Assembly (NCBI GenBank): GCA_011754535.1
Contig: JAAQVN010000001.1
Span: forward strand, 1,798,001 to 1,862,000
DNA: 64,000 bases
Source: Enterobacter asburiae
GTDB taxonomy: Bacteria > Pseudomonadota > Gammaproteobacteria > Enterobacterales > Enterobacteriaceae
Direction: 5' to 3'
Below the pieces are notes generated by a model. The model made no database searches, was not told the DNA's origin, and worked only from the letters and a program-made list of their open reading frames with translations. How positions within the stretch are numbered: position 1 is the first letter of the stretch; each line of letters starts with the position of its first letter. The position numbers and the translations under genes were made by a program. Positions 1 through 64,000 of the stretch are shown piece by piece.

Positions 1-2
1 GC

Positions 3-1079
3 CGCTATGAGGGCGCGCAGGAAGGGGCGCAGGCGGTACTGCTCGGCTCGCATCTGGATACCGTGCGCAACGCCGGGCGCTACGACGGCATGCTCGGGGT
101 GCTCACCGCCATCGAAGTGGTGGACAGCCTGCACCAGCAGGGTGTGCATCTGGCACAGGCCATCGAGATTGTCGGCTTTTGCGACGAAGAGGGCACCCGC
201 TTCGGCATTACGCTGTTAGGCAGCCGGGGACTGACGGGCACCTGGCCGCAGGGCTGGCTGGAAAAAGCCGACGCCAGCGGCATCAACGTGGCGCAGGCGA
301 TGACCCAGGTGGGGCTCGATCCCGCCCGCGTGTCGAATGCCGCGCGCCGTCAGGAGGATTTCAGCGCCTATCTGGAGCTGCATATTGAGCAGGGGCCGTG
401 TCTTGAGCAGGAGGCGCTCGCGCTTGGCGTGGTGGAAGCCATTAACGGCGCGCGTCGTCTGAACTGCCGCTTCACCGGCGAGGCCGGGCACGCGGGAACC
501 GTGCCGATGCATCACCGCAGGGACGCGCTGGCCGCCGCCGCCGAGTGGATGGTTATCATTGAAAACGCTACCCGACAGCAGGGCGGCAACCTGGTGGCGA
601 CGGTCGGGGAATTGCGCTGCCTGCCGGGGGCGGTGAACGTGATCCCCGGCGAGGTTGAGCTCTCGCTGGATATTCGCGGCCCGCAGGATGTGCCGCTGGA
701 TCGGTTGCTTGACGACCTGCTGGAACATGCCCAGGCGATCGCATCGCGCCGCGGGCTGGCGTTTAGCGCCGAGGAGTTTTACCGCATTGCCGCCACGCCG
801 TGCGATCGCCACCTGCAGAGCGTGCTGGGGGAGGCCGTAAAATCGGTACAGGAGCGGTCGCTCTCGCTGCCAAGCGGTGCGGGCCACGATGCGATTGCTA
901 TCGCGGAACGCTGGCCGGTAGGCATGCTCTTCGTGCGCTGCAGTGGAGGCGTCAGCCACCATCCGGCGGAATCGGTGATGGCTGAGGATGTCGCGCTGGC
1001 GATTGAGGCGTTTTCGCGCGCGGTGATTCAGCTGGCGGACCGCGTTACTCCAGCCCCAGCGTATATTGCGCGATCTTGA
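3..1079 (+). CDS. Allantoate amidohydrolase-like M20 metallohydrolase (5' truncated by window)
   Basis: The reading frame is open from the left window edge, so the N-terminus is missing. The protein belongs to the amidase/hydantoinase-carbamoylase branch of peptidase family M20, which removes a carbamoyl or ureido nitrogen from substrates such as allantoate or N-carbamoyl amino acids. The dinuclear metal ligands are visible in order: the His of GSHLDTV, the Asp of RYDG, the Glu pair of DEEGTRF, the His of ELHIEQG and the C-terminal His of GVSHHPAE. The dimerisation-domain signature GHAGTVPM is present. In Klebsiella a homologue (hpxK) works in purine catabolism; which ureide is used here cannot be told without the upstream genes. 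Its last 35 bp overlap the convergent mgtE-like gene. Confidence 0.85.
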   Translation, partial: RYEGAQEGAQAVLLGSHLDTVRNAGRYDGMLGVLTAIEVVDSLHQQGVHLAQAIEIVGFCDEEGTRFGITLLGSRGLTGTWPQGWLEKADASGINVAQAMTQVGLDPARVSNAARRQEDFSAYLELHIEQGPCLEQEALALGVVEAINGARRLNCRFTGEAGHAGTVPMHHRRDALAAAAEWMVIIENATRQQGGNLVATVGELRCLPGAVNVIPGEVELSLDIRGPQDVPLDRLLDDLLEHAQAIASRRGLAFSAEEFYRIAATPCDRHLQSVLGEAVKSVQERSLSLPSGAGHDAIAIAERWPVGMLFVRCSGGVSHHPAESVMAEDVALAIEAFSRAVIQLADRVTPAPAYIARS

Positions 1080-2046
1080 AGTAGATAATCAGCCCGGTAC
1101 CGTCGATAAGCGTCGCGATAAACGGCGCGGAGACGACCGCCGGGTCAATGCCGCAGCGCTTGAGCACCATTGGAATGACGGACGACACGATCGCGCTCCA
1201 GAGCGTAATGCACACCAGCGTCAGGCTGACGATAAGCGTAATTTCCAGCCCAATCCCCATCATCCAGGCGCGGATACACCCGGCGATACCGAGCGTCACG
1301 GCAATCATTAGCGAGGTGGTCATCTCTTTGCGCAGCACGCGGCCCACGTCGCGCAGACGCACTTCACCCAGCGCCATGGCGCGCACCAGCGTGGAGGTGA
1401 TCTGCGTTCCGCTGTTGCCGCCCGTGCCGATCAGCAGCGGAATAAAGAACGCCAGCGCGATGGCGGACTCCAGCGCTTCTTCAAAGTGCTGGATCACCGA
1501 GCTGGTGTAGGCTTCCGCGACAAACAGCAGCAGCAGCCAGACGGAGCGTTTCTTCCACAGGCTGAAGGCGCTGGTTTCCAGATAGGGCTTCTCCAGCGGC
1601 AGCGTCGCCCCCTGAAGCTGAGCATCTTCGGTGACGTCGTCTTCCAGCAGGTGGGCGATTTCGCGCTCGGTCAGGCAGCCGACGAGCTTGCCGTGGGTGA
1701 CCACGGGCACGACGTCCGCCTCGCCGTGGGCCAGCAGCCCGGCAACATCGGCACGTTCATCCTCCGGTTTAACCTGCAAAAACTGCGAAATCATCAGGCT
1801 TTTAATTGGCTGCACGGTATCCGTGACCTGCAATAATTTGCGCACGGCAATCATGCCCGCCAGGCGTCCATGGTCTTCAATAAAAATATGCGACGGAATA
1901 TCATCGTCTTTTAATTTTTCGAAGAATTGCTCGCGCGCCAGCGCGACGCATAATGAAATGTCGAGGACGATAAAATCGGTATTCATATATTGCGCGACCG
2001 CGCTGTCATTGAATGCCAGGTTCTGGTTGTGAATAGCGTAAGACAT
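1045..2046 (-). CDS. mgtE: MgtE/SLC41-type magnesium transporter
   Basis: Inner-membrane Mg2+ channel/transporter, 333 residues. The N-terminal half carries a CBS-domain pair (about residues 20-150) that senses cytoplasmic Mg2+ in the family; the C-terminal half has about five membrane segments with the family signature IGTGGNSGTQ in the pore helix and the final PFIATLIDGTGLIIYF segment. It lacks the long N-terminal superhelical MgtE_N domain of Thermus MgtE, so it is a short-form member. The ATG at 2046 was chosen because AAGGGA lies just upstream; a longer frame to 2154 would run through the predicted riboswitch. The 3' end overlaps the convergent amidohydrolase gene by 35 bp. Confidence 0.88.
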   Translation of the reverse strand: MSYAIHNQNLAFNDSAVAQYMNTDFIVLDISLCVALAREQFFEKLKDDDIPSHIFIEDHGRLAGMIAVRKLLQVTDTVQPIKSLMISQFLQVKPEDERADVAGLLAHGEADVVPVVTHGKLVGCLTEREIAHLLEDDVTEDAQLQGATLPLEKPYLETSAFSLWKKRSVWLLLLFVAEAYTSSVIQHFEEALESAIALAFFIPLLIGTGGNSGTQITSTLVRAMALGEVRLRDVGRVLRKEMTTSLMIAVTLGIAGCIRAWMMGIGLEITLIVSLTLVCITLWSAIVSSVIPMVLKRCGIDPAVVSAPFIATLIDGTGLIIYFKIAQYTLGLE

Positions 2047-2104
2047 AGTGAATTCCCTTTGAATAATAACATCTCTCAGGGGCGAGCAAGACAGGGCATG
2101 TCGA

Positions 2105-2275
2105 AGAGGAGATCCCCACGTCCTGGGTTCAGCACTGTACACCGTATCCCGCAAGGGAAGTTATACTGACAAAGCCTTGATTCGACAGTGCCTGTTTTAC
2201 CCTGTGCCGGTTCTCTCGAACCCACCAGAGCGATAACGTGTATTTGTACAGGAGCCTCGCCATAACGAGATCGTT
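2105..2275 (-). promoter_or_regulatory. M-box (ykoK-type) Mg2+ riboswitch candidate in the mgtE leader
   Basis: Read on the minus strand, the leader contains the block GGCGAGGCTCCTGTACAAAT (around 2263-2244), followed by a GTAAAACAGGCA segment and ATCAAGGCTTTGTC. These match, in order, the conserved core blocks of the M-box aptamer (GGUGAGGCUCCUAUACAAA, AACAGG, AUUAAGGCUUGU) as I remember them. M-boxes sense Mg2+ and switch off Mg2+ transporter genes, and the next gene is an MgtE transporter. Boundaries are approximate. I see no clear intrinsic terminator between the aptamer and the start at 2046, so the expression platform may act on translation or through Rho. Confidence 0.78.
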
Positions 2276-2435
2276 GTAAAACGAGAGAAATAATACGCTT
2301 ATTTGATATTACCGCTCGGGAAATTAAATAATGTTTAAGAACGGTTTAGGAGAATCTTATTAATAAAGCGTTGACGGTTTATTTAAGGTAATTCTTTTCT
2401 AATGGAGGATTATATAATCAACGGAGGAGAGGAAA

Positions 2436-2939
2436 ATGGCGTGGTTTGATAATCTGCTGAATCATTTTGCGCTGTATCCGGCACATCTGTTCGCGCTGTT
2501 ATTCGTGATGGCGCTGAGCAAGTCGACGGTGCTGGTCTCCTCCGTGTTGCCGCCCGCCTCGGTGATGCTGCTGGCGGGCATAACCGTCAGCCACGGGAGC
2601 ATGCATCCTGCGCTGGCGTGGCTCGCCGTGGTGCTGGGGGCAACGGCGGGGTCGGTGCTGAATTACCATATCGGCCAGCTGATGGGGCACACCCGGCTGG
2701 TCACGCGTTTCACCTCAAAGCATGCCGATAAGTTCTTGCGGGTACAGCATCAGCTGCAAAAGAACGGCGTTGTTGTGCTGTTTACGTCGCGCTTTCTGGC
2801 GGTGTTGCGTTATATCGTGCCGCTGGCGGCGGGGATGCTCAGGCTGAACGCCGTCAAGGTCTACGCCGTCAGCCTGCTTTCCGCCAGCGCGTGGGCGGCG
2901 CTGTATGTCGGCGCGGTCACCGGCATCAGCGCCTTTTGA
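2436..2939 (+). CDS. DedA-family membrane protein (short form)
   Basis: A 167-residue integral membrane protein of the DedA/SNARE-associated (VTT) family, which includes lipid flippases/scramblases needed for envelope homeostasis. The family features seen are the early membrane segment with the SVLPPASVMLLAG region, and the later segment with SRFLAVLRYIVPLAAGM, which corresponds to the conserved F-x-R-[FL]-x-P-x-[LVA]-R motif. A strong GGAGGAGAGG lies 6 bases before the ATG. It is divergent from mgtE and shares a 390-bp intergenic region with the M-box. The specific substrate is unknown. Confidence 0.8.
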   Translation: MAWFDNLLNHFALYPAHLFALLFVMALSKSTVLVSSVLPPASVMLLAGITVSHGSMHPALAWLAVVLGATAGSVLNYHIGQLMGHTRLVTRFTSKHADKFLRVQHQLQKNGVVVLFTSRFLAVLRYIVPLAAGMLRLNAVKVYAVSLLSASAWAALYVGAVTGISAF

Positions 2940-2940
2940 G

Positions 2941-3690
2941 TTACAGACTTCCCATACCGCCGTCCACCAGCAGCTCCGTCCCTACCGTGTAGCTCGACTC
3001 GTCTGACGCCAGATAGAGCGCGGCTTTTGCCAGCTCCGTCGTCGAGCCCATTCTGCCGAGCGGCACCAGCTTGATGATGTCCGCCATCATCGCGCTAAGC
3101 GTCTCTTCGCTTAAGCCTGTCTTCGTAAACGCCGGGGTTTCCACCGGGCCGGGGCTCAGGCCGTTGACGCGGATCCCGCGCGGCAGCAGCTCCGCCGACA
3201 GGGTGCGCGCCAGCGACAGCAGGGCGGCCTTGCTCGCGGCATACACGCTGCTGGTGGGCAGGCCGATGCGCGTGCTCACGGAGCCGCAGAGGATCACCGA
3301 CGACGGATTATTCAGCAGCGGCAGCAGCGCCTGAATTAAAAAGAACGGTCCCTTCAGGTTGATGCCCATCAGGCGGTCCCAGGCTTCTTCCTGCCACGCT
3401 TCCAGCGGCGCGTGCGTCACGTCGCCTGCGTTGAGAAACACCGCGTCCAGGCGCGGCCAGCGGGCGGCGAGGGTTTCCGCCAGCGCGCGTTGCGCTGTGA
3501 TATCTCCCGCATCGGTCGGGATCACCCAGGCCTTATCGCCCAGAATACGTTCTGCTTCGGCAAGGGTGGCCGGGTTGCGTCCGGTCACGGCGACGTGCGC
3601 CCCTTCGGCGATAAACGCCTGCGCGGTGGCAAGACCAATGCCGCTGGTGCCGCCGGTAATCAGCGTATATTTATCTGTTAAACGACCCAT
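2941..3690 (-). CDS. Short-chain dehydrogenase/reductase (SDR), divergent from an HxlR regulator
   Basis: A 249-residue classical SDR. The NAD(P)-binding TGGTSGIG motif lies at about residues 12-19, NAG in the middle, the active-site Ser in CGSVS and the YAASK catalytic Tyr/Lys at about 150-155, and the PGPVETPAF loop follows. The C-terminus LLVDGGM is typical. The ATG at 3690 has GGAGAAGAAC just upstream; the upstream in-frame methionine at 3723 lacks a ribosome site. It is transcribed away from an HxlR regulator with a palindrome between them, so regulation by that protein in response to a reactive or aromatic compound is likely. The substrate is unknown. Confidence 0.85.
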   Translation of the reverse strand: MGRLTDKYTLITGGTSGIGLATAQAFIAEGAHVAVTGRNPATLAEAERILGDKAWVIPTDAGDITAQRALAETLAARWPRLDAVFLNAGDVTHAPLEAWQEEAWDRLMGINLKGPFFLIQALLPLLNNPSSVILCGSVSTRIGLPTSSVYAASKAALLSLARTLSAELLPRGIRVNGLSPGPVETPAFTKTGLSEETLSAMMADIIKLVPLGRMGSTTELAKAALYLASDESSYTVGTELLVDGGMGSL

Positions 3691-3733
3691 GTTCTTCTCC
3701 TGAAAAGTCACTGGAGAAAGCACTATAGAAACG

Positions 3734-3772
3734 TTAGTATCGAAAGGAAACCAGGTACCAAATGGATACTAA
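3734..3772. promoter_or_regulatory. Inverted repeat in the SDR/HxlR divergent promoter
   Basis: TTAGTATC (3734-3741) and GATACTAA (3765-3772) form a perfect 8-bp inverted repeat with 23 bases between, and a GGTACC palindrome (3754-3759) sits near the centre. GTATC/GATAC arms are typical of HxlR-family operators, so this is the probable binding site of the product of the gene at 3791. Confidence 0.6.
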
Positions 3773-3790
3773 AGAGGCAAGAGGTGTGCT

Positions 3791-4150
3791 ATGGCGGAAA
3801 TGCTGACTGAGTGCTGTGAAAAAAAATCTGAGGTTTATACCTGCCCGATGACGCAGTTTGTCAACCTGATTTCCGGCAAGTGGGCAATCCCGATCCTCTA
3901 TCGCCTGATTGTGATCAACGCGCCCGTCCGCTTCGGCGATCTGCTGCGGGCGGCTGCCCCCATCACCCAGAAAGAGCTGACGAAGCAGCTGCGCCTGTTT
4001 GAACAGCGCGGGCTGGTGACGCGGACGGTCTACCCGGAGATCCCGCCGCGCGTGGAGTATCAGATAACCGGGCTGGGGTTAACCCTTCAGGACGCACTCT
4101 CCCCGCTGGCCGCCTGGATGAGCGAGTACGGCGACCAGCTGGAGCGTTAA
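3791..4150 (+). CDS. HxlR-family transcriptional regulator
   Basis: A 119-residue winged-helix protein of the HxlR/YodB/HypR family. The family signature runs from CPMTQFVNLISGKWAIPIL through RFGDLLRA, ITQKELTKQLR (recognition helix) and the wing region RTVYPEIPPRVEYQIT. Cys residues at about positions 9 and 18 (the second in TCPMT, the position used for redox or electrophile sensing in YodB/HypR) are present, so thiol sensing is possible but not shown. AGAGG lies 6 bases before the ATG. It is divergent from the SDR gene at 2941-3690, its likely target. Confidence 0.88.
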   Translation: MAEMLTECCEKKSEVYTCPMTQFVNLISGKWAIPILYRLIVINAPVRFGDLLRAAAPITQKELTKQLRLFEQRGLVTRTVYPEIPPRVEYQITGLGLTLQDALSPLAAWMSEYGDQLER

Positions 4151-4151
4151 G

Positions 4152-4946
4152 CTACTGCCTCACGTAGCGCGGTGCCGGAATACCTGTGCGCGCGCTGTTA
4201 AACAGCTCAAGGCGTGCCGCTTCGTAGCGATCCCACAGGCCTGCGTCATGCATCGGCGGAATAGTGATCGCTTCGCCCTGATCCAGACCCACCAGCGACG
4301 CATCGACCATATCGTCGGTGGTCATCACCGACCCTTCCGGCAAATCGTTCACCGTAACCCCTGAATGGCTCCAGATCTCCGTCGCCGTGGCGGCGGGCAG
4401 CACCGCCTGAATGCGCACGCTGCTGTCGGCAAATTCTTCCTGCAGCCCACGGGTAAAGCTCAGCACCCAGGCTTTGGTGGCGCTGTAGAGCGCGCTGCCC
4501 GCACGGACATGCAGCGATAGCACAGAGGCGATATTGATCAGCGTCCCGCGATTGTTCTGCGCCAGACGGGGCAGGATGGCGTAGGTCAGACGCATCAGCG
4601 CCGTGGTGTTGAGGGTATTGATGGCCTGGTGCTGCGCCACATCGCCCGCGAGGAACGGCGCCATCTGTGCGGTGCCCGCGTTGTTTACCAGCGTATCGAT
4701 GGCGGTATTGCTGCGTAGCTCCTCTTCCACGGCGCGGATCCCGGCTTCATCGGTGAGATCGGCCACCAGAATGTCGACGGCCACGCCATAGCGCGCGCGC
4801 AGGTCGGCAGCGAGGGTTTTCAGGCGTTCCTCGCGGCGGGCAACCAGCACCAGGTTGGCACCGCGCGCGGCAAGACGATCGGCATAAACGGCACCGATCC
4901 CGGAAGAGGCACCCGTAATCAGGGCGGTAGTGATTTGCGTAGTCAT
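4152..4946 (-). CDS. Short-chain dehydrogenase/reductase (second SDR module)
   Basis: A 264-residue SDR with the TGASSGIG cofactor loop at residues 12-19, ARREER after the second strand (the Arg residues suggest NADP preference), NNAGTA, and the catalytic Ser-Tyr-Lys in the order IASVLSLHVRAGSALYSATK. AGGTAA lies before the ATG. It ends one base after the convergent HxlR gene. The HxlR gene upstream (5071-5514) points the same way, and a perfect palindrome of the same type lies before each of the two, so this pair looks like a regulator with its target. The substrate is unknown. Confidence 0.85.
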   Translation of the reverse strand: MTTQITTALITGASSGIGAVYADRLAARGANLVLVARREERLKTLAADLRARYGVAVDILVADLTDEAGIRAVEEELRSNTAIDTLVNNAGTAQMAPFLAGDVAQHQAINTLNTTALMRLTYAILPRLAQNNRGTLINIASVLSLHVRAGSALYSATKAWVLSFTRGLQEEFADSSVRIQAVLPAATATEIWSHSGVTVNDLPEGSVMTTDDMVDASLVGLDQGEAITIPPMHDAGLWDRYEAARLELFNSARTGIPAPRYVRQ

Positions 4947-4979
4947 CGTGTGTTACCTCAAAGCAAAGTGGATTATTTG

Positions 4980-4994
4980 GTTTCAATATGAAAC
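4980..4994. promoter_or_regulatory. Palindromic operator GTTTCA-N3-TGAAAC before the second SDR
   Basis: GTTTCAATATGAAAC is a perfect 15-bp palindrome about 34 bp upstream of the SDR start. The same architecture (GTTTNA-N3-TNAAAC) recurs at 5538-5552 before the HxlR gene, and a degenerate version, GGTTTTATAATGCAACC, lies at about 5016-5032. This points to one HxlR regulator controlling both genes. Confidence 0.65.
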
Positions 4995-5070
4995 TGAATT
5001 AACTCTCCGCTATTTGGTTTTATAATGCAACCATTTTGCTGGGCATTTTGTGCTTTGCCGTCGGGAACGA

Positions 5071-5514
5071 TCAGGAGGGGAGTTTAGCCACGATCTCTTC
5101 AGGTGTCAGTTCGCGCCCGTCGTCGGCGATAAGCTTCAGTTTACGCAGCGGTTTGCGCTGTTCGCTATCGACCAGCACGGTGCCGCATTCGTTTTCCGCA
5201 AACAAAAATTCATTGCCCCACTGGGAGAGGGCGACCAGCACCGTTTGCAGGGCGCGCCCTTTATCGGTCAGGACATACTCCTGCCAGGCGCTGCCATCGG
5301 AGGCGGGCTGCAGTTGGAGTATCCCTTCGTCGACCAGCAGTTTTAGCCGCGTGGTCAGCATGTTTTTCGCGATACCGAGGCTTTTCTGGAACTCGCCGAA
5401 GCGTTTAATCCCGCGCAGCGCGTCGCGTACAATCAGCAGCGACCACCAGTCGCCGATGATATCCAGCGAACGGGCGACGGGGCAGGTGCTCTCTTCAAGG
5501 CGGGTACGTTTCAC
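5071..5514 (-). CDS. HxlR-family transcriptional regulator (second module)
   Basis: A 147-residue winged-helix regulator. The N-terminus CPVARSLDIIGDWWSLLIVRDA is the typical HxlR opening with one conserved Cys; FGEFQKSLGIAKNMLTTRLK is the helix-turn-helix. The GTG at 5514 was chosen because GGAG lies 8 bases upstream; the TTG at 5520 would sit only 2 bases from it. It has an extra C-terminal stretch of about 35 residues compared with the first HxlR protein of the window. It precedes the SDR gene on the same strand, and identical-type palindromes in front of both support autoregulation plus control of the SDR. Confidence 0.85.
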   Translation of the reverse strand: MKRTRLEESTCPVARSLDIIGDWWSLLIVRDALRGIKRFGEFQKSLGIAKNMLTTRLKLLVDEGILQLQPASDGSAWQEYVLTDKGRALQTVLVALSQWGNEFLFAENECGTVLVDSEQRKPLRKLKLIADDGRELTPEEIVAKLPS

Positions 5515-5537
5515 GGTCAATTCTCCGGTGGTGTGTG

Positions 5538-5552
5538 GTTTTATTATAAAAC
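5538..5552. promoter_or_regulatory. Palindromic operator GTTTTA-N3-TAAAAC before the HxlR gene
   Basis: GTTTTATTATAAAAC is a perfect 15-bp palindrome 23 bp upstream of the HxlR start, matching the site at 4980-4994 in arm sequence and spacing. It is the likely autoregulatory site. Confidence 0.6.
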
Positions 5553-5666
5553 TTATTGGTACCCACCGTAAGCACGTTAATTATCAGTTTGAGAAATGCT
5601 TCCCGAAAAAACTGTCACGAATCTGTCACACTCACTGGAACATTAAAAAAGCGTGAGGAACGAGGG

Positions 5667-6908
5667 ATGAGAAAAGCACTACTCGCAGTTGCCGTGGCAG
5701 TTACCCTTTCAATGACCTTTGGCGCACAGGCGCAGGAGACGCCGGAAGGCTATCAACTGGAGCAGGTGTTAATCATGAGCCGTCACAACCTGCGTGCGCC
5801 GCTCGCCAATAACGGCAGTGTGCTGGAGCAGTCCACGCCGAAGCAGTGGCCGGAGTGGGAAGTGCCGGGCGGTCAGCTCACTACCAAGGGTGGCGTGCTG
5901 GAAGTCTATATGGGCCATTACATGCGCGAGTGGCTGGCGCAGCAGGGGATGGTGAAGACGGGAGAGTGCCCGCCAGCAGATAGCGTGTATGCTTACGCCA
6001 ACAGCCTGCAGCGTACCGTCGCGACCGCGCAGTTCTTCATTACCGGTGCGTTCCCGGGCTGCGACGTTCCCGTACATCATCAGGAAAAAATGGGCACCAT
6101 GGACCCGACCTTTAATCCGGTGATTACCGACAACTCGCCGGAATTCCGCGAAAAAGCGCTGAAGGCGATGGAGACCGAGCGGCAGAAAATGCAGCTTGGT
6201 GAAAGCTATAAGCTGCTGGAGCAGATGACGAACTACGCGGATTCCCCGTCCTGCAAGGAGAAAAAGGTCTGCTCGCTGGCAGACGCGAAAGATGCCTTCA
6301 GCGCCGACTATGAAAAAGAGCCTGGCGTGTCCGGGCCGCTGAAGGTGGGTAACTCGCTGGTGGACGCGTTCACGCTGCAGTATTACGAAGGCTTCCCGGC
6401 CGACCAGGTGGCCTGGGGCGAAATCAAAACCGACCAGCAGTGGCGCGTGCTGTCGAAGCTGAAGAACGGTTATCAGGACTCGCTGTTTACCTCGACCGAG
6501 GTGGCGCAAAACGTGGCGAAGCCGCTGGTGAAATATATCGATAAAACCCTGGTCACCGAACAGGCAAAAGCGCCGAAAATCACCCTGCTGGTGGGGCACG
6601 ATTCGAACATCGCTTCACTGCTCACCGCGCTGGATTTCAAGCCGTATCAGCTGCACGACCAGCAGGAGCGTACCCCGATTGGTGGCAAAATTGTCTTCCA
6701 GCGCTGGCATGACAAAAACAGCAATCAGGAGCTGATGAAAATTGAGTATGTCTATCAGAGCTCGGAGCAGCTGCGAAACGCCAGCGTGCTCTCGCTGCAG
6801 TCGCCCGCGCAGCGCGTGACGCTGGAGCTGAAGGGCTGCCCGGTGGATGCGAACGGCTTCTGTCCTGTCGATAAATTCAATGCGGTGATGAATAACGCGG
6901 CGAAGTAA
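5667..6908 (+). CDS. agp: Periplasmic glucose-1-phosphatase Agp
   Basis: Histidine acid phosphatase that hydrolyses glucose 1-phosphate (and phytate) in the periplasm. The 413-residue length equals E. coli Agp. Residues 1-22 form a Sec signal peptide ending AQA. The catalytic RHNLRAP motif lies at residues 39-45 (nucleophilic His40) and the second catalytic motif GHDSN lies in the C-terminal third. Six or more Cys residues fit periplasmic disulphides. GAGGAACGAGGG precedes the ATG at 5667; the upstream methionine at 5556 is not part of the protein. A GC-rich hairpin follows the stop, and the convergent yccJ-wrbA pair has the same arrangement as in E. coli. Confidence 0.96.
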
Positions 6909-6915
6909 AGGAGAA

Positions 6916-6935
6916 CCCCCCGCTGCGGCGGGGGG
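6916..6935. terminator. Hairpin between agp and yccJ
   Basis: CCCCCCGC and GCGGGGGG form a perfect 8-bp stem around a TGCG loop between the convergent stops of agp and yccJ. There is no strong U-tract on either side, so termination efficiency is uncertain. Confidence 0.55.
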
Positions 6936-6941
6936 AAACGC

Positions 6942-7169
6942 TTAAACGTTTTTACGTTCGATGGTTTGCTCGCCCCAGAAGAGCGAGTCTTTGTCCGTTT
7001 TTTCGAAGGCGCGCACCAGCACTTCGTCGCTGCCTTCTTCCCAAATCTGCTCCGCCAGCTTTTCATCGTACTTCGCGACTTCAAAGATAGCTTCGGCAAT
7101 CTCCGGAGAGGTATTGCGTAAACTTGCCCATTCGCCCACGCGGTGAGCTTTGGATTCTTGAGTTGGCAT
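6942..7169 (-). CDS. yccJ: YccJ, small conserved protein
   Basis: A 75-residue cytoplasmic protein nearly identical in layout to E. coli YccJ (starts MPTQESKAH, ends TIERKNV). Its function is not known; it is acidic and helical with no membrane segment. It lies 20 bp downstream of wrbA on the same strand with its own AGGAGGA site, so the two are co-transcribed, as in E. coli where the pair belongs to the stationary-phase (RpoS) response. Confidence 0.95.
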
Positions 7170-7189
7170 GCTTGTCCTCCTGTTGGGTA

Positions 7190-8176
<987 letters not shown>

Positions 8177-8347
8177 ATGGCAAACCATCGTGGTGGTTCA
8201 GGTAATTTCGCTGAAGACCGTGAAAGAGCATCAGAAGCAGGTCGTAAAGGTGGCCAGCACAGCGGGGGGAACTTCAAAAATGACCCTCAGCGCGCATCAG
8301 AGGCTGGTAAAAAAGGGGGGAAAAACAGCCACGGCAGCAGTAAGTAA
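8177..8347 (+). CDS. ymdF: YmdF, KGG-repeat stress protein
   Basis: A 56-residue hydrophilic protein of the YciG/YmdF (KGG, Con-10-like) family. It contains two copies of a repeat of the form GNF-(A/K)-x-D-x-x-R-A-S-E-A-G-x-K-G-G, at about residues 9-26 and 31-48. Family members are RpoS-dependent and linked to stress resistance and, in Salmonella and E. coli, motility; the mechanism is unknown. CTGGAGG lies 8 bases before the ATG. A strong terminator follows. The position next to wrbA is the same as in E. coli. Confidence 0.93.
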   Translation: MANHRGGSGNFAEDRERASEAGRKGGQHSGGNFKNDPQRASEAGKKGGKNSHGSSK

Positions 8348-8367
8348 CACGCCGGGTTGACTCCCTG

Positions 8368-8395
8368 CCGCCGGGTTTCCCCCGGCGGTTTTTTT
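8368..8395 (+). terminator. Rho-independent terminator of ymdF
   Basis: CCGCCGGG and CCCGGCGG form an 8-bp stem with a TTTCC loop followed by seven T residues. Confidence 0.9.
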
Positions 8396-8465
8396 ATTTC
8401 TGCAACATTGAACTGTAACCAAAGGCGACGCACACTAGAGAATTGATCTCACTTGCTGGTGCCGC

Positions 8466-9383
8466 ATGTCCGTCTCACGCTTTAAATTTTCCGTAAAACC
8501 GCAGGAAGCTATCCTCATTCTCATCACCATGTTCTGGGGCGGGACCTTTCTGGCCGTCCAGTACGCGGTGACCCTCAGCGATCCCTTCTTTTTCGTTGGC
8601 CTGCGCTTCGCGACGGCGGCGATAGCCGTGGGGCTGATATCCCTTAAAACGCTGCGGGGCCTGACGCTGAAAGAGCTCAAGGCGGGCGTGGCGATTGGGG
8701 TGGCAATAGCGATGGGCTACAGCCTGCAGACGTGGGGTTTGCAGACCATCTCCAGCAGCAAATCCGCGTTTATCACAGCGATGTATGTGCCGCTGGTGCC
8801 GCTTTTGCAGTGGCTCTGTCTCGGCAGAATTCCGGGCCTGATGTCCTGTATTGGCATCGTGCTGGCGTTTATCGGCCTGATCCTGCTGGCCGGGCCGGAA
8901 AATAACCTGCTGGCGCTGGGGCCGGGCGAAATCATCACCCTGATTGGGGCGATTGCCATTGCGGCGGAAATTATTCTGATTAGCGCCTGGGCGGGCAAGG
9001 TAGACGTCAAACGGGTGACGGTGGTGCAGCTCGCCACCGCGTCGCTGGTGGCGTTTGCGACGATGGTGCCGGCAGGGGAGTCCGTACCGCCGATGTCCAC
9101 CGGGCTGGTGGTGGTCGCGCTTGGGTTGGGTATTTTTAGCGCCATTATTCAGGTCACCATGAACTGGGCGCAGCGCAGCGTATCGCCAACCCGCGCGACG
9201 GTGATTTATACCGGTGAACCGGTCTGGGCGGGGATTTTCGGACGCATTGCCGGTGAGCGTTTACCGCTGCTCGCGCTGGTGGGCGCGGCATTTATTGTCG
9301 CCGGGGTGCTGGTGAGCGAGTTAAAGCTCAGAAAGCGTCGGAGTGAGGTCAGGGATTTGACGGCAAAAGAAGGTTTAGATTGA
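8466..9383 (+). CDS. DMT-superfamily (EamA) transporter
   Basis: A 305-residue inner-membrane protein with ten predicted membrane segments in two EamA repeats (about residues 15-140 and 155-290), the drug/metabolite transporter fold. The first repeat carries ILITMFWGGTFL, the second YTGEPVWAGIFG, matching the conserved E-P-V segment of the family. Substrate and direction are unknown. The start lacks a clear ribosome site. In E. coli ymdF is followed directly by rutG, so this gene and the next two are an insertion relative to K-12. Confidence 0.82.
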   Translation: MSVSRFKFSVKPQEAILILITMFWGGTFLAVQYAVTLSDPFFFVGLRFATAAIAVGLISLKTLRGLTLKELKAGVAIGVAIAMGYSLQTWGLQTISSSKSAFITAMYVPLVPLLQWLCLGRIPGLMSCIGIVLAFIGLILLAGPENNLLALGPGEIITLIGAIAIAAEIILISAWAGKVDVKRVTVVQLATASLVAFATMVPAGESVPPMSTGLVVVALGLGIFSAIIQVTMNWAQRSVSPTRATVIYTGEPVWAGIFGRIAGERLPLLALVGAAFIVAGVLVSELKLRKRRSEVRDLTAKEGLD

Positions 9384-9408
9384 AAAAAAGAACGAGCTTA
9401 TCTACGAT

Positions 9409-9431
9409 GTGTACGGATAAATACCGTACAC
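9409..9431. promoter_or_regulatory. AtaR-type operator before the toxin-antitoxin pair
   Basis: GTGTACGG (9409-9416) and CCGTACAC (9424-9431) form a perfect 8-bp inverted repeat with a 7-bp AT-only spacer, 13 bp before the antitoxin start. RHH antitoxins of this class bind such sites together with their toxin to autorepress. Confidence 0.75.
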
Positions 9432-9444
9432 GGTGAAGTAAACC

Positions 9445-9714
9445 ATGCCAGCACTTAAAAAACAGCGTATCGATCTTCGCTTAACGGACGAAGACAAAAC
9501 AATGATTGAAGAAGCGGCGGCGATGACGAACCAGACCATCACCCAGTTTATGGTGAACAGTGCGTCAGAGCGTGCTGCAGAGGTCATTGAGCAGCACCGT
9601 CGTCTCGTATTAAACGAAGCATCATGGAATGCGGTGATGGATGCCATTGATAATCCGCCTGAGCCAAACGAACGCCTGAAACGAGCAGCAAAACGTCTTC
9701 GAAACATGGAGTGA
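9445..9714 (+). CDS. ataR: AtaR-like antitoxin (DUF1778, ribbon-helix-helix)
   Basis: An 89-residue antitoxin. The N-terminal segment KKQRIDLRLTDEDKTMIEEA is the DNA-binding ribbon-helix-helix, followed by the dimer helix; the C-terminal half (residues ~55-89), ending in RLKRAAKRL, is the tail that wraps the acetyltransferase toxin. It closely resembles E. coli AtaR as I remember it. The toxin gene follows after 6 bp. The perfect inverted repeat upstream supports autoregulation. Confidence 0.9.
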   Translation: MPALKKQRIDLRLTDEDKTMIEEAAAMTNQTITQFMVNSASERAAEVIEQHRRLVLNEASWNAVMDAIDNPPEPNERLKRAAKRLRNME

Positions 9715-9720
9715 AGCGTC

Positions 9721-10242
9721 GTGGCAAATCTCACGATCGAAATGTTATCTGAGGGAACCGATTACGACTTCGAGGATTTTGATTGTGGAGAACCCTCGCT
9801 AAATGCCTTCCTTGCAGAACACCTGGTACGTCAGCACAATGGGCGTATTTTGCGAGCCTACCTGCTTAAAGAGCGCGATCGTCCGCGCGTCCTGGGTTAT
9901 TACACGTTATCGGGGAGCTGCTTTGAAAGAGCGATGCTTCCTTCTAAGACGCAGCAGCGCCGGATCCCTTATATCAACGTACCCAGCGTGACGCTGGGAC
10001 GTCTGGCTGTAGATAAAACACTACAGGGAAACGAGTGGGGAGCAACGCTCGTTGCGCATGCTATGCGCGTTGTCTACCGGGCATCACAGGCTGTGGGAGT
10101 ACACGGAATATTTGTTGATGCCCTTAGCGAGCAGGCAAAACGATTTTATCTGAAGCAGGGGTTTATCCCGCTGACAGGTGAAAACAGCCATTCTTTGTTC
10201 TTCCCTACAAAATCTATCGAACGGCTGTTTGAGCAAGAGTGA
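9721..10242 (+). CDS. ataT: AtaT-like GNAT toxin (aminoacyl-tRNA N-acetyltransferase)
   Basis: A 173-residue GNAT-fold toxin of the TacT/AtaT/ItaT group, which acetylates the amino group of a charged tRNA (initiator Met-tRNA for E. coli AtaT, Ile-tRNA for ItaT, Gly-tRNA and others for TacT) and stops translation. The acetyl-CoA-binding segment LGRLAVDKTLQGNEWGATLV has Q-G-x-x-W-G in place of the usual R/Q-x-x-G-x-G/A, and the catalytic Tyr is in the C-terminal RFYLKQGF motif. Which tRNA is acetylated cannot be read from sequence; overall resemblance is greatest to AtaT. It uses a GTG start 6 bp after the antitoxin stop. Confidence 0.88.
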   Translation: MANLTIEMLSEGTDYDFEDFDCGEPSLNAFLAEHLVRQHNGRILRAYLLKERDRPRVLGYYTLSGSCFERAMLPSKTQQRRIPYINVPSVTLGRLAVDKTLQGNEWGATLVAHAMRVVYRASQAVGVHGIFVDALSEQAKRFYLKQGFIPLTGENSHSLFFPTKSIERLFEQE

Positions 10243-10268
10243 TAGCTTTACATCCTGGCTCTCTTAAG

Positions 10269-10303
10269 AAATCTCCAGGTCGGGTCACCCGACCTGGAGA
10301 TTT
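10269..10303. terminator. Palindromic terminator between ataT and rutG
   Basis: A perfect 17-bp inverted repeat (10269-10285 and 10287-10303) around a single base, with A-rich and T-rich arm ends on both sides, so it can work in both directions. Its last base is the first base of the rutG stop codon complement. Confidence 0.85.
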
Positions 10304-11625
10304 CACGAATCCTGATGTACCACCTCGCCCTGCGGCGCAGCGGCCATCCGGCGGCTCAGCAGGGCGTTAAGCAGGATCGCGCCGAAGGTCGCCGTACCAA
10401 TTCCGCCAATCGTAAACCCGCCCAGCGTCAGGGCAAAATCACCCGCGCCCAGCACCAGCGTGACGGCCACCATGATCAGGTTGCTGTTCTGGCTGAGGTC
10501 GACCCGATGCTGCACCCAGATGCGCGCCCCGGCCACGGCGATCAGCCCGAACACCACAATCGACGCGCCGCCGATGACCGGTGACGGAATGGTGTGGATC
10601 AGCGCGCCGAACTTCGGTGAGAAGCCGAGCAGCATCGCCATCACCGCCGCCGCCACGAAGACCAGCGTGGAGTAAACTTTGGTCACCGCCATCACGCCGA
10701 TGTTTTCCGCGTAGGTGGTGACGCCGCTGCCGCCCACGGAACCGGAGAGCATAGTCGCCAGCCCGTCGCCGACGAACGCGCGGCCCATGTACGGGTCCAT
10801 GCTGCGCCCGGTCATCCCCGCCACAGCTTTCAGGTGCCCCAGGTTTTCCGCCACCAGGATCACCGCCACCGGGGCGATAAGCATCATCGCCTGGGTGTTA
10901 AAGGTGGGTGAGGTCACCTTCGGCAGGCCGAACCAGGCGGCCTGGTGAAGCAGGGTAAAATCAACCGGCTTGCCGAGGCCAAAAACGTTGGCCAGCAGCG
11001 CATAAACCAGACAGGCAACAATCAGCCCGACCAGAATCAGCAGCCGCTGGATCATCCCCCGCGTAAATACCGCCACCAGGCCAATGCACAGCACCGTGAT
11101 CACCGCCATCCAGCTTTCAAACGGCGAGGCGGAGACGCTTTTTACCGCAATAGGCGCAAGGTTCAGGCCAATCGCCATCACCACGGCGCCCGTCACGACG
11201 GGGGGCATCATCCGTTCGATCCAGCGTGTGCCGATCTTCATCACCACCAGACCAATCAGGGTGTACACCAGACCGCAGGCGATGATGCCGCCGAGGGCCA
11301 CGCTCAGGTTGGGGTTGATCCCATGGCCGTTAAATCCGGTAGTGGCGATGACAACGCCGACAAAGGCGGCGCTGGATCCGAGGTAGCTGGGCACGCGCCC
11401 GCCGGTGACGAAAAAGAACAGCAGCGTGCCGATACCCGACATCAGAATAGAGAGGTTGGGGTCCAGCCCCATCAGCATTGGCATCAGTACCGTGGCGCCA
11501 AACATGGCGACCGCATGCTGAACGCCCATCACCATCGTCTGCCCGAGCGGGAGGCGTTCATCCGGCGCGACCACGCCTGCTTCTGTGGAGGTCGATTTCA
11601 ACTGCCAGTGGGGAAATCCGAACAT
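10303..11625 (-). CDS. rutG: Pyrimidine permease RutG
   Basis: A 440-residue NCS2 nucleobase:cation symporter with about 14 membrane segments that brings uracil (and xanthine-like pyrimidines) into the cell. The family motif region VAENLGHLKAVAGMTGR and the GSGVTTYAENIGVMAVTKVYS segment, which form the substrate site in UraA, are present. It is the last gene of the rut operon (rutABCDEFG), 21 bp after rutF with AAGGAG before the ATG, and ends in a strong palindromic terminator. Confidence 0.95.
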   Translation of the reverse strand: MFGFPHWQLKSTSTEAGVVAPDERLPLGQTMVMGVQHAVAMFGATVLMPMLMGLDPNLSILMSGIGTLLFFFVTGGRVPSYLGSSAAFVGVVIATTGFNGHGINPNLSVALGGIIACGLVYTLIGLVVMKIGTRWIERMMPPVVTGAVVMAIGLNLAPIAVKSVSASPFESWMAVITVLCIGLVAVFTRGMIQRLLILVGLIVACLVYALLANVFGLGKPVDFTLLHQAAWFGLPKVTSPTFNTQAMMLIAPVAVILVAENLGHLKAVAGMTGRSMDPYMGRAFVGDGLATMLSGSVGGSGVTTYAENIGVMAVTKVYSTLVFVAAAVMAMLLGFSPKFGALIHTIPSPVIGGASIVVFGLIAVAGARIWVQHRVDLSQNSNLIMVAVTLVLGAGDFALTLGGFTIGGIGTATFGAILLNALLSRRMAAAPQGEVVHQDS

Positions 11626-11646
11626 GGTCTGTCTCCTTAGAGCGGG

Positions 11647-12138
11647 TTAACAGGCGGGTCGCATAAGCGCGTGGTAGCCACGGTCAAACCACACCAGCCC
11701 TTGCGGCGCGGGGTGGCGAACAATCGAAACAATGTCGCAAAACAGAATGTCGTGGGTGCCGACGCTCACCACCTGGCTGATGCGGCAGTCAAACGAGGCC
11801 AGCGCATCCTCCAGGCGCGGGCAGCCCGTGTCGCCCGTCTGCCAGCGGGCAGCGGCAAAGCGTTCCTCCATCGGCGTTTTCCCGCCAAACAGATTGGACA
11901 GCGGCTCCTGCCCGGCGCGCAGGGTATTCACGCACAGGGTGCGGTTTTCGCTAAACGTTGGCCAGACGGACGCGCCGCGGTTCAGGCACACCAGCAGGGT
12001 GGGCGGTGAATCCGTGACGCTGCACACCGCGCTGGCGGTGAAGCCTGCTATCCCCGCCGCGCCGTCGGTGGTGATGATGTTGACCGCCGCGCCAACGCAG
12101 GCCATGGCGTCGCGAAAGGTTTGTTTATCCAGTGTCAT
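11647..12138 (-). CDS. rutF: Flavin reductase RutF
   Basis: A 163-residue FMN reductase of the HpaC/flavin-reductase-like family that supplies reduced FMN to RutA using NADH. The segments [22 protein letters not shown] and the C-terminal [15 protein letters not shown] are characteristic. GGAG lies 8 bases before the ATG at 12138; a GTG at 12141 is an alternative start and would give the 164 residues known for E. coli. It lies between rutE and rutG in an operon with very short gaps. Confidence 0.95.
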
Positions 12139-12150
12139 CACGATCGCTCC

Positions 12151-12741
12151 TTACGCCAGTCCGCAGGCATCGTCGAAGGCCAGGCGCGGCAGGCGCCCGT
12201 AGAGTTTGCGGGTATCGCCGTAGCCAATGTTGATCAGCAGATTGCTTTTAAGCGTTGTGCCGGTGAAAAAGGCCTCGTCAACCTTTTGGCGGTCAAAGCC
12301 CGACATCGGGCCGGTGTCCAGCCCCAGGGCGCGACAGGCGAAAATCAGGTAGGCGGCCTGCATTGAGCTGTTGCGAAAGGCGGTCTCTTCCGACAGCGCG
12401 TGGCTTGCGGTAAACCAGCTTCTGGCATCGCCGTGCGGGAACAGTTCAGGCAGGCGCTCGTAGAATTCACCGTCCCAGGCGACAATTGCCGTAACCGGGG
12501 CGGTGAGCGTTTTCTCCAGGTTGCCGCTGGAGAGCGCCGGGCGCAGCTTCTCTTTTCCCTCTGCGCTTCGCACAAACACAATCCGTGCCGGGGAGCAGTT
12601 GGCGGAGGTTGGCCCCCATTTCATCAGGTGGTAGATCTCGCGCAGCGTCTCGTCGCTGACCGGAATATCCAGCCAGCCGTTGTGGGTGCGGGCGCTGGTA
12701 AACAGGGTTTCCAGCGCAGCGGGCGTAATGGCTTCGCTCAT
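12151..12741 (-). CDS. rutE: Malonic semialdehyde reductase RutE
   Basis: A 196-residue nitroreductase-fold NADPH-dependent enzyme that reduces malonic semialdehyde to 3-hydroxypropionate, the last detoxifying step of the Rut pathway (shared with YdfG). The FMN-binding segments [25 protein letters not shown] and the C-terminal NIGYGD are present. AAGGAG lies before the ATG at 12741. rutF starts 13 bp after its stop. Confidence 0.94.
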
Positions 12742-12750
12742 CAAGGCTCC

Positions 12751-13551
12751 TTATAAAGCGGGTTCAGGGCTGTGCAGCAGGCTGGCAAGCCCGTTCAGCA
12801 GCAGGGTGTTAAAGGTGTCCGGCTCGGTAACGTTGCAGGCATGCCCGCCCTGGCGCATTACCGCGCTGCGGCTGTGCGGGATCGCCGCCTGCAGCTCGGA
12901 CGAGCAGACAGAGGGCACCAGCATGTCGTCGGCGGAACAGATGATCTGTACCGGGCAGCGGATCCGCGCGGCATGGCGGCTGAAGTCGGCCTTTTTCAGG
13001 GCGCTGAGCCTGTGCAGCAGGTTGGCTTTGCCCTGGAAATGGGCCAGCGCCAGCGCTTCTTCTGCCTCCAGGCGTGGCGCGCGGGCCGCCATCCAGTCTG
13101 CCGGATAAAGAAACAGCGGCTGCGCCTCGACCCACGCCTGGGCGCCGCCATAATGGAGCAGGCGCTCGCGGATCTGAAAGCAGCGGCGAGTGTGGGCGTT
13201 GAGGGTCAGCCAGCCGTTGACGCACACCAGCGCGGTGAGTGCTTCGGGCCTGTCGATGGCCAGCTGCAGGCCGACCAGCGCCCCCAGCGCGTGACCCACG
13301 ACGCTGTAGCGGGCAATCCCGGCATCAGCCAGCGCCTGGGCCAGCTCGTCCGCCATCTGCGCAAGGCTGTACCCTTCCGGCAGGGTGTCGGGGTTATTGC
13401 CTGTTCCCCGCTGGTCATAGCACACCACCTGATACTCCGGCTCCAGCGCGGCCAACTGGGGCAGCCAGTAACTGCCACTGCCGCCGAGACCGGAAATAAA
13501 GACCACTACTGGCGCGCCCTCATACGGGGGCGGCGAGACGGAGAGTTTCAT
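12751..13551 (-). CDS. rutD: RutD, alpha/beta hydrolase
   Basis: A 266-residue alpha/beta-hydrolase-fold protein proposed to speed hydrolysis of a carbamate or aminoacrylate intermediate in uracil breakdown. The oxyanion-loop region [11 protein letters not shown] and the nucleophile elbow [11 protein letters not shown] (Ala in place of the usual Ser) are visible, as in E. coli RutD. The catalytic His is in GGHACN. The start at 13551 overlaps nothing: 7 bp separate it from the rutC stop. The elbow lacking Ser argues against ordinary serine-hydrolase chemistry. Confidence 0.93.
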
Positions 13552-13558
13552 GGCTGCC

Positions 13559-13945
13559 TCACTTCGCGATGTGCGCAACGGTGGCGATTTCAACCAGCGC
13601 GTCCGGCTTCACCAGCCCGCACTGAATGCAGAACCGGGCCGGTTTATCGCCGGGGAAGAACTCGGCGTAAATCTCGTTAATCGCGGCGTAGTTTTTCCAG
13701 TCGGTGATAAAGATGCTGTTGAAGGTCACGTCCTCCATGGTGCCACCCGCCGTTTCGATCACGGTTTTGATCGTCTCCAGCACGTGGCGGGTTTGCGCCT
13801 TTGGGTCGTTGATAAACACCACGTTGTTGTCTTTATCAAACGGCAGCGTGCCGGAGACATACACCACGCCGTCGGCGAGGGTGCCGGGAACAAACGGGGC
13901 AATCGGGGTGCTGGTCCCCGGCGGAATAATCACGGATTTTGGCAT
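13559..13945 (-). CDS. rutC: 3-aminoacrylate deaminase RutC (RidA family)
   Basis: A 128-residue member of the RidA/YjgF/UK114 family that hydrolyses the imine form of aminoacrylate, releasing ammonia and malonic semialdehyde. The family features [26 protein letters not shown] and the C-terminal [18 protein letters not shown], with the substrate-clamping Arg and a Cys, are present. GGAGACACC lies before the ATG. It is closely spaced with rutB (11 bp) and rutD (7 bp). Confidence 0.95.
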
Positions 13946-13956
13946 CAGGTGTCTCC

Positions 13957-15737
<1,781 letters not shown>

Positions 15738-15779
15738 CACGAACCTCTCTTCATTACGTCGCAGGTGTAACGGTGGTTT

Positions 15780-15795
15780 TGCAAAGGCGGTGCCA
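15780..15795 (-). promoter_or_regulatory. Sigma54 promoter of the rut operon
   Basis: On the minus strand TGGCACCGCCTTTGCA is a full match to the sigma54 -24/-12 consensus (TGGCAC-N5-TTGCA). The start of transcription would be at about 15768, 30 bp before rutA. This agrees with the known NtrC control of rut in E. coli. Confidence 0.9.
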
Positions 15796-15859
15796 GTTTT
15801 GAAAATGGCTGTGTTATTAATGTGTTAATCAGAGGTTGGGGAATTGATGTCGGCAAATG

Positions 15860-15875
15860 TGGACTAACTGGTCAA
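15860..15875. promoter_or_regulatory. RutR operator
   Basis: TGGACTAACTGGTCAA matches the RutR palindrome TTGACCA-NN-TGGTCAA at 12 of 14 positions, with one half-site perfect. It lies between rutR and the rut promoter. Confidence 0.75.
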
Positions 15876-15902
15876 AAACGTTGCACAGAAAACAGGCATT
15901 CA

Positions 15903-15919
15903 TGCGCGATGGGAGTGCA
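15903..15919. promoter_or_regulatory. Candidate NtrC-binding site
   Basis: TGCGCGATGGGAGTGCA has the end arms and 17-bp length of an NtrC enhancer (TGCAC-N7-GTGCA) with mismatches in the left arm and centre. It lies about 120 bp upstream of the sigma54 promoter, a normal enhancer distance. Confidence 0.45.
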
Positions 15920-15982
15920 GAATGTCGTGGCGAGACGGGGGTTTTGCTATGCTGAGGGCAACGCAGAATAAGGAGAGCGGGA

Positions 15983-16621
15983 ATGGCACAAGGCGCAGTG
16001 AAAACACCAGGTAAACGTTCGCAGGCGGTGAGCGCCAAGAAGCAGGCGATCCTCAGCGCGGCGCTGGAGACCTTTTCGCAGTTTGGCATTCACGGCACGC
16101 GCCTGGAGCAGGTGGCGGAGCAGTCCGGGGTATCCAAAACCAATCTGCTCTACTATTACCCGTCGAAAGAGGCGCTGTACGTGGCGGTGATGCAGCAGAT
16201 CCTCGATATCTGGCTGGCACCGCTGAAGGCCTTCCGCGAAGAGCTGGCCCCGCTGGTGGCGATCGAAGAGTATATTCGCCTGAAGCTGGAGGTGTCGCGC
16301 GATTACCCGCAGGCATCAAGGCTGTTCTGTCTTGAGATGCTACAGGGCGCGCCGCTGCTGCAGGCGGAACTCACCGGAGATTTAAAGCAGCTGGTGGACG
16401 ATAAGTCGGCAATTATTGCCGGATGGGTCGCCAGCGGTAAGCTGGCCCCGGTTGACCCGCAGCACCTGATCTTTATGATTTGGGCCGCCACCCAGCATTA
16501 CGCTGACTTTGCGGCCCAGGTTGAGGCGGTGACCGGCAAAACGCTCCAGGACGAGGCGTTTTTCCAGAGTACGCTGGAAAACGTGCAGCGGATGATTATT
16601 GAAGGGATCCGCGCGCGCTAG
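15983..16621 (+). CDS. rutR: TetR-family regulator RutR
   Basis: A 212-residue TetR-type repressor that senses uracil and thymine and controls the rut operon, carAB and other pyrimidine genes. The helix-turn-helix is at about residues 36-60 (TRLEQVAEQSGVSKTNLLYYY); the ligand domain follows, including the LFCLEMLQGAP and IFMIWAATQHYADF helices seen in E. coli RutR. GGAG lies before the ATG. It is divergent from rutA, with the RutR box between them. Confidence 0.95.
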   Translation: MAQGAVKTPGKRSQAVSAKKQAILSAALETFSQFGIHGTRLEQVAEQSGVSKTNLLYYYPSKEALYVAVMQQILDIWLAPLKAFREELAPLVAIEEYIRLKLEVSRDYPQASRLFCLEMLQGAPLLQAELTGDLKQLVDDKSAIIAGWVASGKLAPVDPQHLIFMIWAATQHYADFAAQVEAVTGKTLQDEAFFQSTLENVQRMIIEGIRAR

Positions 16622-16625
16622 TTCC

Positions 16626-16770
16626 CCCCCTCACCCTAACCCTCTCCCCAAAGGGGAGAGGGGACTGTTCTGTGCTGTCTTTTAGCCCTCGCCCCTATGG
16701 AGAGAGGGGACTGCTCTGTGCTGTCTTTTCTCCCTCGCCCCTATGGGGAGAGGGCCGGGGTGAGGGGGCA
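16626..16770. repeat. Cluster of CCCTCACCC...GGGGAGAGGG hairpin repeats with a 46-bp tandem duplication
   Basis: The first copy has a perfect 10-bp stem CCCTCTCCCC/GGGGAGAGGG with an AAA loop (16640-16662). Two further degenerate copies follow (about 16686-16709 and 16733-16770). Each of the last two is preceded by the segment GGGACTG(T/C)TCTGTGCTGTCTTTT, repeated with a period of 46 bp. The same repeat family occurs at 23092-23127 and 34686-34723. The third copy runs into the LprI-like gene and supplies its stop codon. Confidence 0.85.
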
Positions 16771-17142
16771 GCTTAGGTCGCCCTCTTCACACTGCATCAG
16801 CGAGGCCAGAAACGCTTCACGCTCCACGGTTTTTTCCGCCAGGCACTGGTTAACAATCATTGGCTGGACGCTCCCGCCTTCCGTCCCCGAACCGATAAAC
16901 GCGCAGTCCGCGTCGCGCAGGGCAATCCAGGCCTGCTGCGCCTTTTTCAGCAGGTCGCGCTGGGGAGCCGCTGCACGTTTAATGGCGGCCTGATAGGTCT
17001 GGTTGAGCTTTTTATCGGCAGCCTGGTACTGCTGCGCGCTACAGGTATTCATTTCAAGCTGGGTGGTTGCTTTGTCGCACTCGTTGGCCAGCGCGCTGGC
17101 GCTCAGCAGCAGTGCGGCACCAGCGATAAGATATCGTTTCAT
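16741..17142 (-). CDS. LprI-family (DUF1311) secreted protein
   Basis: A 133-residue periplasmic protein with a signal peptide (residues 1-19, ending ALA). The DUF1311 pattern C-D-x-A-x-T-Q-x-E-M-N-x-C-x-A-x-x-Y-x-x-A-D-x-x-L-N-x-x-Y and later LKKAQQAWIALRDADCAF is clear, with several Cys likely forming disulphides. Family members include a mycobacterial lysozyme inhibitor, but the role here is unknown. The last residues, PLTPALSP, are encoded by an intergenic repeat, so the gene reads out of its own coding sequence into the repeat before meeting a stop. GGGGAG lies before the ATG. Confidence 0.85.
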   Translation of the reverse strand: MKRYLIAGAALLLSASALANECDKATTQLEMNTCSAQQYQAADKKLNQTYQAAIKRAAAPQRDLLKKAQQAWIALRDADCAFIGSGTEGGSVQPMIVNQCLAEKTVEREAFLASLMQCEEGDLSCPLTPALSP

Positions 17143-17156
17143 ATACTCCCCAATAA

Positions 17157-17190
17157 AATAAGGCTCCGTCTCCGGAGCCTTATTAGCACA
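17157..17190 (-). terminator. Terminator of putA
   Basis: AATAAGGCTCCG and CGGAGCCTTATT form a 12-bp stem around TCTC, followed on the minus strand by a T-rich tract. It lies between the putA stop and the start of the LprI-like gene. Confidence 0.88.
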
Positions 17191-17193
17191 GCG

Positions 17194-20100
17194 TTAGCCG
17201 ATTGTCATCAGGCTGGCGTTACCCCCCGCCGCCGCGGTGTTGACGCTGAGCGAGCGCTCCACGTACAGGCGCTCCAGCAGCAGGTTAGTTTCCCCGCGGG
17301 CGAAGCCCTGCACCGAAACAATCGCCCCGCTGCGGGCTGCCACCTGCTCGCAGAGCTCGCGCAGCTGGTCGGAATCGCCGTGGTAAATTACGGCGTCAAA
17401 CGGCTGGGTCAGCAGGGCATCGGCCTTCGCGAAGCGAATGCGGGCAGAGACCGCTTTCGGCAGCTGTTTGGCGAGATCGCGATGCAGCGCATCTTCCGGC
17501 CACAGCACCTCACAGCCGGTTGCCATCGCCGCGGCCAGCTGCACCAGCGCGTCCTGCTCGTTATCGGCCACGCACAGCACGCGCTCGCGCGGCATCAGCG
17601 TCCAGGTGTTGCGCTCGCCGGTTGGCCCCGGCAGCAGGCGCTGGGTGCCCGCCTGCGCCAGCTCCCCGTACTGCCGGGCAACCGCACGCAGCTCAGGACG
17701 TTTTTCCGCCCAGGCGATCATCGCCTCCAGCGGCTGCGTCAGCACGGTTTTCACCTGTGTATCCACCGGATAACTTGCGTCCTGGCGCGCCAGGGTGACG
17801 CCCAGGGCGTTTTCCGGACGGTTCGCCAGCAGACGGTACAGGTAGAGCGGACCGCCCGCTTTTGGACCGGTGCCGGAGAGGCCTTCGCCGCCGAACGGCT
17901 GCACGCCCACGACCGCGCCAACCATGTTGCGGTTAACGTACAGGTTGCCGACTTTGGCATTGCCGGTGACCTGCGCAATGGTTTCGTCGATACGGGTATG
18001 CACGCCGAGCGTCAGACCATAGCCGGAGGCGTTGATCTGATCGATAAGCTCCTTGAGGTTGTTACGGCTGTAGCGCACCACGTGCAGCACCGGGCCGAAG
18101 ACCTCTTTTTTCAGCTCGTCGAAGCTTGCCAGCTCAATCAGCGTTGGTGGCACAAAGGTGCCGGTCCGCCACTCGCGGGCATCTTCGCTGTTCTCGCGCA
18201 CCGCCTGGAACACCGGACGGCCTTTCGCGCGCATGGCCTGAATGTGGTTTTCAATGTTGGCTTTGGCTTCCGCGTCGATCACCGGCCCAATGTCGGTGGT
18301 GAGACGGCCCGGGTTGCCCATGCGGCATTCGGCCATCGCGCCGCGCAGCATCTTCAGCGTGTGGTCCGCCACGTCGTCCTGCAGGCACAGCACGCGCAGG
18401 GCGGAGCAGCGCTGACCAGCGCTGTCGAAGGCGGAGGCCAGCACGTCGACCACTACCTGCTCGGTGAGGGCAGAGGAGTCAACGATCATGGCGTTCATGC
18501 CGCCGGTTTCCGCGATGAGCGGGGTAGGACGGCCCTGCGCATCCAGACGGGTGGCAATATTGCGCTGCAGCAGAGACGCCACTTCGGTCGAACCGGTAAA
18601 CATCACGCCACGCACGCGGTTATCGGAGGTCAGCTTAGCGCCGACGGTTTCACCGCGGCCCGGCAGCAACTGGACCACGCCCGCCGGCACGCCGGCTTCC
18701 AGAAGAATGTTGATGCCCTGCGCGGCAATCAGCGGGGTTTGCTCTGCCGGTTTTGCCAGCACGCTGTTGCCTGCGGCAAGAGCGGCGGCAATCTGGCCGG
18801 TGAAGATCGCCAGCGGGAAGTTCCACGGGCTGATACAAACGACCGGACCCAGCGGACGGTGGGTTTCGTTATCGAAATCATCGCGCACCTGACCGGCGTA
18901 GTAGTGCAGGAAGTCAACGGCCTCGCGTACTTCGGCGATGGCGTTGCTGAAGGTTTTACCCGCTTCGCGCACCAGAATGCCGATGAGCGACTGCATCTGA
19001 TCTTCCATCAGCACCGCGGCGCGTTCCAGAATCGCGGCACGCTCCTGCGGCGGGGTGGCGAACCAGATTGGTGCGTTGTTCACCGCGCTTTCCAGCGCCT
19101 GGTCAACCTCCGCTTCGGTCGCTTCACGCACGTAGCCGACGATGTCTTTTGGCTCTGCCGGGTTGATCACCGGCTGCATTTCGCCGTCTGCAACGGGCTG
19201 CTCCAGCATCGGTTTGGCGTGCCACTTCTGCAGCGCGCTGTTGAGGAGGGCAGAGGAGAGGGACGCCAGACGGTGTTCGTTGGCGAGATCCAGACCCGCC
19301 GAGTTAACGCGACCGGCGCCATACAGCTCGCGCGGCAGGGCAATCTTCGGATGCGGCAGGCCAATCTGGCCTTCCTGCGCCGCCATCTTCTCAACGGCCT
19401 GCACTGGATCGGCCACCAGTTCGTCCAGCGGCAGGGTGGTGTCGGCGATGCGGTTAACGAAGGAGGTGTTCGCGCCGTTTTCCAGCAGACGACGCACCAG
19501 GTACGCCAGCAGGGTTTCGTGGGTTCCCACCGGAGCATAGATGCGGCACGGGCGGTTCAGCTTGCCGTCCGCCACTTTCCCGGTCACCTGCTCGTACAGC
19601 GGTTCACCCATGCCGTGCAGGCACTGGAACTCGTACTGTCCAGGATAGTAGTTTTGACCCGCGAGGCTGTAAATGGCGGCCAGGGTGTGGGCGTTGTGGG
19701 TGGCGAACTGCGGATAGATCAGGTTCGGCACGCCGAGCAGCTTTTTCGCACAGGCGAGGTAAGATACGTCGGTGTAAACCTTGCGGGTATAAACCGGATA
19801 GCCTTCCAGCCCTTCCATCTGGGCGCGTTTGATTTCGCTGTCCCAGTAGGCGCCCTTCACCAGACGGATCATCAGGCGACGGCGGCTGCGGCTGGCCAGG
19901 TCAATCAGGTAATCAATGACGAACGGGCAGCGCTTCTGGTAGGCCTGAATAACGAAACCAATGCCGTTCCAGCCTGCCAGCTCCGGCTCGAAGCACAGTT
20001 TTTCCAGCAGATCGAGAGAGATCTCCAGACGGTCGGCCTCTTCGGCGTCGATGTTAATGCCGATGTCATACTGGCGAGCCAGTAGTGTTAAAGACTTCAG

Positions 20101-21156
20101 GCGGGGGTAGAGCTCTTCCATCACCCGGTCGTACTGCGCGCGGCTGTAGCGCGGGTGCAGGGCGGAGAGCTTAATGGAGATGCCAGGACCTTCATAAATA
20201 CCGCGACCGTTGGACGCTTTACCGATAGCGTGGATCGCCTGCTGGTAAGAGACCATATAGGCCTGCGCGTCGGCGGCGGTCAGGGCCGCTTCGCCCAGCA
20301 TGTCGTAGGAGTAGCGGAAACCTTTATCTTCCAGCTTGCGGGCGTTCGCCAGCGCTTCGGCAATGGTTTCCCCGGTGACGAACTGCTCGCCCATCAGGCG
20401 CATTGCCATGTCCACGCCTTTGCGGATCAGCGGCTCGCCGCTCTTACCGATGATGCGGTTCAGGGAGCGGGAGAGGTTGGCTTCGTTATGGGTGGAGACC
20501 AGCTTGCCGGTAAACAGCAGGCCCCAGGTCGCCGCGTTGACGAACAGCGACGGGCTGCGGCCAATGTGGGAGTGCCAGTTGCCGTTGCTGATCTTGTCGC
20601 GGATCAGCGCGTCGCGGGTGGCTTTATCCGGAATACGCAGCAGCGCTTCCGCCAGACACATCAGCGCCACGCCTTCCTGTGAAGAGAGGGAAAACTCCTG
20701 CAGCAGACCCTGAACCATCCCGGCGCGGCCGGTGGCGGTTTTCTGGTTGCGCAGCTTGTCAGCTAACTGATACGCCAGGCTATGCGCCTGTGCGGCAATG
20801 GCTTCCGGCAGGCGAGCCTGCTCCAGCAGCATCGGCACGGCATCGGTTTCTGCACGGCGGTAGGCGCCGGTAATGGCGGCGCGGCTGACGGACTGCGGCA
20901 GGATCTGCTCGGCAAATTCGAGGAACGGCTGGTGATTCTCTTCTACCCCCGTCGCGGCGTCGTCGCTTTCGTTCGCTGCGCCCGCCAGCAGTGCAGGCAG
21001 CTCCGGCAGGCCTTCTTCGCTCTCCAGCCTTTCCAGATAGTTGAAAATCGCCTGCTTGATTAACCAGTGCGGTGTGCGGTCAATGCGGGTTGCTGCGGTC
21101 TTAATCCGTTCGCGGGTCGCGTCATCCAGCTTAACCCCCATGGTGGTCATCCCCAT
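17194..21156 (-). CDS. putA: PutA, proline dehydrogenase / P5C dehydrogenase / repressor
   Basis: A trifunctional 1320-residue protein that oxidises proline to glutamate in two steps and represses the put genes when proline is absent. Order: ribbon-helix-helix DNA-binding domain (residues 1-47, with MGVKLDDATRERIK), proline dehydrogenase barrel (about 260-610, with GPGISIKLSALHPRYSRAQ and RLVKGAYWDSEIKRA), P5C dehydrogenase (about 640-1130, with the catalytic Cys in GQRCSALRV and Glu in AETGGMNA), and a C-terminal domain. The start at 21156 gives the same length as E. coli PutA; the in-frame extension to 21411 crosses the operator region. Divergent putP and five TGCAAC-type boxes lie upstream. 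Confidence 0.97.
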   Translation of the reverse strand: MGMTTMGVKLDDATRERIKTAATRIDRTPHWLIKQAIFNYLERLESEEGLPELPALLAGAANESDDAATGVEENHQPFLEFAEQILPQSVSRAAITGAYRRAETDAVPMLLEQARLPEAIAAQAHSLAYQLADKLRNQKTATGRAGMVQGLLQEFSLSSQEGVALMCLAEALLRIPDKATRDALIRDKISNGNWHSHIGRSPSLFVNAATWGLLFTGKLVSTHNEANLSRSLNRIIGKSGEPLIRKGVDMAMRLMGEQFVTGETIAEALANARKLEDKGFRYSYDMLGEAALTAADAQAYMVSYQQAIHAIGKASNGRGIYEGPGISIKLSALHPRYSRAQYDRVMEELYPRLKSLTLLARQYDIGINIDAEEADRLEISLDLLEKLCFEPELAGWNGIGFVIQAYQKRCPFVIDYLIDLASRSRRRLMIRLVKGAYWDSEIKRAQMEGLEGYPVYTRKVYTDVSYLACAKKLLGVPNLIYPQFATHNAHTLAAIYSLAGQNYYPGQYEFQCLHGMGEPLYEQVTGKVADGKLNRPCRIYAPVGTHETLLAYLVRRLLENGANTSFVNRIADTTLPLDELVADPVQAVEKMAAQEGQIGLPHPKIALPRELYGAGRVNSAGLDLANEHRLASLSSALLNSALQKWHAKPMLEQPVADGEMQPVINPAEPKDIVGYVREATEAEVDQALESAVNNAPIWFATPPQERAAILERAAVLMEDQMQSLIGILVREAGKTFSNAIAEVREAVDFLHYYAGQVRDDFDNETHRPLGPVVCISPWNFPLAIFTGQIAAALAAGNSVLAKPAEQTPLIAAQGINILLEAGVPAGVVQLLPGRGETVGAKLTSDNRVRGVMFTGSTEVASLLQRNIATRLDAQGRPTPLIAETGGMNAMIVDSSALTEQVVVDVLASAFDSAGQRCSALRVLCLQDDVADHTLKMLRGAMAECRMGNPGRLTTDIGPVIDAEAKANIENHIQAMRAKGRPVFQAVRENSEDAREWRTGTFVPPTLIELASFDELKKEVFGPVLHVVRYSRNNLKELIDQINASGYGLTLGVHTRIDETIAQVTGNAKVGNLYVNRNMVGAVVGVQPFGGEGLSGTGPKAGGPLYLYRLLANRPENALGVTLARQDASYPVDTQVKTVLTQPLEAMIAWAEKRPELRAVARQYGELAQAGTQRLLPGPTGERNTWTLMPRERVLCVADNEQDALVQLAAAMATGCEVLWPEDALHRDLAKQLPKAVSARIRFAKADALLTQPFDAVIYHGDSDQLRELCEQVAARSGAIVSVQGFARGETNLLLERLYVERSLSVNTAAAGGNASLMTIG

Positions 21157-21214
21157 GCCAAAACTCCTGTTGTTCTGTAATAGCGTTCTGTAGATAGCGT
21201 GAAATATCCACCAT

Positions 21215-21391
21215 GTTGCAACTTTGTGCAACCGTGTTAAATGTGACCTGGTTTGCAACCCGGAAAATGAATGGATTGTTAACGAATGGTTAGCTGGAAA
21301 AACGCGCTGGCTTTTGTGCGGGAAGCCTGTTTTTATGCGGGAGTTAACACTTTTCAAAGGTGCAACCCGTAAAAGCGTGAGCGAGTGCAAC
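21215..21391. promoter_or_regulatory. PutA operator cluster in the putA-putP control region
   Basis: The 422-bp space between putA and putP contains five copies of the PutA box GTTGCA/TGCAAC: 21215-21220, 21227-21232, 21254-21259, 21361-21366 and 21386-21391. E. coli also has five PutA operators in this region. The rest of the spacer should hold the two divergent promoters. Confidence 0.85.
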
Positions 21392-21578
21392 CTATAGGAA
21401 ACTCGTATCAAACCGGGGATGAATTTGATGTAAATGCAGTGTTAAATCGTTTGTCAGCGGGATGCGCATACGGCAGGATAGCGCGCCCAACGGAAACACA
21501 TACACACATCACTACGTTCCGGTGATGACATAACAAGGCAGCCCGGACGGCTGTCGCTCGACATTTTGGAGAATTTGA

Positions 21579-23087
21579 ATGGCTATTAGCACACCGATGC
21601 TGGTGACATTTCTCGTTTATATTTTTGGCATGATCCTGATAGGGTTTTTGGCATGGCGTTCGACGAAGAACTTTGACGACTACATCCTGGGCGGCCGCAG
21701 TTTAGGCCCGATGGTGACCGCACTCTCTGCGGGCGCCTCCGACATGAGCGGCTGGCTGCTGATGGGGCTGCCGGGCGCGATTTTCATCTCTGGTATTTCC
21801 GAAAGCTGGATCGCCATCGGCCTGACCGTCGGCGCGTGGATCAACTGGAAGCTGGTGGCAGGCCGTCTGCGCGTGCATACCGAGGCCAACAACAACGCCC
21901 TGACGCTGCCGGACTACTTCACCGGACGTTTTGAAGACAACAGCCGCATCCTGCGCATTATCTCTGCGGTAGTCATCCTGCTGTTCTTCACCATCTACTG
22001 TGCCTCCGGCATTGTGGCCGGCGCGCGTCTGTTCGAAAGCACCTTCGGCATGAGTTACGAAACCGCCCTGTGGGCCGGTGCCGCGGCGACCATCCTCTAT
22101 ACCTTCGTGGGCGGTTTCCTGGCGGTAAGCTGGACCGATACCGTGCAGGCGAGCCTGATGATCTTCGCCCTGATCCTGACCCCGGTGATTGTGATTTTCA
22201 CCGTCGGCGGCTTTGGCGAATCGCTGGAAGTGATCAAGCAGAAGAGCATCGAAAACGTCGACATGCTGAAAGGGCTGAACTTCGTGGCCATCGTCTCCCT
22301 GATGGGCTGGGGTCTGGGCTACTTCGGTCAGCCGCACATTCTGGCGCGCTTTATGGCGGCGGATTCTCACCACACCATCGTGCATGCCCGTCGCATCAGC
22401 ATGACGTGGATGATCCTGTGTCTGGCGGGGGCGTGCGCGGTCGGCTTCTTCGGTATCGCGTACTTCAACAATAACCCGGCGCAGGCGGGCGCGGTGAACC
22501 AGAACGCCGAACGCGTGTTCATCGAGCTGGCGCAAATTCTGTTCAACCCGTGGATTGCCGGCATTCTGCTCTCCGCGATCCTGGCGGCGGTGATGTCCAC
22601 CCTGAGCTGCCAGCTGCTGGTCTGCTCCAGCGCAATCACCGAAGACCTCTACAAGGCCTTCCTGCGTAAAGACGCGAGCCAGAAAGAGCTGGTGTGGGTA
22701 GGGCGCTTTATGGTGCTGGTGGTGGCGCTGGTGGCGATTGCGCTGGCGGCCAACCCGGAAAACCGCGTGCTGGGCCTCGTGAGCTACGCGTGGGCGGGCT
22801 TTGGCGCCGCGTTTGGTCCGGTCGTCCTGTTCTCCGTCATGTGGTCACGCATGACCCGCAACGGCGCGCTGGCGGGAATGATCATCGGTGCGGTCACCGT
22901 TATCGTCTGGAAACAGTTCGCATGGCTGGGCCTGTACGAAATCATTCCGGGCTTCCTCTTCGGCAGCATCGGTATTGTGGTGTTCAGCCTGCTGGGTAAA
23001 GCCCCGTCAGCCTCCATGCAGAAGCGCTTTGCGGAAGCGGACGCGCATTACCACACTGCGCCGCCGACTAAGCTTCAGGCAGAGTAA
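21579..23087 (+). CDS. putP: Sodium/proline symporter PutP
   Basis: A 502-residue inner-membrane sodium:solute symporter (SSS family, about 13 membrane segments) that imports proline for PutA. Signatures are GGRSLGPMVTALSAGASDMSGWLLMG near the N-terminus, where the Asp and Ser residues bind Na+, and GWGLGYFGQPHILARFMAA in the middle. GGAG lies 8 bases before the ATG. It is divergent from putA and repressed by it in the family. A hairpin repeat directly follows the stop. Confidence 0.97.
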   Translation: MAISTPMLVTFLVYIFGMILIGFLAWRSTKNFDDYILGGRSLGPMVTALSAGASDMSGWLLMGLPGAIFISGISESWIAIGLTVGAWINWKLVAGRLRVHTEANNNALTLPDYFTGRFEDNSRILRIISAVVILLFFTIYCASGIVAGARLFESTFGMSYETALWAGAAATILYTFVGGFLAVSWTDTVQASLMIFALILTPVIVIFTVGGFGESLEVIKQKSIENVDMLKGLNFVAIVSLMGWGLGYFGQPHILARFMAADSHHTIVHARRISMTWMILCLAGACAVGFFGIAYFNNNPAQAGAVNQNAERVFIELAQILFNPWIAGILLSAILAAVMSTLSCQLLVCSSAITEDLYKAFLRKDASQKELVWVGRFMVLVVALVAIALAANPENRVLGLVSYAWAGFGAAFGPVVLFSVMWSRMTRNGALAGMIIGAVTVIVWKQFAWLGLYEIIPGFLFGSIGIVVFSLLGKAPSASMQKRFAEADAHYHTAPPTKLQAE

Positions 23088-23091
23088 TTTT

Positions 23092-23127
23092 CCCCTCACC
23101 CTAACCCTCTCCCCAAAGGGGAGAGGG
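23092..23127. repeat. CCCTCACCC...GGGGAGAGGG hairpin repeat after putP
   Basis: A single 36-bp copy of the same dispersed repeat as at 16626 and 34686. The core CCCTCTCCCC-AAA-GGGGAGAGGG is a perfect 10-bp hairpin 15 bp after the putP stop, and may serve as its 3' stabiliser or terminator. Confidence 0.85.
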
Positions 23128-23200
23128 AATAAACCTCTCTTGCTAAATTCTGCAATTTACGTTGATATCGCTGTGCTTATAACAATGAGGATAGCGAAGC

Positions 23201-23620
23201 ATGATCATCAAAACAGGGGTAATGGCAGCGGCATTATTGATGCTGGCTGGCTGCAACGCGCCATCGCAACACGCAGCGGTAGAGACCTGCAAAGCGGATA
23301 ACCAGATGCAGCAGACCACGCTCTATTTTGGCTTAAATCGTCCTGCCGGGGCGCAGATCACCGGCAGCGAGTGGCAGCAGTTTGTTGACCAGGATGTGAC
23401 GCCGCGCTTTCGCGATGGCTTAACGGTGTTTGATGCGCGCGGCCAGTGGCTGGGGAATGACGGGAAAGTGGCGCGCGAGCCGAGCAAGGCGCTGATGCTG
23501 ATCCACGGGAAAGATGCCCAGAGCGAGAAGAATATCGAAGCGTTGCGCGGGATTTATAAGTCACGCTTCGCGCAGGAGTCGGTGATGCGCGTCGACCAGC
23601 CGGTGTGCGTGCAGTTTTAA
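23201..23620 (+). CDS. DUF3574 lipoprotein
   Basis: A 139-residue predicted lipoprotein. The lipobox LAGC places the acylated Cys at residue 18. The rest matches the DUF3574 family (TTLYFGLNRPAGAQITGSEWQQFVDQDVTPRF, ending SVMRVDQPVCVQF). Function unknown. It lies alone between putP and a convergent nucleoside transporter and ends in a shared bidirectional terminator. Confidence 0.85.
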   Translation: MIIKTGVMAAALLMLAGCNAPSQHAAVETCKADNQMQQTTLYFGLNRPAGAQITGSEWQQFVDQDVTPRFRDGLTVFDARGQWLGNDGKVAREPSKALMLIHGKDAQSEKNIEALRGIYKSRFAQESVMRVDQPVCVQF

Positions 23621-23625
23621 TAAAA

Positions 23626-23652
23626 AACGGCGGGAAATCCCGCCGTTGTTGT
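23626..23652. terminator. Bidirectional terminator
   Basis: AACGGCGGG-AAAT-CCCGCCGTT forms a 9-bp stem, with T-rich sequence on the right and A-rich sequence on the left, between two convergent genes. Confidence 0.9.
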
Positions 23653-23668
23653 TTTGTAGCAAAGCAAT

Positions 23669-24853
23669 TTACAGCACTAATCCCGCAAAGCTCGCCGACA
23701 GCAGGCTCACCAGCGTCGCACCGTACACCAGGCGCAGACCAAACCGCGACACCACGTTGCCCTGCTGCTCGTTCAGCCCCTTAATCGCCCCCGCGACGAT
23801 GCCGATGGAGGCGAAGTTTGCGAACGACACCAGGAAGACGGACAAAATGCCCAGCCCGCGCGGTGACATTTCATGGGCAATTTTTTGCAGCTCAATCATC
23901 GCCACAAATTCATTTGCCACCAGCTTGGTTGCCATAATGCTGCCCGCATTGAGCGCATCGCTCAGCGGAATACCGATAAGCCACGCCAGCGGATAAAACA
24001 CATAGCCCAGGATCTGCTGGAAGCTCATGCCGAATACGCTGGAGAAGAGGGCGTTAACCGCGCTGATGAGGGCGATAAAGCCAATCAGCATTGCCAGAAT
24101 AATCATCGCTACCTTAAAACCGGCCAGAATATACTCGCCGAGCATTTCAAAGAAGCTCTGGGATTCGTGCAGCTTCTCCAGCTTGATATCCGGCTCGGCT
24201 TCCGGACGCACCGGGTTAATAACCGAGAGAATAATAAAGGTGCTGAACATGTTCAGGATCAGCGCGGCAACGACAAATTTGGCGTCGAGCATGGTCATAT
24301 AGGCGCCGACAATCGACAGGGAGACCGTCGACATGGCCGTGGCCGCCATGGTGAACAGGCGACGTGAGGAGAGATCCCCCAGCACGCCTTTGTAGGCAAT
24401 AAAGTTTTCCGACTGGCCGAGGATCAGCGAGCTCACCGCATTGAAGGATTCCAGCTTGCCCATGCCGTTCAGTTTTGACAGCAGCGTCCCGATGATTCGA
24501 ATAAAAATCGGCAGGATCCGCCAGTGCTGGAGAATACCAATCAGCGCTGAAATGAAAATAATCGGGCAAAGCACGCCGAGGAAAATAAACGCCAGCCCTT
24601 TTTCACCCATTCCTCCAAAGACGAAATTCGTCCCTTCCGAGGCAAATTTCAGCAGTGACTCAAAGAAGCCGGAAACATATTTAATCAGGAAAAGCCCGCT
24701 TTCGGCGTGCAGGAAAAAGAACGCCAGCGCAATTTCAATAGCTATCAGCTGTAAAACATAACGAATGCGAATTTTTCGGCGGTCGAAACTCACCAGCCAG
24801 GCGAGCGCAAGAATAATCACCAGCGCCAGCAGGAAATGGACAATCTTAAACAT
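23669..24853 (-). CDS. NupC-family nucleoside:H+ symporter
   Basis: A 394-residue concentrative nucleoside transporter (CNT family) with about 9-10 membrane segments. The motifs [38 protein letters not shown] and [18 protein letters not shown] that line the nucleoside site are present and very similar to E. coli NupC, though overall identity looks like that of a paralogue, and the locus is not that of nupC in K-12. It is most likely a second NupC-type permease; exact substrates are not known. It has its own convergent terminator. Confidence 0.88.
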
Positions 24854-25028
24854 GGGTTATTTTCAGTTGGTTTTTGAGGCGGATATTTAGCCACAGCGCT
24901 GGTTAACCGTAAATGGGCATTTTTATTATAACTTATAAAGTTAACGGTAACGGCAGTAACTATTAACAGGCTTTGCGTTTACAACTCGTCATCAAATCAC
25001 CACACATTTCGCTTGTGTTTCTTTTCGC

Positions 25029-25047
25029 CGTAATGATAATCACTATC
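25029..25047. promoter_or_regulatory. Fur box upstream of efeUOB
   Basis: The 19-bp stretch containing TAATGATAATCACTATC matches the Fur consensus GATAATGATAATCATTATC at 16 of 19 positions. It lies 58 bp before efeU, at a promoter position, so iron should repress the operon. Confidence 0.85.
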
Positions 25048-25104
25048 ACAAGAATTTACCTTTCTTTGCATCAGTTGACCGCGATAAACATTTAAGGTGT
25101 CGGC

Positions 25105-25938
25105 ATGTTTGTTCCATTTCTCATTATGTTACGTGAAGGCCTTGAAGCGGCCCTGATTGTCAGCCTTATCGCCAGTTATCTGAAGCGCACCCAGCGCGGG
25201 CGCTGGATTGGCGTGATGTGGGTAGGCGTTTTCCTTGCCGCGGCGCTCTGCCTGGGTTTAGGTATCCTCATCAATGAAACTACCGGCGAATTCCCACAGA
25301 AAGAGCAAGAGCTGTTTGAAGGTATCGTCGCCGTGATTGCGGTGTTCATCCTGACGTGGATGGTGTTCTGGATGCGCAAAGTCTCCCGCAACGTGAAGGT
25401 GCAGCTGGAGCAGGCGGTGGATAACGCCCTGCAGAAGGGGAATCACCACGGCTGGGCGCTGATTATGATGGTCTTTTTCGCCGTTGCGCGCGAGGGGCTG
25501 GAATCGGTCTTCTTCCTGCTGGCGGCATTCCAGCAGGACGTGGGCATCTGGCCGCCGCTGGGCGCCATGGTCGGTCTGGCAACGGCGGTGGTGCTGGGCT
25601 TCCTGCTCTACTGGGGCGGCATTCGCCTTAACCTGGGCGCCTTCTTTAAATGGACCAGCCTGTTCATTCTGCTGGTGGCCGCGGGGCTGGCGGCAGGGGC
25701 GATCCGCGCCTTCCACGAGGCGGGCCTGTGGAACCACTTCCAGGGCGTGGCGTTCGATCTCAGCAACGTCCTCTCCACCCATTCACTGACCGGCACCCTG
25801 CTTGAAGGCATTTTCGGCTACCAGGAAACGCCGAGCGTCAGCGAAGTGGCGATGTACTTTATCTATCTGGTTCCGGCGCTGGTGCTGTTTGCAATGCCGC
25901 CGCGTACCGGTTCGCAGACGTCGCGCGTTGCGCCGTAA
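25105..25938 (+). CDS. efeU: Ferrous iron permease EfeU
   Basis: A 277-residue inner-membrane protein of the Ftr1/EfeU family with seven membrane segments. The two iron-binding REGLE motifs are intact: LREGLEAAL at residues 9-17 and AREGLESVFF at about 131-140. In E. coli K-12 this gene carries a frameshift, whereas this copy is continuous, so the system should be functional. AAGGTG lies before the ATG. It heads efeUOB, with a Fur box upstream. Confidence 0.96.
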   Translation: MFVPFLIMLREGLEAALIVSLIASYLKRTQRGRWIGVMWVGVFLAAALCLGLGILINETTGEFPQKEQELFEGIVAVIAVFILTWMVFWMRKVSRNVKVQLEQAVDNALQKGNHHGWALIMMVFFAVAREGLESVFFLLAAFQQDVGIWPPLGAMVGLATAVVLGFLLYWGGIRLNLGAFFKWTSLFILLVAAGLAAGAIRAFHEAGLWNHFQGVAFDLSNVLSTHSLTGTLLEGIFGYQETPSVSEVAMYFIYLVPALVLFAMPPRTGSQTSRVAP

Positions 25939-25977
25939 TTATCGTTTTAGTTACAACATACTTTTAAGGGAAGAGTC

Positions 25978-27105
25978 ATGGCAATTCAGTTTCGTCGTAG
26001 TGCATTGTGCGCAGGCATTGCCGCGCTGTTCGCTTCTGCCTTCACCGCGCAGGCTGCGGAGATTCCGCAGGTGAAAGTCACCGTCAACGATAAGCAGTGC
26101 GATCCGATGACCATCACGGTTAACAGCGGCAAAACCCAGTTTATCATTCAGAACCATAGCCAGAAGGCACTGGAGTGGGAGATCCTCAAAGGCGTGATGG
26201 TGGTGGAAGAGCGCGAGAATATCGCCCCGGGCTTCAGCCAGAAGATGACCGCCAACCTGCAGCCGGGTGAATACGACATGACCTGCGGCCTGCTGACCAA
26301 TCCGAAAGGCAAGTTGATCGTCAAAGGTGCAGCGACGGCGGACGCCGCCAAAGGCACGGCCCTGCTGAGCCTGGGCGACGCCATCACCGCCTATAAAGCC
26401 TACGTCACCAAAGAGACGGCGGACCTGGTTACGGGCACCAAAGCCTTCACTGACGCGGTGAAAGCGGGCGATATCGAAAAAGCGAAATCCCTGTATGCGC
26501 CAACCCGCCAGCACTACGAGCGCATCGAGCCGATTGCCGAACTGTTCTCTGACCTTGACGGCAGCATTGATGCCCGTGAAGACGACTACGAGCAGAAGGC
26601 CGCCGATCCGAAATTCACCGGCTTCCACCGTCTGGAAAAAGCCCTGTTTGGCGATAACTCCACCAAAGGAATGGAGAAATATGCCGGGCAGCTGAACGCT
26701 GACGTGCTGGAGCTGCAAAAGCGCATCAGCGAGCTGGCCTTCCCGCCGTCAAAAGTGGTGGGCGGCGCGGCGGGGCTGATTGAAGAAGTGGCCGCGAGCA
26801 AAATCAGCGGGGAAGAAGATCGCTACAGCCATACTGACCTGTGGGACTTCCAGGCCAACGTCGACGGCGCGCAGAAAATTGTCGACCTGCTGCGTCCTCA
26901 GCTGCAGAAAGAGAACGGCGAACTGCTGGCGAAAGTGGATGCCAACTTCAAAAAAGTGGACACCATTCTGGCGAAATACCGCACCAAAGACGGGTTCGAA
27001 ACCTACGACAAGTTGACCGACGCTGACCGTAATGCGCTGAAAGGCCCGATTACGACCCTGGCGGAAGATCTCTCCCTGCTGCGCGGCGTACTGGGTCTGG
27101 ACTAA
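25978..27105 (+). CDS. efeO: EfeO, periplasmic iron-transport component
   Basis: A 375-residue periplasmic protein with a signal peptide ending TAQA-AE (residues 1-27). It has a cupredoxin-like domain (about 28-125, without a complete copper site) followed by an M75 peptidase-like domain (about 130-375) with the HxxE motif in [11 protein letters not shown], proposed to bind or oxidise iron. It lies between efeU and efeB and works with them in low-pH iron uptake. Confidence 0.96.
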
Positions 27106-27110
27106 GCACG

Positions 27111-28394
27111 ATGAACAAGCATGACGAGCACGACGTGGCGGAACCTTCCCGACGTCGTTTGTTAAAAGGGGTCGGGGCGCTGGGCGGCGCGCTTGCCCTG
27201 GCAGGTGGCTGCCCGGTTGCGCATGCGGCGAAACCGCAAAGCGCTCCCGGCACGCTGTCGCCGGATGCCCGGATGGAGACGCAGCCGTTTTACGGTGAGC
27301 ACCAGGCGGGCATTCTGACGCCGCAGCAGGCTTCCATGATGCTGGTGGCCTTTGATTCGCTGGCCAGCGATAAGGCGGATCTGGAGCGGCTGTTCCGCCT
27401 GCTGACGGCGCGCATCGCGTTTCTTACCGCGGGCGGTCCGGCACCGGAGACGCCAAATCCGCGCCTGCCGCCGATGGATTCCGGTATCCTCGGGGCGTTT
27501 ATCGCGCCGGATAACCTGACCATCACCGTGTCGGTGGGGGACTCGATGTTTGATGGCCGCTATGGCCTGGCAAAGCAGAAGCCAAAAGCGCTGCAAAAAA
27601 TGACGCGCTTCCCGAATGACTCCCTCGACGCGGCGCTGTGCCACGGCGACCTGCTCCTGCAAATTTGTGCCAATACCCAGGATACGGTGATCCACGCCCT
27701 GCGCGATATCATCAAGCACACGCCGGATCTGCTGAGCGTGCGCTGGAAGCGGGAAGGGTTTATCTCCGATCACGCCGCGCGCAGCAAGGGGAAAGAGACC
27801 CCGGTGAACCTGCTGGGCTTTAAGGACGGTACGGCCAACCCGGACAGTCACGATGGTGCGCTCATGAAGGAGGTGGTGTGGGTCACTGCCGATCAGGGCG
27901 AACCGGCGTGGGCGGTGGGCGGCAGCTACCAGGCGGTGCGGATTATCCAGTTCCACGTGGAGTTCTGGGACCGCACGCCGCTGAAAGAGCAGCAGACGAT
28001 TTTCGGCCGCGACAAGCAGAGCGGGGCACCGCTGGGTATGAAGCACGAGCATGATGTGCCTGACTATGCGAGCGATCCGGATGGCGACGTTATCGCGCTC
28101 GACAGCCATATTCGCCTTGCTAACCCGCGCACCAAAGAGACGCAGTCCAGCCTGATGATGCGCCGTGGTTACAGCTATTCGCTGGGCGTGACCAACTCCG
28201 GGCAGCTTGATATGGGGCTGCTGTTCGTCTGCTATCAGCACGATCTGGAGAAAGGTTTCCTGACGGTGCAGAAGCGGTTAAACGGTGAAGCGCTGGAAGA
28301 GTACATTAAGCCCATCGGCGGCGGCTATTTCTTTGCCCTGCCCGGCGCGCGCGATGCTGGTGCGTATCTCGCTCAAGGGCTGCTCGAAGCCTGA
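27111..28394 (+). CDS. efeB: EfeB, Tat-exported DyP-type heme peroxidase
   Basis: A 427-residue dye-decolourising peroxidase exported folded by the Tat system. The signal has the twin-arginine pattern PSRRRLLKG at about residues 12-20 and a hydrophobic stretch ending AHA. The DyP motif GFKDGTANP, with the catalytic Asp, is at about residues 239-247. In EfeUOB it oxidises ferrous iron or removes iron from heme in the periplasm. It starts 5 bp after efeO, and a strong terminator follows. Confidence 0.96.
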
Positions 28395-28398
28395 TAAT

Positions 28399-28434
28399 TG
28401 TCCCTGCGATAGTTCGCAGGGACATTATTTTTTC
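28399..28434 (+). terminator. Terminator of efeUOB
   Basis: TGTCCCTGCGA and TCGCAGGGACA form an 11-bp stem around TAGT, followed by ATTATTTTTT. Confidence 0.92.
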
Positions 28435-28617
28435 ATATGACTAACATATTGTTATATTTCTGTAATATTTCTATATAAGACTGAATCCGCTGCAGGAGCA
28501 GTCTGAAAAGTTGCATTCAGGTAAAATAAATGTTGCATTTATGATAACTCCTGATGTACTTAAGATAAGACAGCGGTAGTTCCCGGCAGTGATGCTGAAT
28601 CACTATGGAGATCGCGA

Positions 28618-29685
28618 ATGGTTGCGTCCTGTACTGGACATGGTAAACATAACAACCGCAGCACCCGGCGCGGAGGCTTAGACTCCGGCAGCGATTTCCT
28701 CACCACTAAATTCTCCCCCACACCTCAAGAATCTGATTCGACCGACGTGCAGACCGGTGCGCGTAGCCGTTCTGTATCGTCATCTGATAAAGCAAGCAAT
28801 GGCTTACAAGGAAGCCAACCCTCTGATGTTCGTGCGCATAATCGTGCCGAAGCTGGCGCGTGTGATGAATACCAACAACTCAAGGTGCTATCCATGGGAA
28901 GACAAAAAGCAGTGATCAAAGCTCGTCGCGAAGCAAAACGTGTGCTGAGACGGGACTCACGTAGCCATAAACAGCGTGAAGAAGAATCGGTCACCTCGCT
29001 TGTGCAGATGAGTGGCGTAGAAGCAATTGGCATGGCCCGAGACAGCCGTGATAATTCTCCAATTGTGGCGCGCAATGAGGCTCAGGCGCACTACCTGAAT
29101 GCTATCGAGAGTAAACAGCTCATCTTTGCAACCGGTGAAGCCGGATGCGGGAAAACGTGGATCAGTGCGGCCAAAGCGGCGGAAGCGCTGATTCATAAGG
29201 ACGTGGAGCGCATTATTGTTACCCGTCCGGTACTGCAGGCGGATGAAGATCTCGGCTTCCTGCCCGGAGACATTTCGGAGAAGTTTGCCCCTTACTTCAG
29301 GCCCGTCTATGACGTGCTGGTGAAGCGACTGGGTGCATCCTTTATGCAGTACTGCCTGCGGCCAGAGATTGGCAAGGTGGAAATCGCGCCGTTCGCCTAT
29401 ATGCGCGGACGTACATTTGAAAATGCGGTCGTCATTCTTGACGAGGCTCAGAACGTGACCGCTGCGCAAATGAAGATGTTCTTAACGCGCCTCGGGGAGA
29501 ACGTGACGGTTATCGTTAACGGCGATATTACCCAGTGTGACCTGCCGTCCGGCGTAAAATCCGGGCTGAGCGACGCCATGTCACGTTTTGAGGAAGATGA
29601 GATGATTGGGGTGGTACGCTTCACCAAAGAGGACTGCGTGCGTTCAGCGCTGTGTCAGCGCACGCTGCAGGTCTATTCCGACTAA
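28618..29685 (+). CDS. phoH: PhoH, phosphate-starvation-inducible ATPase
   Basis: A 355-residue P-loop ATPase. Residues 1-92 are a low-complexity, Ser/Arg-rich segment unlike the rest. The conserved protein begins at an internal methionine (28894, MGRQKAVIKARREAKR) and carries Walker A GEAGCGKTW and Walker B VILDEAQN with the downstream GDITQCDLP sensor motif. PhoH is linked to RNA metabolism and is induced by phosphate starvation in E. coli. The start at 28618 has GGAG 7 bases before it; a small hairpin (28588-28604) precedes the ribosome site. Translation from 28894 as well is possible. Confidence 0.93.
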   Translation: MVASCTGHGKHNNRSTRRGGLDSGSDFLTTKFSPTPQESDSTDVQTGARSRSVSSSDKASNGLQGSQPSDVRAHNRAEAGACDEYQQLKVLSMGRQKAVIKARREAKRVLRRDSRSHKQREEESVTSLVQMSGVEAIGMARDSRDNSPIVARNEAQAHYLNAIESKQLIFATGEAGCGKTWISAAKAAEALIHKDVERIIVTRPVLQADEDLGFLPGDISEKFAPYFRPVYDVLVKRLGASFMQYCLRPEIGKVEIAPFAYMRGRTFENAVVILDEAQNVTAAQMKMFLTRLGENVTVIVNGDITQCDLPSGVKSGLSDAMSRFEEDEMIGVVRFTKEDCVRSALCQRTLQVYSD

Positions 29686-29723
29686 AGGTAAAGCATTATC
29701 GTTTTACCGCTTTCCTGTAATTT

Positions 29724-29754
29724 CTTCCCGGCGTCATGCCGGGAAGCGTCTTTT
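29724..29754 (+). terminator. Terminator of phoH
   Basis: CTTCCCGGC and GCCGGGAAG form a perfect 9-bp stem with a GTCAT loop, followed by CGTCTTTT. Confidence 0.85.
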
Positions 29755-29982
29755 ATTCTTTGCAGAATTCACCTGTTATTGATAATTAACCAATTCGATT
29801 ATTAATTTTTTTACGGCTGATTTTTATTTGAGCGGTAGAAGTGTGACATATGTTTATAATACCCACAAAATATCTATGAAGATAATGATCGCGCTAATCG
29901 TTAATTGAAAATCAAACGTGAATGTTGTCACAGAACATTACTACGGAGTAAAAATTAAGTTGTGTCTTCAGGGGAGTTATCT

Positions 29983-30050
29983 ATGTTTCGTACTTGTTCG
30001 AACAAAATTCTAAGAAGAAACGCAACAGGGGATCCGTTCCCCCGAAACAT
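29983..30050 (+). promoter_or_regulatory. Structured leader (predicted three-way junction) before the AGCS symporter
   Basis: ATGTTTCG (29983-29990) pairs with CGAAACAT (30043-30050) as an 8-bp closing stem. Inside are two hairpins, the palindrome TTGTTCGAACAA (29994-30005) and GGGGA-TCCGT-TCCCC (30028-30042). The second hairpin abuts the closing stem, so the two could stack. The element ends 17 bases before the symporter ATG. The first three bases are also the ATG of a 36-codon frame (29983-30093, 7 bases after GGGGAG) that overlaps the symporter start in another frame, so a leader peptide is an alternative reading. The rest of 29755-29982 is AT-rich with no gene. Confidence 0.5.
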
Positions 30051-30067
30051 CACGCTGAGGGTCATAC

Positions 30068-31573
30068 ATGAACGAACTGGTTGGTGCTATTAATGGTGTA
30101 ATCTGGAGCCCTGCGTTAATATTTTTATGTCTGGGTGTTGGCCTCTATTTCTCTCTTCGTAGCCGCTTTCTGCAGTTACGCCATATGAAACACATGATTA
30201 CCCTGATGTTCCAGGGGCGTCCTACGGATGCAGGCGTGTCGTCGTTTCAGGCGCTGACGATGACGCTGGCAGGCCGCGTGGGGACAGGGAATATCGCTGG
30301 TGTGGCCACGGCAATTACTTTTGGCGGTCCGGGCGCGCTTTTCTGGATGTGGATAGTCGCTTTTTTAGGCGCCAGTTCAGCATTTGTCGAATCCACCCTG
30401 GGTCAGGTTTATAAAGAAAAAATTAACGGCGAATATCGCGGTGGTCCTGCCTTTTATATTGAAAAAGGTTTAGGCGTTAAGTGGTACGCATGGTTATTTG
30501 CCATTGTGACTATTTTCTCCTGCGGGTTATTACTTCCGGGCGTGCAGGCAAACTCAATTGGTGCGAGCCTGGATATTGCCTTTGGTCTGAGTCCGAACGT
30601 GACCGCGGCATTACTTGCTGTGCTGTTAAGCTTTATTATTTTCGGCGGCGTGAAAAGGATCGCCAGCTTTAGCAGTATGGTCGTTCCATTTATGGCGCTG
30701 GGCTATATTATTGTCGCCTGCGTGATTATTGCCATTAATATTAACCAGCTCCCTTCGGTTATTCTGTTGATCTGGAAAAGCGCGTTCGGCCTGGAAGCAG
30801 GCTTTGGCGCCATCCTCGGTCAGGCGATTATGTGGGGCGTTAAGCGCGGCGTCTATTCTAACGAAGCGGCGCAGGGGACCGGGCCGCATGCGTCATCCGC
30901 GGCGGCGGTAAGCCATCCGGTGAAGCAGGGGCTGGTACAGGCATTCTCGGTCTATATCGACACGCTGTTTGTCTGCTCTGCGACCGGGTTTATGCTGCTG
31001 ATTACCGGGCTGTATAACGTCCAGGGCGTCGACGGCGCCGCGCTTTATACGGGAATTGCAGGCGTGGCCGCAGGTCCTGGCTACGTGCAGACGGCGATGG
31101 AAAGTATGATGCCGGGCTTTGGTAATTACTTTGTTGCCATTGCGCTGTTCTTCTTTGCCTTCACCACGATTATTGCCTACTACTATATTGCCGAAACCAA
31201 TATCGCCTACATCAACCGTAAAATTCACCGCCCGTGGCTGACGTTTCTGCTCAAGCTCTGTCTGATGGCCTCTACGGTCTATGGGACGGTTCGTACCGCG
31301 GATCTGGCATGGGGGCTGGGGGATATTGGGGTAGGGCTGATGGCATGGCTCAACATTATTGCCATTGTTCTGTTGCATAAAAAAGCGTTTGTTAGTCTGA
31401 AGGATTATGAAATTCAGAATGCGCAGGGGCTGGATCCACAGTTTGATCCGGTGCGTCTGGGGATTAAAAATGCGGATTACTGGCTTGATGGGCGTAAGGA
31501 TGAGGATGATGTTCAGCCTGAGCAGATATCGTCTCTTGAAAGAAATCAGCCGGCAGGGAAGTTGAATACCTAA
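30068..31573 (+). CDS. Alanine/glycine:cation symporter (AGCS family)
   Basis: A 501-residue inner-membrane symporter with 11 or so membrane segments. The AGCS signature LAGRVGTGNIAGVATAI (residues ~75-91) forms part of the amino-acid and Na+ site, and GVKRGVYSNEAAQGTGPHASSAAAVSHPVKQG is the second conserved block. Family members import alanine or glycine with Na+ or H+. GAGGG lies 8 bases before the ATG. It lies where K-12 has pgaABCD/ycdT. A long leader with a folded element lies upstream and a strong terminator follows. Confidence 0.88.
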   Translation: MNELVGAINGVIWSPALIFLCLGVGLYFSLRSRFLQLRHMKHMITLMFQGRPTDAGVSSFQALTMTLAGRVGTGNIAGVATAITFGGPGALFWMWIVAFLGASSAFVESTLGQVYKEKINGEYRGGPAFYIEKGLGVKWYAWLFAIVTIFSCGLLLPGVQANSIGASLDIAFGLSPNVTAALLAVLLSFIIFGGVKRIASFSSMVVPFMALGYIIVACVIIAININQLPSVILLIWKSAFGLEAGFGAILGQAIMWGVKRGVYSNEAAQGTGPHASSAAAVSHPVKQGLVQAFSVYIDTLFVCSATGFMLLITGLYNVQGVDGAALYTGIAGVAAGPGYVQTAMESMMPGFGNYFVAIALFFFAFTTIIAYYYIAETNIAYINRKIHRPWLTFLLKLCLMASTVYGTVRTADLAWGLGDIGVGLMAWLNIIAIVLLHKKAFVSLKDYEIQNAQGLDPQFDPVRLGIKNADYWLDGRKDEDDVQPEQISSLERNQPAGKLNT

Positions 31574-31582
31574 GGAATAGAA

Positions 31583-31618
31583 TAAAAAAAGCCCGTGCAT
31601 TAGTTCGGGCTTTTTTTT
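31583..31618 (+). terminator. Terminator of the AGCS symporter gene
   Basis: AAAAAAAGCCCG and CGGGCTTTTTTTT enclose a TGCATTAGTT loop. Confidence 0.92.
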
Positions 31619-31642
31619 GTCGCTTAGGCGGCTCAGTCCGCA

Positions 31643-31818
31643 CCGGGGGGGATTGACTCGCTTCGCTCGCCCTTCGGGCAGCCTGTTCGCTTCGCTCTCA
31701 GTCTGTCCAACTGGCTGCCGCCAGTTGTCGAACCCCGGTCGGGGGTTCTCATCCCCCCCTTTTCGGAGAATATAAAAGAAAAAAGCCCGTACTTTCGTAC
31801 GAGCTCTCATCTCAAATA
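31643..31818 (-). repeat. tRNA-Ser-associated structured repeat, copy 1 (with terminator)
   Basis: Lies directly downstream of the first tRNA-Ser gene. On the minus strand it holds an intrinsic terminator (31805-31779: 9-bp stem, GAAA loop, T-tract) and then a 113-nt unit closed by GGGGGGAT/ATCCCCCC (31646-31653 with 31751-31758). Inside are the hairpins CAACTGGC/GCCAGTTG and AACCCC/GGGGTT. It ends in a degenerate tRNA 3' end (CACCGGGGGGGATT in place of GGTGAGGGGGGGATT). The distance to the matching point in the tRNA is 183 bp, against 181 bp in the other copies. Confidence 0.85.
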
Positions 31819-31906
31819 TGGCGGTGAGGGGGGGATTCGAACCCCCGATACGTTGCCGTATACACACTTTCCAGGCGTGCTCCTTCAGCCACTCGGACAC
31901 CTCACC
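31819..31906 (-). tRNA. tRNA-Ser(GGA), first copy
   Basis: An 88-nt class II tRNA including the encoded CCA. Acceptor GGTGAGG pairs with CCTCACC, the anticodon GGA lies in CTGGAAA, the long variable arm and the T arm GGGGGTTCGAATCCCCC are intact. Its sequence appears identical to the second copy at 35107-35194. It has its own promoter upstream with a different sequence. Confidence 0.97.
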
Positions 31907-31949
31907 ATATTGTTTTGTTGCCTGACCGCTTGGGGGGCAACGGGGCGCT

Positions 31950-31978
31950 ACTATAGGGAGTTGCGCTAACACGGTCAA
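31950..31978 (-). promoter_or_regulatory. Sigma70 promoter of the first tRNA-Ser gene
   Basis: On the minus strand TTGACC, 17 bp, TATAGT, then the GC-rich discriminator AGCGCCCCG typical of stringently controlled stable-RNA promoters. The start would be about 35-40 bp before the tRNA. Confidence 0.85.
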
Positions 31979-32021
31979 GCAGATTTTCAGCTTTAGTGCC
32001 TGTTCGGTTAAGCATTAATCA

Positions 32022-32047
32022 GCTCCACGGTTTTTACGCCGTGGAGC
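32022..32047 (-). terminator. Hairpin after the isochorismatase-family gene
   Basis: GCTCCACGG and CCGTGGAGC form a perfect 9-bp stem, 7 bp beyond the stop of the hydrolase gene. The loop is T-rich but the tract after the stem is weak. Confidence 0.6.
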
Positions 32048-32053
32048 AGGGGA

Positions 32054-32731
32054 TTAACGCTGTGAATCGAGCACTTCGCTGTTTTTAACCACTTCCTGTG
32101 CTTTGCCGTAGCTTTCGATCAACAGCTGGTAAGCCGGGAAGATGTGGGTATACACCTCAGCCCACTCTGCCGCGTCTTCACGATTCCATGTGCGCTGGAT
32201 CTCTGAGGCCACCGCGGCGGTATCCATCGGCACAACGCCTGCCTGGACCACACGTGCCAGGGTGATCTCCTGCGCCATTTTGCTGTAGGTGCCGGAAGCA
32301 TCAATCACCGCAAACACTTTATAGCCGTCCGCCACCGCGCTGATGGACGGGAAGGCCATGCAGACGCTGGTGATTGTGCCGGCAATAATTAACGTCTTGC
32401 GACCGGTGGCTTTTACCGCCGCCACGAACTCCGGATTATCCCAGGCGTTGATCTCACCTTTGCGTGCCACATACTGGGCATGATGCGCGTTGGCGTGGAT
32501 CTCCGGGATAAGCGGGCCGTTCGGTCCCTGTGGAACGGAGGCCGTGGTGATCACCGGGATCTTGGCCAGCGTAGCAATTTTTGCCAGCGCCGCCGCACGG
32601 GCGCGCAGCTCCGGCATGGGCATGTCGCCGACGGTCTGGAACAGCCCGCTCTGGTGGTCGATAAGCAGCATGACGGCATCATTTACGTCAATGACCGGAC
32701 GTGCACCGTTGAAGTTTGCAGGGGTAGACAT
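32054..32731 (-). CDS. Isochorismatase-family (YcaC-like) cysteine hydrolase
   Basis: A 225-residue cysteine hydrolase. The catalytic triad is readable: Asp25 in LLIDHQSGL, Lys91 in ARKGEINAW and Cys124 in TITSVCMAFP. The closest well-known relative in layout is YcaC, an octameric hydrolase of unknown substrate. It lies 20 bp after the pirin gene on the same strand, so the two form an operon. Both are enclosed between the two tRNA-Ser genes, with a divergent LysR regulator. Substrate unknown. Confidence 0.87.
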   Translation of the reverse strand: MSTPANFNGARPVIDVNDAVMLLIDHQSGLFQTVGDMPMPELRARAAALAKIATLAKIPVITTASVPQGPNGPLIPEIHANAHHAQYVARKGEINAWDNPEFVAAVKATGRKTLIIAGTITSVCMAFPSISAVADGYKVFAVIDASGTYSKMAQEITLARVVQAGVVPMDTAAVASEIQRTWNREDAAEWAEVYTHIFPAYQLLIESYGKAQEVVKNSEVLDSQR

Positions 32732-32751
32732 ATTGCGCTCCTTTATTACGT

Positions 32752-33612
32752 TCAGATCTGGCCGAAGCGGCCGGAATTGAAATCACGAATGGCTTCGTTG
32801 ATTTCGCTTTTACTGTTCATCACAAATGGGCCATAGCCCACGATGGGTTCATTCAGCGGCTCGCCGGCCATCAGCAGCACTTTCGCGTCGCTGTTCGCTT
32901 CCAGATGCAGCTTGTTGCCTTCCTGACTCAATACGACCAGCTGGGCTTCACCTGCCTGCGTTGTACCGTTCACCGTTATGTTGCCTTCAAGCACGACCAG
33001 CGCGGTGCTCCAGCCTTCGGGCTGATTGAGCGTCAGATGGCTTCCCTGGTTCAGCGCGATGTCCCAGACGTTCAGCGGTGAGAAAGTGTGCGCAGGGCCG
33101 GTAACCTCGTCGTAGCGACCGGCAATCACCCGCAGGGTGCCGCTGTTATCCGGTAGCGTCACAACCGGGATATCGCTTTTGGTGATGCTCTGGTAGCCCG
33201 GTGCCGCCAATTTGTCTTTCGCCGGCAGGTTGACCCACAGCTGCATCATTTTCAGCTCGCCACCTTTCAGCGCGAAGGCGCTGGAGTGGAACTCCTCGTG
33301 CAGGATGCCTGCGCCTGCCGTCATCCACTGCACGTCGCCCGGGCCAATAACGCCACCTCTGCCGGTTGAGTCGCGGTGCTCCACTTCCCCGGAGTAGACG
33401 ATAGTGACCGTTTCAAAGCCGCGATGAGGATGCTCGCCCACGCCGCGTTTCGCGCCGTCCGCCGGGAAGGTGTACGGTCCGGCGTAGTCCAGCAGCAGGA
33501 ACGGGCTCAGCGGCTCGCCGTGCGTCTGGTAAGAAAACATTGAACGAACCGGGAAACCGTCACCGACCCAGTGCGGACGAGGTGCGGTATAAACGCCTGT
33601 TACGTTTTTCAT
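32752..33612 (-). CDS. Pirin-family protein
   Basis: A 286-residue bicupin of the pirin family, of which several bacterial members (for example YhhW) are quercetin 2,3-dioxygenases. The metal ligands of the N-terminal cupin are in HPHRGFETVTIVYSGEVEH (two His) and GILHEEFHS (His and Glu). The ATG at 33612 was chosen because AGGAG precedes it by 7 bases; the frame runs upstream to 33735 without a second ribosome site and would cross the LysR intergenic region. First gene of a two-gene operon with the isochorismatase-like hydrolase. Confidence 0.9.
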   Translation of the reverse strand: MKNVTGVYTAPRPHWVGDGFPVRSMFSYQTHGEPLSPFLLLDYAGPYTFPADGAKRGVGEHPHRGFETVTIVYSGEVEHRDSTGRGGVIGPGDVQWMTAGAGILHEEFHSSAFALKGGELKMMQLWVNLPAKDKLAAPGYQSITKSDIPVVTLPDNSGTLRVIAGRYDEVTGPAHTFSPLNVWDIALNQGSHLTLNQPEGWSTALVVLEGNITVNGTTQAGEAQLVVLSQEGNKLHLEANSDAKVLLMAGEPLNEPIVGYGPFVMNSKSEINEAIRDFNSGRFGQI

Positions 33613-33676
33613 GATGAGCTCCTGATGTTCTGTTGATGTAATTAGCTTATATTCAGGGTTAATATCCCGGTAGATA

Positions 33677-33693
33677 GTGAAATTGACATTCAC
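33677..33693. promoter_or_regulatory. Candidate LysR operator
   Basis: GTGAA-N7-TTCAC is a perfect inverted repeat in the 109-bp divergent promoter region between the pirin and LysR genes, 29 bp before the LysR start. It is a plausible autoregulatory site. Confidence 0.45.
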
Positions 33694-33721
33694 TGTTCTG
33701 AAAATGGAACGATGAGGGCGT

Positions 33722-34627
33722 ATGCAGGATCTCAATGATTTCGCGTGGTTTGTGAAGGTGGTGGACCATGCTGGGTTTGCGGCGGCGGGTCGGGCGCTCG
33801 ATCAGCCCAAGTCGAAACTGAGCCGCCGGATTGCTCAGCTGGAAGAGCGCCTTGGCGTGCGGTTGATCCAGCGCACTACGCGGCAGTTTACGGTGACCGA
33901 AGTCGGGCAGACCTTCTATCAGCACTGTAAAGCGATGATGGTGGAGGCCGAAGCTGCGCAAGAGGCGGTGGCGGCTTTACAGGCCGAGCCGCGCGGTGTG
34001 GTCAGGATCACCTGCCCGGTAACCTTGCTGCACGTTCACGTGGGGCCGATGCTGGCACGGTTTATGGCACGCTATCCGGGGATCAATCTTCAGCTTGAGG
34101 CCACCAACCGGCGAGTCGATCTGGTGGGCGAGGGCATTGACGTGGCGATCCGCGTTCGTCCACGTCCCTTTGACGACAGCGATCTGGTGTTAAGAGTGCT
34201 GGCAGACAGGGGGCACTGCCTGGTGGCGAGCCCTGCGCTGATTGAGCAGATGGGCAACCCTGCCGTGCCCTCTGAGCTGAGCGAATGGCCGGGGTTGAGC
34301 ATGGGGGCGGGAAAGCAGCTGCATAAATGGGAACTGGGCGGGCCGGACGGGGCAAAAGCGGAGATTCACTTTACGCCGCGCTTGATTACCACCGACATGC
34401 TGGCGCTGCGTGAGGCGGCAATGGCGGGGGTAGGGGTCGTGCAGCTGCCGATTTTGATGGTCAAGGATCAGCTGGCATCAGGGGAACTGGTGCGGGTGCT
34501 GGACGCATGGGAACCCAGACGGGAAGTGATTCACGCGGTTTATCCTTCCCGGCGCGGTCTGCTGCCGTCGGTCAGAACGCTGGTGGATTTTCTTACCGAA
34601 GAATATGCCCGGATGGTGGAGGAGTAA
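33722..34627 (+). CDS. LysR-family transcriptional regulator
   Basis: A 301-residue regulator. The N-terminal winged helix-turn-helix (residues ~1-60) includes FAAAGRALDQPKSKLSRRIAQLEERLGVRLIQRTTR. The effector-binding domain spans about 90-295. GAGGG lies 4 bases before the ATG. Divergent transcription from the pirin-hydrolase operon, as for most LysR proteins and their targets, makes those genes its likely regulon. The effector is unknown. Confidence 0.9.
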   Translation: MQDLNDFAWFVKVVDHAGFAAAGRALDQPKSKLSRRIAQLEERLGVRLIQRTTRQFTVTEVGQTFYQHCKAMMVEAEAAQEAVAALQAEPRGVVRITCPVTLLHVHVGPMLARFMARYPGINLQLEATNRRVDLVGEGIDVAIRVRPRPFDDSDLVLRVLADRGHCLVASPALIEQMGNPAVPSELSEWPGLSMGAGKQLHKWELGGPDGAKAEIHFTPRLITTDMLALREAAMAGVGVVQLPILMVKDQLASGELVRVLDAWEPRREVIHAVYPSRRGLLPSVRTLVDFLTEEYARMVEE

Positions 34628-34685
34628 CAATCCCCTTGCCTTGCGGGCTGAGGAATCCCCAGAAACTAATGCGAGCAGTAAACAA

Positions 34686-34723
34686 TTCCCTCGCCCCTTT
34701 GGGGAGAGGGTTAGGGTGAGGGG
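34686..34723. repeat. CCCTCACCC...GGGGAGAGGG-type hairpin repeat (inverted copy)
   Basis: Same dispersed repeat as at 16626 and 23092, here in the opposite orientation (GGGGAGAGGGTTAGGGTGAG), 58 bp after the LysR stop. Confidence 0.82.
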
Positions 34724-34744
34724 CTCAGGCCGCAACGAGCTGCT

Positions 34745-34925
34745 TATAGCACTGGGGGGGATTGACTCGCTTCGCTCGCCCTTCGGGCAGCCTGTTCGCT
34801 ACGCTCTCAGTCTGTCCAACTGGCTGCGCCAGTTGTCGAACCCCGGTCGGGGATTCTCATCCCCCCCTTATGGAGAATATAAAAGAAAAAAGCCCGTACT
34901 TTCGTACGAGCTCTCATCTCAAATA
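34745..34925 (-). repeat. tRNA-Ser-associated structured repeat, copy 2
   Basis: Distal unit of a tandem pair downstream of serX, 181 bp from the next. The folded unit closes with GGGGGGAT (34755-34762) and ATCCCCCC (34859-34866); the terminator hairpin lies at 34886-34912. It differs from copy 3 at two positions, both in predicted loops or bulges (TTC/TGC in the GCCC..GGGC loop; GGGGATTC/GGGGTTTC). Confidence 0.87.
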
Positions 34926-35106
34926 TGGCGGTGAGGGGGGGATTGACTCGCTTCGCTCGCCCTGCGGGCAGCCTGTTCGCTACGCTCTCAGTCTGTCCAA
35001 CTGGCTGCGCCAGTTGTCGAACCCCGGTCGGGGTTTCTCATCCCCCCCTTATGGAGAATATAAAAGAAAAAAGCCCGTACTTTCGTACGAGCTCTCATCT
35101 CAAATA
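34926..35106 (-). repeat. tRNA-Ser-associated structured repeat, copy 3, with tRNA 3'-end scar
   Basis: Unit directly downstream of serX. Its distal end, TGGCGGTGAGGGGGGGATT at 34926-34944 on the plus strand, equals the last 19 bases of the tRNA gene including CCA, after which it diverges. The folded segment is 34936-35047 and the terminator 35067-35093. The matching point recurs exactly every 181 bp (34761, 34942, 35123). Confidence 0.9.
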
Positions 35107-35194
35107 TGGCGGTGAGGGGGGGATTCGAACCCCCGATACGTTGCCGTATACACACTTTCCAGGCGTGCTCCTTCAGCCACTCGGACACCTCACC
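35107..35194 (-). tRNA. serX: tRNA-Ser(GGA), second copy (serX position)
   Basis: An 88-nt tRNA-Ser with anticodon GGA and encoded CCA, apparently identical to the copy at 31819-31906. It lies upstream of and divergent from ghrA, which is the position of serX in E. coli, so this is taken as the ancestral copy. Tandem 181-bp repeats follow its 3' end. Confidence 0.97.
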
Positions 35195-35228
35195 ATATTG
35201 TCATCCCGTTGTTGTCGGGACGGGCGCT

Positions 35229-35257
35229 AATGTAAGGAAAAGCCGAACTGCCGTCAA
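35229..35257 (-). promoter_or_regulatory. Sigma70 promoter of serX
   Basis: On the minus strand TTGACG, 17 bp, TACATT, then the GC-rich discriminator AGCGCCCG. It shares layout but not sequence with the promoter of the other tRNA-Ser copy. Confidence 0.8.
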
Positions 35258-35426
35258 CTCAATTTTTCAGTAATTTAGCGCGTTTAGACAAACTTCAGGC
35301 AACATGATTCTTAAATGTGCTGAAAGCGTCTTTTTTATCAACAACACAGTCGCGCAATAAATTTGCTATGCTGACCGTCCAGTTAAAAAGCAAACTAAAT
35401 CAGCGCAATAAAAGGCAGGAATGACT

Positions 35427-36365
35427 ATGGATATACTCTTCTATCACCCCACTTTTGATACGGCTTACTGGATTGAAGCGCTTTCTGCGGCGCTGCCGGG
35501 CGCTCGCGTTCGTGAATGGAAGCGGGGCGATAACGAACATGCCGACTACGCGCTGGTCTGGCATCCTCCGGTGGAAATGCTTCAGGGCCGTAAGCTGAAA
35601 GCCGTGTTTGCACTCGGGGCCGGCGTGGATTCCATTCTGAGCAAACTAAAGGCACACCCTGAAATGCTGCCGGAAGAGATCCCTCTGTTCCGCCTGGAAG
35701 ATACCGGAATGGGGCAGCAAATGCAGGAATATGCCGTGAGCCAGGTGCTGCACTGGTTCCGCCGCTTCGACGATTATCAAGCCTTTAAACAGCAGGCCCA
35801 CTGGGAGCCGCTGCCGGATTACCGTCGCGAAGATTTTACAATCGGCATCCTCGGCGCCGGCGTGCTGGGCTCAAAAGTGGCTGAAGCGCTTGCCCCGTGG
35901 GGCTTCCCGCTGCGCTGCTGGAGCCGCAGCCGTAAGGATTATCCGGGCGTTGAGAGTTTTGCCGGAACGGATGAGCTTCCGGCCTTCCTGAGCGGCACGC
36001 GCGTGCTGATCAACCTGCTGCCCAATACGGCGGAAACGGTAGGGATCATCAATGAAGCCTTGCTCAATCAGCTGGTCGATCAGAGCTACCTGATGAACCT
36101 GGCGCGCGGGGTGCATCTGGTCGAGCCGGATCTGCTGAAGGCGCTGGACAGCGGGAAGCTTAAAGGCGCCATGCTGGATGTTTACAGCCGTGAACCGCTG
36201 CCGGAGGAAAGCCCGCTGTGGCGACATCCGCGCGTGGCCATGACGCCGCACGTGGCCGCCGTCACGCGACCGGCCGAGGCGGTGGCCTATATCTCGCACA
36301 CGATTGGTGAAATAGAGAAGGGTAACCCGGTTACCGGGCAGGTCGACAGACAGCGCGGCTACTGA
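35427..36365 (+). CDS. ghrA: Glyoxylate/hydroxypyruvate reductase A
   Basis: A 312-residue D-2-hydroxyacid dehydrogenase that reduces glyoxylate and hydroxypyruvate with NADPH. The nucleotide loop is [13 protein letters not shown], and the catalytic Arg (LARGVH), Glu ([11 protein letters not shown]) and His (TPHVAA) are in place. The ATG at 35427 gives the E. coli length and has AGGA 7 bases upstream; an ATG at 35421 is the alternative. A terminator follows and the ycdXY genes are next, as in E. coli. Confidence 0.95.
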
Positions 36366-36368
36366 GAG

Positions 36369-36392
36369 AAACCCGGCGTTCGCCGGGTTTTT
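36369..36392 (+). terminator. Terminator of ghrA
   Basis: AAACCCGGCG-TT-CGCCGGGTTTTT, a GC stem with a T-run. Confidence 0.9.
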
Positions 36393-36449
36393 GCTAATAT
36401 TCGCCGCTGATAACTGCTATCCTTTGGAAAAAACGCAGAGGAGAGAAAG

Positions 36450-37187
36450 ATGTATCCCGTTGACCTGCATATGCACACCGTCGCCAGTACCCACGCGTAT
36501 AGCAACCTCCATGATTATATCGCTCAGGCGAAGCTTAAAGGCATCAAGCTATTTGCGATAACCGATCACGGCCCGGATATGGCGGATGCGCCGCACTACT
36601 GGCATTTTGTGAATATGCGTATCTGGCCGCGTCTGGTGGACGGCATCGGGATACTGCGCGGCATTGAGGCGAACATCAAAAACACCGACGGTGAAATTGA
36701 CTGCACCGGCCCGATGCTGACCTCCTTAGATCTGATCCTCGCCGGTTTCCATGAGCCGGTTTTCCCGCCGCAGGATAAAGAGACTAATACCGCGGCGATG
36801 ATTGCCACCATTGCCAGCGGCAATGTGCATATCATTAGCCACCCGGGCAACCCGAAGTACCCGATTGATATTCAGGCCGTGGCGCAGGCCGCGGCGAAAC
36901 ACCGCGTGGCGCTGGAGATTAATAACTCCTCGTTCGTGCACTCGCGTAAGGGCAGTGAAGCCAACTGTCGCGAAGTGGCTGCCGCCGTGCGTAATGCGGG
37001 TGGCATGGTGGCGCTGGGCTCTGATTCGCACACGGCCTTCACGCTGGGGGATTTCAGCGAGTGCCTGAAAATATTGCAGGATGTGGATTTCCCGGAAGAA
37101 CGCATCCTGAACGTCACGCCGCGTCGTATGCTCGATTTCCTTGAGTCGCGCGGCATGGCGCCGATTGATGAATTTGCCGATCTTTAA
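36450..37187 (+). CDS. ycdX: YcdX, PHP-domain zinc phosphatase
   Basis: A 245-residue PHP-domain protein with a trinuclear zinc site. The ligands are in HMHTVAS (residues 7-13), DHGPD, the internal Glu, HPGNP, and DSH near the C-terminus. E. coli YcdX has phosphatase activity and contributes to swarming; the natural substrate is unsettled. GGAG lies before the ATG. It is followed 20 bp later by ycdY. Confidence 0.95.
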
Positions 37188-37207
37188 TTGAATAACGGAA
37201 TAAAATA

Positions 37208-37762
37208 ATGAATGAATTCTCCATCCTTTGCCGCGTGCTGGGCTCCCTCTATTATCGCCAGCCGCAGGATCCGCTGCTGGTTCCGCTGTTTACGCTGATT
37301 CGCGAAGGTAAGCTGGCGCAGAACTGGCCGCTGGAACAGGATGAGTTACTGGAACGCCTGCAGAAAAGCTGCGATATGCAGCAGATCTCAACGGACTACA
37401 ACGCGCTGTTCGTAGGCGAAGAGTGCCGCGTGTCGCCGTATCGTTCTGCCTGGCAGGAAGGGGCGACCGAAGCGGAAGTGCGGGCATTTCTCTCCGAACG
37501 CGGGATGCCGCTGAGCGATACGCCAGCCGATCATATCGGTACGCTGCTGCTGGCAGCCTCCTGGATCGAAGACAACGCAGGCGACGATGAAAATGAAGCC
37601 ATCGGGATCCTCTTCGAGACGTATCTGCTGCCGTGGGTCGGAACCTTTCTGGGTAAAGTGGAGGCCCATGCCACCTCTCCGTTCTGGAGAACGCTGGCCC
37701 CGCTGACGCGTGACGCCATCGCAGCAATGTGGGACGAGCTGGAAGAAGAAGCTGAAGAGTGA
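37208..37762 (+). CDS. ycdY: YcdY, TorD-family chaperone
   Basis: A 184-residue all-helical TorD/DmsD-like protein. The acidic loop EECRVSPYRSAWQEG and the SDTPADHIGTLLL segment (D-x-x-x-D-H-I) are the family hallmark. In E. coli YcdY is reported to assist metal loading of YcdX. The gene directly follows ycdX. A CRP-like site overlaps its stop codon. Confidence 0.94.
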   Translation: MNEFSILCRVLGSLYYRQPQDPLLVPLFTLIREGKLAQNWPLEQDELLERLQKSCDMQQISTDYNALFVGEECRVSPYRSAWQEGATEAEVRAFLSERGMPLSDTPADHIGTLLLAASWIEDNAGDDENEAIGILFETYLLPWVGTFLGKVEAHATSPFWRTLAPLTRDAIAAMWDELEEEAEE

Positions 37763-37773
37763 TTTTCATCACA
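37758..37773. promoter_or_regulatory. Candidate CRP site upstream of ycdZ
   Basis: AGTGATTTTCATCACA fits TGTGA-N6-TCACA with one mismatch. It overlaps the ycdY stop codon and lies 100 bp upstream of ycdZ. Confidence 0.65.
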
Positions 37774-37830
37774 AAAATTCTGCAACGATACATTTCCGCA
37801 TGCACGTACTGTGCTTTCGATCTCATTTCT

Positions 37831-37860
37831 ATGGCGCGCATCTGCTAAGATGCGCGCCAT
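37831..37860 (+). promoter_or_regulatory. Hairpin covering the ycdZ start codon
   Basis: ATGGCGCGCAT and ATGCGCGCCAT form a perfect 11-bp inverted repeat with an 8-base loop. The last two bases are the first two of the ycdZ ATG. No Shine-Dalgarno sequence is visible, so the hairpin could limit initiation, or the upstream in-frame ATG codons (37811, 37850) could be used. Confidence 0.6.
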
Positions 37861-38341
37861 GAACATATTACTTTGTATTGCGATCACGACAGGCATTCTC
37901 TCCGGTGTTTGGGGATGGGTAGCGGTGTCTCTCGGTTTATTAAGCTGGGCTGGCTTCCTGGGCTGCACGGCCTATTTCGCCTGTCCTCAGGGCGGGCTGA
38001 AAGGGCTCTTTATCTCAGGCTGCACGCTGATGAGCGGCGTGATCTGGGCGCTGGTCATCATGAAGGGCAGCGCGCTGGCGCCGCATCTGGAGATGCTGGG
38101 GTACGTCATGACGGGGGTTGTCGCCTTCCTGATGTGCATCCAGGCGAAGCATCTGCTGCTGTCGTTCGTGCCGGGCACCTTTATGGGGGCCTGCGCGACC
38201 TTCGCCGGGCAGGGGGACTGGAAGCTGGTGGTTCCTTCCCTGGCGCTGGGACTGCTGTTTGGCTACGCCATGAAGAACAGCGGCCTTTGGCTGGCGGCGC
38301 GACGGGAAAAAACGCAAAACATCACCGCGGTGAGTGAATAA
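37859..38341 (+). CDS. ycdZ: YcdZ, DUF1097 inner-membrane protein
   Basis: A 160-residue membrane protein with about five membrane segments, of the DUF1097 family; close to E. coli YcdZ throughout (MNILLCIAITTGILSG, then WGWVAVSLGLLSWAGFLGCT). Function unknown; it looks like a small transporter or anion-permeability protein. The start at 37859 is set by alignment with E. coli; the frame extends upstream to 37811. A CRP-like site and a start-codon hairpin lie upstream. Confidence 0.9.
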   Translation: MNILLCIAITTGILSGVWGWVAVSLGLLSWAGFLGCTAYFACPQGGLKGLFISGCTLMSGVIWALVIMKGSALAPHLEMLGYVMTGVVAFLMCIQAKHLLLSFVPGTFMGACATFAGQGDWKLVVPSLALGLLFGYAMKNSGLWLAARREKTQNITAVSE

Positions 38342-38372
38342 AAAAAGGCGAGATAATCATCTCGCCTTTTTT
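38341..38372. terminator. Bidirectional terminator between ycdZ and csgG
   Basis: AAAAAAGGCGAGAT-AATC-ATCTCGCCTTTTTT, with A and T tracts on both sides, serves both convergent genes. Confidence 0.93.
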
Positions 38373-38384
38373 ATGCGCTGCCTG

Positions 38385-39218
38385 TCAGGATTCCGGAGGC
38401 ACCGACATATCACGGTATTTCACCAGGATCGGGTTCTGCACGTCCGCTTTGTTTTGCAGATCCCACAGCCCGCGATCGATACCATCGTTAATTAAGAAGA
38501 TCACGCCGGTTTCAATGGCTGACATCAGACACATCATGACCGGTTCGTTAGAGGTGTAGCCAATTTCACCCTCCAGCAGACGCTGGTAGTCGATGAAGCG
38601 GAATACCCCAGCCTGAACTTCATAAGACAGTATCGTTTTGCTGGTGTTGACCGAGGAGAGCACTTCACCGGTACTGACGTTAACGACGCGCAGGTTAACC
38701 GCAATTTGGTCGAGCTGGTACTGGGTATCCGCGCCGATACCGAAGTAGCGCGCCCCAACGCCGCCCGATTTTACGTTACTCTCGTAACCGATAATCGAAC
38801 CCTCAATCATCACGTTTGCGGCGGCCAGCGACTGCAGAGGCATCCGGTTATTGTCCGCGACGGTGCCATTCTCCTGCGCGGCGCGAATGATTTTGCGTTC
38901 ATTTAACAGGTTCTGAAGCCCCTGGCGTTCCAGCGGTATAAACCAGTGCGAATCCTTCAGTGCGGTCACCAGCATGGCGGTGGCGCTTTGCGGCACCGCG
39001 GTGGAGAAGTTACTTGCCGGGTAAGGCTTAAATTGCCCGGTTTCATCCTGAATGTTGTATACCGAGACAAATATCTTGCCCGTAGGTGAAGGCAAATGGG
39101 TTAAATCACGATAACTCTGGGCCCGGGGCATTAATGTTGGTTTTGCAGCTTCTTTAGGTGGAGCAGTTAAACAACCGCTCAATAAGCACACTGCAACAAA
39201 TATCAGGAAGCGCTGCAT
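38385..39218 (-). CDS. csgG: CsgG, curli secretion lipoprotein channel
   Basis: A 277-residue outer-membrane lipoprotein that forms the nonameric curlin export channel. The lipobox LSGC puts the lipid on Cys16. The constriction residues appear in the FSTAVPQSATAM and GVGARYFGIGADTQYQLDQIAVNLRVV segments. Last gene of csgDEFG, 26 bp after csgF, ending at a bidirectional terminator. Confidence 0.97.
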   Translation of the reverse strand: MQRFLIFVAVCLLSGCLTAPPKEAAKPTLMPRAQSYRDLTHLPSPTGKIFVSVYNIQDETGQFKPYPASNFSTAVPQSATAMLVTALKDSHWFIPLERQGLQNLLNERKIIRAAQENGTVADNNRMPLQSLAAANVMIEGSIIGYESNVKSGGVGARYFGIGADTQYQLDQIAVNLRVVNVSTGEVLSSVNTSKTILSYEVQAGVFRFIDYQRLLEGEIGYTSNEPVMMCLMSAIETGVIFLINDGIDRGLWDLQNKADVQNPILVKYRDMSVPPES

Positions 39219-39244
39219 GATCGTTGTCCTTATTTAGCTATTGT

Positions 39245-39658
39245 TTAAAAGTCAGTTGAATTATTTTGCAGGCCGGAAACCTCTATGGTGGAGGTTTTTC
39301 CGGTTTTACGATCGGTCACATTCAACTGGAGCTGTCCGTCCCTGTTGGCGATGTCGACAATAAAGTCGTTGGTCATCATTCGGCCGGGTTTGCCGGTATT
39401 AATGTTGGTCAGCAATCCCCCTAAAATCTGCGACTGGATAGCCTGGGTGAAGTTATCCAGTGCGGAAGGGGTATCAACGGTAAAATCCTGATAGCTCGGA
39501 TCTTTATAAGAGTTTTGTGCCTGGGCTTGATTCAGCAGAAAGGCACCGTTGTTGGGGTTGCCGCCAAAGTTAGGGTTACGGAACTGGAAGGTCATATTTC
39601 CGGCCCAGCTAAGGGGAGCAATAAGCATGATCGAAACAACTGCATATGCAATACGCAT
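39245..39658 (-). CDS. csgF: CsgF, curli nucleation-anchoring protein
   Basis: A 137-residue secreted protein with a signal peptide (residues 1-19). The mature N-terminus, starting [19 protein letters not shown], inserts into the CsgG channel and couples it to CsgB. It lies in csgDEFG, 23 bp after csgE. Confidence 0.97.
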
Positions 39659-39681
39659 GACAGCCTCCGCATATCGGTTCG

Positions 39682-40071
39682 CTAGAACTCATCTTTTGCT
39701 AAATCGCTGGTGCTTAATAGGGCTTTATCTATTTGCAGGCGATTAATAGCGTCTTCAGTTTGAGCCAGTGCTAAGGCTACGTTTTTATCGAAGTCTGTTT
39801 TCGAGGGGAATAAAAACGTTTGATAAATAACGTCCTGATTGGCCGTTATGGTTATCCAGCTTCCCCAACGTGCACTGGGCCGCTCGTTGATTGTTAAATT
39901 ACCCGTGTAGGGACTGTCCCATTTATCGCTGAAGGCCCGGTAAAAGCTGTGCCCGATCGATGAGACCGTGTGGTCAGTTAACAATCCGGGAACTTCGACC
40001 TCAACGGCCTGTAGGTTCCCAGCAGCGAGCAGGAGACTCGCTGCGGCGATCCAACTCAACGTGCGCTTCAT
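39682..40071 (-). CDS. csgE: CsgE, curlin secretion specificity factor
   Basis: A 129-residue periplasmic protein with a signal peptide ending LQA. It caps CsgG and guides CsgA to it. It starts 4 bp after csgD, indicating translational coupling. The family block [22 protein letters not shown] is present. Confidence 0.97.
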
Positions 40072-40075
40072 GTCA

Positions 40076-40726
40076 TTAACGCCTGAGGTTATCGTTTGCC
40101 CATGAAACAGCCTGAGTTCGGTTTTTAACAGCTATCTTCTTGAAAAGATTATAAAGGTGCGTCTTCACCGTATTTTCGCTGATAAATAACGAACGGGCGA
40201 TTTCAATATTTGAAGCACCAATGCGTAATTTGTTCAGGATCTCTTTCTCACGGTGGGTGAGTAGCGCTGATTCCGAACTGTTATAGCGGTAATTTCCGGA
40301 GTGCGTGATGAGGTAGCTGGCCAGCTTTTGCGAGAAATAGCATTCGCCGCGCAATATGCCTTGCAGACCATCTACCACCCGAACCTCTTCTTCAGTGACG
40401 TAGAACACGCCATTGATATGCGGCCAGCTTTCAATATCTCTGAAAGGATATTCATCAGGCGTATTCAATAATAACACGCGGATATTATTGTTTTTCCTGC
40501 TTAAGTTATCTTGCCAGTAATGGATAAGCTTTTTATCGGCCTCCATCATATCAAACAGAATGATGCTGCCAGGCGCAATATCATCAAAAGAACGTTGAAT
40601 ATTATGCAATTTCCCGTTCAGTGATAAAGATTGCTTTAAATGTTGTAATAAAGCTGTCGCTTGCAGAGAAGGTTTTGTGATCAACAGTAATGTATGACCA
40701 TGTAAACTATGGACTTCATTATACAT
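40076..40726 (-). CDS. csgD: CsgD, master regulator of biofilm
   Basis: A 216-residue LuxR/FixJ-type regulator. The N-terminal receiver-like domain is followed by the LuxR helix-turn-helix (about residues 148-210) with [43 protein letters not shown]. It activates csgBAC and, in E. coli, cellulose genes via dgcC. The ATG at 40726 is set by length and by GGGG upstream; the frame to 40864 runs through the leader. A long structured leader lies upstream. Confidence 0.97.
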
Positions 40727-40874
40727 GATGAAACCCCACTTATTTTTGGCACCTGACAGCCGCCCTCTCTGTAAACAAGAGGGCACCAGAAGTACTGACA
40801 GATGTTGCACTGCTGTGTGTAGAAACAGAACATAACCTCCACAGGGAGGTAAATATAAAACCAATTTCGTACAT
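40727..40874 (-). promoter_or_regulatory. csgD 5' leader with two hairpins
   Basis: The region before csgD holds GCCCTCT/AGAGGGC (40762-40768 with 40778-40784) and ACCTCC/GGAGGT (40835-40840 with 40845-40850). E. coli csgD has a ~147-nt leader with two stem-loops bound by the small RNAs OmrA, OmrB, McaS, RprA and GcvB, and the layout here agrees. The transcription start is assumed, not read. Confidence 0.6.
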
Positions 40875-41482
40875 CTAATTTCAATCTAGCTTTTACGAGT
40901 TTTAAAGCAAGTGTTAATCATGTAACAAGATGTAAAAATCAATATTAATTTGTGTAAATTGCAGATTTTTAATGTTGTTATTTGATATGAAAGTTGTACA
41001 TGTAAATAGTTGTGCATAGATTTTAAAAATCATACAAATATTATCAATCAATTGATATTTAAAAGTATTTATTATTTTATTTGGTATGTGTCAAGGTATG
41101 AGTAACTGATACTTTCTAAGTCATACCGTTCTGGTTTTTCTGGCTTAAGAAAACTCGCCTTGTGTCACGCACTAAAGAAAATGTCATCCTGGCGTTACGC
41201 TTAAACAACGCGGGAAGGGGCATGGGCGGCTTTCTCGCCGTTGTACAGCATGCCACGCATAAATATTTCATAAAAAATAAAACCGGCCTGAGTAATGCCT
41301 TTTATGGTGCAAGTTACAACTTTGTGGTGAGCTGAAAAATAAAAATAAGCCGCGCGGGTGAGATATTTAAAATGTTTCAGCGGACATACTCTTCACCGTA
41401 ACGACGCGTTAACAAAAAAACGAGTCGTTTAATACGAAATACGATCAAGGTGTTTTCAGGTAGCCGGGTCCAGGGTGACAAC
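40875..41482. promoter_or_regulatory. csgD-csgB intergenic control region
   Basis: With the leader it makes a 756-bp space between the divergent curli operons, about the size in E. coli. It is strongly AT-rich (about 40910-41100), as expected for H-NS, IHF, OmpR and other regulators known to bind here. CGGGTGAGATA at 41355-41365 is a full match to the CsgD consensus CGGGKGAGNKA, 117 bp before csgB. No gene is seen. Confidence 0.8.
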
Positions 41483-41938
41483 ATGAAAAACACAGCGTTA
41501 TTTTTGATGTTTACATTACTGGGTGCGCCTGGATTTGTAACCGCATCGAATTCAGATTTGGCAAACGCTGAATATAATTTTGCGGTTAATGAATTAAGTC
41601 ATTCATCATTAAATCAGGCAGCCATTATTGGTCAACAGGGCGTGTTTAATGACGCTCAGCTTCGCCAGGAAGGATCGAAACTCTTGTCCGTCATTTCCCA
41701 GGATGGGGCAGGCAACAGAGCGAGAGTTGATCAATCAGGGACTTATAATATTGCCTGGATCGATCAGAGCGGTAACGGGAACGATGCAGGCATTACGCAG
41801 GATGGATATGGTAATAGTGCGAAAATTATCCAGAAAGGGTCGGGTAATAGAGCAAATATTACGCAGTACGGTACGCAGAAAACCGCAGTTGTAGTGCAGA
41901 AACAGTCGCAGATGGCAATTCGCGTTATTCAGCGCTAG
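41483..41938 (+). CDS. csgB: CsgB, curli nucleator
   Basis: A 151-residue minor curlin that nucleates CsgA polymerisation on the cell surface. It has a signal peptide (residues 1-21, ending VTA) and five repeats of the curlin type with N/Q/G ladders (such as QEGSKLLSVISQDGAGNRARV and QSGNGNDAGITQDGYGNSAKI). The last repeat is basic (TAVVVQKQSQMAIRVIQR), as in E. coli, where it anchors to CsgF. The ATG at 41483 is chosen over 41450, which lies outside the signal peptide. Confidence 0.96.
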   Translation: MKNTALFLMFTLLGAPGFVTASNSDLANAEYNFAVNELSHSSLNQAAIIGQQGVFNDAQLRQEGSKLLSVISQDGAGNRARVDQSGTYNIAWIDQSGNGNDAGITQDGYGNSAKIIQKGSGNRANITQYGTQKTAVVVQKQSQMAIRVIQR

Positions 41939-41979
41939 TTATTTCGCGACGACGTTAATCAATCCGATGGGGGTTTACC

Positions 41980-42438
41980 ATGAAATTTATCAAAGTGGCA
42001 GCACTTGCAGCAATCGTAGTTTCTGGTAGTGCTATGGCTGGTATGATTAATCAGGGCGGATGGGGTCATGGACACGGTCATGGTCAGGGCGGATACAGTG
42101 GTCCAAATTCAACTCTGAATATTTACCAGAACGGTGGCGGTAACTCAGCGCTGGCCCTGCAGACGGATGCCAGAAATTCCGTTCTGAATATTAGCCAGAC
42201 CGGTGGTGGTAACGGGGCTGATGTCGGTCAGGGTTCTGACGACAGTAAAATCAACCTGACCCAGAACGGTTTCGGCAACAGTGCGACACTCGATCAGTGG
42301 AACAGCAAAAAATCCGTTATGAATGTTAGCCAGTACGGCGGCCTTAACGGTGCGCTCGTAGACCAGACGGCGTCTAACTCCACTGTCAACGTGACCCAGA
42401 TTGGGTTTGGTAACCACGCGACAGCGCATCAGTACTGA
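41980..42438 (+). CDS. csgA: CsgA, major curlin subunit
   Basis: A 152-residue amyloid subunit. Signal peptide residues 1-20 (ending AMA), then an N-terminal Gly/His-rich segment, then five repeats of S-x5-Q-x-G-x-G-N-x-A-x3-Q. The third repeat contains Gly-Gln gatekeeper variation (ADVGQGSDDSK). CsgA is exported through CsgG and polymerises on CsgB. It lies 41 bp after csgB; a terminator follows before csgC. Confidence 0.97.
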   Translation: MKFIKVAALAAIVVSGSAMAGMINQGGWGHGHGHGQGGYSGPNSTLNIYQNGGGNSALALQTDARNSVLNISQTGGGNGADVGQGSDDSKINLTQNGFGNSATLDQWNSKKSVMNVSQYGGLNGALVDQTASNSTVNVTQIGFGNHATAHQY

Positions 42439-42455
42439 TACTGAAATCTGGACTA

Positions 42456-42488
42456 CAAAAAAACAGGGCTGATGCCCTGTTTTTTTTC
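42456..42488 (+). terminator. Terminator/attenuator between csgA and csgC
   Basis: AAAAAAACAGGGC-TGAT-GCCCTGTTTTTTT. Its position inside csgBAC implies that only part of the transcripts continue into csgC. Confidence 0.92.
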
Positions 42489-42499
42489 GGGAGTTCCTC

Positions 42500-42832
42500 A
42501 TGAATACCTTCATTCTCCTTGCCGCGCTTTCCGGGCAGATCGCTTTTAAAACGTCACAGCAGGGAAATATGACAACCATTATTCCGCAGGTCATTTTGTC
42601 GGAACCGTGTGATTGTCAGGTTCAGATCCTCTCACTGAAAGAAGGGCAGAGTGGGCAAAGTGCTTCACGGCAGCAAAATACCCTTTTTATCCCCGCTAAT
42701 CAGGCGATTGATTTAACGCGGTTGAGTTTAACTATTTTTGCGGGAGACACGGTAAAAATCGTAGTCACCGTCACGGATGGAAAAGCGCTTCATTTATCAC
42801 AGCAGTGGTCGCCAGCCGGGGGTACGCTGTAA
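42500..42832 (+). CDS. csgC: CsgC, curlin aggregation inhibitor
   Basis: A 110-residue periplasmic immunoglobulin-like chaperone that prevents early amyloid formation by CsgA. The C-x-C motif (EPCDCQVQ) is present, as in E. coli CsgC. A short hydrophobic N-terminus serves as signal. CGGGAG precedes the ATG. Confidence 0.95.
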   Translation: MNTFILLAALSGQIAFKTSQQGNMTTIIPQVILSEPCDCQVQILSLKEGQSGQSASRQQNTLFIPANQAIDLTRLSLTIFAGDTVKIVVTVTDGKALHLSQQWSPAGGTL

Positions 42833-42982
42833 ATATTCATGAAATCAATGTATTGCGAATATTTGCCGTTGAACTAAGCTGTTATCAGGAACTGCGTTGT
42901 TTGGTTCCGTAACGTCAGCCTTCGTTTGCATAATGAAGCGCGTTTGCCCCTCATGGACGATTTTCATTGAGGAGTACATATC

Positions 42983-43303
42983 GTGACCCACTATTTTGCT
43001 CATCTTATTTCAGGTCTGGGCCTGCTCGTTTCTGCTTTTATCGCTCCAGCTTATTCAGCCACTATTGCAGAAGGTGGTGTTATTCACTTTCGCGGTGCAA
43101 TCGTTGCTGACCCTTGTGAAGTCACACCGCAACAGCGGCAGCTTGCGCTGTCATGCCCGGAAAAAAACCGTATGCAAACGCGTACGATCAGCTATGACGA
43201 TGCGCTGAACGGCAAGTCGACGGCTTCCAGCCTGGCGACAGTGAATATGACGTACCTGAATCCTGAAAAAACGCTCGCGGTTGTTCAGATCCAGTACCGT
43301 TAG
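42983..43303 (+). CDS. ymdA: YmdA, small exported protein
   Basis: A 106-residue protein with a signal peptide (residues 1-25, ending YSA) and two Cys (DPCEV and LSCPE) likely paired in the periplasm. Same locus as E. coli ymdA. Overall it resembles a minor fimbrial subunit fold in outline, but function is not known. It uses a GTG start with GAGGAG upstream. Confidence 0.88.
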   Translation: MTHYFAHLISGLGLLVSAFIAPAYSATIAEGGVIHFRGAIVADPCEVTPQQRQLALSCPEKNRMQTRTISYDDALNGKSTASSLATVNMTYLNPEKTLAVVQIQYR

Positions 43304-43405
43304 TACCCGTGCGCGCCCGCTGGTGGGCGCGGTTTTAGGCCTGTCGTTTTCTCAATAACCCCTCTGCGATACACTTATAAAAAAGGCGGGCAGCAGAGGG
43401 GCTTT

Positions 43406-43948
43406 ATGAAACCGCAAATTGAAGTTATTCATGGCGATATTACGACCGTCCATGTCGACGTCATCGTCAATGCGGCCAATCCTTCCCTGATGGGGGGAGG
43501 AGGAGTAGACGGCGCTATTCATCGGGCTGCCGGACCGCAGTTACTGGAAGCCTGTAAAATCGTGCGTCAGCAACAGGGTGAATGCCCTCCGGGACATGCG
43601 GTGATTACGCTTGCGGGCAACCTTCCCGCCAACGCGGTGATTCATGCTGTCGGGCCCGTGTGGCATGGCGGCGATCGGAATGAAGCGAGTCTTCTGGAAG
43701 AGGCATACCGGAACTGTCTACGGCTTGCCGCCGACAACGGCTTCAAAACGATGGCGTTTCCGGCCATCAGCACCGGCGTGTATGGTTATCCAAAGGCGGC
43801 TGCGGCGGCCATCGCCGTAGATACCGTCTACCGTTATCTTTCACTCAAGCCGCTGCCAGAGAAGGTGATTTTTGTCTGCTTCGATGAAGACACCACGCAT
43901 CTGTATCAGCGTCTTTTGACTCAGCGCAGGCAAGAGCTGGAAAGCTGA
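43406..43948 (+). CDS. ymdB: YmdB, O-acetyl-ADP-ribose deacetylase (macrodomain)
   Basis: A 180-residue macrodomain protein that deacetylates O-acetyl-ADP-ribose and, in E. coli, inhibits RNase III. The ADP-ribose-binding motifs [23 protein letters not shown] and [13 protein letters not shown] are intact. GAGGGG lies before the ATG. In K-12 clsC follows directly; here there is none. Confidence 0.95.
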
Positions 43949-43955
43949 AGCAAGG

Positions 43956-43976
43956 GCGGCGCACTCCGTGCGCCGC
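43956..43976. terminator. Hairpin between ymdB and opgC
   Basis: GCGGCGCAC-TCC-GTGCGCCGC is a 9-bp stem between convergent stops, without a clear U-tract. Confidence 0.5.
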
Positions 43977-43981
43977 GCTGC

Positions 43982-45121
43982 TCAGGCGGCTTTCGGCTGT
44001 GGTTTTCCTGAAAACAGGAAGCGCAGGAGAGGGATCCGCAGATGGATCTCATAGAGTACGACGGCAATCCCCACCACAAACACCAGCCCGGTAAAGAAGC
44101 CCAGCGTGTTGGATGCGATATGCGGCGTGATGTATGCCCCGAAGAACAGCGTCAGAGGATGATGCACCAGATAGATAAACAGTGAAGCGTTGACGAAGTA
44201 GGTCACGCGGCTGGACTTGAAGTTCAGCAAACGGTGGCCGAGGGCGAACACCACATTCACCATCCACAGGCCCAACAGCATAGTGATCACGCTTTCTGTT
44301 TCATACATCCAGGCATCGCCGCTCCCGTATCGCTGGTTCAGCAGATAGGCCACGAAGGCGATGGCCGCACCTACCGCGCACCACGGTGACGGGGTAGTAA
44401 ACAGCGCTTTAAGCTTCGGATGAATAAAGGCCAGCGCGCCGATTAAAAAGAACGGAATGTAGAACAGCGACTGCATCACCACAAAATTGAACAGGCCGTC
44501 GCTCAGTATCGGTGGATAGACGATAAACAGCGTGCGTCTCACCGCGGCATAAGCGATCCCCAGCAGTAAGAAGAGCACCGACAGTCTGCCCAGCGTGATG
44601 TTGGTGAAGAAAGAGTCGGCCGTCGTGCTGAGATGGCGGCGCAGGCGGCTGAAAATCACCAGACTGACCGTGGTCAGCACCACCAGAACCAGCAGGAACC
44701 AGAGGTGAGACACCAGTTCCCAGACCAGCGTGTTGTACTTTTCGTACAGCGAGAGATTCGGCCAGTTTTCCGCCTTGCCTTTAACGTACTGCAGCATAAT
44801 GAACTGCGGCAACGTCAGCAGCGGGATGGCGGTTAACATGGGAATACCGACGCGCTCCACGCGCACTTTCCACCAGCGCTTAAGCGGGTAGCGTAAAAAA
44901 AGCATGTACGAAAAATAGCCGGATATGACAAAAAACACCTGCATGCGGAAAGCGTGAATAAAGTCATTAAACAGCGTCAGCCACCAGGAGGGCATCTGGC
45001 TATTAACATGCCACGTGTGGCTGGAGTAAATCAGTGAAATATGAAAGGGGATCCCCAATAGCATCAGCCATGCCCGGATCGAGTCGAGGAAATATTCCCG
45101 TTGTATCGGTGTTGTGCTCAT
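43982..45121 (-). CDS. opgC: OpgC, succinyltransferase of periplasmic glucans
   Basis: A 379-residue membrane acyltransferase (acyltransferase-3 family, about ten membrane segments) that adds succinyl groups to osmoregulated periplasmic glucans. The N-terminal block [24 protein letters not shown] contains the conserved Arg-x-x and His of the family. It is divergent from opgGH, as in E. coli. Confidence 0.95.
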
Positions 45122-45315
45122 ATAACGTTGTGCATTCTCAGACTTTTCGCCTTATCCCTAAGACTCATAATGGTTACATTCGAAGCCAACCCTACACCAA
45201 GACCGACACACTGTCTCCAGGATAAGCACGCAAATTGAATAGCGGGTTCTTTCATTTGCTTAATCCATGAGCCAGCAGCTGAACAAAGCAGTGATTATGT
45301 TGTCGGATTGCCTGA

Positions 45316-49450
<4,135 letters not shown>

Positions 49451-49492
49451 GTGGTTAAGCAGGGTGGGTAAGCATAGCGCCACCCTCCAGAT

Positions 49493-49523
49493 AAAATACC
49501 GGCTGCGAGGCCGGTATTTTTTT
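49493..49523 (+). terminator. Terminator of opgGH
   Basis: AAAATACCGGC and GCCGGTATTTT form an 11-bp stem, with further T residues after it. Confidence 0.93.
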
Positions 49524-49534
49524 AGAGGTTACTG

Positions 49535-49762
49535 ATGAAAATAATCATCGTCGTTATGATGACATGCCTGCTAAGCGGCTGCGGCAGTATCATCAGCCGC
49601 ACCATTCCAGGGCAGGGCCATGGCAACCAGTACTATCCGGGCGTGAAATGGGATGTACGCGATTCCGCATGGCGCTATCTGACGGTGCTCGATCTGCCGT
49701 TTTCGCTGATTTTCGACACGCTGTTGCTGCCGATTGATGCCAGCCACGGCCCGTACGAGTAG
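49535..49762 (+). CDS. yceK: YceK, small outer-membrane lipoprotein
   Basis: A 75-residue DUF1375 lipoprotein. The lipobox LSGC places the lipidated Cys at residue 16. The YYPGVKWDVR and LDLPFSLIFDTLLLPIDASHGPYE segments are conserved in the family. Function unknown. It ends 6 bp before the convergent msyB stop. Confidence 0.94.
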   Translation: MKIIIVVMMTCLLSGCGSIISRTIPGQGHGNQYYPGVKWDVRDSAWRYLTVLDLPFSLIFDTLLLPIDASHGPYE

Positions 49763-49768
49763 CGTAAA

Positions 49769-50143
49769 TTAACGCTCGTCCCACTCATCGGCTGCGGTTT
49801 GACCTTCTTCCGTATCCAGCGGTGGCTCGAGCTGAAACTCGCCCTCATCCCACTCGTGCAGCGTATTCTCCTCCAGCCATTCCTGCCGAAGTTCGATTTC
49901 GTCATAGTCGCCATCAAAAACGGCCTGCGCACCTTCACCGCTCAGGACCGGCAAACATTCCCCTTCTTCGCCTTCATCGGCAAAGAATTCGGCCTGCCAC
50001 ATAATATCCCCATCCTGCAGAACGTATTTTTGGATATTAAGTTGTTGCACGTCAGCATCTTCTTCCTCAACACCGGGATTATCGGCAAGGAACTCTTCAC
50101 GAGCGGCATCAATAGCTTCTTCCAGCGTGGCGTACATGGTCAT
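49769..50143 (-). CDS. msyB: MsyB, acidic protein
   Basis: A 124-residue very acidic protein, same length as E. coli MsyB, first found as a multicopy suppressor of secY/secA defects. It is RpoS-linked and has no clear domain. The C-terminal 40 residues are especially rich in Glu and Asp. Biochemical role unknown. Confidence 0.95.
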   Translation of the reverse strand: MTMYATLEEAIDAAREEFLADNPGVEEEDADVQQLNIQKYVLQDGDIMWQAEFFADEGEEGECLPVLSGEGAQAVFDGDYDEIELRQEWLEENTLHEWDEGEFQLEPPLDTEEGQTAADEWDER

Positions 50144-50240
50144 TGGTGTCTCCCTGTTTTCCAGAAGGTTTCAGGGAAAGAATAGCTGAATATCAGATTC
50201 TGCAAGTATGAATGCGAAAATAAGCCGTCAGGCGTTCGTC

Positions 50241-51458
50241 TTATTCCATCACCGGCCGTAACGCGCGGGATAAACTGAACCACGAATAAATCGCGTTGAA
50301 CAGCACCACGCCAGCCGTCACGATAAAGACGGCGCGAAAACCGAAGCTGGCGGAAATACCCGCGCCGAGAAGCGGCCCGGTGACGTTACCGATATCGCGA
50401 AATGACTGGTTATAGCTAAAGATTCGCCCGGCAATCTGGTTCGTGGAGTTGTAGACCAGCAGGGTCTGTACGGCGGGCAGCAACGCCCCGTCGGCGGCGC
50501 CCAGCAAAAAGCGAAGCACGCCCAGCTGCCACGGAGAGTGCACCATCGACATGGGGATGAGCAGCAGGACGGAGATAACCAGCGCACAAATCAGGATCTT
50601 CTCAGGACCCACGCGGTCCCCGAGCTTCCCCAGCCGCGGCGCACTAAGCAGCGCCGCCACGCCGGGCACGGAGGCAATTAGCCCGCTGATAAAGGCAATA
50701 TTGCTAACATTACCCGCCAGGTCGCGAACGTACAGCGTCAGAATAGGGGCAATCGATCCGGTTGCTACCTGAATGATCATTGTCGTTACGAACAGGCTCA
50801 GCACCAGCCTGGGATTTTTAAGCGAGGTCAGCACGTCTCTGGCGTGAAGCAGCTCTTTTTTGGCGACGGGCGTAAATTTTTCACGGATGCAGAGCAGGGT
50901 GACAATAAAGCACAGAAACAAAACGCTCGCGGTGATGAAAAAAACCGGGCGCAGGCCGTAGTTATCCGCCAGTAACCCCCCCGCCAGCGGCCCCAGCAGG
51001 GCACCGCTCACGCCACCGGTTGAGAGCGTTCCAAGCGCCCAGCCGCTCTTATGGCGAGGCATTTGCGTGGCGATCAGGGCGTTTGCGTTGGGAATAAATC
51101 CGCCCAATAAGCCCAGCAATGCGCGCAATATCAGAAACTGCCAGACGTTCTGCGCCACGCCCATCAGCGCCATGATAATGGCCATCCCCAGTGCCGAACG
51201 CAGCAGCATGATTTTACGTCCCTTGCGGTCAGCAAGGCCGCCCCAGAAGGGCGAGGCGATGGCGGAAAAGAGAAACGTGATGCTGAATACCAGGCCAGAC
51301 CACATGTTGAGCGCGCCGTGGCCCGTCACGCCCAGCTGCTCGACGTAGAGCGGCAGGAAAGGCATGACCAGGCTAAACGCCGCGCCGGTAAGAAAACAGC
51401 CAAGCCACGCAACCGTGAGGTTACGCTTCCAGTTTATGGGGGCATCTGAGGGTGACAT
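50241..51458 (-). CDS. mdtG: MdtG, MFS multidrug efflux pump
   Basis: A 405-residue major facilitator with 12 membrane segments. The loop 2-3 motif [10 protein letters not shown] and the DHA1-type motif C around [15 protein letters not shown] are present. E. coli MdtG gives fosfomycin and deoxycholate resistance and is a MarA/SoxS target. The ATG at 51458 aligns with the E. coli start; a methionine at 51470 is the alternative. Confidence 0.94.
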
Positions 51459-51571
51459 AACAATCCGCATAGTGAGGTGCAGAGCACCTGAAGCATGAAG
51501 TAATAAGCCTGCTAATTATGCGCCTGGGTTATGATTGCCGCAATGAGGGGGAGCTTTTAAAGCTAAAACAG

Positions 51572-51594
51572 CATGCGGCCCTGGAGGCCGCATG
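51572..51594 (-). terminator. Terminator of lpxL
   Basis: CATGCGGCC-CTGGA-GGCCGCATG is a 9-bp stem followed on the minus strand by CTGTTTTAG, just after the lpxL stop. Confidence 0.78.
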
Positions 51595-51599
51595 AGAGA

Positions 51600-52526
51600 T
51601 TAATAGCGGGACGGCGTGCCTTCTGGCCGCGTTTTAAAGCGGCGATGCAGCCACATGTACTGTTCTGGCGCCAGCATGATGCACTTCTCCACAACGCCGT
51701 TCATCCAGCGCGCGGTGGTTTCCGCATCTTCCAGCGGCGGCGCGAGTTCCGGCTCAAGCATCATCAGCTCGTAGCCTGAGCCATCCGGCATACGGCGGGG
51801 AACAAAGGGAACAATGGCGGCTTTGGACATCCGCGCCAGCATCCAGGTGCCGGTCGTGGTGGCGGCCTCGTCGACGGCGAAGAAGGGAACAAAGACGCTG
51901 GCCTGTGGGCCATAGTCGTGATCGGGAGCATACCAGACTACTTCACCGGACTTTAGCGCGCGGATCATGCCCTTCAGATCCTTACGGTCGATCATGCTTT
52001 TGTTGGAGCGCATGCGGCCGTTGGTCTGAATGAGATCGATAACCGGGTTGTCGTTAGGACGATAAACCCCGATGCCGGGCGCCTGCATGCCGAACATGCG
52101 CGCCCCGATTTCCAGCGTCAGGAAATGGACGCCGATCAGCAGCACGCCGGTCTGATTGGCCTGAAGAGTATGCACCGGCTCCATGCCGGTTCCGGTCACC
52201 TTGCTCCAGCGCGCCATGCGTTTGTCCGGCCAGAACCACGCCATGCCGGTTTCCATGAGCCCCATGCCGACGGATTCGAAATTCTTCGAGACCATATCAT
52301 GACGTTCTGCCTCGCTCATCTGCGGAAAGCACAGCTCAAGGTTACGATACGCGATGCGGGCGCGGCGTTTCATAAAGATTTGCGCGAGTCGGCCTAATGA
52401 TTTACCTAACCGGAAGATAACAGGGTAGGGAAGCTGTACCAGTAGCCATAAAAAGCCAATGCCAAGCCAGGTCATCCAATAGCGGGGGTGCAAAAGGGCG
52501 ACGGTAAATTTTGGTAACTGGGTCAT
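51600..52526 (-). CDS. lpxL: LpxL, Kdo2-lipid IVA lauroyltransferase
   Basis: A 308-residue inner-membrane acyltransferase that adds the secondary lauroyl chain to lipid A. There is one N-terminal membrane segment (about residues 17-36), and the HX4E catalytic motif is HFLTLE (about 134-139). It closely matches E. coli LpxL in sequence. Divergent from trhO. Confidence 0.96.
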
Positions 52527-52748
52527 GTCTTTCCTGTGTTCAAACGTCCTGTTTCGCTATTGTCGCATTTTTTGAGACGTAGCCAAAATATCTGCCGCCG
52601 AAACCTGCGCGACGACGGCAATTGTTAAGCCTGATTCATCAGGGTGTGTGAAATGTAGCGTAAATTGTGTGGATGTAAATTGGTTTTGTTTGCTATATGA
52701 TGCCGACCGATTTTTCATTCTCTCTGACGATTGCAGGACTTGTACACC

Positions 52749-53798
52749 ATGCCAGTGTTACACAACCGCGTTTCGAATGAGATGTTAAAGGCGCGTATGT
52801 TGGCTGAAACCGAACCGCGCACAACCATCTCTTTCTACAAATATTTCACGATCGACGATCCGCAGGCGACCCGCGATGCGCTTTATCAGGCCTTCACGGC
52901 GCTGAACGTCTTCGGGCGCGTCTATCTTGCCCGCGAAGGCATTAACGCACAGATTAGCGTACCGGAAAGCAAGGTGAACGCATTCCGTGACGTACTTTAC
53001 AGCTTCGATCCGGCCCTCGACGGCCTGCGCCTGAACATTGCCCTGGATGACGACGGGAAATCGTTCTGGGTGCTGCGCATGAAGGTGCGTGAACGCATCG
53101 TGGCGGACGGTATCGACGATCCTGAGTTTAATCCTGCGGATGTCGGTGAATATCTGAAGGCCGCGGAAGTGAATGCGATGCTGGACGATCCGGATGCGGT
53201 GTTCATTGATATGCGTAACCACTATGAGTACGAAGTGGGGCATTTTGAAAACGCGATGGAAATTCCGGCCGATACCTTTCGCGAGCAGCTGCCGAAAGCG
53301 GTGGAGATGATGCAGGAGCATAAGGATAAAAAAATCGTTATGTACTGCACCGGCGGTATCCGCTGCGAGAAGGCCAGCGCGTGGATGAAGCACAATGGGT
53401 TCAACAAGGTCTGGCACATTGAAGGCGGTATTATCGAGTACGCCCGCCGCGCCCGCGAGCAGGGCTTACCGGTACGCTTTATCGGTAAAAACTTCGTCTT
53501 TGACGAGCGCATGGGCGAGCGTATTTCAGAAGATGTGATTGCCCAGTGCCACCAGTGCGGCGCGCCGTGCGATACCCACACCAACTGCAAAAACGACGGT
53601 TGCCACCTGCTGTTTATCCAATGTCCGGCCTGTGCCGAGAAGTTTAACGGCTGCTGTAGCGAGCTGTGCAGCGAGGAGAGTATCCTGCCGGAAGAAGAGC
53701 AGCGTCGTCGTCGCGCAGGACGTGAAAACGGCAATAAGATTTTTAATAAATCACGCGGCCGTCTGAATACTAAACTGGGCATTCCTGACCCGGAATAA
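52749..53798 (+). CDS. trhO: TrhO (YceA), tRNA uridine-34 hydroxylase
   Basis: A 349-residue enzyme of the rhodanese family that makes 5-hydroxyuridine at tRNA position 34 with oxygen. The N-terminal UPF0176 domain is followed by a rhodanese domain with the active-site Cys in [14 protein letters not shown]-terminal Cys-rich segment ([19 protein letters not shown]) may bind zinc. The ATG at 52749 aligns with E. coli; an upstream methionine at 52731 exists. Confidence 0.95.
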
Positions 53799-53804
53799 TA
53801 ATAA

Positions 53805-53833
53805 CGCCCGGCACGGCGAGAGCCTGCCGGGCG
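53805..53833. terminator. Bidirectional terminator between trhO and yceI
   Basis: CGCCCGGCA and TGCCGGGCG form a 9-bp stem with a further GGC/GCC pairing inside. It lies between two convergent genes. Confidence 0.75.
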
Positions 53834-53839
53834 AATCTA

Positions 53840-54418
53840 TTACGACTTCTGCTGCACACCTTCAACGGAAATAACCAGCTCAACGTCCTGAGACGCCGGG
53901 CCTAAATCCGTTGTGATATTAAAATCTTTCAGGTGAATTTTACCCGCCGCTTCAAAACCTGCGCGTTTACCGCCCCACGGATCGTCACCCTGACCGATCA
54001 ATTTTGCGTCCAGAGTGACGGGTTTGGTTACGCCATTCAGCGTCAGATTACCGGTAATAGCCAACTTATCACCCTCTTTCTTCACTTCCGTTGAGGTGAA
54101 GGTGGCCTGCGGGAATTTTGTGACGTTCAGGAACTCTGCGCTGCGCAGGTGTTTATCGCGCTCAGCATGGTTTGTGTCGACGCTGTTCGTATTAATGGTC
54201 ACATTGACTTTATCTGCCGCAGGGTTTTTCTCGTCAAAAGTGAATGTGCCGTCGAAATCTTTAAAGGTACCGTACAGCCAGCTGTATCCCAGATGCTGAA
54301 TGCGGAAATTGACGAAAGCGTGCTGGCCCTCTTTATCAATTTTATAGTCAGCCGCCACGGCAGAACCGGCGGTGAATAACAGAGAACCCAGGGCGATACC
54401 CAGCAGGTGTTTTTTCAT
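53840..54418 (-). CDS. yceI: YceI, periplasmic lipid-binding-like protein
   Basis: A 192-residue secreted protein with a signal peptide (residues 1-22, ending VAA). It belongs to the YceI family, whose members bind isoprenoid lipids in a beta-barrel. The block [25 protein letters not shown] is conserved. It begins one base after the yceJ stop, so the two are an operon. Base-induced in E. coli; precise role unknown. Confidence 0.95.
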
Positions 54419-54419
54419 T

Positions 54420-54986
54420 TTATGCTCCAGAGTCAACTGACGAGCGGCCAAGCATGCGCTTAAGCGTATCGTCTTTATCAATAAAATGGTGTTTAAGGGC
54501 GGCGAGCCCGTGCAGTACGGACAGGATCACCACGCTCCAGGCAAGCCAGAGGTGAACGACGCCCGCCGTGTCGGCCTGAGCCCCGGCATCGCTGAGCGTT
54601 GCCGGAACCTCGAACAGGCCAAAAACGCTAATCGGCTTACCGTCTGCCGTTGAAATGAGATAGCCGCTGATCAGAATGGCGAAGAGCAGTGCATACAGCG
54701 CAATATGCGCGGCGACAGCGCTAACGCGGGTTATTTTACTGTATGTCTTTAGTGGCGCGGGTGGTGGAGAAACATGTCGCCAGATTACGCGAAATACCAG
54801 CCCCAGCATCAGGAGGACGCCAATGCTTTTATGCAGCTCGGGTGCCTGATGATACCAGCCATCGTAATAGCTGAGCGTGACCATCCAGAGTCCAAGTCCG
54901 AACATACCATAGACGGCAATGGCAAATATCCAGTGCAAGCTTATGGATATTATTCCGTAGCGCCGGGAGGAGTTACGCAATTGCAT
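54420..54986 (-). CDS. yceJ: YceJ, cytochrome b561-type membrane protein
   Basis: A 188-residue four-helix membrane cytochrome. The conserved His residues for two b hemes are in [27 protein letters not shown] and [12 protein letters not shown]. It resembles CybB and E. coli YceJ. The ATG at 54986 gives the E. coli length; ATG at 54998 and TTG at 55004 are alternatives, and no clear ribosome site helps. Likely donates electrons for a periplasmic quinol/YceI-linked reaction, which is an inference. Confidence 0.9.
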
Positions 54987-55204
54987 CAGAATGTCCATTT
55001 TCAAATTAACCGAAAGATAAAAATGAACGGGAAGGCGCGATATTGCAACTAAAATAATTGACTATTGATTTTTATTTTATTTATTTCAGCGATTTTGAAA
55101 AGGAACCGCAAATTTAATTCAGTGGCTTCGTGCAAGACGTATTTAGCTGAAGAAAAAAGCTTAAATAAACATAAAGTAACGTCAGCTAATGTCAGTTATC
55201 GCTT

Positions 55205-55318
55205 TCAATAAAACACAATGTAAATAACATCGACGATAGCGAGCAGCGCCCACAATAAGATATAGAGCATAAAGTGCTCGCGAATGTTATTGACGAGAAA
55301 ACCCACGATCCTGCGCAT
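55205..55318 (-). CDS. yceO: YceO, small membrane protein
   Basis: A 37-residue protein. It starts MRRIVGFLVNNIREHFML and then forms one hydrophobic segment (LYILLWALLAIVDVIYIVFY). It closely matches the C-terminal 37 residues of E. coli YceO as I remember it. The upstream in-frame codons reach a stop without another ATG, so the K-12 46-residue start is not available. Located between yceJ and solA, as in E. coli. Function unknown. Confidence 0.82.
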   Translation of the reverse strand: MRRIVGFLVNNIREHFMLYILLWALLAIVDVIYIVFY

Positions 55319-55378
55319 AACGCCCCACAGTTAAGTATGAAAAAAACGGGCCCCGGTACCGCCGGAGCCCGTGGCCGA

Positions 55379-56497
55379 TTATTCGTTAAAACGCGAGAGT
55401 GAGAACGGCGTCAGATCAAACTGCGGCGTGATACCCTGGGCAAACTGCGCGGCGATTTCACCCAACACCGAAGCGAACTTAAAGCCATGGCCGCTCAGCC
55501 CGGTAATCAGCAGGGTGTTGTCATGGCCCGGCAGCGTATCAATGATAAAGTCTTCATCCGGGGTGTTGTCGTAGGTGCAGGCCGCGCCATAAAGCAGTCC
55601 ACCGACGCCCGGGAGAATATTGCGCAGGAACGAGAAGGCTTCTGAGCCGTCCTGCGGGCTGGCGCCAAAGGGTTTGCGCTCCTCCGGTGAGGAGATGACC
55701 TGCCCGCCGTTGTGTTTACCAATCTTGAGGGCGTCCTTCTCGGAAGGGAAACCGTAGAACTGGTCGCCGTTGGGTAACTCGCCGGTAAACGCCGGGAATT
55801 TATTTTGCGCGCTGTAACGCCCGTCCGACTGGAACCAGGAGAAGACCTTGCGCACCGGCTGGATCGGCAGGTACGGGAGCAGGCGGGTAACCCAGGTTCC
55901 TGCGCTGATAAGCAGGCGGGAAGCCAAATATTCCCCGTCTACGGTTTTCACCGTAACGCCGTTTACATCATGCGTGATGGCCTCAACGGGGCAATTGAAC
56001 AGCTGCGCGCAGCCTGCTTTGGCGGCAAGATCGATCCAGGTTTTGATCGCCGTTTCACTGTGTAGCACGCCGGAGTTGGCTTCAAAGAGTCCAATATAAT
56101 CCTCCGGGACGGTAATTTCTGGCCAGCGTGCTGTGATAGCCGACGCATCCAGCTTCTCAACGTCAAGATTAAACGCCTTCGCGCTGCGTTCGACGTTGGC
56201 GAGAAATTCCGAACGAGCCGGACCAAGGTTGATGACCCCCGTCCGCTCGAAAACACGCTCTTCGGTCTGTTTTGCCAGCTCGTCCCACAGCGTCTGCGCG
56301 CGAAGCACCAGCGGAACGTAGCGCTCGCCCTCGCCATAGGCGTGGCGAATGAGGCGTGTGTCGCCATGATGGCTGCCTTCGCTGTGCGGCGGCAGGTGGG
56401 CGTCAATCATCAGGACGTTTAGCCCTGCCTGCGTTGCGTAATAACCGGCGGCCGATCCAACGGAGCCGCTACCAATAATGATTAAGTCGTATCTCAT
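55379..56497 (-). CDS. solA: SolA, N-methyl-L-tryptophan oxidase
   Basis: A 372-residue FAD-dependent amine oxidase of the monomeric sarcosine oxidase family. The FAD loop is [12 protein letters not shown] at about residues 9-20; the Cys in [14 protein letters not shown] matches the covalent flavin attachment position of the family. The ATG at 56497 aligns with E. coli; an ATG two codons upstream is closer to GAG. Physiological substrate uncertain. Confidence 0.94.
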
Positions 56498-56613
56498 ATG
56501 CATCTCGTAAACTTACGGTTTGTTAACAGAGTAATTAACAACGCGGGCGCAAACAAGCGGGAAATAAATAAGGCACCGCGAGGGTGCCTGTTGAGTGAAA
56601 AGTGGGCATACGG

Positions 56614-56868
56614 TTAGTGCCGTTTATACTCATTTTCCTGATAGTCGCCAGATTCTATTTTTGCAATGCCTGCCTCTAAAATAGAAATAAACTGACGGGC
56701 GACGTCTGTTGTTAGCCACAGCGTCTGTCCAACTTCCGCTTCGTCACGGTTGAGTTGATTTGGGGTCTGGTAGTGCAAACGCAGCATCAGCGCATCGTAG
56801 CTATCTACGGTACTGATATCCCAGCCTACAAGCGGATGGGTCTGGATGACTTCGTTATTCTTTTCCAT
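56614..56868 (-). CDS. bssS: BssS, biofilm regulator
   Basis: An 84-residue cytoplasmic protein, same length as E. coli BssS (starts MEKNNEVIQTHPLVGWDI). It affects biofilm formation through indole and AI-2 signalling in E. coli; mechanism unknown. AGGGGG lies before the ATG. The 273-bp space to dinI holds the bssS promoter and the palindrome noted at 57011. Confidence 0.95.
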   Translation of the reverse strand: MEKNNEVIQTHPLVGWDISTVDSYDALMLRLHYQTPNQLNRDEAEVGQTLWLTTDVARQFISILEAGIAKIESGDYQENEYKRH

Positions 56869-57010
56869 TATAACCCCCTAAATGCGTGTTAGAAGACAAC
56901 GGCTCTGAGGTTCAATGCATGTTTTTCTGAAAGCTTCTTCAGTATACCAAGTAATAAGGGTTCCAACGGGAAAAATAAACAGGTAGCAACACATTTTTCT
57001 GCTTTTTAGG

Positions 57011-57058
57011 ATTGTTCGAACAATAAAACACCATGTCGTTCACGATTTTCTAAGAAGA
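57011..57058. promoter_or_regulatory. Palindrome ATTGTTCGAACAAT and TTCTAAGAAGA motif upstream of bssS
   Basis: A perfect 14-bp palindrome (57011-57024) and the 11-mer TTCTAAGAAGA (57048-57058) lie 143-190 bp upstream of bssS. The same 12-bp palindrome core and the same 11-mer recur in the leader of the AGCS symporter (29994-30005 and 30008-30018). The spacing differs by 22 bp. Binding protein unknown. Confidence 0.4.
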
Positions 57059-57091
57059 TGCTGAATTAATTTGAACGTCAGGAATGACAGG

Positions 57092-57123
57092 CAAAAAAAA
57101 GCCGGGGCGACCCGGCAAAAAAA
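57092..57123 (-). terminator. Terminator of dinI
   Basis: On the minus strand GCCGGG-TCGC-CCCGGC followed by eight T residues. Confidence 0.92.
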
Positions 57124-57141
57124 CACAATGAGGGAGCAGTG

Positions 57142-57387
57142 TTAATCGGTAATGAACCAGTCGTCTGCGCTTTCCCACGTTTCCTGCAGGATTTCGCTGA
57201 TGCGATCTTTATCTTCTTTTGCGGCACCCATGACGGAAAGGTTGTTCGCTGCGGCGTAACGAACCGTTACGGCGCCCGCGTTATCGGGAAAAGTGTTGTT
57301 AATACGACGGGATAATTCGCCTGCCAGTGCATCAAGCGCGCCGGCAGGCAGAACGGTAGTTTTGGCTATGGTGACTTCAATACGCAT
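57142..57387 (-). CDS. dinI: DinI, RecA modulator
   Basis: An 81-residue SOS protein that stabilises or displaces RecA filaments. It has an N-terminal beta-strand pair and the acidic C-terminal helix (ending TWESADDWFITD) that mimics DNA. A LexA box lies 20 bp upstream of the start. Confidence 0.96.
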   Translation of the reverse strand: MRIEVTIAKTTVLPAGALDALAGELSRRINNTFPDNAGAVTVRYAAANNLSVMGAAKEDKDRISEILQETWESADDWFITD

Positions 57388-57406
57388 AAATGCCCCCTGT
57401 GTAATA

Positions 57407-57426
57407 TACTGTTTATTTATACAGGC
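57407..57426. promoter_or_regulatory. LexA box of dinI
   Basis: TACTGTTTATTTATACAGGC contains CTGT-N8-ACAG, a full match to the LexA core with an AT-rich centre. Confidence 0.93.
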
Positions 57427-57461
57427 ATATTATCGGTTTGACAACAAGGGGCGTTGATTTT

Positions 57462-58508
57462 TTAGCGTTTTACCGTCCAGTTTACGGTTTCACCTGCCAG
57501 GAAGGGGATCAGCGCGTCATCCGTCAGCGCAATGGACTCCTCAACCTGGCTCGCTTTACGCTCGAGCTCAATGAAGGTCTCATTGACCGGCAGGCCGTAG
57601 AAGCGCGGGCCGTTGAGGGAGCAGAACGCTTCGAAATGCTCCAGCGCGTTCATCTCTTCAAATACGGTTGCGTAGCTGGCAAGGGCCGTTGGAGCGTTGA
57701 AACATCCCGCGCAGCCGCAGCTTGCCTCTTTGCGATGGCGGGCGTGAGGCGCGGAGTCTGTGCCAAGGAACGCACGCGTGAATCCGCTGGCGACCAGCTC
57801 GCGCAGCGCCTGCTGGTGAACGTTGCGCTTGAGGATCGGCAGGCAGTACAGGTGAGGGCGCACCCCGCCCACCAGCATATGGTTACGGTTAAACATCAGA
57901 TGCTGTGGGGTGATGGTCGCGGCGATCAGCTCGTTGCCGTCGCGAACATACTCTGCCGCGTCTTTGGTGGTGATATGCTCAAAGACGACCTTAAGCGCCG
58001 GCAGACGCTGGCGCAGAGGCTCCATCACGGTCTCGATGAAACGGGCTTCACGGTCAAAGATGTCAATCTCCGCATGCGTTACTTCGCCGTGTACCAGCAG
58101 CGGCATGCCCAGCTTCTGCATACGCTCCAGAACCGGCATGATGGCATCAATGCTGGTGACGCCGTGGCTGGAGTTGGTGGTGGCGTTCGCCGGGTAGAGT
58201 TTCGCCGCCGTAAATACGCCTTCGTTAAATCCGCGTTCCACCTCGTTCGGGTCCAGCGAATCGGTCAGGTAGCAGGTCATCAACGGGGTGAAATCATGTC
58301 CTGCCGGAACGGCATCCAGGATGCGCTGGCGGTAGGCTATCGCGGCATCGACGGTGGTGACTGGCGGAACCAGGTTTGGCATGACAATCGCGCGGCCATA
58401 AATTTCACTGGTATAGGGCACGACGGTTTTCAGCATATCGCCATCACGCAGATGGATATGCCAGTCGTCAGGGCGGCGGATTTTAAGAACCTGGGGTTGT
58501 GCAGTCAT
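57462..58508 (-). CDS. pyrC: PyrC, dihydroorotase
   Basis: A 348-residue zinc amidohydrolase for the third step of pyrimidine synthesis. The metal ligands include His17 and His19 in [10 protein letters not shown], the carboxylated Lys in [13 protein letters not shown], and the downstream His and Asp residues ([14 protein letters not shown]). Length equals E. coli PyrC. Its leader shows PurR and translational control features. Single gene. Confidence 0.97.
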
Positions 58509-58588
58509 GGAAGCTCCGGCTTGTCAGGAATCAGTCATAAGGATGGCTGTTTTTGCCGGACACAAATCATATGCGGAAACGTTTTCGT
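58509..58588 (-). promoter_or_regulatory. pyrC leader hairpin and PurR operator
   Basis: At 58573-58588 GCGGAAACGTTTTCGT matches the PurR consensus at about 14 of 16 positions. Downstream, CCGGC (in GTCCGGCAAAA) can pair with GCCGG (in AAGCCGGAGC), which overlaps the ribosome site CGGAG of pyrC. E. coli pyrC uses this hairpin with pyrimidine-dependent start-site choice to block translation when CTP is high or low; the layout here agrees. Confidence 0.75.
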
Positions 58589-58604
58589 TTGCACACTTTT
58601 CCGT

Positions 58605-58628
58605 AAAAAAAAGGCGCCGCAGCGCCCT
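58605..58628 (-). terminator. Terminator of yceB
   Basis: On the minus strand GGCGC-TGCG-GCGCC followed by eight T residues, just after the yceB stop. Confidence 0.85.
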
Positions 58629-58633
58629 TCAGG

Positions 58634-59194
58634 TTAATCGGTGAAAGGAATGATGATCTCTCCCGGCTTCACCTCTATCCCTTTTGCGTATTTCTTCGCG
58701 AGGGCTTCACCCTTGCTTTTGTCTTCGCTTAAGACGTACGCAGGCTGCTGATTAAAGTAGTTACGCAGCGACTGGTTCAGATAGGGCATCAGGGTTTGCA
58801 GAACCGGTGCCATCTTGTCCGGCGAAACCTGCGCATCGACCACTTCCATCTCCTGCAGGAAAATCGCCCCTTTCTCTTTATTGAAAACGGGGAGCGCCTT
58901 CAGCTTGAGCTTGATGTTGGCTTTCTGATTGCCAAATAGAGACGTCATATCAAGCGCGGCATCGCCTGCCAGCGTGACTTTATTCGGCTCTTCACGACCA
59001 ATCTGGCTGGTGAGATTGGTGAGAACGATGTGGGCATCGGCCAGCCCCGGCACGCCAATGTCTTTAGAGAAATTGTTATGTTTTTCCAGCGCCTGATTAA
59101 TTTCCTGCTCACTGACTGTATATTGCGTAAGCTGGTTACAGCCCACCAGCAGACCGCTGACGATAAGTGCGGCGGCAATGACAATTTTCTTCAT
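58634..59194 (-). CDS. yceB: YceB, DUF1439 lipoprotein
   Basis: A 186-residue predicted lipoprotein, same length as E. coli YceB. The lipobox LVGC places the Cys at residue 19. DUF1439 proteins have a tubular lipid-binding fold; function unknown. The ATG at 59194 with GAGGAAC upstream is preferred to 59206. Confidence 0.94.
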   Translation of the reverse strand: MKKIVIAAALIVSGLLVGCNQLTQYTVSEQEINQALEKHNNFSKDIGVPGLADAHIVLTNLTSQIGREEPNKVTLAGDAALDMTSLFGNQKANIKLKLKALPVFNKEKGAIFLQEMEVVDAQVSPDKMAPVLQTLMPYLNQSLRNYFNQQPAYVLSEDKSKGEALAKKYAKGIEVKPGEIIIPFTD

Positions 59195-59287
59195 AGTGTT
59201 CCTCAACGAAAAATCGGCGCTACTGTCCTGTTTCGTCAGTATGTCAGTGTGAAATGGCAGAAACCAGCAGAAAATACTGAGAAGTGT

Positions 59288-59307
59288 GGCGGGAGCATTC
59301 TCCCGCC
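59288..59307. terminator. Hairpin downstream of mdtH
   Basis: GGCGGGAG-CATT-CTCCCGCC is a perfect 8-bp stem 12 bp after the mdtH stop, without a strong T-tract. Confidence 0.5.
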
Positions 59308-59318
59308 GGAGGGAAGGG

Positions 59319-60527
59319 CTACGCGCCGGGTTCGAGCATGCCGCTCGCGCTGCGCTTCTGGCTGAACTGCCACCACAGGGCGAGAAGCGTCATGACGCCC
59401 ACCACGCCGAGCATCATCCAGGGGAGCTCCGGCTGGTTCAGCGCTTTGCCGGCATCGAACAGCCAGCCGCCGCCGGCGTAACCCAGCGCACCGCCAAAGG
59501 CCAGTCCCAGGCGGCTGAAGCCCATATAGCTGCCGCGCGCACGCGCATCCGCAAGCGAGGCGCTCAGCGTTTCCCGGGCGGGCTCGGCGATGATGGAGCC
59601 GATGTAGAAGGTGCATATCAGCATGAAAAGCTGCTGGAGCGTGTTTACCAGACCGATAGGCATCATGCTCAGCGTCATCAGAAACAGACCGGCCATCAGG
59701 CGATGCTCCAGGCGAAAACGCCGTTCACTCCAGCGGGCGATGGGGTAAAGCAGCGTCAGCGACAGGCAGGCTTCGATGGCGTACATCCATTTCACGGCGG
59801 CAGGCGTGCCCGCAATATCGTTCACCATGATTGGCAGCATCAGCATCACCTGTACGGCCAGCATGTAATAGCCGGTCAGGGTCAACACGTAGGTGACAAA
59901 ACGCCTGTCGCGAAGCACCCTTCCGAGCCCCTCGCGTACCGGCGCTTTTACCGTAGACAGCTTCCAGGCCGGGAGATAGAGACCGTTAAACAGTGCGCAC
60001 AGAATAAACAGCACCGCCCCGGCCGCGCAGACCAGACGGAAATCGTACTGCAGCAGCCAGCTGCCCAGCAGGGCGCCAACAACCGCCCCGGCGCTGTCCT
60101 GCATCATCAGAATGGAGAAGAAGCGGCCGCGGTGCTGCGGACGAATAAGCTTTACCACCAGCGCGGTACGCGGCGGGTCAAACAGGGTGCCCCCGATACC
60201 GGAGAGGAAGCAGGAGAACCACAGCAGCCAGGGCTCGTGGGCAACCGCCATCGTGGCAAAGCCTGCCGCGCGGAGCAGCATACCGGTAACGATCATCGGT
60301 TTAGCGCCAAAGCGGTCAGCGATCGCGCCGCCAAAGACGCCAAGACCCTGCTGGACAAACTGGCGTAGCCCCAGCGCAATGCCGACCATCAACGCCGCCC
60401 AGCCCATTTGATCGACAAAGCGGATCGAGATGAGGGGGAACACGACAAAAAAGCCGAGCACGACCAGCATGTTATCGACGAGCAGGAAATATTTACCCAG
60501 GCTCCTGGCCTGTGATACGCGGGACAT
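59319..60527 (-). CDS. mdtH: MdtH, MFS drug efflux transporter
   Basis: A 402-residue, 12-segment major facilitator. The loop 2-3 motif [11 protein letters not shown] is present. E. coli MdtH gives norfloxacin and enoxacin tolerance when overproduced. It is divergent from rimJ. Confidence 0.95.
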
Positions 60528-60763
60528 TTTCCCTCCAGGGAAAATAAGAAGGTGAGCACGCTAACATTCTGCGGTGTCGCCGCGCTTTTTCCCACCCCTG
60601 CGCGCGACAATATTTTTTTATCAAAACGGTGCTTTGATAGAGAGTTCTCATCGAAAAATGTGAAAAGAGGTCAAAATGGTATGTCACTGTTTTCACAGAC
60701 GGCACAGGCGCAGGTATAGTAAAGCTAATGGGTAAGCTGAAGCGACGGGAAGGAGTGGTATTG

Positions 60764-61348
60764 ATGTTTGGCTATCGCAGTAATGTGCCAAAAGTGCGTC
60801 TGACAACGGACAGGCTGGTCGTTCGTCTTGTGCATGAGCGTGATGCCTGGCGTCTGGCGGATTATTACGCCGAGAATCGCCAGTTTTTAAAACCCTGGGA
60901 ACCCGTTCGGGATGAGAGCCATTGTTACCCCTCCGGCTGGCAGGCGCGCCTCAGCATGATCGCTGAATTTCATAAGCAGGGCAGCGCGTTTTATTTCGCG
61001 CTGCTCGATCCGGAAGAGAAAGAGATTATCGGAATTGCCAATTTTTCAAACGTGGTGCGGGGTTCGTTCCACGCTTGCTACCTTGGCTACTCTATCGGCC
61101 AGAAATGGCAGGGGCAGGGGATGATGTACGAGGCGTTAACGGTGGCCATTCGCTATATGCAGCGCACGCAGCATATCCATCGCATTATGGCGAACTACAT
61201 GCCGCATAATCAGCGCAGCGGCAATTTGCTGGCGCGTTTAGGGTTCGAGAAAGAGGGTTATGCCAAAGATTATCTGCTGATAGACGGAGAGTGGCGCGAC
61301 CACGTTCTGACGGCGTTAACCACCCGAGACTGGACCGCAGGTCGTTAA
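60764..61348 (+). CDS. rimJ: RimJ, ribosomal protein S5 N-alanine acetyltransferase
   Basis: A 194-residue GNAT acetyltransferase that acetylates the N-terminus of ribosomal protein S5 and acts in 30S assembly. The acetyl-CoA motif is [17 protein letters not shown] (Q-x-x-G-x-G/M). The ATG at 60764 has AAGGAG upstream; the frame begins earlier at 60728 but without a site. It is followed at 9 bp by yceH. Confidence 0.96.
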
Positions 61349-61357
61349 GGAGAAAAG

Positions 61358-62005
61358 ATGAAGTATCAGCTAAACGGTACGGAAGCGCGCGTGATTGGGT
61401 GCTTACTCGAAAAACAGGTCACCACGCCGGAGCAGTATCCGCTCTCAGTTAACGCCGTGACCATGGCCTGCAACCAGAAGACCAACCGCGAGCCGGTGAT
61501 GAACCTCAGCGAGCATGACGTTCAGGACGTGCTGGACGCGCTGGTAAAGCGCCACTATTTGCGCACCGTCAGCGGCTTTGGCAACCGCGTGACCAAATAC
61601 GAGCAGCGCTTCTGTAACTCTGAATTTGGCGACCTGAAGCTGAGCAGTGCGGAAGTGGCGATTATCACCACGCTGCTGCTGCGCGGGGCGCAGACGCCGG
61701 GGGAACTGCGAACGCGCGCTTCCCGCATGCATGAGTTCAGCGACATGCAGGAGGTCGAGCAGACGCTGGAAGGGCTGGCCGCGCGTGAGGATGGCCCCTT
61801 TGTGGTGCGTCTGGCGCGCGAGCCGGGCAAACGTGAAAGCCGCTATATGCACCTTTTCAGCGGTGACGTTGACGCCGCAAGCGTGGCGACGGAATCGGGC
61901 CCCGCAATCAGCGACGACCTTTCAGCACGCGTAGAGGCGCTGGAAGAAGAGGTAGCCGGGCTGAAGCAGCGGCTGGACGCGTTGCTCGCACATCTGGGAG
62001 ACTGA
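61358..62005 (+). CDS. yceH: YceH, UPF0502/DUF480 protein
   Basis: A 215-residue protein with two winged-helix-like domains (about residues 5-85 and 90-165) and a C-terminal coiled coil ([22 protein letters not shown]). Function unknown. The rimJ-yceH-mviM genes are tightly spaced (9 bp and 2 bp) and are probably an operon. Confidence 0.95.
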
Positions 62006-62007
62006 CG

Positions 62008-62931
62008 GTGAAAAAATTACGTATTGGCGTGGTGGGGCTGGGCGGTATTGCGCAAAAAGCCTGGCTGCCTGTTTTAGGTGCGGCGACAGACTGGACCCTG
62101 CAAGGGGCCTGGTCACCCACGCGCGAGAAGGCAGAGCGTATCTGCGAAACCTGGCGCATCCCGTATGCCGCCTCCCTGCAGGATCTGGCCCGCGAGTGCG
62201 ATGCGGTATTCGTGCATACCTCAACGGCAACCCACTATCAGGTGGTGAGCGAGCTGCTCAATGCGGGTGTTCACGTCTGCGTGGATAAACCGCTGGCGGA
62301 AAACGTTCAGGACGCGGAGCGGCTGATTGAGCGGGCGGCACGTAAAAACCTGACGCTGATGGTCGGTTTCAACCGCCGCTTCGCGCCGCTTTATCAGCAG
62401 CTGAAGGCGCAGTCGGGCACGCTCGCCTCGCTGCGGATGGATAAGCACCGTACCGACAGCGTGGGTCCGAACGATCTGCGCTTTACCCTTCTTGATGACT
62501 ACCTTCACGTGGTGGATACCGCGCTGTGGCTGACCAACGGCGAAGCGCTGCTGAAAAGCGGCACTCTGGTCACTAACGAACAGGGGCAGATGGTGTATGC
62601 GGAACACCATTTTGCCGTTGAGCACCTTCAGGTCACCACCAGCATGCACCGCCGCGCAGGCAGCCAGCGGGAATCCGTGCAGGCGGTAACCGACGGCGCG
62701 CTGTACGACGTTACCGACATGCGGGAGTGGCGGGAAGAGAAGGGCAGCGGCGTGGTGACGCTCCCGGCGCCAGGCTGGCAAAGCACCCTCGAGCAGCGCG
62801 GTTTCGCGGGATGTGCCCGCCACTTTATCACCTGCGTGCAAAATCAGACGGTTCCTGAAACGTCCGGCGAGCAGGCCATTCTGGCGCAGCGCATTGTGGA
62901 AAGACTCTGGCGCGATGCCATGAGCGAATAA
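62008..62931 (+). CDS. mviM: MviM, Gfo/Idh/MocA-family oxidoreductase
   Basis: A 307-residue NAD(P)-dependent oxidoreductase. The cofactor loop is VGLGGIAQKAW at about residues 9-19, and the EKPLA-type motif reads DKPLAENVQDAERL. The substrate is unknown. It uses a GTG start 2 bp after yceH, with GGAG upstream, and lies directly before murJ, as in other enterics. Confidence 0.93.
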   Translation: MKKLRIGVVGLGGIAQKAWLPVLGAATDWTLQGAWSPTREKAERICETWRIPYAASLQDLARECDAVFVHTSTATHYQVVSELLNAGVHVCVDKPLAENVQDAERLIERAARKNLTLMVGFNRRFAPLYQQLKAQSGTLASLRMDKHRTDSVGPNDLRFTLLDDYLHVVDTALWLTNGEALLKSGTLVTNEQGQMVYAEHHFAVEHLQVTTSMHRRAGSQRESVQAVTDGALYDVTDMREWREEKGSGVVTLPAPGWQSTLEQRGFAGCARHFITCVQNQTVPETSGEQAILAQRIVERLWRDAMSE

Positions 62932-62976
62932 CTCGCTGTAACATCTGCAGATAGTAATTCGTTGAAATCCGGTTAG

Positions 62977-64000
<1,024 letters not shown>

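Follow-up and report, generated by a model that had tools for sequence, protein, structure and literature searches.

The repeats that follow the two tRNA-Ser(GGA) genes in a 64,000-nucleotide stretch of Enterobacter asburiae DNA, hereafter the window, are members of the Rfam family RtT (RF00391), the "tRNA-linked repeats" (TLRs) of Escherichia coli, as judged by covariance-model and sequence comparison, and do not constitute a new unit. RtT membership was observed for two of the three units, together with a covarying multi-hairpin structure, placement on the strand of the tRNA, and a tail and often an arm matched to that tRNA. We consider it probable that the window's units are RtT RNAs released by tRNA-end enzymes, that their arrays recombine, and that the core serves as a protein-binding platform.

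Locus layout and family assignment

The features of the locus are as follows:

35421-36365: ghrA-like gene beside the first tRNA-Ser(GGA) (Pfam 2-Hacid_dh_C)
35229..35257, minus strand: promoter-like site upstream of the first tRNA-Ser (promoter scan)
35107..35194, minus strand: first tRNA-Ser(GGA) (ARAGORN; E. coli gene order; adjoins the ghrA-like gene)
34926..35106, minus strand: RtT/TLR unit 1, 181 nt (RF00391, 54.0 bits over 34926-35062; repeat, terminator and fold analyses)
35069..35096, minus strand: terminator-like hairpin of unit 1, between tRNA and RtT core (terminator scan)
34935..35048, minus strand: structured segment of unit 1 (fold and Ser-unit alignment)
34926..34944, minus strand: 19-nt tRNA-Ser 3'-end copy (AATCCCCCCCTCACCGCCA) in unit 1 (sequence comparison)
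34745..34925, minus strand: RtT/TLR unit 2, 181 nt, last in its array (RF00391, 46.9 bits over 34745-34881)
34888..34915, minus strand: terminator-like hairpin of unit 2 (terminator scan)
31950..31978, minus strand: promoter-like site upstream of the second tRNA-Ser (promoter scan)
31819..31906, minus strand: second tRNA-Ser(GGA) (ARAGORN)
31636..31818, minus strand: RtT/TLR unit 3, 183 nt, following the second tRNA (repeats; RF00391, 44.0 bits)
31781..31808, minus strand: terminator-like hairpin of unit 3 (terminator scan)
31585..31616, minus strand: second hairpin and T run past unit 3 (read from the sequence and repeats I1/D3; absent from the terminator scan)

The scores of units 1 and 2 exceed the gathering score of 45, whereas unit 3 falls 1 bit below it. 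Units 1 and 3 begin at the base after CCA and unit 2 comes directly after unit 1, so that the units lie directly downstream of a tRNA or rRNA gene on the same strand, as is characteristic of TLRs. The initial annotation had placed three copies behind tRNA-Ser(GGA), with the adjacent pair at 181-nt spacing, and this arrangement was recovered in full, including the unit lengths; units 1 and 2 are identical at 172 of 181 positions. Each unit carries a hairpin with a GAAA loop and a T-rich tail (35096-35069, 34915-34888 and 31808-31781), and the additional hairpin past unit 3 gives the order terminator-RtT-terminator there. With 4 terminator-like sites found here and an average of 4.0 in shuffled sequences, the terminator scan is no proof by itself; the promoter scan likewise returned 2 sites where 2.0 were expected in shuffles.

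The locus had been described as built like the E. coli tyrT/rtT repeats, and the relationship proved closer than analogy. The two share the covariance family, the tRNA 3'-end copy, the position directly behind the tRNA and the tandem units, those of tyrT recurring with a period of ~178 bp. The window differs in its host tRNA, which is Ser(GGA) and not Tyr, and in that each unit has its own terminator-like hairpin. The accompanying proposal of "a different unit" finds no support: the Rfam family is the same, and both E. coli records that we opened show ghrA, the matching tRNA-Ser and a RefSeq-annotated "RtT sRNA" behind it. The existing labels are misleading: the Rfam type of RtT is "Cis-reg", and RefSeq describes the tRNA-Ser copy as "processed from tyrT transcript".

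In E. coli, 22 TLRs at ten loci have been reported, with one to five per locus and 3' ends of 18-19 nt identical to the upstream tRNA (PMC8144298). The window's arrays lie within this range of copies and its internal unit has such a 3' end; the last unit of each array lacks the tail beyond ATCCCCCCC. The 19-nt tRNA 3' end with CCA, ascribed by the initial annotation to every unit, was found only in the internal unit (34926-34944; 19/19); the last unit of each array retains AATCCCCCCC and then diverges from the tRNA 3' end, the tRNA-derived tail of unit 2 ending after ATCCCCCCC and that of unit 3 being gone past the same motif, which leaves 10 nt in both.

Structure and covariation

Folding confirmed the proposed closed segment GGGGGGGAT/ATCCCCCCC with the inner hairpins CAACTGGC/GCCAGTTG and AACCCC/GGGGTT. 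Its 5' arm, GGGGGGGAT in unit 1, repeats the 3' strand of the tRNA in inverted form, and its 3' arm is ATCCCCCCC. The predicted energy of the closed segment was -55.7 kcal/mol (z = -4.54), and 0 of 200 shuffled sequences were as stable. Differences between copies had been assigned to predicted loops, which holds for one of the two unit 1/unit 2 differences outside the tail (CCCGCAGGG / CCCGAAGGG), but the other lies in the AACCCC stem.

For the covariation analysis we aligned 23 of 26 distinct Ser units, leaving out two further L076 copies and one L278 copy, on a structure drawn by hand from the window folds, whose CCC/GGG hairpin is absent from the predicted unit 1 fold. In this alignment 95.0% of cells were paired and 11 of 34 pairs showed double changes, so that the covariation on which the initial annotation had staked its reading was present. 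The covariation score was 0.150 compared with 0.074 for shuffled alignments, and was reached in 0 of 500 shuffles. Four of the five covariation measures stood at 0/500, the fifth, further pair types, at 85/500. Double changes occurred in only 1 of 9 pairs of the closing helix, and compensatory changes in 9 of 14 pairs of the inner helices 3 and 4, which are unrelated to the tRNA. The Ser subset was used because RNAalifold recovered only 8 pairs from the 90-core alignment A1, probably as a result of MAFFT misaligning hairpins of unequal length.

The core motif CCCGNAGGG[C/T]GA...GA[G/A]T was seen across the class Gammaproteobacteria and also in a single family outside it, and a tandem G-A motif in RtT is also a finding of CaCoFold (PMC7657543).

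Tail, and often arm, are matched to the unit's own tRNA

Among 233 units compared, 193 had a 3' tail that agreed with the 3' end of their own tRNA at 18-19 of 19 nt. The tRNA-specific 11-mer was exact in 197 of 233, and in 0 of 9198 cases when set against the tRNAs of a different amino acid. Where the arm motif could be located (149/233 units), the 5' arm is an inverted copy of the T-arm of its own tRNA. Three segments, which are mutually dependent, were examined, and for every one of them 0 of 5000 group permutations attained the observed mean. This value is not a clean probability, since the permutation groups are T-arm types, of which similar ones may occur among related genomes. These segment-wise tests took the place of the whole inverted 11-mer, which gave little contrast because many arms end near the T-stem; many Lys and Ser arms pair poorly. 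Replication on 23 further elements, at least one of which (L261) appears identical in its record to L156 of the first set, gave a mean of 5.8 pairs with the own tRNA versus 1.9 with other tRNAs. Together, these comparisons suggest that the outer stem of each element is matched to its own tRNA. A same-strand tRNA was found upstream in the stretch fetched for 235 of 254 units, within 60 nt in 174 of these; for 10 of the 254, an upstream flank of 900 nt or more contained no recognised tRNA, and 9 of the 19 units lacking a tRNA are close to a contig end.

Matched arms would also arise without selection if palindromes were corrected during replication. The repeats could be by-products with no RNA function: tRNA 3' ends that were duplicated in tandem long ago, together with palindromic filler, and that have stayed alike through recombination and palindrome correction. 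The presence of the complete tail in the window's internal unit alone is what a tandem duplication within AATCCCCCCC predicts. Tail and tRNA differ at 15 positions; of these, the arm pairs with the tail alone at 4, with the tRNA alone at 4, with both at 3 and with neither at 4, a split compatible alike with selection for pairing and with such a by-product. Against the absence of function stand the core motif with its tandem G-A element, conserved across the class and one family outside, and the compensatory changes in helices 3 and 4, although palindrome correction could also cause the latter. On balance we regard a functionless origin as unlikely, and favour released, protein-binding RtT RNAs.

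Distribution, copy number and mobility

In the genomes compared, the RtT family is widespread in Gammaproteobacteria and extends to one family outside the class. Copy number varies, as had been proposed from the window: 17 of 23 same-genus genomes carried 1-5 full-length units. One core occurs at tRNA genes for Tyr, Lys, Pro, Ser, Arg, Gln, Glu and Asp, with ends matching each host tRNA, as would be expected of a mobile or selfish element that spreads by insertion at tRNA 3' ends and adopts the sequence of the new tRNA. For the window's own family the cores argue against recent hopping between tRNA types: of 79 loci, 72 had their nearest core relative at a tRNA of the same amino acid and 0 had it at a different tRNA within their own genome, and the suggested propagation through tRNA 3' ends thus finds no support as a recent process there. 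The picture is less clear in the wider set, where 2 of 70 nearest relatives sat at a different tRNA within one genome, and 26 of 70 belonged to another genome and to the tRNA of a different amino acid. Between genomes, mean identity in this set was 0.686 for the same and 0.684 for different amino acids, and this poor sorting by tRNA would allow old transfers. Searches of phage records yielded 1 match in 50,697, over 18% of the query, and plasmid records 40 in 72,556, several of them chromosome-sized and 36 predicted to be non-mobilizable. On the core comparison and these searches, a mobile element is improbable. An E. coli laboratory line has lost one tRNA-Tyr gene together with its RtT (PMC12584984), which fits recombination and marks RtT as dispensable there; the viability of that line also speaks for a by-product.

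GGA loops and CsrA

Many non-enteric tRNA-linked units carry GGA in two apical loops, on a core common with RrB, an rRNA-linked TLR of E. coli for which CsrA binding via such GGAs has been published. GGA was enriched in apical loops while the stems vary, which argues against a by-product; these statistics come from a regular-expression parse of 78 of 107 wider-set and 119 of 147 window-family units, the rest being dropped. The named examples were found by a pattern containing CAGGGATG, so that only the other hairpin provides independent evidence. Among the 21 matches to the GGA pattern, 7 lacked a tRNA in the 1500 nt upstream and 2 had a tRNA not matching the tail; one match, L262, looks like chance.

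In two genomes, G162 and G303, a GGA-loop unit lies directly behind csrA and tRNA-Ser(GCT), and csrA was nearby in 11 of 13 Ser(GCT)-linked loci. The csrA-serV pair being an old neighbourhood and several such units having no GGA loops, proximity to csrA was not counted as support for a CsrA role.

The window's units resemble E. coli RrA, RrB and RrF in a predicted position between two terminators in a stable-RNA transcript and in a core that, for RrB, can be aligned with tRNA-linked RtT cores, but have none of the CsrA-binding GGA apical loops of those TLRs. Within the stretches inspected after eight 5S-end matches of the window's genome, no TLR of this type was found. The CsrB/CsrC/RsmZ sponges are resembled only by the GGA-loop branch of RtT, and none of these families gave a match above gathering in window positions 28000-38000. 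That the window's units are themselves CsrA sponges is very improbable. They share the core of RrB and of the GGA-loop branch, csrA is present in the genome, and unit 1 contains GGA twice, once in the closing arm and once at the base of the CAACTGGC hairpin; but the folds of the three units have no GGA in an apical loop, and each of the 19 tRNA-linked TLRs of E. coli is reported to score under 0.01 in a CsrB/C predictor (PMC8144298). In the open-access literature searched, supplements excluded, we recognised no paper dealing with tRNA-linked TLRs with GGA loops or with arm-to-tRNA matching.

Proposed release and function

Transcription through the first hairpin would yield the tRNA plus RtT. 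Pairing with the inverted 5' arm would hold the copied tRNA 3' strand in a helix; this strand, with its terminal CCA in complete copies, would be treated by the tRNA 3'-end finishing enzymes, and a separate structured RNA would result in proportion to tRNA synthesis. Recombination between repeated tRNA 3' ends would lengthen and shorten the arrays. The core would act as a protein-binding platform, with CsrA as the probable ligand of the GGA-loop branch; the window's branch has no loop GGA and may or may not have a ligand. By analogy, release on tRNA processing is plausible at the window locus: for RrB, two transcripts with lengths near 173 and 115 nt are reported and RNase E is proposed to recognise the repeat (PMC8144298), and Northern signals were obtained for two Actinobacillus RtT RNAs (PMC4986893). 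The terminator-like hairpin precedes the core, so that a majority of transcripts may stop short of the core.

The first description of TLRs dates from 1978; according to a 2021 paper, they had no known function before it. A regulator of the stringent response was the first proposal for the rtT of tyrT, made in 1991 (via PMC8144298 and PMC4986893); the claim was later retracted, the phenotype being due to a nearby reading frame (PMC8144298). We give this proposal hardly any credence, and its withdrawal is in keeping with a by-product.

More tentatively, and possible at best, RtT/TLR RNAs may represent an old, widespread regulatory class coupling global regulation to stable-RNA synthesis. The helix with the own-tRNA 3' strand would frame each copy for excision by tRNA maturation enzymes, and two variable loops would select the ligand. 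The GGA branch, at tRNA genes in many non-enteric Gammaproteobacteria and beyond, would display CsrA sites and be a CsrA sponge metered by tRNA transcription, and the enteric tRNA branch, in which loop GGA is mostly lacking, would have a different, undiscovered protein partner. Added here are the own-tRNA match of tail and arm, the wide occurrence, the GGA-loop branch sharing the RrB core, and the core pattern that speaks against hopping. The comparison offers two handles: the tRNA-gene RtT RNAs with GGA loops are those expected to bind CsrA, and the tRNA-matched helix can be asked whether it enables excision of the RtT RNA. Some BIME-linked attenuators also resemble rtT (PMC2965389).

The RtT units behind tRNA-Ser(GGA)

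Three repeat units lie behind the two tRNA-Ser(GGA) genes of the window:

31819-31906, minus strand, tRNA-Ser(GGA)
35107-35194, minus strand, tRNA-Ser(GGA)
34926-35106, unit 1, 181 nt, behind tRNA-Ser(GGA) 35107-35194
34745-34925, unit 2, 181 nt, behind tRNA-Ser(GGA) 35107-35194
31636-31818, unit 3, 183 nt, behind tRNA-Ser(GGA) 31819-31906
31585-31616, second hairpin with a T run after unit 3, read from the sequence

Units 1 and 2 are identical at 172 of 181 positions; of the nine differences, seven lie in the final nine bases, as unit 1 alone has a complete tRNA 3′ end with CCA. The initial annotation had placed such a copy in every unit, which holds for unit 1 and not for these last nine bases of unit 2. 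As it had also described, a hairpin with a GAAA loop and a T-rich tail lies between tRNA and core in each of the three units. The segment closed by GGGGGGGAT/ATCCCCCCC has a predicted fold of -55.7 kcal/mol (z = -4.54, 200 shuffles). The terminator-element-terminator order, derived in the window from predicted hairpins, is likewise reported for E. coli rrA, rrB and rrF in PMC8144298.

The Rfam model RtT (RF00391) matched units 1 and 2 with 54.0 and 46.9 bits, above the gathering score of 45, and unit 3 with 44.0 bits, just under it. Further RtT elements of the same genome lie behind tRNA-Tyr (98.5 bits), tRNA-Lys (59.0 bits) and, under the cut-off, tRNA-Arg (41.1 bits). DNA similar to the window's repeats was present somewhere in 5374 of 5426 complete E. 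coli genomes, and both E. coli records opened carry an 'RtT sRNA' annotated directly behind tRNA-Ser, with ghrA flanking the tRNA gene on its opposite side. The wider class is named tRNA-linked repeats (TLR), of which E. coli K-12 has 22 at ten loci, each with 18-19 bp copied from the upstream RNA; the same source states that no function was known before it and that a stringent-response claim for rtT was retracted (PMC8144298).

The two tRNA-Ser copies and their RtT units flank ~3.2 kb (31907-35106) with isochorismatase-family, pirin and LysR genes. Ser-unit matches ~3.06-3.3 kb apart recur in eight same-genus genomes, a paired spacing that suggests an old duplication. The minus strand at 29484-29677 matches Rfam Ysr251 (Yersinia sRNA 251) with 140.3 bits, at a site directly upstream of a sodium:alanine symporter gene (30068-31573).

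Correspondence between units and their own tRNAs

Matches to RF00391 occur in 33 of 60 Enterobacteriaceae genomes and, at class level, in 56 of 377, both counts coming from strict filters by which weak matches are lost; 24 of the 27 family genomes without a match measure at most 2.4 Mb. With the window's genome left out, we fetched 179 stretches with 254 units among the matches listed, 147 from the family (among matches listed) and 107 from the class. Dropping 19 units with no recognised tRNA upstream (nine of these having a flank of 330 nt or less) and two whose tRNA end lacks CCA left 233 units for tRNA matching. For ten of the 254 units (L174, L175, L193, L202, L212, L216, L240, L245), no tRNA was recognised in an upstream flank of 900 nt or more; a tRNA-like tail with CCA closes five of these RtT-like units, and for five a tRNA lies downstream instead. 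They may be what is left of tRNA genes that were lost or altered.

Among the matches listed, the tail equalled the own tRNA at 18 or 19 of 19 nt in 193 of 233 units, an identity that within arrays is also expected from tandem duplication. The 5′ arm, located by motif in 149 of these 233 units, matched the inverse of tRNA positions 63-68 at a mean of 4.29 of 6 over 39 T-arm types, compared with 2.27 when permuted and 2.87 as the highest of 5000 permutations. The bases after the arm matched the inverse of tRNA 49-51 at 1.90 of 3 (permuted 1.04), and the core start was a direct copy of tRNA 49-51 with GGTTCGA at 1.54 of 3 versus 1.07 (216 of 233 units among the matches listed, 47 types). For each segment the observed mean was reached in 0 of 5000 permutations, which treat types as unrelated and leave kinship between them uncorrected; the three segments are not independent, because tRNA 49-51 and 63-65 pair. 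The unit order is therefore inverted T-arm, half T-arm, core, other half T-arm, acceptor strand and CCA. At enteric tRNA-Ser(GGA) loci the T-stem reads CCCCC, CCCTT or CCCTC, and the arm varies along with it.

In a second set of 23 elements (one likely a repeat), pairs beyond positions 61-62 averaged 5.8 with the own tRNA and 1.9 with other tRNAs, and at least five such pairs were formed in 13 of 23 own and 17 of 454 other combinations. Against such a match, pairing was weak in many Lys and Ser arms of the first set and, in the second, in some elements at tRNA-Ser and tRNA-Glu.

Inheritance and spread

We compared 149 loci by their cores alone, 79 in the Enterobacteriaceae and 70 in the wider gammaproteobacterial set. 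Within the family the nearest core lay at a tRNA for the same amino acid in 72 of 79 cases, 50 times in another genome and 22 times in its own; none of these 79 loci had its nearest core at a different tRNA within its genome. Judged by their core sequences, enteric RtT loci thus look inherited rather than freshly colonised. For the 70 loci of the wider set, 42 nearest cores shared the amino acid, 26 came from a different tRNA in another genome and two from a different tRNA in the same one. Mean identity between genomes was 0.686 for the same versus 0.684 for different amino acids, and the inheritance signal in this divergent set appears weak.

Array size varies, as initially proposed: 17 of 23 same-genus genomes carry one to five full-length Ser units, two partial units only and four none. 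A DNA match to the Ser unit was absent from all 16 genomes of other families of the same order. A phylum sample had 29 positives among 299 genomes, and outside the class the matches all fell in 11 genomes of a single further family. We opened 17 units from this family: a tRNA (Ser, Gln or Asp) precedes 13 of them, and in nine of these 13 the tail agrees with it at 18 or 19 of 19 nt. Several RtT units of this family outside Gammaproteobacteria (stretches L294-L309) show GGA loops.

Covariation and proposed mechanism

The initial annotation had proposed covariation as a check on the structure, and covariation was found. We aligned 23 distinct Ser units from the window's genus, E. coli and other enterics under a 34-pair structure that had been drawn manually on the folds of the window's units and derives from one of the aligned sequences. 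Under it 95.0% of cells paired, 11 of 34 pairs changed on both sides, and covariation was 0.150 versus 0.074 in shuffles (0 of 500 reached the observed value), a contrast inflated by kinship between rows. Sliding the partners by 1-3 columns lowered pairing to 28-56% of cells and covariation to 0.025-0.073. The count of further pair types in this alignment was not above chance (85 of 500 shuffles). Double changes fell mostly in helices 3 and 4, and helices 5 and 6 were invariant. For RtT, a published method likewise detected additional covariation, in the form of a tandem G-A motif (PMC7657543).

As the best explanation we infer that tRNA-maturation enzymes would release an RtT RNA, that recombination within the repeated 3′ ends would set array size and that the core would be a protein-binding element, a mechanism we hold to be reasonably probable. 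It is slightly weakened, and the view of the repeats as by-products (old tandem duplications of tRNA 3′ ends without RNA function) slightly strengthened, because the closing helix shows little double change (one of nine pairs) and because a laboratory line that lacks the tyrT RtT is viable, according to PMC12584984. We regard such by-products as rather unlikely and retain enzymatic release with a protein-binding core.

In the alignment of 90 RtT cores (A1), the third hairpin of enteric cores has a three-base loop in 65 of 75 parsed, largely GNA. The DNA sequence d(GCGNAGC) forms an unusually stable hairpin, so a role as single-stranded DNA is conceivable.

The GGA branch and CsrA

Among 82 apical loops of at least four bases (79 cores of the wider set), 37 contained GGA, whereas 20 shuffles averaged 14.1 and reached 20 at most. 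GGA co-occurred in hairpins 1 and 3, both by unit (GGA in both hairpins in 14, in one alone in 4 and 5, in neither in 55; Fisher p = 2.5e-8, related units counted separately) and by genome (11, 4, 5 and 28; p = 1.5e-4). In the Enterobacteriaceae 0 of 119 units had GGA in both hairpins and 12 in one. With one GGA pattern, sources of tRNA-linked units include Sedimenticola, Chromatiales, Salinisphaeraceae and Acidiferrobacterales; 14 of 21 matches had a tRNA within 1500 nt, the tail being equal at 17 or 18 of 18 in 12 of these 14.

The E. coli RrB core aligned to the five best of 90 RtT cores with local scores of 32-36, compared with at most 19.5 in 100 mononucleotide shuffles, and RrB reached only 21.1 bits against Rfam RtT. 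RrB binds CsrA in vitro, and binding is lost once three GGA (two in loops) are changed, as PMC8144298 reports. The gene csrA is present in the window's genome; of 20 further genomes, selected largely for their GGA-type units, 16 have it. By analogy, the likeness to RrB, its binding of CsrA and the presence of csrA suggest that the tRNA-linked GGA branch may bind CsrA.

GGA in an apical loop was not found in the predicted folds of the window's units, and the CsrB/C predictor score was <0.01 for all 19 tRNA-linked E. coli TLRs (PMC8144298). The window's units are therefore members of the known RtT/TLR family, their protein partner, if any, being hypothetical.

An rrB match occurs in 3914 of 5426 E. 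coli genomes, and 0 of 8 stretches after 5S-end matches in the window's genome (L280-L287, ~330 bases each) held an rrB-type TLR. At 11 of 13 tRNA-Ser(GCT)-linked RtT loci csrA lies within the fetched stretch, and the tRNA-Arg RtT of the window's genome is near csrA too (csrA-near loci: L006; L144, L162, L163, L176, L183, L190, L201, L218, L229, L230, L238). At L230 and L238 the units show GGA in each of the two loops.
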